Origin: Nymphaea colorata
Lineage: Eukaryota; Streptophyta; Magnoliopsida; Nymphaeales; Nymphaeaceae
Direction of reading: 5' to 3'
DNA: 64,000 nt
Assembly: GCF_008831285.2 (NCBI RefSeq)
Contig: NC_045140.1
Span: 25,872,131 to 25,936,130 of the forward strand
Positions 1-64,000 of the stretch are shown here, in pieces. A model generated the notes under the pieces. It was not told the origin of the DNA, searched no databases, and saw only the letters and a program-made list of their open reading frames with translations. The position numbers and the translations under genes were made by a program. The stretch's first letter is position 1, and every line of letters begins with the position of its first letter.

Positions 1-1
1 T

Positions 2-1906
<1,905 letters not shown>

Positions 1907-2096
1907 ATCTTGCTCCTTGCTTTCCTGGATCTTATGATCACGTCTTTGGATTGGTACTCTTCCTTGTGTGGATCTTGCCTCCACGTGAAAACGATGTATC
2001 CCCAGCTACTTTCTTCTTGTTTATGTCCTATTTGCTTTGCCTTAACTTGTTTGTTTTTCCTCTTCTTCCTGTTTGAAGTGGTAGATGCCACAAACA

Positions 2097-2102
2097 AATA
2101 AA
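2097..2102 (+). promoter_or_regulatory. Candidate poly(A) signal of HCT-like copy 1
   Basis: AATAAA lies about 190 bp after the stop codon, in a 3' flank that is conserved downstream of all three intact copies. The third copy has the same signal at the equivalent place (32181-32190). Confidence 0.5.
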
Positions 2103-2219
2103 TAGCCTTGATTTCATCTTGCCTTTGGAATATTTTCTTGTGGATTGAATGCTATATCACATGTGAAAGAGTCACTCAGTGTACAAAAGCTCCTCTCTTG
2201 TGACAAAAGTAATCTGGTT

Positions 2220-3024
2220 GCTCTTGCAAACCGCCTCCTAGTGTTGGTTGAGTGGTGCCTTTTTTTTTCTTCTTCACGACAAGTAAAATTTATGTTCTCG
2301 CCGTTGTTAGTTTTTTATATATGATAAAAAAAAAATTTTATTTGAAATTCGCTCAAACTTATAAACGACCCAAGCTCAAGTAGTGTTCAAAACTCAACTT
2401 AAGCCCATCTGAGGCCATGTTTGAGATTGGATTAAGGAAGCCGAGCCGAGCTCAAGCATGTCTACCCCGAGCCAGACTCGAGCCCCAGCTCGCTTAAGAT
2501 CTGTGCACCGCTACTTATGAAAATTGGAAACTGAAGATCTATGGATGATAAAAAAGACGATTCCTCGCAACTGAAGATTTTGATAGAAGGGTCTCCTTTT
2601 CCTCTCGTTGACACACAAAAAGAAGGAAAAAGAAACAAGGAAAAGAGAGAGAGAGAGAGAGAGATGGGCCTTGTTACTGGACACCAGCAACCACGAGGTG
2701 AACGACTTCTTTCATATAAGAGAGAGAGGTCAAACAATAGCTAGGCACGAAAAGGAAAATTCCATTATACTTCTTTTTTTTCATTTTGAAAGATTGTGCT
2801 TCACTTTTAGATCCTAGGTGAATCGAGACTTTAAATATCAGGATATCAGTTCAATAGATTTCAGGTTTCTAGTTTGAAAGATGCATAGGTTACAACAATA
2901 ATTGGTTCGAATTCACGTTTCTTAATTCATTTACGGATTTATGGTCAGACCCTCATCCCCACTACGGATGAAGGCAACAAGAAGGATCTTAAATTCATGG
3001 TTTTAAATACATAAGTTCACAAAC
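2220..3024. repeat. 3'-flank block shared by array copies
   Basis: This block starts with GTGTTGGTTGAGTGGTGCC, runs through AAACGACCCAAGCTCAAGTAG and a GA-rich tract, and ends at ATAAGTTCACAAACG. It recurs after copy 2 (about 10316-11215), and its first part recurs after copy 3 (33477-33770). The two long copies end at the same CACAAACG. This marks one edge of the duplicated unit. No coding potential is seen. Confidence 0.75.
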
Positions 3025-3488
3025 GACAGCTGTCATGGTAAAGTTCACATTGCGGAAATAACCAGCCGGTAGCGGTGGCCGGAGCTGCGAGCAGCCATCC
3101 ATGGCCATGCACAGCTTGATTTCTGGCTATGCAAACGCATCTCCATATGTGCCCGGACAGCATCTCACAGGAACTGTAGCTGATGGAATTCTCTCCTTCA
3201 TTGACCTTCTTCTTTAACTTGGTTAATTGGTCGCTGGTCAGTTTGAAAATTGCAACAGATGGAGGGGTGGTTTGGGGCTTTCCAGGTGGTATCTCTGCAG
3301 GAATCTTGTTTTTCATTTGGAGAGAAGCTGATACTCTATGTGGGGGAAGGCAGACATTGGAGGATCCCTTGCCCTTCAGATGGTCCGATCAATGAACAGG
3401 AGGGAATTCACTTCCATGCCAATCCGTCGGTAACTGTATGATGGATACCTAGACCAAGAGACGCTCCCCCGCACTTGAAAAAGGTGAC
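3022..3488 (-). pseudogene. Antisense HCT pseudogene, exon 2 remnant (relic A)
   Basis: Read on the - strand, an intact acceptor (GGCAG|GTCACC) at 3488 leads into [21 protein letters not shown], so the HxxxD motif is still present. A deletion then removes the FMNSWSDVARG region and breaks the frame. The sequence continues with [33 protein letters not shown] and, after a second frameshift, a block like GYFRNVNFTMTAVV. Exon 1 and the C-terminal third with DFGWG are missing. The surviving segments match canonical HCT better than the + strand genes do. It lies tail-to-tail with copy 1. Confidence 0.85.
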
Positions 3489-3659
3489 CTGCCATGAACA
3501 AAACAAGCAGGGCAGAAACAGAGGAAAGAAACCGACGCAAAACCAAAGGCGCAATCACTCATTTCATTTCATTATACTTATTATTGTTACAAAAAGAATC
3601 ACAATAACACAGCACTAACAAATTCTGTGAGTTGTCAAGAGTGCACGGAAATAACTAGA

Positions 3660-4230
3660 AGCACCACTCTATTGATGGCGATGGGCAAAAGCTGGTGTGG
3701 GCAACATGAGGGCAATTCCCTACATGAACCCACAAAAAACACTTTTTTTCTCACCTACATGTCATCATGCCATTGTCGGTTTATGCCCAGCAATTTATGT
3801 GGTTAGATCTAACCAGAAATGGGAGATTGTCCAAACCTAACCGTCCTTAAATCTGCGGTTCTGCACTTGTGCTTCAGTAACCGTCATTCTTATTCGCTCT
3901 TGATTTAGTGCTAATGTTAAGGTCGATCATCTGCTCGCCTAGGGAGACTTCCGCTTCACGCTTGCCCTCTTGAGTTGTGCTTACTTACTCATTTCTTGTT
4001 GAACCTTTTCCAAAATGATCAACCCTCAATTTCGAAACAATATTTCTTGCCTTCCTCTGCCTTTGTGTTCCTTTTTCTATTTGTCGCTCTGTATGTTTGC
4101 ATGTCTTTTGTTTTCGTGCATGTGGTTTTCTGTTCTTTTTTATTCATTTATATCTTGAAGATACAAACTTTATCATTCATGTGAGCACCACTGAATGGGC
4201 ACACTTATCACTTACTTGGGCATTAATTGC
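3660..4230 (+). repeat. Orphan promoter/leader block of an HCT-like unit
   Basis: The block runs from GGTGTGGGCAACATGAGGGCAA through CAAACCTAACCGTCCTTAAAT and TGCTCGCCTAGGGAGACTTC to a T-rich stretch with CTCTGCCTTTGTGTTCC. It recurs at about 25890-26960 and 27140-27800. A diverged version lies just upstream of the start codon of copy 2 (7320-7534). The position before copy 2 identifies it as the 5' flank or leader of the + strand genes. The short ORFs inside it (VLCLLTHFLLN-like) are not conserved as proteins. Confidence 0.6.
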
Positions 4231-4364
4231 CTAAATCATTGTGCTACTTGAATTGTTTACAACTGGATGTGGCTTAAAGGTATATACTTCAAATATTTGT
4301 TTGGAATTTAGTAGTGTCGGTTAATAATCTAGGTGAGCTTGCGCACATGTGTTTTGTAAGTAAT

Positions 4365-4860
4365 GGCCCGATGCAACCGAAGATCCCAGAAGTAATGGAA
4401 ATATACATACTAAACGTACTGATAATTAACTGCAAGGATCTTATTGGCATGCCTCAAGGGGTGTAATATAGCTGGTCAGGCAGGCGGGCATGTAAAAGAC
4501 ATGTATCATGTTCGATTCCTATGGTTACTAATTTTCTAGACCATAAAAAAATTGTGATACTCTAATTGATAGGTATCCACCCAAGTCCCGATTCAACCAA
4601 AGACCTCAAAAGCAGTGGAAATATACATACTAAACGTACTGATAATTAACCATAACCATAAGAACCTTACTAAGATGCCTCAAGGTGCATAATGAAGCTG
4701 GTCAGACAGCTGGACATGTAAAAAGCATGTAGCATGTTTGATTGTTGTGGGCATGACTTCTGAACCATAAAAAGAGGAATTATGGTACTTTGATTGATAG
4801 ATATCCATCCAGCCAAGTCCCGATTCGAAGACCCTAGAAGTAGGGGAAATGGGAGAGACC
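4365..4860. repeat. Tandem SINE-like repeat (two units) before HCT relic
   Basis: Two imperfect units of roughly 200 bp each contain TACTGATAATTAACC, GCATGCCTCAAGG and an A-box-like TAGCTGGTCAGG (4469-4480). The first unit also has a B-box-like GTTCGATTCC (4510-4519). The same pair of units sits at 29545-29910, upstream of intact copy 3. The A/B box layout suggests a tRNA-derived SINE head. No A-rich tail or target duplication was established. Confidence 0.4.
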
Positions 4861-5003
4861 TTCGAATATTTTTCAGGCCGTGGGTTGTTAACTTCCTGCT
4901 CACCTGAAAGACCTTATTGCCATAGATAAAGAAAATTTTAAAGGCGTGGTAAATATCATAATCAAAATATACCGATGGACTTTTCAAGGAATGATCTTTT
5001 TTA

Positions 5004-5062
5004 AAACAGTTTCAAAGTTTAGGAAAACATTGTTATTCTATGATATTCTTCATTATGCAAGG
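5004..5062 (+). repeat. Leader-intron end of a lost HCT-like copy
   Basis: AAAACAGTTTCAAAGTTTAGG followed by ATTGTTATTCTATGATATTCTTCATTATGCAAGG is almost identical to 1-61 and 30057-30117, the sequence directly before the start codons of copies 1 and 3. Here TGCAGGAAAAATG has become TGCAAGGTTAATC, so the acceptor and the start codon are both lost. Confidence 0.75.
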
Positions 5063-5290
5063 TTAATCTAGTTGCATGTAGATTCAAATTCTATTCTTTA
5101 AAACTTAATTCATATATCTTTCTACTGTAAGACACCAAATTTATATGTAGCAAGATCATATGTATAGAGAGATCGAGTTGTCGCACACACATAAGGATGC
5201 ACCGAAGGTAAAAAGAAGGAGGGTTGTGGTATTTTCAAAATTTTTTTTATAAAATAATTTACATTTTAGATTTTTTAACATTGTTACAAT

Positions 5291-5416
5291 CCATTGAAAC
5301 AGAAACCCCAAAATACCCAACTGTCTGGGGCAATTTTCAAATTCAGCAGAGACCAGCTAGTCAGGCTCAAAGAGAAGGTCAATGAAGGAAACACCAGCAC
5401 TACCAATTATACTACC
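5291..5416 (+). pseudogene. Exon 2 fragment of a lost HCT-like copy
   Basis: About 42 codons (QKPQNTQLSGAIFKFSRDQL, then VRLKEKVNEG) match the middle of exon 2 in the intact genes almost exactly. Both ends stop abruptly: there is no HxxxD segment before the fragment and no IWRCV or DFGWG segment after it. With the leader end at 5004-5062 it is what remains of one + strand unit. Confidence 0.85.
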
Positions 5417-6334
5417 AAATTGATGGCACAAATGCTAAATAGCATACTGAACATCTTATTAGGGATGATACATACATATATATATATATATATATATCAA
5501 ATAATAAGACAACATTGGAGAACAAGAAAGAAAAGAAAAAAACAAGTGTGTGTATGCACGCACGCACAAGGATTGGGACAAGCATAAGGATTTTTCTGTA
5601 GGTGGGTCTTTTAAAATATAAATATGAAGAATTGATCAATGTCCTTCACTAAGACACAACTACCAAATATATATATATATATATATATATATAGAAACTA
5701 AAATCCTTGTGCTCTCCCTACTTTGGGATATATATATATATATAAGGAAAGTTAATTGGATTACCCCCGCATAAATGCGCGAAGGGGGGCACATTTATTT
5801 AGTGGCCAGTTGTAAATCATTGATTATGTAACTGCAACAATAGGCAATGAATAAAAGACTTTAAATTTTTTGTAGGAAAGTTTCTCCATTTAATTTGAAT
5901 CAAACAGGGGTTAGGTGCACACGAATGGGGAAAAGAATAATTTAATCAGTCAATCATCACAATGGCAGCCGCGATGATGTCCCCAAAGAGCTCAAAGTTA
6001 AGAGGATGAGTTTTCTTGGCTTTTTTAACTTGGGAAAAGGAATAACCTTTTACCATCAATGAAAGATGAAGATCTAGGGGTACACAGAGTGTCCGTGCCG
6101 AAGGAAAATGGACGGGAATGTGGAAAATTCGAAAATATCAAACTGATGCTTGAAATAATGATAATGTTGAGGACTATTTTGAGAAAACTTCGTTTGGGTA
6201 CTGTATAGTCTTTTTTTTTTAATTTTATTTCTATAAAAAGTCAGTGTAAAACTAAAAATATGTTAATCAAAGGCACAAAAAATCGTGCACCAATATAGCA
6301 CATGTAACCAGGTTGAAAATGTAATTGAGGGAAA
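5417..6334. other. Gene-free stretch with TA and purine-rich tracts
   Basis: It holds (TA)n runs at about 5477-5498, 5668-5692 and 5731-5744. No coding region or known element was recognised. Confidence 0.6.
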
Positions 6335-6735
6335 ATTAGTAAATGTATTCAAAATTTGCATTAAGTTTTTTAAATTCCGTTTATCTGCTCTCCAAGAATA
6401 CATAAATCTGATTGCATTTAAAACCCCACATGTGGTTTTATATCTTTATACATTAAAGTTTGAATTGGATTAGGTAATATCCGTTTAGTCAAATTTAGTT
6501 GTTATATCCAGTTATTGCTTTGATTTCGTATTCATGTTTGGTGGTCGCAGACAAATATGTATATTTATGAAATTCAACCGGAGCTGAAACACATAATATC
6601 TGACATTTCCAACTAATTGGTCGGATCCATGTTGAGTTCCAGACTTAGTTTTGGATTTGGTGATGACCCGAGCCGCATCCACCGCGGGTCGGAGCTGTCG
6701 GATTACAATTTGCATCCGTTTTGTTCTCAGATAAT
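6335..6735 (+). repeat. Inverted repeat arm upstream of HCT-like copy 2
   Basis: The reverse complement of this segment recurs at 11948-12358, beyond the 3' flank of copy 2. Shared strings include AAATTTGCATTAAGTTTTTT, GATGACCCGAGCCGCATCCA compared with its partner, and TTGCATCCGTTTTGT. The two arms bracket about 5.2 kb that contains gene 7535-10035. Confidence 0.8.
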
Positions 6736-6847
6736 TCCGTTTCAGTTTCCTAATTTCCGAAGCAAAACATCTCGTTTGTTTAATAAAAATAATTTCCTAA
6801 AAATTGAGCACTTAGATAGATTCTGGTATATATATCAAACGCCCCTT

Positions 6848-10035
<3,188 letters not shown>

Positions 10036-10315
10036 ATCTTCCTCCTTGCTTTCCTGGATCTTATGATCTCGTCTTTGGATTGGTACTCTTCCTTGTGTGA
10101 TCTTTCCTCCACTTGAAAATGATGTATCCCCAGCTACTTTCTTCTTGTTTATGTCCTATTTTCTTTGCCTGAACTTGTGTGCTTTTCCTCTTCTTCCTGA
10201 TTTGAAGTGGTAGATGCCACAAACAAATGAACTGCCTTGATTTCATCTTGCCTTTGGAATATTCTCTTGTGGATTGAATGCTATATCACATGTGGATTGT
10301 GACAAAAGTATTCTG

Positions 10316-11215
10316 GTTGCTGTTGGTTCAGTGGTGCCTACTTTTTCTTCTTTTCCACAAGTAAAATTTATGTTCTCGCTGCTGTTAGTTTTTTCTATAT
10401 TATAAAAAAAATATTTTTATTTGAAATTCGCTTCAAACTTATAAACGACCCAAGTTCAAGTAGTGTTCAGAATTCAACTTAAGCCCATCCCAAGCCACCT
10501 TTCAGATTGGGTTAAAGAAGCAGAGCCGAGATGAAGCTTGTCAACCCCGAGCCCCAGCGGCCCTAGCTCGCTTAAAAATATGTTTGTCATGTTAAAAATT
10601 GTGAAATTCTAAACAATGGTTTTTGGGTCGCTGAAATTATGATCACTCTTCGGAGGTAATAAACAGATCGTTTCTTTCCAAAGCAAGGTGGTCATCACTT
10701 GTCTCTCTCTCTCTCTCTCTGCTATTTACAGTTACTAAGTTCCAAAGGAAGAAGCTGAACATGTGCATATTAAGAGTTGCGTTATGGCAGATTAGAACGA
10801 GTACAATTCAAACCAAGATATTGCCAAGGAACTAAAGAGTAGGAGGATGAGTTCTTCTACGCCGCTTACCTTGTGAAAATTGGAAACTGAAGATCTATGG
10901 ATGATAGAAAAGACGATTCCTCGCAACTGAAGATTTTGATAGAAGGGTCTCCTTTTCTTCTTGTTGACACACAAAAAGAAGGAAAAAGAAACAAGGAAGA
11001 GAGAGAGAGAGAGAGAGGGAGGATCCTCATCCCCACTATTAATGGATTTCAGGTTTCTTCCTTGAAAGATGCATAGGTTGCAACAATAATTGGTTCGAAT
11101 TCACATTTCTTAATTAATTTACGGATTTATAGTCAGACCCTCATCCCCACTACGGATTAAGGCAACAAGAAGGATCTTAAATTCATGGTTTTAAATACAT
11201 AAGTTCACAAACGCA
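10316..11215. repeat. 3'-flank block of HCT-like copy 2
   Basis: This is the counterpart of 2220-3024, sharing the GCTCAAACTTATAAACGACCC-type segment, the GAGAGA tract and the CACAAACG end point. It carries extra sequence around 10575-10860, including a (CT)n run at 10702-10718. Confidence 0.7.
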
Positions 11216-11947
11216 CTATGAATTCAGGTGGACTTCGCTTTAATTAGATCTAGCCTTCTATCTGATCTCTGATCTGAGCCGGGTAATGAAACCAGAGAGA
11301 GAGAGAGAGAATATGCAGTATTTGCAGTTTGTCACCAAATCCAAAACTAAATATGGAATTCGGATCGAGTTACATGGAAATGTTGGATATGCAGGCTTTC
11401 AACTCAGGATTCCGCTTTAGAAATTAATTCTATATCTGAATCTGAGTCCAAGTCATAATGTAAGTGGCTATCAACCATGTCGCCTTTGTAAATGGTAGAC
11501 ATAAACCATGTCTCCTACTGCTAAAATTTGTATGTAAATTTTAAAAACTTTCACTTAACCTATATAATAATTTTTAACTGTTAACTACTACTCTCACGGC
11601 TGCCATGTTTCCTTCCCCTCTTCCCCTTGACAGAAGCTGCGTGTACAATTTGTCTCGACTCTATTTGTTTCTGAAAAAATAAAATGAAATCAAATATATA
11701 GCTGAAAAAAAAATTTTAAAAATTCTAAAGAATTGCCGTAGCGGCCGATGGATCGAACCAATCCGCAACCAATGTGGTGCGATTCGATCAATTAAATTGA
11801 TGTTTGCAACAATATTTAGATAAATACGAAATTTAATCTGATGTATATGGCCTTCATAATATTTTGATAAAGGAACAAGGGGTAAGGAGTTATTAGTTCA
11901 GCCTGAGTCGGAAACAAAATTCATACAACTGTAACTTTTTAGTTGCA
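11216..11947. other. Gene-free stretch
   Basis: No gene or recognisable element is seen apart from a short GA run near 11296. Confidence 0.5.
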
Positions 11948-12358
11948 TCTGCTGACAAAACGGAAGCAAATTGTAATCCGAGAGCTCCGATTCGCGGTGG
12001 ATGCGGTTCAGGACATCACCAAATCCAAAACTAAGTCCGGAACTCAACATGGGTCGGACCAACTCGTTGGGAATTTCAGATCTTATGTGTTTCAGCACCG
12101 GTTGAATTTCATAAATATACATATTTGTCTGCGAGGTTCAGCACACGACCACCAAACATGAATACGAAATCAAAGCAATAACTGGATATAACAACTAACA
12201 AGTATCTAAATTTGATTAAACAGATATTACCTAATCCAATTCAAACTTTAATATATAAAGATACAAAATGTGGGGTTTTAAATGGAATCAGATTTATGTG
12301 TTCTTGGAGATCAGATAAACGGAATTTAAAAAACTTAATGCAAATTTTCAATACGATT
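11948..12358 (-). repeat. Inverted repeat arm downstream of HCT-like copy 2
   Basis: This is the reverse-complement partner of 6335-6735. Examples are CTGACAAAACGGAAGCAAAT, CATCACCAAATCCAAAACTA and TAATCCAATTCAAACTTTAA, all matching the other arm in reverse. The origin of the repeat was not recognised. Confidence 0.8.
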
Positions 12359-12531
12359 ATTAATTTGAGTTCAAACAAATTAACTGTTCATACCCAAACC
12401 ATTAAACCATCCATCAGCCCACCAACTTTCTTGAAAGCATTTTCGCGATTTTAGAACGTTTTAGCTTTAAGCGCAACCATTTTCGTTCTTCCTTCCTAAA
12501 GTGCGTTTGAGTTTTGGCATTTCGGTAGGAG

Positions 12532-12583
12532 TTAGGGCGGAGCCAAGATTTTTTCTCGGGGTGTGCCAGACGGTCCAACGAAC

Positions 12584-12641
<58 letters not shown>

Positions 12642-14110
12642 ACTCACGCACTTTAAATAGTATTTGCAAATCGTAATGTAGTAGAAGTGAACATATGTCG
12701 TTATAATTGCCTACATCATGAACGTGAAGCACGACCTGTCCTACGGTATATTTTAATAATTATTTGTGCCATTAACACAAAGCACGATCTGTCCTAAACA
12801 AATAATGTTCTATTTTTAATACAGTGACTTAGTTGTGAATATAAAGTGGATATACAAAAATCACAACACAAAATGTAGCAAACAAATACATCTATAAACT
12901 CGAAAACCAAAAAATAAATATTACTTACCTAAAACAATCAGTTTTTTATTCTTTATATGTAACACAATCAGTTTTGTTTTGTTTTTATTGAAAATAGTTC
13001 CATATCTTCATTCATTCACCTGAACAATAAAATGTAAAAAAAAACTATATCATTTATTATGACAACTAAAAAATAAATATTAACATAAAAAGGATGCAAC
13101 AAAATACTTTACCTATTGCAGTTGTGCTCTATGACTTTTTATCGTGTAAAAGACATCAATAATATCATTTGAATCAATCATTTGAGCAATTTCTTTCTCA
13201 ATATACAAAAATTGACAATCTGCAAAGAATTCATCCTCCATTTTGTTATGCAACCTTGTTTTAATAAGTTTCATAGTAGAGAATTTCCTTTCTATGGTTG
13301 TAGTGGAGATAGGAAGCATTAGAATGATATTAAGCAACCTGTATAGGTAAGGATATCATTCACTTTCTTTTTACTATGTATCAATGCTTTACATATAGCT
13401 GATAGTGTAACCAAATTTTGAAAACTTAGATCATGACAATTATCATTCTTATAATTTTTCAATTGATAACGTAAACTCATCAAATCCGAGTTTAGAAAAT
13501 CTTATACATCTCGTGCATTAAACGACTCATATTTATCTTTATGGTCAAATGTCGACATCAAACAAAGTATTTCCATAGAATTCTTATTAAATCTACTGTG
13601 CAACTCTACCGGCTGAGAATCAATGGCAACAATAAAAATATTGACATGAAAATGATGTCTTACTGTAATAAAATTACGTTCATGAGAAGAGTGTGATTCT
13701 CTGACAAAATATTAGACATTTATATCTGGAATGGGAATATCATGTGCTATACAAAATGTTCCCATAGTATCTTTAATCTCTCTAAGTTTTTATATGAACT
13801 TTTTTGAATTATAAATCATAGTCATTACATTTAGAATGTTTTGTCGTTTTATTTGCAATGTCTAATAAAGATTATCACTCTGTCCTAAAATTTCTTGTAC
13901 TGAATGCAAAATAAATATAAAGTCAAATGATGTGATCATTTTCCACTTTCACCCTGTATTTGATATGTTGATCCATTGTCTCTTAAATTTTTCAATACTA
14001 CACATGTTGCATTGAATATTTTTATCAAACTACATAAAAAATAAAAATGAGATCTCCATTTAGCATCACCAGGCCACTGCGATTATCTAATTTGATTAAG
14101 TCTTTTCTGT
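12532..14110 (-). mobile_element. Decayed hAT transposon with DUF4371/hAT-dimerisation remnants
   Basis: On the - strand 13337-13113 encodes a clear C-terminal hAT dimerisation domain (LPISTTTIERKFSTMKLIK, then a RLHNKMEDEF segment). Reading further upstream on that strand gives VAIDSQPVELHSRFNKNSM, KDTMGTFCIAHDIPIPDIN, VQEILGQSDN and FYFLCSLIKIFNATCVVL. These appear in the order expected for the plant TTF-type/DUF4371 hAT family but are broken by several stops. The N-terminal zinc-finger part is absent. The low-coordinate end begins with GGGCGGAGCCAAGATTTTTTC, a sequence that also marks element ends elsewhere in the window. The far terminus was not found. The element is not functional. Confidence 0.8.
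12587..12639. repeat. (TA)n microsatellite
   Basis: An uninterrupted run of about 26 TA dinucleotides lies just inside the end of the decayed hAT element. Confidence 0.95.
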
Positions 14111-14619
14111 TTCAACCTCTTTTATAGTAATTCTAAATACAATTTCATTTGTATAAAATGTCTGTCAAGAATGTATAAAAAATATAGTGGTAGGTTGATT
14201 CTTTGTACATTGTAAGCCAACTTGTGCTCGTTTTCCCTTGATTGCAATCCCTTAGAGTTTACAAGTTTATAAGTTGGTGCGTCTGCCTCATGTTTGTCTA
14301 CCTGCCTTCCAATGATCAAGTTAGGACTCTAATATGAAGACCTGTTCTGCGCAAACATCATGCTTCAAAAGCATGTACAATGATTGTAGAACCAGTTTCT
14401 TATTGGTGTGATTTTTTAGGACATATTATATCAAAATAAATGATAAAGATTGATAAATTGGGTCAGGTGGAAAATGAAACCAGGTTTGAAAAACCGATTT
14501 TAAAGAAATAATTTTTTTTTTTAAATTTTGAGAAGGCCAATCTTATATCCTTTATTAAAGCACAAACATGTGCACGCCTCTTGCTTGATGGTTGACTCAT
14601 GTCTCTGGCTGTTGGATGC

Positions 14620-14990
14620 ACAAGGATTGAGGGCATTCTTTCTTGAGGTTGACTATTACGATGTTTATTTATATGTATGTTTAATTCCTTATGAAGACAT
14701 GTATCTAATAACTTTCAGGTCGTTCGTATTCAATGAATTGAGAACTTACCCTTCAATTAGGTTCTTAATTTGTTGTTGATGATAGAACGATATTTCCTTC
14801 TATAATATGAGGATTTTAAGTAGTCTATAGCTATAGGGAGAGAGAAAAAAACAAGCTAGAGATAAGACAGGTGAAGCACTTTTTTGGCTAATATGTTTTT
14901 TACATGTTTTATTTTGTATTTTCTTGTATTATGCTTGGATTTTAGGCGGTTTGTATTTGTACAGAGAAAAAGAGAGAGAGAGGGAAACTA
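14620..14990. repeat. Duplicated 3' flank of antisense HCT unit (copy 1 of 2)
   Basis: GATTGAGGGCATTC, then AATTCCTTATGAAGACATGT, GTTCTTAATTTGTTGTTGAT and GGTGAAGCACTTTTTTGG recur in the same order at 18743-19195. Each copy lies a few hundred bases below an antisense HCT relic (15408-15662 and 19414-19611). It therefore appears to be the 3' flank of the - strand gene. Confidence 0.75.
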
Positions 14991-15407
14991 TATTTTATTA
15001 GCCTATCTTTTGTCATAAATATGTCATTTTGGTGTCCCTTGGAATTTTCTTGAATTAAAATCAGGCAAAAATACATGCCGGTCGTAACGTGTACAAATTT
15101 TTGGAAACCATTTCGTTCTATTATCAAAACATAAGAACCAGTTTTCAAACTGATTGAGTAAAAAAAAAAAAAAAAAATTAAACTAGTTGTCCTAAAACCA
15201 TTTTCTCCATGTGATATCCAATGGCTACCTAAATTTTCGCATGAAATAAAAGCAAGCAATCGAACATGCTCTTATAAAATCCACCTACACATCCAAAAAA
15301 GCAAGTCTTTTATTCACATATTTTTTGAAAACATAAAGGTAATCCATACAATCACACAAAGTGCTGCTGCATTTGGCAAATAAATCAGCATATTTATTTA
15401 AGCACAA

Positions 15408-15677
<270 letters not shown>

Positions 15678-15914
15678 TCATCATATGTATGATAAAGAAC
15701 CAAGAAATGCATGTCTGGATGAGCTCATTTGATCTTTGAAAGAAGTTTTGCCACTTACAGAACTAAATGCTGCGGCCGGGCGAAGAGCTGAACAGAACTT
15801 TGAGTTTATAGAGAGAGAAAGATATATGTCCATATACATATATAGACACATACCTTCAGACGAAATTTTCAAACACCGTTAGTGACGAACAATATTTAAT
15901 TATTTTCCAGAGTA

Positions 15915-16255
15915 AAGATTTCTTATTGCCAAGGCCAAGTCTCTCTACTTGGATGTAGTTTCCCAGAGTAAAATAAAAAAAGGAATAAGTGAAGGATGTT
16001 GCCAATATTTGTAGCCTACGGTTATATTAATCAATTTACGTGGAATTATCCTGTATTCATCTTTTCAACTAGTATTAAGTAATAAAAATTTGCAGAGAGA
16101 AAAATACTGACCAAATGGTCGGGATCTGAATTCAGTATTAGTTATGGTAAGGATCCATGGGATGATCTGACATCTTAGCCCAAGTCAGATCCGTCCTCTG
16201 ACAGGGCGTGGTCATTCGTACTATAATATAGTAAGGTCTGGTAAAACAGTAAATT
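15915..16255 (+). repeat. Promoter-like block of a sense HCT-like unit
   Basis: This is a copy of 6848-7235 from upstream of intact copy 2 (AGATTTCTTATTGCCAAGGC ... GATCTGACATCTTAGCCCAAG). It lies directly behind the antisense HCT relic, so the two point away from each other. It is followed at about 16300 by sequence from the copy 2 intron, meaning exon 1 of this unit has been deleted. Confidence 0.7.
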
Positions 16256-16797
16256 CGTACTATATATATATATATATATATCATGGAAAATTGTCAGACA
16301 ACTTGTTAAGTATTTATTACAAGATTACAAGGGCAATTCAAGTCTTGTGGGCCAATATTAAATAAAAATAATAATAGCAGCTTTTTAGTTTATATTTAGT
16401 AAACAATGCGGGCCCATACACCCCAACACCTATTAGCTTTATACAACTTATCATTAAGGTTTGATGGAAATTGATACTTGTTTGGCAATAGTAGTATATT
16501 ATTTTGCCCAGGGGTAGATTCGTGAAATATTGAGTGCACAGTTTTCATTAATCAGCCTCAAATTTATGCAAATTAATATAATAGTAACATATTATGATTG
16601 TAACTAAATCACCATAAAGTATGGTTGTGGTGGTCTTTCAACCACTGGCCAAAGGGCACTAATACGTAAAGTGTGGGTGGGGTGGTCATTCAATGCAAGG
16701 TTCTGCTTTCATCAAATTCAGCCTATAATCTAGTTGCTTGTACATTCAAATTATATTTTTTAAAACTTAATTCCTATATCTTTTTAGTGTAAGATCT

Positions 16798-17126
16798 GTG
16801 CTCCTGTTAAATTTAGAGATGTCAATGAATCAAGTTCAAATCAAATATACATTTAACCATATATGTTCATATTCAAATTTGAATAAAGAAAAATAGTTCC
16901 TAAATCTGAATCCAAATTTTGGACTGAATGTGGCCAACTGTAGGAGCAATAGGATATTTGTTTAAAACAAAATCCAATCTGAATCTGAAACCTATCAGAT
17001 GTTTATATGTATCCAAATCAGAATATAAACAATTGTTTTTTTTTTTTCAAAAAATCAAAATTTTTCGAAACAGTTCTGTTAAATATCCATCCAATTTAAA
17101 TATATTGACATACTTTACTGCATTAG
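16798..17126 (+). repeat. Intron tail preceding HCT-like exon 2 relic
   Basis: It matches about 8766-9132 of the copy 2 intron (AATCTGAATCCAAATTTTGG, then TATCAGATGTTTATATGTAT) and ends in the same acceptor, CTGCATTAG. Confidence 0.75.
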
Positions 17127-17510
17127 GTCACATTCTTTAGGTGCGGAGTCGGGCTGGGGGTTGGTATGCATCATACAGTGGTGGATGCATGGTGGAGCCA
17201 TACATTTTATGAATTCTTGGTCCGATGTGGCTCGTGGCATGGAGGTCAATTGCCCCCCAATCATAGACCGGACCATCTTAAGGGCAAGGAACCCGCCAAG
17301 GCCCACCTTTGAGCACCTAGAGTACATGCCATCCTCGGCGCCGGAACCTGGGGTACCTACAGTGGTTCCATTGAAAGAAAAACACCAAACTAACCAACTG
17401 TCCGGGGCAACTTTCAGATTTAGTAGAGACTAGCTAGGAACGCTCAAGGGGAAGGTCAATGAAGGAAACACTAGCACTACTCAGTATACCAGCCTGGTTG
17501 TGCACTTTTG
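17127..17510 (+). pseudogene. Sense HCT-like pseudogene, exon 2 remnant
   Basis: After an intact acceptor the sequence reads VTFF, then a shifted GLGVGMHHTVVDA (HxxxD present). A further shift leads to FMNSWSDVARGMEVNCPPII and LSGATFRFSRD, which is followed by an in-frame TAG. Then come LKGKVNEGNTSTTQYTS and a second stop. Everything after LVVH is absent. Its promoter block and intron tail survive, but exon 1 does not. Confidence 0.85.
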
Positions 17511-18742
17511 ATCGCTTGGGGTGTGAACTCTTACCGAACACAGTGGCATAGCCACATGTGAGCTGGCATGTGTGCTGGTGTGGGCAGTTGCCTATGCCCG
17601 CTGCTTAAAATTCTTTTATTTTTAAATGATATATATATATATATATATAGCTAAGAGTGCGCCCATATATAAATATTTGCAAACGATTGTCCCTCCAACC
17701 AATCTTTCTATCTCTGCCATTGCCCGGAATGAGATAATTGGAAAATATGGTGGTAATAAGAATTACCTGGGGTTCCTGCCATCGAGTTCCCATTTTATCT
17801 GCGTTTATCTGGATAACCCGCAAAATTGCTTACGTTTGGATTGTCTTTAAAACTCAAGAGGAAGAAAATTTTGCTTACGTTTTTTTCTTTGTTGTCATTA
17901 AAAGGGAAAAATAAATATTTCTAAGCAAAAAAAAGGTTTTTTTTTTTTTCAAAAGTCTCATTTCGGCAAAAATCTTGACATTAGTAAATTTATGATGCTT
18001 GATGCTTCGATGTTTTTTGGAAAACAAAACTTTGCAGCATGCATTTTAGAACATGCAAACATAAAAAAAAAAAATCACAAAATATAGTTTATTTCAACGC
18101 TTGATGATTAGAAAAGGTATAAATTTTTTTTATTAATTTTAATTATGTGAATTACGATTTGAGTGAAAAGTTGCGCCGCTCTTTATAAAATTTATGGAAA
18201 AGCCAGAACATATTTCTTTACTTTGCATAGCCAAGTGTTGGTTGGTGTGGGCAGCTCTTTAAAATTTATTTATTTTTACATTATCAAATTTAATATTTAT
18301 TTTCGTACATATATATATATATATATATAAGTGCCCCTTCAAATATAAATGCTTTTAATCAACCATAATTGATCGATTAATGTCATATAAATGCATTTAA
18401 ACAGATGCTGTCCTTTAACTAATTTTTCTACTGTGCCACTGACTCAACTAAATCGTCGATTAGGACATTAAGTGATCCAATTTATATAAGCAGAGGGAGC
18501 AAGGCGATGGGCCAGGGCTGCGCCAAAGATATTTTAGTCGAAATCATGTGAGGGATATAGCTGCTATCACAGTCGATTGATCACCATAAAATCAAAGGAG
18601 GAAGATTAAAGTATTAGAGAAGTTGATGATAACTATTCGATAACATGTGTGTATGTGTGGGAGACAGTATGGCTTAGTTATTCTTCCTTTATTTTTTATG
18701 CCTTCTAATGAAAACTTGGAAATGCAAGAACGTCTTGTCTGG
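17511..18742. other. Gene-free stretch with TA microsatellites
   Basis: It contains (TA)n at about 17630-17650 and 18307-18329. Similar short segments around GTGTGGGCAG followed by TTTATTTTTA occur at 17578 and 18250 and may be remnants of one small repeat. No gene is supported. Confidence 0.5.
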
Positions 18743-19195
18743 CTGGGATTGAGGGCATTCCTCCTTGAGGTTGGGCTGATTAACTGGGTCAATAGCTTCA
18801 TCAATTTCATGCGACTGTTATCATTTTCAAATCATGAATCTTTATATTTTCCTTTTTGTAATGTGACTATGACGATGTTTTTTTTATATGTATGTTTAAT
18901 TCCTTATGAAGACATGTATCTAATAACTTTCAGGTCGTTTGTATTCAATGAATTGAAAACTTACCCTTCAGTTAGGTTCTTAATTTGTTGTTGATGATAG
19001 AACGATATTTCCTTTTATAATATGAGGATTCTAAGTGGTCTATATCTATAGGGAGAGAGAGAAAAACATGAGAGACAAAAGACAGGTGAAGCACTTTTTT
19101 GGTTTGTAGACATGTTTTATTGTGTATTTTCTTGCATTATACTTAGGTTTTTAGCCGGTTTGTATCTGTAGGGAGAAAAAGGAAGGGAGAGAGTA
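18743..19195. repeat. Duplicated 3' flank of antisense HCT unit (copy 2 of 2)
   Basis: This is the partner of 14620-14990, with an extra insertion of roughly 75 bp near 18785-18860. Confidence 0.75.
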
Positions 19196-19413
19196 ATTTA
19201 AATATGAGTTTTGGTTCATATCCTCTGTCTTTTACATAGTGGGACAAATGTTTAAATTAGTTTTTTATATTAAAATTATTTATATTTTTAGGAAAAAAAA
19301 ACCCTTAAATCCTTCCTTTCCCTTTAGCTTATACACTAAAAAGGGCGTTACATTTGTGAGCACCTTCTTGCGTTAAAGCAAAGCAAACGCAAAATTGAAG
19401 GCTCGTTCGTTAC

Positions 19414-19611
19414 CTGAAGGACCAAGGGAGGGTAAGAAGATGATATGTCATCAGAGAAGTCAACCTTAGGAATTAGCTGCCTCATCCCCATGGTGGCAGC
19501 AAAATCTCCAAATCATCTAACTTGCCCTCTTCCACGAAGAGGTCACCACAGCCATTGCAGTCGATCTCCAGGCGGCCGCCTTCACCGTGCCGGAGTCTTC
19601 CGGCGATCGGA
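19414..19611 (-). pseudogene. Antisense HCT relic C, exon 1 fragment
   Basis: Read on the - strand from 19611, it encodes IAGRLRHGEGGRLEIDCNG, then, after small shifts, a [16 protein letters not shown] block, ending in LVLQ with an intact CTTCAG|GTAACG donor at 19414/19413. These are HCT exon 1 strings. The first half of the exon is gone. Confidence 0.8.
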
Positions 19612-19724
19612 TTAAACAAAATACACATATACCTTCAGATGAGATTTCCAAACACCATTATTGATGAACAATATTGAATTATTTTGTGGGAAGCAACATT
19701 CCTTTATCATTTAAAGAATTACAT

Positions 19725-20750
19725 AGAGAAAAATACTGACAAATTGGTAGGGATATGAATTCTGAGTATTAATTATGGTAGGGATCCATGCAGGGGTCTG
19801 AAGGTGAAGCTCATGTTTTGTTTTTTATGATTTTCAACCAGAGACGATGACACGTAAAGATTATTTATTAAATGGTAATCGAACGTTTGACATAGCTCAA
19901 TGTGAAAGCATATTAAATGATAATGACGAATAAATAAAGCAATTAGAAATAAGGGCCTTCACCGTTTAATTCGGTTGCTATAAATGTTCTGTTACAAAGG
20001 CGTTCCAACGCCAAGAGCTTTTAACTTCTAACCGAACTATATCATTATATTTTTAAAAATGTATTTAACTGTAGTTTTTTTTGGGGGGGCAGCACGACTA
20101 CGGATATGGTTCCGGGACAGCACGACTCGTGTCCAGAATCAAGATCCAATACCCGGAGGACACGGGTGCTTAGACGACGCCGATGGGTTGTGTGCCTGCG
20201 CAATAATAACTCCTGCATTAATTTAATATTGCTTTTGTCAAAGGAACTTACTTATTCCATTAAAACCATTAACTTAATAATTTTTTTTTCCCATTTTTTT
20301 TAAGGGCACGGAGTTCCATTGAAGAAGATGCGCTGCATTTTCATCTCCTTTTCACCGGTCACAAAGGGTGAGCCATAAAATTTCACTTATCTTTCATAAA
20401 AATATTAAAAAATAATATTTGAGCCAAGTAAAAATTTAAAAACTTTAATGGACCCTACTCATGAAAAATTAAAAGCTTCTTCATTAGACTCATGAATGAT
20501 CTGACAGATTCATGAATGATCTGACATCTTAGCCCTTCTCTAAAATATTAGGATTGTCGGTGAAAGAGAAAATGGGATCAATACTTATCCTTCAACAACT
20601 GTTCCTCTGGTGGTACTACGTGACTACGTCCCTGTTTTTAAACTGTAATTTTTAAACCGAATGTACTCAATTTTTAAACTGTAAGAGCAACAGCATATTT
20701 GTTTAAAACAAAATCCAATCTAAATCTGAACCCTATCAGATGTTTATATA
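19725..20750 (+). repeat. Scattered remnants of a sense HCT-like unit
   Basis: Pieces of the copy 2 promoter (19725-19800; 20505-20615 with CTTATCCTTCAACAACTGT) and of its intron repeat (20633-20750, ending at GATGTTTATATA) occur in the original order without any exon. The intervening sequence at 19800-20505 is unrecognised. Confidence 0.55.
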
Positions 20751-20751
20751 C

Positions 20752-21912
20752 GCCAGGTCGTGGATCTTGCCGGCACCATGGCGGACAGTCCCCGACGTGA
20801 GATCGCCGGCGATAGCTATCGGTGCCAGGGGAAAGATGACGTTCCCAAAGTACTGCATCTAGATCTCAGGCCGAAGTCATCTGAGGAGATATATAACTTG
20901 ATTTCCTGGTCGGGCTCTAGGCCTCTGGGCACAGTGACGCATCTCCAAACATGGCCAGCTAAAATCTCAAAGGATGGTTCTCTTGCCCTTAAGCAGGATT
21001 GATCAGCGAGAGGGAGAGATTTTACATCATGCCGCGCCAGATCGGACAAATGTCCACAAAGTGCAGGGCACCAAACCCGTCGGTCATGGTATGATGCATG
21101 CCAACACCGAGACCCAATCCACCAAAGTGACCTGCCAAATCAAGAAGATTAATTAAAAACATTCTTACATAAAGCACGCATTATTAAATAAATACGTTTA
21201 AAATGCTAAAAACGGGTCAGTCAAGTAAAACGCCAAAATTACTTATTTTTTAACCTAAAAATATCAAAAATGAAAATCTCTCTCTCTCTCTCTCTCCTTT
21301 TTGAGACAATCCATAATGATCGGATAGGTCTTTTTATAAGCTTTTTTTTTTTAGATTTTTTTATCTTTGGCAACTTGCAGGCTCTTTTCAAAAAAAAAAA
21401 ACACGCTTCTCATGTGACGTTTGTGGCCTACCAACTTTGCCATTATTGAAAGGCCAAGCATGTAATGCATGCATATTGACTGCTTAAGGAAAAATTAATT
21501 AATTTGGACGGTAATTTATCTGAATGAGCAAAAGAGGGTAGGAAGATATATCATCTGTGTAATCAACCGTGGGAATCAGCTGCCTGAGCTCGGCGATGGG
21601 AGAAAAATCTCCTGCTACCCTCCGCCTCTGCCTCAACAGAGAGAACATCATGTTTCATTGCAGTCGATCTGCAATCGACCGTCTGTGGGGAGGCGGAGTC
21701 TTCCGGGGACGGGGTAGAACGGAACGAGATCTCTGCCCGGCGATTCTTTCGTCACTTTGGTGTCGAAGAAGTCGGCACTGCCATTTGCTCTGTAAAAGTA
21801 GACGCTTGAAGCATGAATCCTGATGATCCAGATTTGTGATCCACGGGCCATGCTTCGGAGTCACCCTCGGAGGGAGGAGGACCGTGGTTGAGTTTTTCAG
21901 CGTGATTTTCAT
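20752..21912 (-). pseudogene. Antisense HCT relic D, two-exon pseudogene
   Basis: This is the most complete - strand relic. Exon 1 (21912-21520) begins MKITLKNSTTVLL, shifts frame, continues with SSVYFYRANGSADFFDTKV and VPFYPVPGRLR, then degrades to ELRQLIPTVDYTDDISSYPL. The donor has changed from GT to AT (CAG|ATAAAT). Exon 2 starts after an intact acceptor at 21131. FFK is lost from its first residues, and GLGVGMHHTMTDG keeps HxxxD. A large deletion then leads to FEILAGHVWRCVTVPRGLEP and QEIKLYISSD, followed by a YFGNVIF-like block. The DFGWG end is missing. The conserved stretches are canonical HCT. Confidence 0.9.
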
Positions 21913-22579
21913 TTTTCTGCCTTAATGTAAAGATCCAATGGCATAAATATGGAAAGATCAACAGTTATTTTACTGCTCCTGGTCTCTTTTCTCATCAACG
22001 GTTTCATGGTTCCAAATCCTTGTCAAGAACCTTAATGAGGCCATGATATATATACTTCGTTCACTTTGAACTAGAAACCAAATCTTCGAGTGCTTTCTAT
22101 TTCTGCGAGAAGTTGGGAGCTGTAAAAGGATAGTAAGTCGGACAAAAACTCCGCTCACCATCAGATAGAGACCGGTGCACAAGAACTTAAATGCATGAAT
22201 TAGAGAGGGAGGGAGAAGCATTGTTTACCTTCAACGTATAGATCTGAGGATAAGCTTCTGTGCGAAAGAAGACAAGTGAGAGAGAGGTACTCGTAGTAAA
22301 TGGCAGCCACCACTGCTCTCAGAAAGAGGCGCTGGTATTATTGATGAGGGTTCATTGTTCTTTGGCCCGATTGAAGCTTTCTTCCCACAAGCGAGGGCCG
22401 CTTTCACCCTAAAAAGGAAAGTCGAAAGAAGAACTTTACAAGACATTAATAAAGGTTCATTGTTCTCAGGAAGGAGCATGATTTTTTTTTAAGAGCGAGC
22501 CTTGCAGGTCGAGTTAAGAGGAGCATTTTTGGCCCGGTTTGGAGCTTTCTTCCCCCAGCGAGGGCCGCTTTAACCCTAA
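21913..22579. repeat. Flank with short tandem duplication
   Basis: GGTTCATTGTTCT ... GCTTTCTTCCC ... GCGAGGGCCGCTTT recurs as two imperfect copies (about 22336-22425 and 22448-22579). The second copy is split by the transposon that follows. Comparing the two reveals the empty insertion site. Confidence 0.6.
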
Positions 22580-24306
22580 GGGCCCGTTTGACGGGCAGGA
22601 AATATCCTGTACCACAAGAAAAAAATTTCAAATTTTAGAAAATTTTCGGTTTCATCCAACACGAAAAAATTTTTTTTTGGAGCCGTTAAACTCGTTTCAG
22701 AAAAAATATTTCCGGAAACATGTTTCCACCGCGAGGGGTGGAAACATATTTCCGGGTTTATTTTTCTGCCGGTCAGGGCTCGCGCATCTTCCTCCTACTG
22801 CTGCCTCCTCACCTTTCTCCTGCCGCAGGCCCGCAGAGTCGCCTTCCTCCTGCCTCCCTTCGTCGTCTCTCTCGCCCTCTCACGCTCCTCCTTCCTTCGT
22901 GGTGGGCTTTTGTTGTTCGATTATGAAGAAGAAAGCAGCCAATGTCGATGGCGACGATGGCAAGTAGACCGATGAGAAGATCTTTCGGCGACTGTCAACA
23001 TCTTTCACTCTCAACTCTCTCTCTCTCTCTTTGTAACCATCGGCCATGGCAACCGAGGCTTCTGAATTTTTCTCAAACCCTAAGCCATGGAGGCCGAGAG
23101 TTTTGTTTTTAAGCAAAACCCATGGCCCCCTTCTCTCCTTCCTCTCTCTTTCTAACCTTCATTTCTTCCACAACCCTCTATCCAAACAAGAAAACAACCC
23201 TTTCAAATTATGGATATGTTGGTTTTGGGCGCGTTTTCATTTGACCTCTTTTCCTTCTCTGCGTTGTTAATTTCTCAGGAATGCAGATTGGGACACTCTT
23301 GATGATTTTGCTTGGTAACATTTTTCATTACATGCTCTCTTATACCATATTTGCTCATGGAACTCAGGACGTTCTAATCTCTCCCATTAACAAATTCTCT
23401 CTCATTTTGTTCTGTTTTTTCTCCCTCTCTCTGTGGTTGTGTGGTTTGGCAACAGAGGGTCCCCTGTCACGATGGCAGGAGTAGTCTTGCCAGGGCTTCC
23501 CCCGAGAATCTAAGTCCGACATCCAGCCATGGAGGTCCCTGTTCTTCGCTTGGGAGATGCCTCTGTCATCTTCTTAACACTTTCTCTGTGGTGTGGATGG
23601 ATGTTTTTGTCATCCAGTATGAAAGGAGAGAGGGCACTCAGGCGTGCCTGCAGTGCAGGACTAGATACAAACGTCATAAGGGTAAGTTTCCATTAGTTCG
23701 CCTTTTCTTCAGCTTATATGTCCAGCTGATATGCTGCCTTCTTGAAATAAGTTCCACTGATTTATATGTTATTCTGATCCTCGAAGAAAATGCGTAAGTC
23801 CAGTAAGCAAAGTTAATGACAAAATTCAGTTCCCTTTGCTGCTGGAAGTGCAGAGGAGTAGCCGTGTAGGATGATACAAGGCCCTGTGTGTTTCAGTTTG
23901 CCTGAGAAAAGTAAGAATAGTAGCCAATTGCGGAAGATTGTTTAGAAAGTTTACTTGCATAACCAGAAGAAATAGCCTTCTGTCCTTGTAACAATTCTGG
24001 ATTATTTAAGGGGATGAGGAGGAAGATGATGTTGATGATTTGGAGAATGAGGAGGAAGATGATGTTGAAGGGGAGGAAGATGATGTTGATGATTTGGAGA
24101 ATGAATTTGGTTTTACAAATCTGAAATTCTGGAAATATATTTCTGTACCATCAAACTCAGAAATATAGAATTGAAAATATATTTATGAGTCATCACAGGC
24201 ACACTCAAATTGGAATTGGAAATATTTTTCCTATTCCATTTTTTCATTTCCTACATTTCTAGAAATATATTTTCAAAAATATATTTTCAGGCCATCAAAC
24301 GGCCCC
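22580..24306 (+). mobile_element. PIF/Harbinger-like element carrying cellulose synthase fragments
   Basis: The ends are inverted repeats (GGGCCCGTTTGACGGGCAGG and the reverse complement of CCATCAAACGGCCCC), flanked by a TAA target duplication at 22577-22579 and 24307-24309. These are hallmarks of PIF/Harbinger or Tourist-like DNA transposons. No transposase ORF is present, so it is non-autonomous. The subterminal sequence (AAAAAATATTTCC then ACCGCGAGGGGTGGAAA) matches the element at 28381-29348. The interior is GC-richer than its surroundings, holds pyrimidine-rich CCTTCCTCC tracts, and contains pieces of a host CESA gene (23600-24115). The 1.7-kb length is far more than a simple MITE. Confidence 0.8.
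23600..24115 (+). pseudogene. Captured CESA (cellulose synthase) N-terminal fragment
   Basis: 23618-23681 encodes YERREGTQACLQCRTRYKRH followed by Lys-Gly. This is the end of the RING-type zinc finger found at the N terminus of plant cellulose synthase catalytic subunits, with its CxxC intact, and it is followed by a perfect donor (G|GTAAGT). After about 330 bp and a TTTAAG acceptor, 24011-24115 encodes GDEEEDDVDDLENE, EEDDVEG, EEDDVDDLENEFG, the acidic segment that follows the finger in CESA. It is duplicated inside. The SPRV residues between the two parts and the rest of the 1,000-residue enzyme are missing. Exon-intron order is kept, so genomic DNA rather than cDNA was captured. Confidence 0.8.
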
Positions 24307-24309
24307 TAA

Positions 24310-25227
24310 ATGAAAACTAAAAGAAGAACTTAACTTCACTTTATCAAAAGATATTTATTCAAAACATTTTAGGCAGTTTAAACATTAAAGCGATTGAAAA
24401 AGACCATATAAGAGAGCAAGTTTTTGTTCATGTATGTAGTTGGATGTGAACTTTATTTTTATACTCAAACATTGCATATGAATGCATTTGCATATGAATA
24501 TGCATATGCGTGAAATAACAAATAATTATGAAAGAACAAATAAGTATCAGATATTATTTATGATATAATAAAAGGCATATGAGATAACGAGATAACAAAT
24601 GGATGTATGAGATAATGCTAAACATAAATATGAAATAATGTTTATAAGATAATAAAATATTAATAAGATAACGAGATAACACTATAAACGAAACACAAAA
24701 AATAAAAATGTTTTTTTGCTACTTAAAAGAGTAATTGGTCGTAATGATATACATATAAAGATTGACAAAATTTTACATTTATTAAATCCCCACATCTTCT
24801 TTTTGTGGATTCCTTTATTGTCCCTATAAAAAATTTCATTTTGTATTACACATTGAATTTCATATATAAAGACGTCGTATATCACCAGTTTATGTACCAA
24901 AGGCAAAAGCAGGTGTGGGAAACCCACTCATGCCATCCCCGAAGATATAATCATAGTTACGAATTCGTGAATGAGTAAAGTTTTGGCCAAACCATGGTGA
25001 AGATATTACTTGTCACTTGAAGGGTAGGAGGAGATGTCTTACTAGTCAACTGCAGTGGTGCAGCCACATGTGAGCTGGTGTGTGCATTTGCCCAACAACA
25101 ATCCTTCAAAAAATCCTAATTTATATGTTGATGCCCATAACAAGTTGTTCATTTAAATTAGTGTCCCTCAATTAAAAAATCCCCAGCTTCCGCCAATAGA
25201 ACAAAGTATCCAAAATAATAGAAGGCT
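24310..25227. other. Gene-free AT-rich stretch
   Basis: It contains short imperfect repeats of GCATATGAATATGC and ATGAGATAACGAGATAAC type near 24460-24690. No gene was recognised. Confidence 0.5.
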
Positions 25228-25345
25228 ATGTTCATCTGCCTCAACAAAGAGAAGGCCATGATTGATTCGGTTGATTTTCGATCGGCATTTTTCATGGTGT
25301 TTGGGGACTTCCAGAGACCATACAGAATGGAACAAGTGCTCTATT
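25228..25345 (-). pseudogene. Antisense HCT relic E, short exon 1 fragment
   Basis: On the - strand, AGAGCACTTGTTCCATTCTG reads as RALVPF and continues into a VSGS segment equivalent to MAGRLR. After shifts it gives an IE...N segment and then GLLFVEADE, the exon 1 string GVLFVEADA of the intact genes. Only about 40 codons remain. Confidence 0.6.
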
Positions 25346-25371
25346 CTCTGATTCTATATGTAGCACGTAGG

Positions 25372-25695
25372 GGCGGAGCCAGGATTTTTTCTAGGGTCGG
25401 GCCAAGACGATTTGTGGGTCGGGCTAGGGTCGGGCCAAGAGGAACGACAAGCGACCGGTCGGGCCAAACTAAAAAAAAAATGATTTTTTCAATGAAAAAA
25501 AAAATTCCTGGGCTCACCCGATGGCCCGAGCGCCCCCCCTGGTAACAGGTCGCATGGCCTTTCCACTAGCAAAGCCAGAAATTTTGGCAGAAGGGGGCAC
25601 TAATTCAATCATTTTAATGTTTTCAAAGGCACATACATATGGCGCCTCTTGTAAAACCAACACAAGTGCCCCTGGCTGAAAAATCCTGGCTCCAT
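25372..25695. mobile_element. Small element with GGAGCCAGGATTTTT ends
   Basis: GGGGCGGAGCCAGGATTTTTTC at 25372 is answered by GAAAAATCCTGGCTCC near 25678-25693 in inverted orientation, as in a small non-autonomous DNA element. The same end sequence borders the decayed hAT element at 12532. It has tandem GTCGGGC(C/T)A strings inside. The target duplication was not resolved. Confidence 0.4.
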
Positions 25696-25726
25696 CATGG
25701 CAAGTTTTTTTTTTTTTTCCTTTTTT

Positions 25727-27800
25727 TTTATTGTCTTCTCCATCATGTGTTGTTGATCCACAATTTTGCACAAGAAACTTGTAGGAGAGATTCATATATC
25801 ATAAATCAACTTGTCCAGGGATGCCATAGCATCATATTACAAGTTAATGGCTATCAAAAGGCCACCCAAAGATGGACACCAAACCTTGAACAGGCAGAGG
25901 CAAAGGCAAGTGTGGGCAACATGAGGGAGGGCAATTGCCTACATGAACCCACAAAAAGCACTTAGTTTTACATTGACACCACCGAGCAATTTTTCTCACC
26001 TACATGTTGACGTCTATTAAAATTTCAAAATTTATTACTATATCTTTTAACTAAAAATTTATAGCTCCACCGCCGGTGGTAGGTTCCATAAGTTATATGT
26101 GGCGCCCACACCAATGTTGTATAACCAACACAAGTGCCCTTAGGCTGGCTCCTCCATTGCACGTTTTTCTTTTTTCTTTTTTGTGATTGCATGTGTTGAT
26201 CCACAATTTTGCAGAAGAAATAAGGCCCCCATGATTTGAAAGAGTGGGCAAGATAAGATGGACACCAAAGCTTGGAAAGTTGTGATGGCAAGCAGAGGCC
26301 AAGGCATGTGTAAACAACACAAAGGCAATTGCCTACAAAAAGCACTAGTACCACCATTTAGCAAAAAATTTATAGCTACGGATGGTAGGTAGGTTCCATA
26401 AAGTTGTAAATTATGAGTAGGGATGCGCGGAAAGATCTGACGGTCTTTGATACACAATTATGTTTGGTGGTTAGGCCCACATGTCATCGCGGGATTATCC
26501 AAACCTAACCGTCCTTAAATACGCGGTTCACTACTTCTCCTTCGATATCTGTCATTCCTATTCGCTCTCCATATATAGTGCTAGTGTTAAGGTCTCCCTT
26601 GCTCGATCTTCTGCTTGCCCAGGGAGACTTCTGCATCACTCTTGCCTTGCCCTCGTGAGTTGTGCCTCCTCGCTCAATTCTTGTTGAGCCTTTTCCAAAA
26701 TGCTCAACTCCCAATTTCAAAACAATATTTCTTCCCTTTCTCTGCCTTTGTGTCCCTTTTTCTATTTGGCGCTCTCTATGTTTGCATGTCTTTTGTTTTC
26801 GTGCATGTGCTTTTTTGTTCTTTTTTATCCATTTATATCTTGAATCCAGAGCTTAAGAAGCAGTTCTTCTAAGTGCAATATCTGATCTAGATTTAGAAGA
26901 TGCAGAATTTAAGTTTATCATTCATGTGAGCATCACTGAATGGGCACACTTATCACTCAATTTTGTTTTTGTGTGATTGTCCTCTCTATCTTGTGTTGAT
27001 CCACAATTTTGCACAAGAAACTTGGGAGCGAGATTCATATATCATAAATCAACTTGTCCAGGGATGCCATAGCATCATATTACAAGTTAGTGGCTCTTGA
27101 AAGGCCCCCATCATTTGAAAGACCGGGCAAGGTAAAACCTTGAAAGTTGTGATGGCAGGCAGAAGCAAAGGAAGGTGTGGGCAACATGAGGGCAATTGCC
27201 CACATGAACCCAGAAAAAACACTTTTTTTTTTTTTTTTGACACCACCAAGCAATTTTTCTCTCCTACATGTCACCGTGCCATTGCCGGTTTATGCCCAGC
27301 AATTTATGTGGTTAGATCTAACCAGAAATGGGAGATTGTCCAAACCTAACCGTCCTTAAATATGCGGTTCTGCACTTGTGCTTCAGTAACCGTCATTCTT
27401 ATTCGCTCTTGATTTAGTGCTAATGTTAAGGTCGATCATCTGCTCGCCTAGGGAGACTTCCGCTTCACGCTTGCCCTCTTGAGTTGTGCTTACTTACTCA
27501 TTTCTTGTTGAACCTTTTCCAAAATGCTCAACTCTCAATTTCGAAACGATATTTCTTGCCTTTCTCTGCCTTTGTGTTCCTTTTTCTATTTGTCGCTCTC
27601 TATGTTTGCATGTCTTTTGTTTTCGTGCATGTGGTTTTTCTGTTCTTTTTTATTCATTTATGTCTTGAATCCAGACCTTAAGAACCAGCTCTAAATGCAA
27701 TATCTGATCTAGATTTGGAAGATACGGAATTTAAGTTTATCATTCATGTGAGCATCACTGAATGGGCACACTTATCACTCAATTGGGCATGCATTGCCTA
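25727..27800 (+). repeat. Tandem array of HCT promoter/leader blocks
   Basis: GTTGATCCACAATTTTGCA occurs at about 25752, 26198 and 26995. GGGCAACATGAGG or its variants occur at 25915, 26315 and 27178. The CTAACCGTCCTTAAAT to CTCTGCCTTTGTG leader occurs at 26505-26750 and 27345-27580. This is about two and a half direct repeats of the 5' region of the + strand acyltransferase unit, and only the last precedes an exon 1 (30120). Several T-rich short ORFs inside are by-products. Confidence 0.65.
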
Positions 27801-28380
27801 AGTCATTGGGTACGTCTAGGGATAGGTCACAACATGCTACTTGAGTTGTTTAGAACTGGATGTGGCTTCAAGGTATATAATTCAAATATTTGTTTGGAAT
27901 TTAGAAGGATAGGTTAAATCTATGTCCGTGTGCACACACGTATTTTGTAAGTAAAGTCTATGAGTTACAGATACTCTTTGGGGCACTTGATTACTCCATA
28001 TTTGAAATTCATAGATCTGATAATGTGGCATATTTTTACTTGTGTGGCAAAAGGACCATTGTCAAATCCATTGCTCATCAAACTAAGGATCTAGATCAGA
28101 CCTAAGATCCACAGTTAATATCGTTATTTTACTTTTTGTTATTGATAAAAGGTCAAATTTTAGATTGGAGGGAATATAGTTTAAAATAATTTGTAAGACA
28201 CATAGCCATAGTGTTGTAGAAAAAAATCAACGGAATCAATAAGTAGTTTGTTTGTTAAGTCTCCTGTGCAGTTTATATCAAGAAATTCCCAATTAAACAG
28301 TGAAAAAGTTTGTTATTTTTCTACACAATATCATCCCATTTTATTGATTCTTGTTCGGCGCCGTGGCGCAGCCATCCTTA

Positions 28381-29348
28381 GGGGGTGTTTGATGGGCTGG
28401 AAATCTAATGTAGCTGACGAAAAAATTTTCAAAATTTTAAAATTTTTCCACATTGTCAAACATGGAATTTTTTTTTGTCCGTTAAAAGGTGGAATCTGAA
28501 ATATATTTTCGAAAAAATATTTCCACCGCAAGGGGTGAAAATATTTTTCCAGGTTTTTTTTTACGCCGTTGGGGCTTCTCCTCGCGTTCAGCCTCTCTGC
28601 TTCTCATCTTCCTCCTGCACAACATCGTCTTCCTCACGCCCAGCATCGTCTTCCTCCTGCACAGCATTCTCACCACCAGCTTGATTGGGCATCTCCTCAC
28701 CAGCGCAGCACGAAAGAGGAAGAACGAAGGGGAAAGAGGAAGAAGGAGGAAGAACGAAGGGGAAAGAGGAAGAAAGAGGAAGAGCGAGGGAGGAAGAAGG
28801 GAAGGGAGGAGGAGGAAGAAGGGAAGGGAAGGGAAGGGAAGGGAGGGAGGAGGAGGAAGGGAAGGAGGGAGGAGGAAGAAGGGAGCGAGGGAAGAAGAAG
28901 GAGGAAGAAGGGAACGAAGGGGAAAGGGCATCATCTTTCCTCGGCCTCCCTTCTTCCTCTTTCCATCGTCTTCCTCCTCCTCCCTTTCCTTCTTCCTCCT
29001 CCTCCCTTCCCTTCCCTTCCCTTCTTCCTCCTCTTCTTCCCTCGCTCCCTTCTTCTTCCTCCCTCCTTCCCTTCCTCCTCCTCCCCCACTTCCCTTCCCT
29101 TCCCTTCTTTCTCCTTCGCTCCCTTCTTCCTCCTCCCTCCTTCTCTTCTTCCTCCTTCGCTCCCTTCTTCCTCCTCCCTCCTTCTCTTCTTCCTCCTTCC
29201 AAACGAAGAAATTTTTTTTAAAAAAAATAATTTCTCTATAACAAACAGGTTTTAGAAAAAAGGAATTTTATTTTCAATTCTTCAATTCCAAAAATAAATT
29301 TCTAGAAATTTCTTTCTGTTTTCATTTTTCCACCCATCAAACGGCCCC
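28381..29348. mobile_element. PIF/Harbinger-like fold-back element
   Basis: Terminal inverted repeats (GGGGGTGTTTGATGGGCTGG at the left; CCATCAAACGGCCCC at the right) are bordered by a TTA duplication at 28378-28380 and 29349-29351. The 968-bp element shares its subterminal sequence with the CESA-carrying element. Its core is a purine-only arm (about 28710-28934, GGAAGAAGG units) followed by a pyrimidine arm (about 28940-29206) that is largely its reverse complement. The long ORFs through it on both strands are low-complexity and not genes. Confidence 0.85.
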
Positions 29349-29544
29349 TTAATGAAAGGGCAAACTGATCATTTTTACATGGAGAAGACTTTGTTACATT
29401 GAAAAGTAGACATTGTTTGCTCATTTGAATATAGTATAACAGTGCTTCTCTTACTATTATTATTATCTCCAAAAGCATGCCAATTTTTTGGTTTTTGCTC
29501 AATTCTATCCTTAAACAATTTCATGAAGGACTCTTATGCAAAAT

Positions 29545-29910
29545 AAACATACTGATAATTAACCACAAGGACCTTAGTGGCATGCCTCAAGGGGCGTAAT
29601 ATGGCTGGTCAAGCAAGCGGGCATGTAAAAGGCATGTAACATGTTCGATTCATGTGGTTACTACTTCTCTGGACCATAAAAAATTGGGATTGAGATACTC
29701 TAATTGATAGACATCCACCTAAGTCCTGATTCAACCGAAGACCTGAAAAGCAATGGAAATATACATATTAAATGTACTGATAATTAACCATAAGGACCTT
29801 ATTGACATGTCTCACGAGGCGCAATATAACTGATCAGGTGGGCATGTAAAAGGGGCGTAGCATGTTCGAATCCTGTGGATACTATTTTTGTGGACCAAAA
29901 AAAGTAGGAG
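29545..29910. repeat. Tandem SINE-like repeat before HCT-like copy 3
   Basis: Two units match 4365-4860: TACTGATAATTAACCACAAG, TATGGCTGGTCAAGC (A-box-like) and GTTCGATTC (B-box-like), and again CTGATCAGGTGG with GTTCGAATCC. Being present upstream of two different array members, it is probably older than the duplication. Confidence 0.4.
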
Positions 29911-29996
29911 GGACCTTCAAATTTTTTTCGAGTAGTAGGTTGTTAACTTTCTGCTCCCCAGAACAACCTTATTGCCATAGATAAGGAAAATTGTAA

Positions 29997-31993
<1,997 letters not shown>

Positions 31994-32180
31994 ATCTTGC
32001 TCCTTGGTTTCCTGGACCTCATGAAGTCGTCTTTGGATTGGTACTCTTCCTTATATGAATCTTCCTTCCACATGAAAATGATGTATCCCTAGCTACTTTT
32101 TTCTTATTTATGTCCTATTTGCTTTGCCTAAACTTGTGTGTTTTTCCTCTTCTTCCTGATTTGAAGTGGAAGATGCCACG

Positions 32181-32190
32181 AATAAATAAA
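32181..32190 (+). promoter_or_regulatory. Candidate poly(A) signals of HCT-like copy 3
   Basis: Two overlapping AATAAA hexamers lie 188 bp after the stop codon, at the position equivalent to 2097-2102. Confidence 0.5.
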
Positions 32191-32299
32191 CAGGCTTGAT
32201 TTTGTCTTGTCTTTGCAATATGTTCTTGTGAATTGAATTCTATATTACATGCAAACGCGTCAGTCATATTACAAAAGTTATTCTCTTGTCACAAAATTG

Positions 32300-33476
32300 A
32301 TCTGGTGAATGTTTTTTCAGGTCGTTCTTAAGTACAGGAAAAAGTGTATTTTGAGAAGAAAAAGTTGTGCTGCTACCAATGTTCAGTTGGTTCTCTCGTT
32401 CATAATTGATTTCAGTTTTCTTCATGTATCTAAACAATAAAAAGACAAAAAAAGAGTTTTGGTTGGCTATTAACGTGCTATTATGCGTTACTTGGATGGG
32501 TCTCCCCTCTCTCGGATCACTCACCGCACGGTAAAGGATTTTCCTTTAGCAATTGTGTTTTCAGTACTGAATGTGGTCCAAAGTTGTATATTTCAAATAT
32601 TTGTTTGGAATTCATCAGAAGCCTCATGAGAAACAATATATTGAGAGCATGTTAACTATTTGTATATGTGTGTTGTAGATGGCACATTTGGATCAGATCT
32701 TTCAGGCGACCCAAATTTGGTAACAAATTTCTTATATAATGCACAATTAGTTATTGAAACTCTTCCCATTATGACAAACTCTAGAAATATTCAAATTCCT
32801 CAGATCCAACCTAAATCGCCTACATTGGCATCCAAGTTCAAGCACAAATGGCATACTTGATGGCAAACCATATAACTCATGATAACAGCAGCAAGAATAA
32901 TCCATAATCATCATACCTTTTTTTCAGACAAATGGGGGGAAAAAATGAACCAACCATATACACACATTCATCCATTTTCAAAATTACTCTAAAGACTTCA
33001 TGCTTAAGTCCACTTTATGCATTCACATCAACTTTATGCTGGCAGGAGTGGAGCAAGGATTTCACCGTTGGGGGGGGCAATGGTCACACGACACACTAAA
33101 CATAACTTTCGAAAATTTTGCACATAGGCTCACGCCTGTTATTTAGAAATTGTACAAGGACCAAACTCACATTTCTGAAAATTTTAATGTGTAAAGTCTT
33201 AATTTTTCAAAACTTGAGGGGACCGTGGCCCCTGCCAACCCACCTTGGTTCCACCCCTGCATGCTGGAATCAAACTTAAGAATCTAGGTGATCAGTTAAG
33301 CAAAAATCCAAAAAGAAAAATAAAAACTTCAGATGACCTCTAAGTCTCATAGAATAACATGTTTGATGTAATCCGCATCCCATGGCTAACTATGATCAGC
33401 TTTTGTAGACTAAAAGCTGTTCCGATATTTTGAATAGATTTATGGAAGACTAACAGAATGTTCCTGTTGCAAAACG
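32300..33476. other. Insertion in the 3' flank of HCT-like copy 3
   Basis: In copies 1 and 2 the stretch ending with CTGGTTGCT runs within tens of bases into GTGTTGGTT(G/C)AGTGGTGCC. Here about 1.15 kb separates the two. The insert contains GGAGTGGAGCAAGGATTT ... GGTTCCACCCCTGC (33048-33260), resembling the end sequence of small elements elsewhere in the window. No gene is seen. Confidence 0.5.
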
Positions 33477-33770
33477 ACCCTGGTGTTGGTTCAGTGTTGC
33501 CTTCTTTTTCTTCTTTACAAGTAAAATTTATGTTTTCGCTGTTGTTAGTTTTTTATATATTATTAAAAAAAAATATTTGTGTTTGATATTCGCTCAAACT
33601 TATAAACGACCCAAGCTCAAGTAGTGTTCAGAACTCGACTTAAGCCCATCTCAAGCCACGTTTGAGATTGGGTTAAGGAAGCCGAGCCGAGCTCAAGCTT
33701 GTCTACCCCGAGCCTGACTCGAGCCCAGCAGCCCTAGCTCGCTCAAGATCTGTGGACCGCTACTTATTTC
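33477..33770. repeat. 3'-flank block of HCT-like copy 3
   Basis: It is a copy of the start of 2220-3024 (TATAAACGACCCAAGCTCAA, then GAAGCCGAGCCGAGCTCAAG), truncated at CGCTACTTAT. Confidence 0.7.
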
Positions 33771-33923
33771 TTTAGCAAATAAGAAATTAAGTTTGTCATG
33801 CTGAAAATTGTGAAACTCTAAGCACCCTTCCAACTATACTTATTATTAGATTGGAGGATTCCTACTATCATGATACGATTTCATAGAAATGAAATTCGTA
33901 AGTACATCGATTTTAGGTGAGAC

Positions 33924-34648
33924 CAATGTTATAAAAGGCGTAGCGTATCGCGTATCGGTCGGGCCGACCTATACGCCGTATCGTAACGTAGCGTAACGTA
34001 TCGTAAAATTATTTTTTAAATTTTAAAAAATATTTAAAAATAAAAAAAATAGACAAAAATTCTCAAAAATCTGAAAACAATGAACAAAAAATCAGAAATC
34101 AAGAAAAATAAAAAATGTATTCAAATATAAAAAAGATCATCATACATAAGAAACATTCATGTGTATACTATCAACAACACATTCAAAAATAAGAAATCAA
34201 ATATTCAAATTAACATAATAAGCATCTATCACAATTTTAAACTTGAAAATTTTATAAAATTTGAGGACTTAGAGTCTTAAGTCTTGGAGTTTTAGGACTT
34301 AGATTACATCAGAATTTTATAAGTTCAAATAAGTACAAAAATATCTCTCAAATCGATGAATCATCGGTTATTTTTTATGAAAATACGCAAAATTTCTCCC
34401 TCCTATGTCTATTGAAGTCTTTAAATACAAGAAGAGAGAGAGGAAGGAGTGTTTAAACTTTTAAAAAATAAATAATTTTATGTTTTCTCCCGTATCGTAC
34501 GATACAGGGGTGTATCGCCCGTATCGTACGATACAGGCCCCGTATCGTACGATACAGGTACGATACGTACGCGTATCGTGTATTGAACACGTATCGTATA
34601 AGTTTCTTCGACCTATACGATCTGTATCGTACGATACGAATAACATTG
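33924..34648. mobile_element. Non-autonomous hAT element with palindromic TATCG repeats
   Basis: Terminal inverted repeats CAATGTTAT and ATAACATTG are bordered by an exact 8-bp duplication, GGTGAGAC, at 33916-33923 and 34649-34656. That length is the signature of hAT transposons. The 725-bp element has no transposase. The 14-bp palindrome GTATCGTACGATAC occurs four times near the right end (34492, 34521, 34542, 34624), and GTATCG or CGTAACG variants cluster at the left end (33940-34010), like subterminal transposase-binding repeats. The AT-rich middle appears empty. Confidence 0.85.
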
Positions 34649-34656
34649 GGTGAGAC

Positions 34657-37600
34657 TATGACCCACAGACTCACTTAAGCCTAGTATTCCACAATGGCCA
34701 CAACTAACTCTTGAAGAGTTTTATGACTAATACTCTCCTAAGACACATGGACTTACTAAAACCATTGTCATAATTAGTCAACACGACTTGGGTGCGGGTG
34801 CGGTGCTGGTGCAGACAACAAAACTACCTGTGTCAAAAGACCATGAAAGTCCAATTCTTTTGTTGCAAAAAAAGAAGTTACAAAAGATTTTCCCTACCTC
34901 TCTATCTCCTTTCTTTCTCTACTTACGTGGTGATAGGACTCCCTCGACATTGAGAAGTATGGCAATGGGCACTTACAATGGAAGAAGAGAAACTCTGTAG
35001 ATTAGATTCAGATCAAATATCCTAAGAAACTACTTTAAATGAGTCAGATATGACAAGAGACTAAACATCTTAATAAGAAATTTGATTAAAGTTGGTTATA
35101 AGGCATGATATCTAATCAGATTTGGGTTTGCAGTTTTAAATAAATATCAGATCCGATAGTAAAGCATTAATATGGCCAGTTATACAATTTTTTTGTATAT
35201 CCAATTATCTATACATTTTGAATCTTGGTTCTTAACATATCATAATTCCGCACCAAATTTGGTTGCAAATTTATCAGGGATTTTAGGTCAGATCCAGTCT
35301 GAATTAAAGAATCGAATTCAACTATGACATAATTTTTTCTTCATTTGCATTCATGTTTGAATTATGTCGTCAGCAAATCGTGACAGACTTGGCAGGGTAA
35401 AGGCCTCCTAGTGCGATCCACCATCTTTAGCAACGCATCCATGTCATGAAGCTCCCAACAATTAGTTCTGACATTGTGTCATATATGAATCAAAAGAATT
35501 GACAGGTTTATCAGTCAATTATGATTGTGCAGAAAAATCTCATATGTTTGAAAGCAAGAAACTAAGAATTTTTCACTTCAAGAAAGCAGAACCAACCACC
35601 CCGCACCTAAGCATCGTGCCCTTAAATTAAGAACCAACATATAAATGCCAGCTACACTACAAAAAGGGGAAATATCGAAATTTTGAGCTTAAAACTAGGA
35701 ACATGTGTTTGGGTCAAATACTTGTCTAAAGCAAAGACAGGACAAGTATTCCAACTTTATTATCACAAAAAATGAAACAAAAGACAATAACCTTGTCACC
35801 ATTTAGACTTGCAGAAAGCACTGACCTCTTAAGAGAAATAGAAGCTCGTACATTCTTGCGTGCAGCATGTTCCTCCAGAGGACCTGAAATTCCAAGGATA
35901 AAAATGATATCATGGATTAGGAAAAGGCGAATCACCCAGAGAATGACAGTGAGAAGCAAACGCAAACAGTGATATGCTCCAAGACAAATCCTTCAAAAAC
36001 GCACTTCTCTATGCACAAACGTGGAGGATTTAACCTGCCCCGATGTTAATAGACACAGATTTTCCAGCACCTTTCTGTTTCCATTTGTGGTTAGAGAAGA
36101 TATCTAATTTACTGTTGAGAAATTTGTATTAACGGTACAACCTGAAGTTGTTTGGTCAATTTCATTACAAAAGGAAGCTGCCTGAATGATAATTGATAAG
36201 GGAAACATGAATACAGAAGGTCTCAACATGTAAGTAGTCAAACTGTAAGTGTGCCATTGATATGAGGACACAAAGACCAGAAAACATAGTGAATTGCATG
36301 CTTTGGTATGTGAAAGTTAAATGTTAGACAGCCATGGCTATGCATACTTGACAGAAAAGATCAATATTTGCTAGGTCCTTGCACTCCACTCACCATACGG
36401 ATTAGTTATTTGTCTTTGCCACGAATTCCCATGGAATGAAGTTATGAACATTAGTTCTGACACATCTGTGAACCAGATTTATGAACCAGATTTATCAAGC
36501 ACAAACGTTGATGATGCCTGTGATCTTAATAACACTGAACACGTTCCCAGACACGAATTGTTATACAACATGCAAAGGCACTAACATGGACAAGCATGTA
36601 TCTGAGCTTCTTCCACAATTTTGTGCTCCACCTGAATGTGAAGGTGTCTAGATCATCAATAATCCAAGGCCGAGGCAGCAAATTTTTGCAACTTGACAAA
36701 AAAAATATCCCATCTTTTGCATACATCATTGCAAGCATCAATAGTGATAGATTGATATTTGTGACGAAGGAGTTCACAATCTATCTTTTATAAATCTCAA
36801 AATCAATAACAGACAGCAAAAAGCTAAATAAGAAGGGAAAAGGCACAATATGACAAAAGTATCTTTGGAGCAAGACCAAAATATGAAATATAATTAGTAA
36901 CATTAAATCAGATTTTCTTTACAAGATTTTAGAAGCTTTGAAATTCAAGCCTTTCATTCCATTATCTTGAGAAGTATATGCATGATCTTTCTATCAACAT
37001 ATCATACAAATAAAGCAAGCATATGCACAAAGACAGCAAATTCATGCTTGGATATGTGATCCTTATCAACTTGAATACCAGACAAAGGCTACCTTACCTT
37101 GACACATGAGGTGTAGGTGCTACTGCAGACACCCTTGAACATCAACTCTCCTTGAAAGATTACAAAATGTGTCTGTCCATTGGATCGAAGAAATGCTCTA
37201 AATAACTTGAAGACAAAAAAAATTACATACGTGATGATGAAAGCACTCTAGATGTTCCTACGTCCATTCAAACAGATCTTCCTCTGTGTAAGCAAAAATC
37301 TGAAGTTGCCCACACCAATCCCTCGAGGTTCCTTTATTTTCAATTAATATATTTAAATGTTTGGTCCGTTATGTATATGAGTGCCCCTTCGGACATGAAA
37401 ATCTGTGAAGGGTGCCCCCTCCAGAAAATTTTTCTGGCTCCGCACTGCTTCTGGCCTGTGGCAAAGCAGCCATCAATTATGCAAGTCAAGCAGATGCTTC
37501 ATCCAGAGTAACATCTCCATGATAACTTCAATGAAAATAACTCCTTTCAATACAGCACCATATATGACACAGATTCATAGCCCATCTATCCAATCACGAC

Positions 37601-38453
37601 TTTCCAGCTTGGTCACACACTATGAGCTCATGAATCATGACATAGGTTTTACAAAGAATCCATGAATGCTGATGCCGTTACAGACTACAATCAAGTGATT
37701 ATACTGAATTGTGTTTAAACTTAGAGAATGCTGTAAAGAGAAAGTTTTGCTCTTTAAAGTTTATATATTACATAAGCAATACTTCACGGCTATCAGGATA
37801 AAGCAGGCCTGAAAACAGTTGCGTGAAGGAATAAATCACCCTTAAATCATGAACCTCAAAGTGCCAATAAAATTAACCACAGAACACCTTCATGCTCCCA
37901 GGAGTTAGGAAAACAAGATAAGTTAAAACGTAAAAGAAAGAGAAAAAAGAATCCAAAGACAGGTTTATAGTTAATTGTTATGCACCCGGTCAGCACTATG
38001 CCCACAATAACAATTAAGAGAAAAAAATAAAGAGCGAATCCAGGAAGAACGAACAAAATCCTTAATTGAACTGAAATCTACAGAAACCAAGATTGACAGG
38101 ACACAGCTTGAGCTGAAATCTACAGAAGCCAAGGCTGACAGGACATAAAGATTAGCATTTCCAACACCAAGGGATTCCATTGCAATCGAATACTATAGCC
38201 TAACACTTATAGACTGTCGATACTATCCACGTAAAGAAAAAAATCATGAATTCAACACACAATTTAACAACGAAACTACCAACTCCAAACAACAAAAAGA
38301 AAAACGCAGGGATCGCCGTCAACAAAAACCACAATAAGAACAAGACATAATGAGTTCCAAAACAGAAAGAGAAATGTACTTGCACTGTCAACATCTCCAA
38401 CAAATGTTCAATGATACATAAAAGCAAAATATACACGTAATAATCAAATGGGA
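34657..38453. other. Long gene-free stretch
   Basis: No coding region, RNA gene or complete element was recognised in this 3.8 kb. A short piece near 37396-37445 (GTGCCCCCTCCAGAAAATTTTTCTGGCTCCGC) resembles the ends of small hAT-type elements. The part next to 38453 will contain the 3' UTR of the RCI2 gene on the - strand, but its end was not identified. Confidence 0.5.
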
Positions 38454-38791
38454 CTAAGCCACTATAGGCTGATAATAGTCATAACGGTATCTATCATGAT
38501 TGATGACGACGATGGCGTAAACAGCGTAAATGATCCCAGGAAGGTAACCCAATATTGTTAGCAGCAAACAGATCCAGAATTCCACCTGCAAATACAATTG
38601 CACCATCAAATTTTGGGAAAAAAAATTAACTGAAACGAGAAAAAGGCTCTAGAAATTGAAAAAAAAAATTGGGAAAAACTGATCCGCCTTACCCGGCATC
38701 CATGACGCAGGAAGACACCTAACGGCGGGAGCACTATCGCGATCAAGACCTCGAGGAAAATGAGCGCTCTGAGCCTCCTTTCCGGATCCAT
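38454..38791 (-). CDS. RCI2/PMP3-family small membrane protein (UPF0057)
   Basis: Two - strand exons, 38791-38693 and 38585-38454, join in phase 0 (TGCCGG|GTAAGG ... TTTGCAG|GTGGAA) to encode 76 residues. The first membrane segment (about residues 9-27) carries the family hallmark AIVLPPLGVFLRHGC, and the second (about 36-58) carries VEFWICLLLTILGYLPGIIY. The tail, about 18 residues and Tyr/Asp-rich (NHDRYRYDYYQPIVA), marks the longer, C-terminally extended subgroup; classic RCI2A-like members end at about 54 residues. The family consists of plasma-membrane peptides, often cold-, salt- or ABA-induced, that influence membrane potential and ion balance. Which stimulus controls this member cannot be read here. 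The intron is 107 bp. The longer ORF read upstream is 5' UTR without an in-frame family match. Confidence 0.92.
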
Positions 38792-39180
38792 CCTGTCCCT
38801 TGAGGACGAAGAAACGAAGCGGATGGATCTCGCCGCACCGCGGTGGAGACACGAAATCCCCTTCAAACTTTTTCCCGGGGAACAGCGGTCGAACAGGACA
38901 GAGCCGACTAAAAGAGGTGTCAAACCGACCAATTCAGATCAGGGATCCACATTCAACTCGAACGGGTTTTACCAAATTCGAGTTAACCCCACCCCGTGTG
39001 CCGTCAACGCTTTCTTCGCGGTTCACCAATCACCAGTCTCCGCAGGACGCAAGCAAAACGAAAACGAATCGGATCCTATGAATGAATCCAGCTTTTCACC
39101 AAGAACCATTACAGATCCAAAACCTACGTCGAAGCATTATCGGAAAATCTGTGAAGCTTTTTATGTAGGGTATACACTAT
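38792..39180 (-). promoter_or_regulatory. 5' UTR and promoter region of the RCI2-type gene
   Basis: It is GC-richer than its surroundings and lies directly upstream of the - strand start codon. No TATA box could be assigned with confidence. A Harbinger-type MITE begins at its far end (39183). Confidence 0.4.
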
Positions 39181-39182
39181 TA

Positions 39183-39629
39183 AAAGGGTATTTGATGATG
39201 TTGGAATTGTAGAATTTTATAATTTATTTTTTTATTTTTTTATGAAATGAGAATTTCATTATCAAACAAAAAAGTTTGTTTCCGGACTCATTATTGAATC
39301 AAAATTTTTTGGAATTGTGAACCTACCTTAGGGCAATTTAAAAAATTTTCATTTTTCCTTAAGGACCATTTGCTCACCTTGAATTTTGATTCTAAAATTA
39401 AAATTCTAGAAACAATTATCAAACTTTCCATAAAACATGTCATGATAGTTTTAATTCATTAATCTGGAATTTTAATTCTTTGATTATCAAACACGGTGTT
39501 TTAAATTTTGGAATTAAAATTCTAGACTATCAAACACAATGGGATACTAGAACTAGAATTTTCATTTAAATTTCAGTTTGAAGTAGAAGTTTATTTCAGG
39601 AATCAAAATTCAAGGCTGACAAATGCCCC
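39183..39629. mobile_element. MITE-like element, TTA target duplication
   Basis: AAAGGGTATTTGATGATG at the left pairs with CTGACAAATGCCCC at the right. TTA flanks both ends (39180-39182, 39630-39632). Internal TTAAGGACCATTTG (about 39358) and ATCAAACACAATGGG (about 39532) hint at a second element nested inside. The GGAATTTTAATTC strings are typical of this MITE type. Confidence 0.55.
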
Positions 39630-39846
39630 TTACTTACAATTTAAAAAAACATTTGCTTCTTTCTGAATTTTCTTCTTGTCAGCCTCATTTCATGGGCAAC
39701 TGCCAAGGAGAAACTTCCACTTCAATCGTATCATGTGAATTCATTTCTTGACTTAATCTTCCTTTTCACCGATAGCTGTTAAGGAGAAACTTCTAATCTA
39801 TGGCAAAACTTCACTGAAGTTGGGTAGCCTCTTTCTAGGCTCTTTA

Positions 39847-40055
39847 GGGGTGTTTGATGGTTTGGAATTTTGATTCAAAATGAAAATTCCAGGATCTTAA
39901 TTCATCCTCCTTAAACTGGAACGGAATCATAATTTCATATTGCAGTTTCTTAATTCCAAAAACAAAATACGTTGTTTGTTCAATAATTCTAATTTCTTAA
40001 AAAGTTTACCATTTTGATTCTAAAATTCCATGATTCTAAGTATATCAAACATCCC
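39847..40055. mobile_element. Tourist-like MITE
   Basis: This 209-bp element has GGGGTGTTTGATGGTTTGGA at the left and TATATCAAACATCCC at the right. It is preceded by TTA and followed by TGA, which may be a decayed target duplication. The GTTTGAT core matches the ends of the larger Harbinger-like elements at 22580 and 28381. Confidence 0.65.
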
Positions 40056-41160
40056 TGACTGTTGAGAAGATGCTGATCTTGATTGCGAATTCGATCAAAC
40101 TCCATCCACATGGTCTCTTCATATATTATTGATCAGATTCCATGTGCCAAACCAACTAAATTTTCTTCGGTCATAAACAAAACCCCTGAATTTGAGGCCG
40201 ACTGAACCACCATTTTTGTCATGCTCCGGTGACTTCCGACAGCAATTTTCGTTCCACAGCAAAGTCAAAAGAAGTCGGTTCATGAATCGTACTAAGTATG
40301 TTTTACCTCATATAATGATTTTAATGAAGTTGGTAGTTCTTGTTTCATGCTTTCCATTATTGAAGATGCTGATTTTGGTTGGTAGTTGGGTCGGCCATGT
40401 GGTTGGCCTGATCCGATGTGGCTACCCAAGTGCAATTTTGCAATCGAATCCACTTGAGTTGGCGTCAAGGCTGGGCATCAGACCGGTACCTGATTGGCTG
40501 GTCCGGGCTCAGGCTCAGGTTTCGGATGTTAGGCCGGGCTCGGGCGACAGTCACAGGCTGTGGCTTGGCCCGAGACTGACTCTTTATTGAACCTGACCAG
40601 GCTGAACCAATGTGCAGCCTTAATTGGGCTCACATGGCCAGACCGGACCCAAATTCCAACCAAGATTGGCATCTTTTCAAAAGTAAAAGACACAGAAGGA
40701 GACTTACCAACTTCAGGAACATCATTATATTAAAATATACTGGTTCCGTAGAACCATGTACTAAGTTTTTTTTCAAGAAAAAGAGAGGGGATTGGGAGCT
40801 TTGCTGCATCAATGTCAGCCTTTGCTGATCAGAATAGCGCAAAAGTTGTCCTAGAAACAAATGTTTTTAATCCTTTGCAGGATGTCAGCCTTATCAAACA
40901 TGTTTTGAGATCCATTGTTCAATATCGGGCCATGGTCTGCCAGTTCTTCCCAAGTTTGTTCGACGTGTGGAGAGCATGTTTGCTAATTTCCTTTTATCAA
41001 ATGGACCAGGTCCAAGATGTGTCTGCGAAATATGAAGGAGATTGGCACTCGCAAAATCAAGATACCAACATAACATTGCTCACCTTGTGTTTTTGGCTTG
41101 CAGGGCTCTTAACAATGTGTAGTTTGATGTAGTAAGGTGGAAATGCCTTCGTCCTGTGGG
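40056..41160. other. Gene-free stretch with low-complexity ORFs
   Basis: A 132-codon ORF (40192-40590) passes through a repeat-like GGGCTCAGGCTCAGGTTTCG tract and matches no family that I recognise. It is not supported as a gene. Confidence 0.4.
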
Positions 41161-41275
41161 GCATAGCACAACTGGGCGACTAAGCGGCTCATACTCAAAG
41201 GATCCATAGTCCATACTCAAGGGGTTTGAGGTTCGAACCTCGTTGTTGTTATACTTTGGTGTGTTGCTTTTTTAG
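41161..41275 (+). repeat. tRNA-like SINE head
   Basis: TAGCACAACTGGG (41164-41176) approximates a pol III A box, and GGTTCGAACCT (41230-41240) is a near-perfect B box. The spacing exceeds that of a real tRNA because of a local CCATACTCAA duplication. No acceptor stem is formed, so this is a SINE relic rather than a tRNA gene. Confidence 0.45.
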
Positions 41276-41299
41276 GCTGCAAACAACAGCAACTGTGAC

Positions 41300-41402
41300 A
41301 CCTAAGTTAAAGGATGTACTGTAGGTTCACCTATACCCCGAATTAAGCCACCCGAGTTGAAGGATGCATTGTAGGTTTGCCTATACCCCGAATTAACCCA
41401 TA
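41300..41402. repeat. Two-copy tandem repeat, about 55 bp
   Basis: The unit GAGTTGAAGGATGCATTGTAGG ... CCTATACCCCGAATTAA occurs twice with a few changes (start points near 41304 and 41356). Confidence 0.75.
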
Positions 41403-42568
41403 ACTTTGAAAGCATAAAGCCTTAGGAATTTTACGTTTTCCGTGAATAAGTTTCTAAAATTAATAAAGAAAAAAAGTTCACACAATTATTTTAGATACTA
41501 ATATAAAAGCTAACTACTTAGGATATAAACAATCATGCATTTTGCTACGTAAGGATGTTGATTCAAATTAATGAACTTAAATTTTGCCTTTATTGCAGGT
41601 AGTTTTAGTGTTTTTTGTAATATACCAAGTTAAATTAGTAAGTAATAACCTAAGGTTAATTGAAAGAAGAGTTTTTTCTTATCAATGACACAAAATTGGT
41701 GTGATTATCAGCATTCTTAAAATCTCACAAAATTGCTGAACGCGGAAGGTCATCCTAAACTCAAAATATCTTATGCAAAAGATACATCTTTCTAATCTTA
41801 CTTGCCCGTAAAATTGTAGGTTAGGTAAAAGAAGCAAGAAAATAAAACCTCCTCCTGGCTAGCTAGTTAACCGTCGATATCTGATATATATCTAAAAATT
41901 ATTATACTTCATTTATTGTAATAAGCAACAAAGTTATAGTTGGTATGCACCAAGTAAATATCACTACGGTCCTGGCCGAGCTAGAAATTTAGAAATAACT
42001 CTGAATTACATGAATCCAATATTTGTGGCAAAATATCCAAATAATAGAAATTAAGCTCAAAACATTGTGGCTCCCAAATTGAAGGACATCTATCTCTCTA
42101 CAACTTTTTACCTTCTTTTCAGATGACATAACATCGCATGTCATCTCTATTGAAACTTTTGCTGGTGTTCATAGTAGAAACTCGAGGGTTAACAATACTT
42201 GATTGTTTCCGGGATCGCCAGTGTTATAAATATCAGTTTTCGTCGTGTATCAAAAATCTGAACAAGTACTATCGGCCTATACATATATCAGCCACAACAA
42301 ATTAAGTAACAAATAAAAATATTCGTTACTGATTTTGGTAGTATATTAGATTACGCTTCGAATCAGCCGATAGACACCCATTTATCTAATATAGAGGTTT
42401 GTATTTGCTGATACTTTAAAATGGCGTTTGATAATAATAACATTATGCTTTTGGAATACATGCATCAGGAACATCATGTTCATGCTTTTAGAGAACGAGT
42501 TGTGGTCATGTCCGATAATTTCAATTGTTGGATTTAAGAATAACATACTTAATTTTAAGATGTTCCTT
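41403..42568. other. Gene-free stretch
   Basis: AT-rich DNA in which I recognise no gene or element. Confidence 0.4.
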
Positions 42569-42680
42569 AAGGGGCCGTTTGGCAACAGTAACAAGGATAA
42601 TGAAATAATGTAACACATTGTTTCATGAAGAGGCGGATTCAGAACTATAATAGTGTGTTACTGTTGTCCAAACAGCCTTT
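42569..42680. mobile_element. Short MITE with 25-bp inverted ends
   Basis: AAGGGGCCGTTTGGCAACAG plus TAACA at the left is the near-exact inverse of TGTTACTGTTGTCCAAACAG plus CCTTT at the right. The whole element is about 110 bp. TTAA-type sequence flanks it (CCTTAA and TTTTAA), in line with a Tourist/Harbinger insertion site. Confidence 0.7.
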
Positions 42681-45540
42681 TAAAAAAGAAGTGTTGTTCT
42701 TTATCAAACACCCTCTTTTCGCCTCCTTATCGCTTATATTTTTTGCCGATCAAAAGTGCAGCAGCCGATGCATGCAGGCCAATTGAGCACCAACATCAAT
42801 AACAGTAATGGGAACCACGCTGGCTAGCTACTTGCTGGGTGGAGATTGCTTTCGCAAGGTTTATATGGGATTTAGTGCTTGGTAGATAGGAGGGTGGCAC
42901 CATTGATTTACTCTAATCAACTGCAACTTGCATATTATTATTTGTAGGAAAGGAAATACAACAATAATACTGTAAAAAGGCCGGGGGAAGAAGAAACCCA
43001 AATATATGAAAATGTACACACTAATTCGTGTCTTTATCAGCAAAATGGCATGATTTTGGACAGGTAAGGTAGAACAAGAACTAGTGGACCCATGTACTCT
43101 CTAAAGTCTTAACCACAAGTGGTATCTCATCTGGACTAAGACTTATTGGTGAAGATGAAGGTCCTCTTCATGATAGAAAGTTGAAAGAAAAATAAAAACA
43201 ACAATAAAAAGGGGGTAGATATTTTCATCTTCTAATACCAGTTCACACCTTTTTCTTTTTCTTTTTTTCCTCTCACTGTTCATTACGATAGAACAAATGG
43301 CTCTCATGCCTAAGCTGGGTGATCTGGAAAATCAAAGTTACTAACAATATATATATATAATGGACCTATGTCATGTCTTTTTGAGATATATTATGCTTTC
43401 AGATGTTTTCAATAGATGGTCAATCAAGCGCTGAAGGTTGAATTTAAATATATTTAAGTTGAAGAAGGTCAAGAGTAGTGAGGGAGGTTTCCCATTGCTT
43501 GGCAGAAGGCCGAAACCTCCATCCAACCTCTCACATCATCATGGTATTCCTGTTTTCGGTACTTCGTGGTGCCGCCCCTGCTGCACTTCAATCTAATCGT
43601 CAATAACCCTCCCTCCCTCTCTTTTCTTTTTGCGGCTATAAGAGTTGACGCTCTGGAAGTTCAAAACAGTGACTGGTGGCCTATCAGCCCCTACTCAAAC
43701 CCTTGCGCCAACCCCCTTAGGGATAAAGAAGGTCAAGAGTTCAAGATCTTACCAATAAAAGCTAAAAAAATGGAGATATGCTCGCCTACATAAACCAAGC
43801 TAAAGCGAAGTTAAATGCACGCAAGGTCATCATAGTCTGTTGATATCTGAACGATATTGAAGACTCCGAGTGAATACCAAATTGACTTGGTCCCCACTTT
43901 GTATTTCTAGGCTCAGTGGAGTTGCTGGTGGTAATCTTGTTGGCGCGGTCATGTGATGAAAGTGTGACTTCTTGACCTGACATTAAGATCACTTGGTCCG
44001 TCGCATTAATGTCTCCCTGTAAATATTGTCCAAATTTTATACTTCCACGGAGCGTTTGAATGCCACCGTCGTCAGGGGCTATTTGGGATCCTGGGATTTA
44101 AAATCTTAGGAATTGTTTAGACCCCTTGTTCGAAAGATGCGTGAACTACACTGTTCCGTGACTACTCGATGTACAAAATGAAAACAAAGAATCATATATT
44201 ATGCATGTGTTTCTTGCTCAACATCGTGCTAATGCAACTTGGAAACTCCAGGGCCAATCCCATAACTTGATGCTTATGTACAGTTTCATGTTTCATCAAT
44301 ATGACAATACGATCTTTCTAATTTTTTAACAAAAATGTTTATGTCATCTAATGAACTACGCAATGGCCCACGCACTTCAATTAAATCCCTTTGTTTATAA
44401 ATTGTTTGACCTACGTGTTTGCACATTACTATATAAAATGTCCCTCAAAAATATGGTGAGTACCTTTCAATTAAGGCCGTCACCTTTTATCCTTAGACAC
44501 TAGTTCAATGAAACTAGTTAATATTTCATATTCCAACCTACCCAGTACTTGATGCATGCATTTAACAGTGGTCCGACATATAATAAGTTTTGAGTGAATG
44601 GGAAAGCCCCACCATCCGGTGTTGAAGGTTAAAACCTATATGCAACCCTTGGTCCCTTTTGCAGTGCTTGGCTTGGGGGTACTGCTGCCACCAACCACAA
44701 TCCAACTTACAATCCAACTTGCTTGTTGGTGGCTTTCCTTTCGCTGCACATTCAGTTCACAGTTCAAAGATTCGAAACGAAAATTGGCTGCCTACTAACC
44801 TTATATAGTTTGTTGCAATAACTTTTAAAGCATCAAGCCTCTAATATTGTTAGGTACAAGTGGGGAGGGTGTCTTTAAGCGCCCTTCTTTATTACCTGAC
44901 TCGACGGACTTTGTCGTTTGGTTCCCGTCTAGATCGGACCAACTTTCCCCCATGATCATGAGTTTAGTTAGATCCACTTGCGCACGAAAACGAGGTCTGG
45001 ACATGCACGACCGGTCTGCCCCATAAGCTGTTTATCATCTGAGTGCATCCCAATAGATCAAGTGGGTTTGAGCAAAGAGTCGTATTAGACCGCAACTTGG
45101 CTTGATCGACCTACACTCGTGTAAATGGTCGCATGAGCAAGCCTGACTTTTTTAACCAAGGCCCTCAAATGACCTTAAACTCTACGGGTTAGATCTAGAG
45201 TAAGGAGAAGGGGAGAGGACTTTGGCCCTTCTTCGGGGAACTTCAGCTCACTCGAAGACCAAGGTTACATGAAGTAAGGAAAATCATGGTTATCCCAAAG
45301 TAGAGATGTAAGCAGTGCAGACTCAGATCAACCGATTCAAATCAAAACGCGTGTCAAACGAATTCAATTTGATGGCTGATTCAAAAGTGCCATGTGACGT
45401 TTGGCGTGTATCGACACGAGCCAGCATGCATCAACTCTCATAACGAGTTCTAATTTATAAAACGGAAATATATAATGGCCGAAACTGCTTACCCAGGCTC
45501 ACACCGATCGATTGCTTGTATCGTCACAAAGCCATCATCT
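42681..45540. other. Gene-free stretch upstream of the PP2C gene
   Basis: No convincing coding region or transposon was found. The last few hundred bases before 45540 should contain the PP2C promoter. A short GA run sits at 45552-45565. Confidence 0.4.
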
Positions 45541-45559
45541 CGGATATTGGCATGAGAGA

Positions 45560-47721
45560 GAGAGAGTTTTTTGGTGGCAATCTTGAGAGGAAAACGGTGG
45601 GTAGAAAATGGTTCGTGGGTAGGGAAGAAAGCCAGATCGAACGATAAAAAATTCCTTTCTACCCTACTTTCTGGCTATTTTTTTTCATGTGTTTGGTTCG
45701 ATTGGTTTGTCTGGATACTCCGGCTCGGACTTTTAATTCCTCTTTCTCTCTCTGTGTGGCTGGTGAGACCCTTGTTTCTTGATTGATGGGGAGATGGGTC
45801 TCCATTCCTCTCCTTGGTGGCTGAATCTTGCATCTTGCTTTCGTTCGCTTTCAGGGAGGAACCCGTCTCTTCTTCCTTCTTCTTCCAGTTTTTTCTCTTC
45901 ATGTGTAGATCACTCTGTAAGTGATACAGTTGGCACTAAACTCCCATCTCCTCCTTTCCCCCGTCTCTGTTTTTCTTTGAGGGGTTTTGGTTCGGTCTAG
46001 TTTCTTATTTGGTTGTCGTTTCTGCTGCGGGTTTTTGGTCGTTTCCATCTGTTTGGTTTCTTGTTTCGTTTTTCTTCAATGGATCTTGAATTTCTCCTAT
46101 TTTTTCTTTTAATGATGGATTGGCGCTACAATTAGGTTTTTTAAAGTTCTCGCGACGTTGGCTTTAGCTGTGATTGGAGAAAGGAAATCCTGGTAGCGCG
46201 CGATCGTCTGCGTCATGGGTTTCCTTTAATTTGTTGTTTTTCTCTTTCTTGACTTTTGCGGTAGCTTCTTGGTTTCTCTTTCATATTGAATTGGAATTAA
46301 GATGATCTTCGTAATGAGTTGGAGGTCCATGTTCATAGTGTTCTAATTCCATTTGCAATTGGACATGGAGTCTTTGTTTTCCTTTCCTCAAGAAAGGTGG
46401 TTGGTTGGGTAAGAAGCTTCTCGAAGAGCTTGGATAAGGAGGGGTTATGTACCCAGGTGTTGGTCATGCTGATCGTTTGTCTACTCGGCGTTTTTTCTCT
46501 TTTCCTTTTCCTACTGAAATCATTTAAAGACAATGTCATCTGGTCGTCACGTGTCTTTTTATTCGAGAATTCATCTTGATCCGTCTTTAATGGTGCTTGT
46601 TTATTGATATCAGACCACAAAGACTTGTTATTCTGAAACGTTTGTATGCGAAGTAAATGTCATGGTCTGCAACTTCCAAAGCACGGCCAAAATTGGGAAA
46701 ACGTAACTGAAGAGATCTTTAATCCATGGTTCTAATATTTTAACGAGTGTTCTAACTTTCATGTCCCAATGAAAGGAGAAACGGATCCCTATAGTTGTTA
46801 ATGTCTTCTGGAAATTCATCGTCGCGTGGGTTTCATTAACTAAAGAAATCGGCCGTGGGCAGGTAAACATCTATCTGCATTTATTAAGGTTACTTAACTA
46901 GTTGTCAGAAACGAGCAAAACTTCAATCCTATAAAACTGGCCAGTTCTGGGAGCATCCTTAGGCCATCTCTTTGCAAGTGTTCTGGATAAATGTTTGCCA
47001 TGCGCTAAAGGTGGATAAATTATGCGCCTCTTTTGACAATTGAACAATTTATTGAACTCTTTTTATGAGAATGAAAATAGTCGTCAACTTTTCTAACTGG
47101 AATTATATCCTTTTAAAATTTTTGAGATGGACTTGACTTGCCGAGGAAATTAAATCTCTAGGAATTCATTTTAAGTTTGAGCAAGCTATGTTGTTAATGA
47201 TTGATTTTTCATGTTCTTTTCTAGAAGTTTTCATGTGCTAACGTGCTACAAATGTTTCTAAGCCAGCACATATTTTTTCAGTAAAAGAATTTTACTAAGC
47301 TTTAGTGGAGTTGGTTTTGTTTGCTTAAGGACAGGGGAATGCAACTTCTAGATCAAAGGAAGATTATGGTGTCGGTTTCCTGATTATCCTTTGTAATGTC
47401 ATGATATATTTTCCATCTCTTGCCTATAACGGCACTTGGAGTTAGGTGCATGATAATTTATGATTTTGCTAAGGTTTTCATTTTTGTGTTCACTATGAGT
47501 TTGACTCTCACTGTGAATTACCTTAAGTAGCTGTTTGTTGATCATTTTCGCCTTTTCGGCACTTTGTCCTGTCCATATCTTGATTTATCCTTTTCATGTC
47601 TCCTGTGCATCTGAATTTTCCTGATATACAAATTTTTAAGATTTTTTCTTTAATGAATTTCAGGACTAAATTTGCTTTTCAAGTTGACTGAAAAATCTTG
47701 GGCTGCATTTATCCGTTGAAG
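45560..47721 (+). promoter_or_regulatory. PP2C 5' UTR with a probable leader intron
   Basis: A C/T-rich stretch with TCTCCATTCCTCTCCTTGG (about 45790) looks like a plant leader exon. A perfect donor, CTCT|GTAAGT, is at 45917, and a good acceptor, TGAATTTCAG, ends at 47663, leaving 58 bp of UTR before the start codon at 47722. The donor choice is inferred; others in 45850-46200 are possible. The 1.75-kb interior is T-rich, as introns are, and lacks coding features. Confidence 0.55.
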
Positions 47722-50700
47722 ATGGGGATATATCTCAGCACCCCAAAAACAGAAAAGTTTTCTGAAGATGGCGAGAATGATAGAGTTAAATTTGGGCTAT
47801 CCTCTATGCAAGGATGGCGTGCAACTATGGAAGATGCTGTAAGTGGTCTTTTGTAACCTGTCATGCTATTATTTATGCAGGCAGTCATTGTCGCTGTTGT
47901 GCAGTTACAATGGCAGCAGACAGTTTACATCATATGATTTGTCAGAGATATGTGTTAGCTTTCTTTTGTAACGTTAAAACTAGCATACTGTTCTAGAACT
48001 ATACAAATGATTATGTGTGTGTTCAGATCCATGGACAAAATGTCATGTATCTAGTTGTTCTTGCTGGTCTTTGATTGTTGTTACATACTTTTTCTATTTT
48101 AATGTTGTTGATCTCATTCATTTCCTTCTTATTCCATGTGTTGTAGCATGCTGCTATTCCAGATCTTGACAGTTGCACTTCATTCTTTGGGGTTTATGAT
48201 GGCCATGGAGGTATGTGATTTTGGCCATGTTTTGAACTTTTTTTAAATCAAGTAAGTGGTAAATTGATACTTGAACCATTAGAACTGTCTAAAGCGAACT
48301 AAAATGTGTGGCTACCCTAACTGATTTACGTTCTTATGTGCAAATCATATCTTGCTTCTTACACCTGTTGTTTTATCTATGATATCTTGTGTTCTACCTG
48401 CATTTTGTTGAATACTATTTTCTTTCTCCATGTCCCTACATGTCAGTTGCACTAAATTTTCATCCAAGTCACCTACTGGTTGATGTGTTTTTCCTCTTAC
48501 AACTGCTTTGCATTTTGCTGGTTGGCATGCTTTTGTGAAAAATATGAGCATCTTCATCTGGTATGCCTTTTGCAGATGCAAATAGTCAGTCCTTGGGTTT
48601 GAGTTATGCAGGCTATTTAGCTCTGTGCACCCGTTTCATATATCTAATTTCAAGGACACCTGTGCAGGGAAGGTGGTTGCGAAATTCTGTGCAAAGTTTC
48701 TGCACACACAGGTGCTTAAGAATGAAGCATCAGCTGGCAGCTTAAGTGCATCTCTTCAGAAAGCATACCTGAGGTCACTCTCATTCTTTCTTCAACTGTT
48801 TTGGACTCTTTAGGTTGATTAAGAAGTCACCATGTAACATGTTCAGCATATGTCTTCTAGGTTTACCAGAACCATCAGAATCATGCTTGCTTCATAATCA
48901 GGCCTTCAGATGCATGAATATTTGCATTTTTATCTAGAAGTGCATTTGTGTCCCTTCCATTGACAAGGCTTGTGAAATGCTTATGTTCACTCTTCATGTT
49001 TCACTTGCTTGGGTGCATGTTATCAACAAAGTTAATCTGCTTTTTGTTACTTGTGGCTTCAATCTTTTCTTCTCCTTAGACTATTATTAGCTTGGAATTT
49101 TGTCTTCTCGGCAACATTGATACAAGCTTTTGTCACATTGTCCACAACATTCTAGGTGTTACCTTTTGTGCGATTGAGCTGCTGGGTAGTTGCTTGCATC
49201 GTTTGCATGTTAGAGTACTGCAGATTTCTAGAATCAGGGTGTTATGCAGCTCTGTACATCTCTAGTTTGGGTGTCTTTTAGAAAGGTGAATCTCTCTCTC
49301 TCTCTCGCTTTCTCGCTCGCGTGCACCTTTACACTCAAAGTTTCTAGGAAAAGCACAATTCAATAACACACTTCCCATTTTTCTTTTTATTAATTTTCTT
49401 TCAGATTGGCAGACTCTCCCTCTCCCATTTCTCTTTCTAGAGCCCATTTGCTGAGATAAGCCTACCTAACATTTGTGGGTAAAGTCTCTATTTGTGGCAT
49501 TTGTTACCAGCCTTGTCCTTCTTTTCATGTCTCATTGGCTGAAGTTGCCGAGATAGAAAAAAAAACGGATCTCACTATGTTTCTGGTCTGCACAAAATTT
49601 CCAGAAACCATACATGGTGAGAATATGTCTGGAACAAAGGGTAGTTCCAAAGTGGGCACTTTGGTCTTTGTTTGCCAACCCATTCCTGGAGTAGTTCTGA
49701 AAGTGCATGGATCGATTTGCTTGAGTAACTGTTCACTCATTTTTAGGTTACAAATTCAATTTCCATGTGCTAAAGACAACTTAAATATATGAGAAAGTAT
49801 GCACATAAACTAGTGAAGATGATAATGAAAAGTCTCATGGTTCACCAGCTGGGATACATTGAAAGCCACAGATGGCAAGTATGAGCTACTGCACCTTTAA
49901 ACTTACTTGAGGAAAATAAAATGCATTTTCAGAATTTACACATCTGAGTTATATTAAAGGTGATTTTTCCTTTTACCATGTTCATGTTCTTTTTTTGTTC
50001 TGTTCTTGTCGATTGAAAATCATAGTTGTGATTGTTAACAGAATGGATGAGATGATGAAAGGGCAACGAGGATGGAGGGAGCTTTCTATTCTTGGAGATA
50101 GTTTTAATAAAATTTCTGGCATGATAGAAGGGTTAATATTTTCTCCAAGGAATTCTGAGAACAATGAGCAAGAAGATGACTGGGCATTTGAGGAGGTGAT
50201 AAATTTTCTTCCGTCTACATTTTTATTTCCGAATGGTAGCACATTTTCATTTATTCCTGTGGAACGTTTATCTATGAAAATGAATATTAATAAGGCCTAT
50301 TTGGTTCATAAATACATAAGCCTCTGCTTTCAAGTAATCTTGATCTATCTACACATTCATTCTTAAGGTTGTCTGTTTATTGTCTTATATTAGTTCCACA
50401 CTATTTAAAAATTATGTCCACTAACAATAATAAGCAATTGAAATATAGGCAGTCTACACTGCATGTCTTAATTGTAGTGTGTTCTCATTATGCATTTTGC
50501 TGTCAAAGACTCAAAGTATTGGTATGTCCATTCTGATATTTTTCTCCTTTCATTTTGTTAGTCATGTGATTTTCTCTATTCCTGTAACAAGCACACATTC
50601 CTCTCAGCTGAAAGAATAGGGGGGATATGTCATTTTCCTTATGATATTTCTAAAAATATCACTCAGTATGTGAGGGTGAGGAAACATATTGTCTAGCTAA

Positions 50701-53700
50701 AGATATTCGCAGGATGTTAATGTGATCTCATGGTATGATGATTTCTTTGTATCTCTTGTAGGGTTTTTCCCCCTTATTTACACTATGGACATGCTCCATG
50801 TTTAGTGTTTTTATTAATTTTCAAACATTCTAGTTTCCTTTTCATCTTTTATTCAGAATTTCACCAAAATATTGGTTTCTTTTTTTTTTTGTTCTTAATT
50901 TTTTCCCCTAGTTTCTTGTTCAGAACAGTGCACCTCTTTAGCCTGAAAGTGTATGATCTACTATAGTTCCAAGCTTCTTCAGGTTGAAAGGTCATTCTGC
51001 TTTCAGCATCAGCAAATTTTTTAAGTCGATCATATGTTTTAATCTTTGGAAGCCCTTGCTGTCTTGTGGGAGGAATATTGGAGACACATGGAGTTTCTAT
51101 TTGTGTTGGCACAACAGTGGTGTATTACTAAAAGAAATGGCACTTCTCAAACACATAAAAGCTTTGTTGTTTATGACATAATATATATTACAGTACGCAA
51201 TAGTCAAGTCTTCAAATTTATCTCAACATGGTTATGTTTCTGTTAGTTTTTAGGGTCCACCTGTTTCTTCTTTGACAACTCATTGTAATCTAGGGACGGC
51301 ATGCTGATTTTGCTGGACCCACATCTGGTTGCACTGCCTGTGTTGCGGTAATAAGAAACAGACAGCTGATTGTTGCCAATGCAGGTGATTCTCGTTGTGT
51401 CATTTCAAGAAAGGGTCAGGTGTGTTAAAGCCTTTCCTAACTCCTTGTCACCCTATATTCTTGCTACGTTGCTTCCTAGAGAACCATATTCTGCATTTAC
51501 TGAGGCATTTTTTTTAATCTATCACTGAAACTACAGGCATACAACTTGTCAAGAGATCACAAGCCAGACCTTGAGGTTGAAAGAGATCGCATTTTAAAGG
51601 CTGGAGGTTTCATTCATGGAGGGCGTGTAAATGGCAGTTTGAACTTAGCAAGAGCAATTGGTATTCTTTCACAAGCTCTCCATTACGTCTGTCTGTTATC
51701 CATGATGTTATTATAATTCAATGAATGAATTATGTCCACTGCAGGTGATGTGGAATTCAAGCAGAATAAATATTTACCAGCTGAGAAGCAAATTATAACT
51801 GCAAACCCCGACATAAATACTGTATGTCTAGATTGCTGATTTGCCCTTTTAAATGTCTGTCAATGTTTTCTTTAGGGAACTTGCATTCTTATCAACTGTT
51901 GAAATTATTTTTCAGTTACATTATCATGTTGAAACTGATAGTCTTCTGTTGTGTGACAGGTTGATCTTTGTGACGATGATGATTTTCTTGTGTTGGCATG
52001 TGATGGTGTTTGGTGAGTATCATCTACCCCCTCTGGAAAGTTATTTCCTCTGCTGTTCCCTTGACAACATTGTCTTATTCAATAGTCCTTAAAAAGGTAG
52101 AGACTTGTCTTGAACTGTATGAAGTTTTTCCCTTTTTGCGTGCTTGATGCTTGTTGTTTTTGTCTGCATGATTCTTTGACTGGAAAATCACCTTACTAGT
52201 TTATCGTGATTGAGACTAAAATCATTAAGGTTGAAGTCCAAGTAGATAATAAGTTAATCATATGAAATTTCAAATGGATAGTTTGGAAGAAGAAGAAGGG
52301 GGAGGGTGGGAGTGTGCACCTGTGCGGTGCTTGTAGTTTAGAGTTTCTTCCTTGCAACATGTTAGGTGTCCCATTAACTATCAAACATGTTTGCTGATTA
52401 TTATTTACCATGTTGATACTCTTGGTCTTGGTCTTTATAGGGAATTCCTGTCTTGATCTGTTTTATCATGCATCTCCAAATTCCATATGTATTGGGTAGT
52501 TCTGAGCTTTTGACAAATTGACTTGTGTACTTATGGATCCCGCTTTTTTTAGATAGTAACAGGTCCTTTATACATGCTGCAAGCTTGCAATACATGCGTT
52601 TTCCTTTTGATTAAATTGACAGCGTATTGATCTTTTGTTGTAAACATAGTGCCGACTTTGTCATATTTAGAGCAGGCTTGTCATATGACTTTTAACTTGA
52701 TGCTATCTTTCTCAAAACTAGTGCTATATCCCATTCTGGCCATGGGTGTTGATGTGCCAAAAATATGTAGTAATATGCAAAAGATACCTTGCTATCTATA
52801 AGCACAGGATTAGCTTCAGGAAGCATTATTTGCACATGAAATGTCCTAAAATGCCAAAGATATAACGTGGGAAATTTGACTTCATAATTTATGGTTGTTA
52901 TCTATTTGCCATTTATTTAAGCAGAACAATACATATATCCAGAACTGGGTGGAAATGCTATAGGCAAGAACCAGATCCCAAGTAAATAAATCAGAATATA
53001 GTGAAAAAGGTGGGCCAAAGTACACCCACCTGGCTAAGTGTTGCATTTATGGCATTCAAGTTCAATAAATCCAAGAGTTTGATTCATGGAGTATGGCTGT
53101 TGTAGTAATCTGGTAGTGACATGCCAAGCCCAACTTGCGACACAAGAAAATGAAAAGATAGTTGCAACACAAGTTCTCTAGCCATAGGCATCTCTATGAG
53201 AAACAGTCTGAACAGGACAAATTGAAGAAGACTGTGGTTGGCGCTGTTGTTTGGTTATACACAGAGGTGGATGGCTGCTGCTGTTATCAGCAATTTTAAT
53301 GAGATACAATAACCTCAAAACAAGGTCAACTGAGAGCATGACTCATATTTCATATGTTCTATTTTTTGGTTTTTCAATTTTTTTAATCATGAACTGGACT
53401 TGCACTATTTTGACACATTTAGAACTGATTTGCGAAAAATTGATCATGAATTTTTATAGGTATCAGACAATGCCTTACTGACAACCTTGGAATTCCGGGG
53501 TTTATTGAAATAGTTGAGCAGACGAAAATGATTTATTCTCTTGTTTCCAGGGATTGCATGTCAAGCCAACAGTTGGTGGATTTCATCCACGAACATATAA
53601 ATGTGGTAAGCATGGGCATTTTTTTAATGTGCAATGAATAAAGCATCATTTATTATCTTTCTAATGTCTTCGTGTATAATTTTCAGGAACCTACTCTTTC

Positions 53701-53872
53701 TGCAGTTTGTGAAAGAGTGCTTGATCGATGTTTGGCACCATCAACAGCGGGAGGTGAAGGATGCGACAACATGACAATGATTATTGTGCAATTTAAGAAA
53801 CCAATCCACCCTGCTACGGTTTCTGAGGCCTCTTCTCAGCCTGAAGAGAGCTTAAGCAATGGAAGCTCATAA
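47722..53872 (+). CDS. Protein phosphatase 2C, PP2C60/PP2C21-type
   Basis: Ten coding exons: 47722-47838, 48147-48210, 48668-48773, 50042-50195, 51294-51419, 51537-51660, 51745-51821, 51960-52012, 53551-53605 and 53687-53872. All are GT-AG with compatible phases and together encode 353 residues. The N terminus [20 protein letters not shown] and overall length match the Arabidopsis PP2C60/PP2C21 group. PPM-fold motifs are in order: MEDAH (36-40), FGVYDGHGG (53-61), AGDSR (138-142), SRDHKPD (155-161), [24 protein letters not shown] (268-275) and GCDNMT (317-322). The metal-binding aspartates in DGHGG, CDGVWD and GCDN are present, so it should be an active Mg/Mn-dependent Ser/Thr phosphatase. 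The segment between exons 3 and 5 (residues 96-110, acidic, [12 protein letters not shown]) is the variable insert of this group. MG at the start allows N-myristoylation, which is inferred. The substrate is unknown. Confidence 0.95.
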
Positions 53873-54294
53873 GTAATAGCCTCTCATTTTCTGGCTCAGC
53901 CTTTATTAAGAAGAACGCGCTCTTTCCTTTCTTAGACAATCTTTTATGACCATGTAAATACTGGATTTATAACATGAATGCATTCTAGACCCGAACATCA
54001 GAAAATTACAAGTGGAATGATTGTATAGTTTAATATCAAGATCCGTTCTTGGATTATATATAGGAAGTCTGGCAAAGAATTGTATGATGCAATTATGTTG
54101 TGTAAGGTTTTGTTTTTTTTGTTCTCTTTGGTTCAGTCTGTTGCTTTTTCTGATTTGCGGATGAAGTTGGTTAAAGTGGAATCTTTCCGAATCCTTAGTA
54201 GCATAGCTCAACTATTTGTTCGCTAGTATGATTTTGGTGTCTTTGGCACTGGTTAGAGTTTTTTTCCTCCTTTTTCTTTTCTGCCGTAATTTAC

Positions 54295-55130
54295 ATATGG
54301 TTGTCTAAGGTATGGCAGATTTATGCCTACATGTGGTTGTCTAAGGTATAGCAGAGTTTGTGTTGGTGTTTCATATTTCAAAGGGTCACTCACAAAGTTG
54401 ATCCACCATTTCTTTGGTGGTTGTTTATATAACAACCTGATCCATTCCTGGGCTCGAGCCCTTGGTTCGGCGGATCCCAACTCGTCTCTTAGTAGTTTCG
54501 ATTTCATTCTCAAAAAGCTTAGGAACCAAGACAACCATTTATGGTAATGATCTCTTTTATAAACTCTTGAAGATCCTTCACAATCTTCAGTACGAGATTA
54601 AATTTTTAGGGTATTACAATCCACCCTTTTTAAGGCACACGTATCTATGGGTGTGGGGCCTCGGGTTCGAGTGTTGAATAACCCAACCTACTTCTACGCT
54701 TGGGCCCTTGGTTCGATGGATCTCAACCCACCTCCTAGCAGTTTCGATTCCATCCTCAAAAAAGCTAGAACCAAGACAACCATTTATGGTAATCTTTCAC
54801 TTTATAAACTCTTAAATATTCTGCATAATCTTTAATACATGACTAAATTTTTGGGGTGTTATAATCCACCCCTTTAAGACACACGTATTTACGGGTGTGG
54901 GACCTCATGTTCGAGTGTTGAATCGGTTCTGATACTACTATAATAACCTGACCCACTCTTGGGCTCATGCTCTTGGTTCGGCGGATCTCAACCCACCCCC
55001 TAGTAGTTTCGATTCCATCATCAAAAAGTCTAGGATCCAGGACAACCATTTATGGTAATGACCTTCTTTATAAACTCTTGAAGATCCTTCACAATCTTGA
55101 GGCTAAATTTTTGGGTGTTACAGTCTCGAC
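54295..55130. repeat. Three tandem copies of a dispersed repeat downstream of PP2C
   Basis: Units at about 54435-54632, 54681-54874 and 54953-55126 share TTGGTTCGGCGGATC, TAGTAGTTTCGATT, AGACAACCATTTATGGTAAT, TTTATAAACTCTTGAAGATC and a TTACAATCCACCC-type end. A shorter GTGGTTGTCTAAGGTAT duplication precedes them at 54299-54350. The units are diverged, so the array is not recent. Its family was not identified. Confidence 0.8.
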
Positions 55131-55860
55131 TCTCGAGTTTCTTTCACAATTGCATAGACGTTGCATAGACGACAGCAAATGAGAGAGGTTAATCACTCTC
55201 ATGAATAATTTTGCATGAAAGATGCCGTCTTCCAAATGAAACAAAAATGAAGTGCTACCTTTGAAGAAAGGTACCCAGCAGAAGGCCTTGCACGGTAACT
55301 GTGAAATGGAAAGTTTTAATTTTCTAAATGAAGATTACGATCTGCCTTTTTAAGTCTTAACTCAAATCTTGGCTCTTTTAACTTCTTGACAAGAATTCGA
55401 CGTTTACTGATACGTGTTAAACAATAGACTCGAACCAGAGCATGTGATATGTTCATGTTCGTTGGAGAAGGTGAAACGCGCCTCCCACTCTCAAGATAGG
55501 AGAATGGAAGATATCACGATCCATTCAAAGAAATAAGAAAACTTATAGAACTTAAGTCACAAGTAAAACTTACTTGATTGAGCATCATAGAGAAGTGTCT
55601 TTCTTATCAACGACCACCCATAATGGAAGACATACGATGCAATGGCAAATATTTCTGTCAACATCCGTTGATCAACAATATACAATGTAAGATTCGTCCG
55701 AAAAGATGCAACCCTAAGAAAAGGGTTTCGTCCGAAAAGATGCACCCTATAGAAAAGGAAGCCCAACAAAAATGCCTAAGTTCAAAAATCCTTCTTTCCT
55801 TTTTACACCGAGCAATTGCACACACAGACACTAAATTTGTCGCGTTCAAGTATCTTTCCT
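55131..55860. other. Intergenic stretch before the zinc-finger gene
   Basis: A short direct repeat, TCCGAAAAGATGCA with flanking AACCCTA/CACCCTA (55697 and 55731), is the only structure noted. The promoter of the next gene should lie in the last part. Confidence 0.4.
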
Positions 55861-56068
55861 TCTAAAGTCGGCGAGCGGAGCTCCGACGGATCCGCCATAA
55901 TTCGCCTCCTAGGGCGCGTCACAATTTACGACGGTGCCCCTTTGGCGCGCTTCTGGCCTCTGAGCTTTTCCTGTGTAGGGTTTTACGTCCCTGAGTCGCT
56001 TGTTTCTCTGTCTCCCCCCTCGCCTTTCTCTCTGCGAGATCCTAGGCTCGTCTTCTGCTTCTGTGTTT

Positions 56069-58554
56069 ATGGGTTTCAATCGATTCGGGACGTTCGAACC
56101 TTCCAGGAGTTTGGCTGGCAGCTTCTTTACCAATGAAGCCATCCGAGGTACGGGGTTAACGTAGAAGAATCGCTCTCTCTCCTCCGCCGAGTTCTTTCCG
56201 TTCTTTCCCTCTTTCTGAATCTTGTCCTGATGGGTATGCAGCAGGTTACATCACCAGCGGCCTTGCGGGAAACCATGTGATAGGTAGGCACCTGAGTTCG
56301 AGGGAGGCGCTGAGATGGGAGATCGAGAAGGACAAGATACGGGCGGAGATGATTGCGGACATTATAAGGAGGCGCCAGCTCGAGGAGGAGGTCCGCAGAG
56401 AGCTGGCGCTCGAGCGGGAGATGGTACTCCGGCAGGAGCTCCAGTTGCTCGATTCGCTGAACTCTGCGGCTCAGGATGTTAAGGCGGAGAACCGCTTCTG
56501 CTTCGGTGGGAAATCGTTGCCTAAGTCGGGTGTTGCGGTGGACCCGCTTCGGCCTGAGGCAGGGAGCTCTAGTGAGCCAGCACTTGCAGACCCAAGGGCA
56601 GCAGTGGAGAAGCCGGTTGTGTTTCCTGTGAGTTTGTTAAAAAAACAGAAGCTCCATTTTCTTCTCACTCTTGCACGAGAGTTGCACATATTACCAAAAG
56701 TCGTTTGTTTTGATCGTTTGGGGAATCGAGGATGTTGTTGTGAAAATATGCTTTGCTAGTATCTGTTGTTGCTTGCAGGCAAATAGATGTGGGCGTGCCT
56801 TTTCTCTCTTTTTTTGCCAAAACTTGTTTCTTTAGGCCGTGCATTCTTTTCTATGATGTCCTTATGAAGTGTCAAAAACAGAAGAGGATCAGTCATCAGA
56901 GCCGCATCTTCCCGGCACTCTGTGGCATAAAGAGCAATAAATCTTGGTGTCTGTGTATGGATAAGCGCGTAGAATGTAATCCTCTTACCAGACCAAACTG
57001 GTGCATTTGTGCCATCCATAATCTGATTCTGTTCTTGTAAAGTTTCACAGCAGACGCTTCTTGAGCATGATTAAACATTGGTAAACATCACTTTCACATG
57101 TTCGTGTTGTAGACATTTCGTCATTTCCCTTTTTCTTATTGAATTTTGGTTTTGGTGCTTTTGAAGTTTCTGTTCCCTGTTATGGTGGAGAAACAGAGCT
57201 ACCTCTGAAAGACTAACTCAAACGAATTGCTAAAACTTCGTTTTTGTATTCAGAAATCTCCTATTACCTTGATGAAATTCCGATTAAGGTGATCCGTCAA
57301 CCTATAGAATATTGATTCTGAAACTGGAAGTGCCATTACGATGTAACTCAAATCTTCATGCTAATGGACATTGCTATTTAGATCTCCCACGTTTATATAA
57401 TTCTATTCACTATTTTTGCCTACCCACGCTCTGTCGTATTTCCTACCAAAAGAAGAATCCCACCAGAAAATTTAGAGGTCTCAATTATCTCTTAGCATTA
57501 CAGGAATGAAATGTGTGCGTGGGGTTCCTGGGCTTATTTATTCTACGTCGTGCAGGTTAACACATTAAACGACATACTTCGAGGGACAAAGCGCAAAGTT
57601 CCTGCACCGCCTGCCGCAGCAAAAGGCACAGATGCAAAAGAGAGGGAACTTCCGTGGTTAGCTATTCCGAGGAAGAAAACAAAGATATTTCAAAGTGTGT
57701 GGACCTGTAACCTTTGTCACATAAGCTGCACAAGCAGGGATAGCTTGGCTCATCATCATCATGGCAAAAAGCACAAGGCAAAACTGGAGGAATCAAGGCT
57801 ACAGAAAGAGGAAGGTCCTTCAGACAAGATAGACCCAAAAAAGCCACGACCAAGTGCAACCGAAGCTGCAGGTGTTACAGATGGAGGACTTGTTATTGGT
57901 GCGGCAGAGAACTTGAACCTTAAGAAAACACCAGGGAGCAAGAAGCAGCTGAAGGGCAAAAGTGTTGAACCAAAGCCGAAAAATCAGAAGGTGAAGAAAA
58001 AAGGCAGCGGATTCATGTTCCGATGTGAGCACTGCGGAGTCGGATGCAATAGTGAGGCTGTACTTGATTCACACCTGAAAGGAAAGAAACACGCAGCTAA
58101 GCTGGAAGAGCTCAAGATATCTGGCGATGCCAGTGTCAGGGCTATGCCGGTGAAGACGTTTTCAGCAAAGGAAACTGTCAAAACACAAGCAGCGACGGGT
58201 ATGCAGGAGGAGGATGGCTCTGTCAATGAAGGCGAAGAAGTTTTAGAACATGAAGAAAACAAAGGTGTAGACGTTGCGGGCTGTAAACTTGTGGAGCAGA
58301 AGGAAAACGAAGAGGTTCAAGTTGTGGCGCAGAAGGAAAACGAGAGGATAGAGGTTGCTGGTAACGAAGTCAGGGAGCAGAAGGAAAACGAGAGGATAGA
58401 GGTTGCTGGTAACGAAGTCAGGGAGCAGAAGGAAAACGAGAGGATAGAGGTTGCTGGTAACGAAGTCAGGGAGCAGAAGGAAGATGGGGAGGTAGACGAT
58501 GCGGGTAATGATGTTGAGGAAGAAGATGGCAGAAACTGGGTTCTAGGACTATAG
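56069..58554 (+). CDS. Two-finger U1-type C2H2 zinc-finger protein
   Basis: Exons 56069-56147, 56242-56627 and 57556-58554 are joined by GT-AG introns in compatible phases and give about 487 residues. The start MGFNRFGTFEPSRS was chosen because it opens exon 1 in the frame needed by exon 2. Residues of about 55-95 form a charged helix (IEKDKIRAEMIADIIRRRQL, then EEEVRRELALERE). Two fingers follow the U1/matrin-like pattern CX2CX12HX5H: WTCNLCHISC... (Cys206/209, His222/228) and FRCEHCGVGC... (Cys312/315, His328/334). Each ends in GKKH followed by KAK or AAK, as in dsRNA- or RNA-binding fingers. Basic linkers (KKPRP, KKQLKGK, NQKVKKKG) separate them. The C terminus is acidic and holds a 16-residue repeat. 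A nuclear nucleic-acid-binding role is inferred from the family type; the target is unknown. Confidence 0.85.
58329..58480 (+). repeat. Coding 48-bp minisatellite in the zinc-finger gene
   Basis: Three units of EQKENERIEVAGNEVR (48 bp each) are almost identical at the DNA level (GCAGAAGGAAAACGAGAGGA ... GAAGTCAGG), preceded and followed by diverged units (QKENEEVQVVA; EQKEDGEVDDAGNDVE). The identity implies recent expansion, and the 3n length keeps the frame. Confidence 0.9.
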
Positions 58555-61500
58555 GAGAATTTCTTGCCAACAGGGTAGTTTCTCTGCTAGAGATGGGGAC
58601 CTCCTTCTGTCTTGTCTATATCACAGGTTCCGTGTTTTTTTTCTGTGAAAACTGCATCTTAAGCTTCCGCCAGCTTGTCTTCTTTGTCCTGCTGTCCCCT
58701 TGCTCCTTGCTCTCTCCCTCTCTCTCTTATTTAAGTCTACATTAGGTTTTCCTTTTTAAGTTAGTACCTTGTGAGATAACGGGGACGAAAGGAGCTTCTT
58801 AGATTAATTGTCAATTAAATCTCTTTTTTGCTCAAAGCAGCGAGGCCTTTGCTCCTGAAAATGCAGTGAAAGAGGTGTTGGTAAATTAACATGCATTAGT
58901 TGTCGAGTGACAAATTCATTTTGTTGGCATGAATGAAATGAGCTGCTAGCCATGGTTAAAGAAACAAGAGACGGATGTTGTGTAATGCTTCAAACGGGGA
59001 AAGGTTGTAGATCGTTTGGTTGGAAAGGAGGGGGACTGTTCGAGCGGTGCAGTCTTAGTTTTTCCAGCTGTGCCTGCAGTGGCCAACACCATGGAATATC
59101 TAGGAGGCTAAATCCCACGGGAACTGTTCTTAATGCGTCATCCTTTTTTCAGTACCTTCGTTTGAGAAGACCCAACGTGTCAATTGGGTATGAATTTGGA
59201 AAGACCCTTTTGTCTTTTCTCAGTACCTTTTATCCAGAAAGCTTCGAAATCTCTAATCTCTCGCCGGTTTCTGAGTTGTGAAAGTTTTAGTCCAGGAAAA
59301 AGTAGGTTGATTAACACATGAATTTCTATTCTACTTCTAAATTCTTGAACTGTATTACAGTATATTTTATTGTTCTCTTCCACTAACATGTATATTTTGC
59401 TAACGACGAATTGATCCCAAGACGAGGCCCCGTCTTGTCCATTTTCTGTGATGGGTGGTGATGACAAGCAACTGAAGAGACGGGAGTGATTTCATGGACA
59501 GACAGGTGTTACTGTTTCCGCCACACATCTCTGTCACGCTCCGATAAATTTAAATGCGTTGCTTCTTGCACACTTGCTTCTTTTCGTTCGGTCGAGATTT
59601 CCTTTTCTCATGATAGATACGGAGATCCTAAAAAAAAGTTGCGTCAAATTGCAGCAATCGTGTAGGTCATAGACCTGGCCACCCAAACTTGAATTAGTAG
59701 ATTAGGTCAGAACTCAAAAATTAGACCCATCAAAATTGATTGCTAAATACTTTTTATATAATTTGGAGAATATCTTGATGAGAAACATATATTAAATTAA
59801 TCATTTTTAGACTTTAATAATAAAAAAATTAATAGTTCTTGTAACGTTAAAACTTTAGCAATAGAAAATTCAATATCTTTTATGAAAACAACATGGTTTT
59901 ATGTCAACTTAATGTTTGCAAACATATTTGGAATGTTCATATTTTATTTGAAATATCTTTTAACAAGAAATTAAGTTATATATATCGTTCTAAGATGTCT
60001 TTGTGCAGGGACCATTCAAGTTATTTTTCTTTTTTTTTCCTCTTAAATGTATATTTCCAGTTTAGAACTATGGAAACTTTTGGCAGGCAGCTCATGTTAC
60101 GAGATGTGGGCTAAACTCTTAGCTGCTGTTAACTTGAAGATCTTTGCATATTATAAGCAGGGTTACAAATAGGCTGACTCGGGCCAAGAAAATGCAACTA
60201 AACTTCGGATTGGAACCACATCTTGTTCAGTTTGAGAAAATCTTCAAACCAGATCGGACCAACTCTAATGAGGAGCTCTGATTATAATAATTTTTCGTGT
60301 GGTCAGACTGCTGAAAGGATAATGTTCTCCTGGATCATATTTCCCAGCATCTGGCATTTCTCAGAGATATGGAAGAAGGGAGCTCCATTAGAGGACAGCA
60401 ATTTGAATAAGTAAACAAAGATCAGGTTTGCCATCACATTCCACTTGTTTCAAAAAGACAAAGGACAATAGGTTCCAAAGTAGCAGTAGATAAGAGAGAA
60501 TCTTTTATGCATTCAAACGTGGAGCTACGGCAAATTATGAGTGCAGGCAAAGGGTAGGGCCATTGAAGATGATTGAGCATTTCTTTTGCAAATTTTTGAA
60601 CGAAGAAGACAAATTTCAACAGGAAAAAGGAGCAAAGGAACCATGGTCGAGCATGCTGTTCATAAGCAGGCACCCTTCTTCCTTTGCTTGCAAGACTCAC
60701 CAAATTAACTTGTAGAAATGAGATATTTGGTCCTTCTGTACACCAGTTTTTTTTTGAAAGACATGATCTTCGATGCTGAGAAAGAAAATCCCATGTTTGA
60801 TAAGGAAAGATGATGACTGTTTCGTAGGTATATATTCTGCTAAACACGATGCATTTGAAAGAAAATCCCATATTTGAGTTGTGAAACTTGCCAACTTCAA
60901 CAATTTTCTTTAATATTCAATATCTTTGCACGCCAAGGAACATGAAGGCACATACTGTATTTTATTTTCAGGCCCGCGCAAAATAGAATTTTATATTGAA
61001 GGGGATGATAGAAAAGAAAGATTAAATGCGTCGCGGTCAGATAGAATCAATTATAGATGGGCGTCCAAAGGAAAATATTTAAGATCCTGAATCCGCAAGC
61101 ATAGCAGATTGATCATTCCTGAAATATCATGATATTTTCAAAGCAGAATATGATTTTAAAAAGAATTGATAATATCGTGATCATGGACGCAATTCAATTC
61201 AATCCTACAGAAGCTGAGTGACTCGTTTATTGAAGGATTGATAACATAGATTTATAAACATAATCCCTTCAATAATCGCCAACCAAGTAGGGTAATGGTC
61301 ACTGAAAAATGAGCAAAATGTAAGAGGAAAAGAAAGCTCAAATTCGAAATGGGAAAAAACAAGATTTTCGAAATTCTAGAAAAGTGAAAAGAGATGTTTC
61401 CCAAGTATAGATTTTGTTTCAGAACAAGACTAACCCTGACTTTATGTGACGGATTCAATAACTACAAAAATTATATGTATAAAGTTCATAAATGGCGACT

Positions 61501-61688
61501 CTAAAAGTAAGAGACAATATGGTACACCAAACTTAAGCAATCCAATTCAAATCCACTATGATAGACGGTTTAAATAAAAACAACGATTTAGTTTACGTTT
61601 TTTTTTTTTTTTTTTTTGCCCAACCATCTACATGGATTAAACAGTTCTCGTACGTGAGCTAAGTAATTTGTTACTTAGAGTTACCGTT

Positions 61689-61732
<44 letters not shown>

Positions 61733-62880
61733 CTATAAATTAAGTAACTGAATCCTTAGATCACTGTAATTTTAAATAATCAAATAGTGTTGTAGACGTC
61801 ATGTACATAATTTGCTTAATCAGAGATAATAAAATCGCATCATTGTGATGCGTAAGAATAAAAAATGAAAAGTCACTAAGGTATCGAAGTTGATGACTTA
61901 AAAAATTACTATTTTATTTTAAAATGTGCAAGCCAGAACGGTGGAGCAGGTCATATGTTAACAGCAAAAAAACAAAGAACCATGTATTTATACTATGGAA
62001 ATTATCAGAATGTCTCTACTGGTTAAACGGAGGACTCCTCATAGGGGTAAGAGTGGTATAAATGAAAAAATGCATCTATAAAATGACGGAAATGCCCCTC
62101 AAATTATTGTGAGGGTTTTCTTTGTTATAGTGACATAACTCATAAATCGTTCTCCAAAGACCAAGGTTGGGTCTGAAAAGTCATTAATGTTGGGTGGGGT
62201 CCGTTCATATCATTTGAAAATATTCAACCAGAAACTTTTTGGAAAAATGTGGGTCCACAGGAAACTTTTTCGAAATGGGTGAGGACTTTGACGATTTTGC
62301 CCATCTAGAGTAATCCAATCATTTAACTATGTTAAAACAAACAGATGGATGGTTAAAAAAAAAATAAAGAGAAAAAAATGAAAACTAATGTTATAAGACG
62401 AAAATATGAGTTATCTTTTTCTCTTATCCATCCATCATTATAGATAGATCGTCAAATTGTTGGTATCTCAATTTCTTCTATAACAAGGCGCTGTGTACCG
62501 TGATAGCAAATTTAGATATTACTGAATCGATGATTGAAGCATAAAAAGAGGTCCAAATCAGATTTTGAGCTCAATATGAACCCCGAGTTCGTGGTGATAC
62601 GGCTTTATTGATAAAGAAGCAATCGTAGACTTTCTATGCAAAAGCATGTATGAATCATCAAGTTGGGTGCATTGCAAGCAACTCTGTTTCTTAGTGCTTT
62701 AAAAAGTCAGCTTGCTTGCTGCAATGAATTCAGAAAAAAGAAATTTAATATAAAACATATAACGTCGACAATTATAATTTAAACGTTAAAAAGAGGTCGT
62801 TTCTATATTTCTGTTGCTTCCCACATACAAGTATTAAATCTCGGTTGGTACTTTTGAACTTAAAGGGATACTGCCGGCTG
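58555..62880. other. Gene-free stretch at the right side
   Basis: The first roughly 250 bp should be the 3' UTR of the zinc-finger gene. ORFs at 58952-59281 (+) and 60434-60871 (-) have no recognisable family, conserved motif or splice context and are not called as genes. A T-run occurs at 61600-61617. Confidence 0.45.
61691..61728. repeat. (AT)n microsatellite
   Basis: An uninterrupted AT run of about 19 units. Confidence 0.95.
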
Positions 62881-63400
62881 TCAGTTGGATCCAGATAAAA
62901 ATCCAGATCCAAAATCCCACAGTGATGGAAGAGAGAAGGCGGCACGTGAAGAGGGTAGAAACCCCTGTACAGCGTTCTGGCGACGCCTTCGTCCTTCTAT
63001 CCAAATCTTGGCGATGAAGGGCCAGACATGGTTCGGCGTCCTCAGACATTGGGTGGTCCAGAAAGGGCCGCGTGGCGTGGATCTGAATCGGGAACCGGAG
63101 TCCAACCCGCGAGGCTTCCCGTCTTATGGCCCTCCACGTGTCCCTGACTCAGCAGATGCCACGTCGTCGTGTCCGCTCAAGGTTTCCCCAAAAAAGAGGG
63201 ATAAGGCAGTTCGTACCGTTGACGACGACAAACCGCCACGTCGGTGGGCCCTTTGGATAAAGTACGGGATCTTTTCTTTCCTTCCCCAAGGCTGCCCCTC
63301 CTCTCTCCCGCGACGACGGCCTTATCCCTTTAACGCCGTTAGTCTTGACGCCACGTGAAAACGAAAACGCCGAGATATCTAACCATTAGAAGTCGAGCCT
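62880..63400. promoter_or_regulatory. GC-richer region with clustered ACGT boxes
   Basis: CACGTG G-boxes occur at 62943-62948, 63135-63140 and 63352-63357. CCACGTCG sequences occur near 63159 and 63237. TTGAC W-box cores follow in GCGTTGACC near 63443 and 63563. Such clustering is typical of ABA- or light-responsive plant promoters recognised by bZIP/bHLH factors. A 157-codon ORF crosses it but looks like an accident of base composition. Which gene it would serve is not in view. Confidence 0.4.
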
Positions 63401-64000
63401 GGTCAACGTTGGCGAGACACTTGGAGGAGGACCGGCAGTCCGGGCGTTGACCAGTTAGGTAGGGTGAACTCAGGACGCAATTTTTGAAGCGTATCCAACT
63501 TTGGTCGCATGTCGAATTTTGAATTAGGGACCCGACCCAGTCTGCTCCACATTTTTGGAGCAGGCGTTGACCGACTAGAGAGTAGGTGAGTCCGTTTGTA
63601 TCACGGCTCGGGAAAATGCCAAGCTCAAGGAGTTGTTCCAAAATAAACTTAATGATGTCGATCAAATGTATGGACAAATTCAGTATATCTTAAATCACAT
63701 GTCAAAAAGACTCCAAATAATACAATACAGAAGAAGATTATGCAATTAAGGGTATCAGCAGCATCAATTTTACATTTAAGTTAAAAACCATAGATTTAAA
63801 GTCGGATGAGGGACAAATCTAACCTTAAATCTGTCATTTTTCACGAAGCTCAGATCTATGATAAAGCAAACACAACCTTAAGGTTATGTTTGATAACCTT
63901 TATCATATATCGAGGATGCATAAAAAAATGTGTGTTTAAGAGATTCTCTAATTAAACAAACTTAATATCTCAGTAACATAAATGTGAAATCAATAATACA
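63401..64000. other. Gene-free right edge
   Basis: No gene or element is recognised. The sequence becomes AT-rich again after about 63640. Confidence 0.4.

Follow-up and report, generated by a model that had tools for sequence, protein, structure and literature searches.

A PIF/Harbinger-like transposon that appears to have captured cellulose synthase genomic DNA

The locus and the ends of the element

The window, i.e., the whole stretch of 64,000 nucleotides that was analysed, contains an array of BAHD acyltransferase genes and gene fragments, and the Pfam Transferase family was matched by 9 of its 110 open reading frames (ORFs) of at least 82 aa. Judging from these genes, the window appears to be plant nuclear DNA. 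The array was observed over positions 1–33000, where long diverged direct repeats lie between the genes and fragments. Between two BAHD remnants of the array (21533–21917 and 25199–25258) there is an element of 1,727 bp (22580–24306). Its terminal inverted repeats (TIRs), GGGCCCGTTTGA on the left (22580–22606, forward strand) and GGGGCCGTTTGA on the right (24280–24306, reverse strand, written reversed), agree at 11 of the outer 12 bases and at 21 of the outer 27 bases; they are imperfect, and the word "clean" that the initial annotation applied to them was not retained. The TAA target-site duplication that it had reported is present, with TAA abutting the element on both sides (22577–22579 and 24307–24309).

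Pairs with the same TAA or TTA on both sides, TIRs matching at 11 or more of 12 bases and a spacing of 0.2–3 kb were counted over the whole window, and three were found, namely the element and two other places. Because these two places are equally good, the TIRs and the target duplication alone are weak evidence, and the case rests, beyond them, on a second family member (28381–29348) and on a paralogous empty site.

PIF/Harbinger elements have TIRs with a G-rich consensus and are mobilised by the PIF transposase together with its ORF1 partner; hAT elements have target duplications of 8 bp and Mutator elements of 9 bp. A TTA or TAA target duplication is given as a hallmark of PIF in the accessible text of two earlier papers (PMC8903248, PMC2528002). 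Both elements of the window have 3-bp TWA duplications (TAA at 22580–24306, TTA at the second member) and G-rich TIRs (matching at 11/12 and 10/12 bases, respectively), and on the 3-bp duplications at both of them hAT and Mutator were set aside as the class of the element. No match to a transposase family was found among the element's 45 ORFs (25 aa or longer) or among 110 ORFs of 82 aa or more from the window. The flanks were covered for about 2 kb each way; of their 56 ORFs with a length of 40 aa or more, three matched the BAHD Transferase family and none a CESA family, so the situation in which CESA DNA extends beyond both TIRs was not encountered. Since a CESA fragment lies inside, none was found in the flank ORFs and no transposase match was found inside, the element corresponds to the Pack-TYPE definition, under which the ends of a non-autonomous TIR element enclose a fragment of a host gene. 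Very probably, 22580–24306 is a PIF/Harbinger-like DNA transposon that is non-autonomous, captured CESA genomic DNA and was inserted as a unit; such an element would today be termed a Pack-PIF.

The cellulose synthase cargo

The CESA zinc-finger end read in the element at first was recovered, together with the splice donor proposed to follow it. On the forward strand, YERREGTQACLQCRTRYKRHK is encoded at 23618–23680 and, with the first base of a Gly codon, makes up a captured exon end of 64 bp (23618–23681); the presumed end of the exon at 23681 is followed at once by the donor sequence GTAAGT at 23682. The open frame was matched above the cut-off by the Pfam profile zf-UDP, the RING finger of CESA (E-value = 3.9e-8, 33.7 bits vs. 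a cut-off of 27.1), over profile positions 41–66 of 78 only, and all five sequences listed up to E 10 in a PDB search with the finger piece were cellulose synthases (best score 27.9 bits). The captured piece has Leu where the PDB-matched CESAs have Pro. A zf-UDP match was found in one of the 45 element ORFs (at least 25 aa) and in one of the 110 window ORFs (at least 82 aa); by the latter count, no donor gene was seen in the window.

Similarity to CESA stops at the donor and resumes downstream, and the spacer of about 320 bp in between, which starts with GTAAGT (23682–24003, forward strand, right limit approximate), is presumably a captured CESA intron. Because this intron seems to have been kept, the captured DNA would be genomic DNA and not cDNA. 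The position of the CESA intron is not given in the literature searched, including the accessible part of PMC4836682, and a degenerate CESA pattern was found 0 times in viral_contigs.

After the presumed intron comes a putative piece of the next exon (24004–24114, forward strand), which corresponds to the CESA acidic segment as an in-frame tandem duplication: positions 24010–24114 read GDEEEDDVDDLENE, followed in frame by a second copy that ends in DVDDLENEFGF. In aligned CESAs, SPRVEG and then an acidic run come after the finger peptide; in the element, the second exon piece seems to have decayed in its first codons, which give ATTTAAGGGGAT in place of the expected VEGD.

It is unlikely that only the finger piece comes from CESA and that the acidic segment is mere low-complexity, purine-rich DNA. 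The acidic piece is indeed a tandem repeat, which on its own had no PDB match up to E 10 and in Pfam matched only CheZ (E-value = 1.3), and 39 bp of the purine/pyrimidine-rich interior of the second member match it at 82% on the opposite strand, a match that we took for low complexity. However, when the second acidic copy was attached after the finger piece, the best PDB match to a CESA reached 40.4 bits (E-value = 1.3e-9), while the best PDB match was 29.1 bits for the reversed order and 27.9 bits for the finger alone, and DVDDLENEF agrees with CESA in both its spacing from the finger and its order. The gain on joining differed from chain to chain (13.9 bits for 8vhz, 13.4 for 7d5k, 8.9 for 8vi0, 2.5 for 1weo and 1.4 for 8vht). 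The acidic segment also lies on the same strand as the finger piece, after the donor site, and by tblastn the acidic peptide matched nothing in the window but the 22580–24306 element. Against Pfam zf-UDP, the whole joined peptide scored 28.3 bits, below the 33.7 bits of the unjoined ORF. The acidic segment that the initial annotation placed downstream of the finger is retained on the score in CESA order; order and strand agree with CESA, and the strength of the assignment comes from the finger piece.

No other cargo with a convincing Pfam match was found in 22790–23600 (45 ORFs of at least 25 aa, next best E-value = 0.054), and none with a convincing NCBIfam match (best E-value = 0.013, prokaryote library). 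Two peptides from this part also had no Pfam match; both were of mixed reading frames, so this was no clean test. At 23280–23315 a short, exon-like open stretch, NADWDTLDDFAW, lies between AG and GTAACA; it is too short for a PDB search and is possibly a second captured gene scrap.

Related elements and the paralogous empty site

The second family member (28381–29348, forward strand, TTA duplications at 28378–28380 and 29349–29351) lies 4,074 bp downstream of the CESA-carrying element in the same orientation, and it is outside the three TIR pairs counted in the window because its own TIRs match at 10 of 12 bases. A family-specific left end (22580–22770, forward strand) is common to both elements: their left 190 bp or so agree at 73% over 188 bp (blastn, E-value = 5e-24), with an alignment score of 170 against a control-window maximum of 70 (0 of 2520 control windows as good). 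On the right, the two elements share their outer 15 bases exactly, and alignment of their right-hand 50 bases scored 44, a value reached by 4 of 12748 windows. When the four element ends were scanned over the window, the best-scoring places for three of them were the other three ends; the exception was the left end of the second member, for which position 39841 tied for first and 39513 tied with the left end of the first element. Neither CESA peptide (finger or acidic) was found in the second member by tblastn, and it is the one related element seen in the window that has no CESA protein match.

The interior of the second member holds a purine/pyrimidine-rich repeat block of about 0.6 kb with large imperfect inverted arms (28823–28921 and 29009–29107, 87% complementary). 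Paralogy around this member breaks off at 27954 and resumes at 29535; the paralogous stretch 3901–4700 was considered as its empty site and dropped, the alignment with the joined flanks being poor (score 40). Several related end-like motifs were observed at 39180–39880 (GGGGTGTTTGATGG at 39847 and CAAATGCCCCTTA at 39620), possibly relatives of both elements. At 42567–42683 there is a MITE-looking repeat of about 110 bp, one end of which reads TTAAGGGGCCGTTTGGC while the opposite end carries an imperfect inverse of it; we take this repeat to be Tourist-like.

For the CESA-carrying element, a tandem copy of the left flank (22528–22579) was found at 22361–22412 (forward strand, 88.7% over 53 bp). 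This copy runs on without an element, and with a single TAA, into sequence like the right flank after 24309, and thus represents a paralogous empty site. The continuation aligned with the right flank at a score of 34, for which 0 of 2000 shuffles (best shuffle 33, a narrow margin) and 1 of 3632 control windows were as good. The continuation is rich in A and could be aligned only with a gap of 2 bases at the junction, so the empty site with its one TAA gives moderate support, at the level of sequence, to insertion as a unit.

An old CESA pseudogene at the locus, flanked by chance by two independent transposon insertions, is a very unlikely origin for this arrangement. It draws on the two other places in the window where TIRs and target duplications are paired as well as here; however, the tandem copy of the left flank crosses the insertion point with a single TAA, which argues against TIRs from two insertions, the flank ORFs are free of CESA matches (0/56), and the two ends belong to one family that has a two-ended second member.

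Origin and comparison with known systems

The capture of CESA DNA inside a PIF/Harbinger-like element, as proposed initially, is well supported by the cargo inside the element, the lack of CESA matches among the flank ORFs and the empty site. An ancestral element would have acquired roughly 0.5 kb of CESA genomic DNA, perhaps through aberrant repair or because neighbouring elements were mobilised together, and PIF transposase acting in trans would later have moved the whole unit, at TAA, into the BAHD acyltransferase array. The CESA piece may since have drifted as a pseudogene: its acidic codons would have undergone slippage, the second exon piece would have decayed where it begins, and Pro would have given way to Leu. 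Fusion of neighbouring elements has been proposed as a capture route (PMC8903248), and an as yet unknown route has been proposed for the capture of unlinked genes (PMC13317346); both proposals are compatible with the element. Two internal TIR-like motifs, at 24129 (score 26 with the right end as query, reached by 20 of 15990 windows) and near 22761 (score 22 with the left end as query, reached by 39 of 15990 windows), were considered as a sign of neighbour fusion and found too weak to be more than a lead; because of this weakness, no choice was made between fusion and the unlinked-gene route.

The left subterminal region contains a hairpin-forming stretch (22698–22768, forward strand; −37.6 kcal/mol when folded as RNA, z = −7.4, equalled by 0 of 200 shuffles), which is the transposon's own left-end sequence and not CESA; the matching hairpin in the second member is weaker (z = −2.0, 9 of 200 shuffles as good). 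The CESA part (23618–24114) does not stand out from shuffled sequence in its folding (z = −0.58, equalled by 26 of 100 shuffles), and the folding of 24125–24200 is ordinary (z = −0.52). According to a review (PMC13317346), the sequences captured by maize Helitrons, Pack-MULEs and Sireviruses are reported to serve as reservoirs of siRNAs. Such reports together with the strong hairpin would suit a role as a functional chimeric gene or as a supplier of small RNAs tuning CESA genes, but this is very improbable for an element in which the CESA exon DNA is short, the CESA part shows no particular folding and the strong hairpin is transposon sequence. Just as improbable is a multi-copy Pack-PIF family, with the element as one member, in which the CESA cargo is transcribed and gives rise to small RNAs acting back on CESA genes, or in which transcripts from nearby receive a spliced exon by way of the intact donor site.

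The element is a further case of known gene capture, and a good but ordinary example. It adds one bounded case in which a PIF/Harbinger-like element took up CESA DNA and has, close by, both a paralogous empty site and a relative that showed no CESA protein match, and it leaves the knowledge of gene capture unchanged. The remark in the initial annotation that capture is less often reported for PIF/Harbinger elements needs to be qualified, since host-gene capture by PIF elements has already been described: maize Pack-PIF elements by Gisby and Catoni, 2022 (PMC8903248), and host exons and introns in PIF elements of grapevine in 2008 (PMC2528002). The literature searched on capture, as far as its text was accessible, yielded no PIF element with CESA cargo, which is no proof that none is in print.

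Among the described systems, Zm-Pack-PIF cluster 18 of maize also consists of PIF elements with mostly TTA/TAA duplications and shared ends, only part of the family having host-gene fragments inside, and the neighbour lying 4 kb off in the same orientation is reminiscent of the local same-orientation pairs of maize Pack-PIFs (PMC8903248). The cargo of cluster 18, however, is 163 and 58 bp of other genes instead of CESA, and the cluster comprises 124 elements in two groups, compared with at least two members here (PMC8903248). Pifvine-3 of grapevine likewise represents PIF elements carrying host exons and introns, but it is a transposase-coding family, whereas no transposase was found in the present element (PMC2528002). 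The accessible text of the same grapevine study also reports a Mutator family in which both exon and intron sequence derives from a putative cellulose synthase (PMC2528002); that carrier and the present element are both cut-and-paste elements with cellulose synthase exon and intron DNA, the carrier in grapevine being a Mutator element and the one described here being PIF-like.
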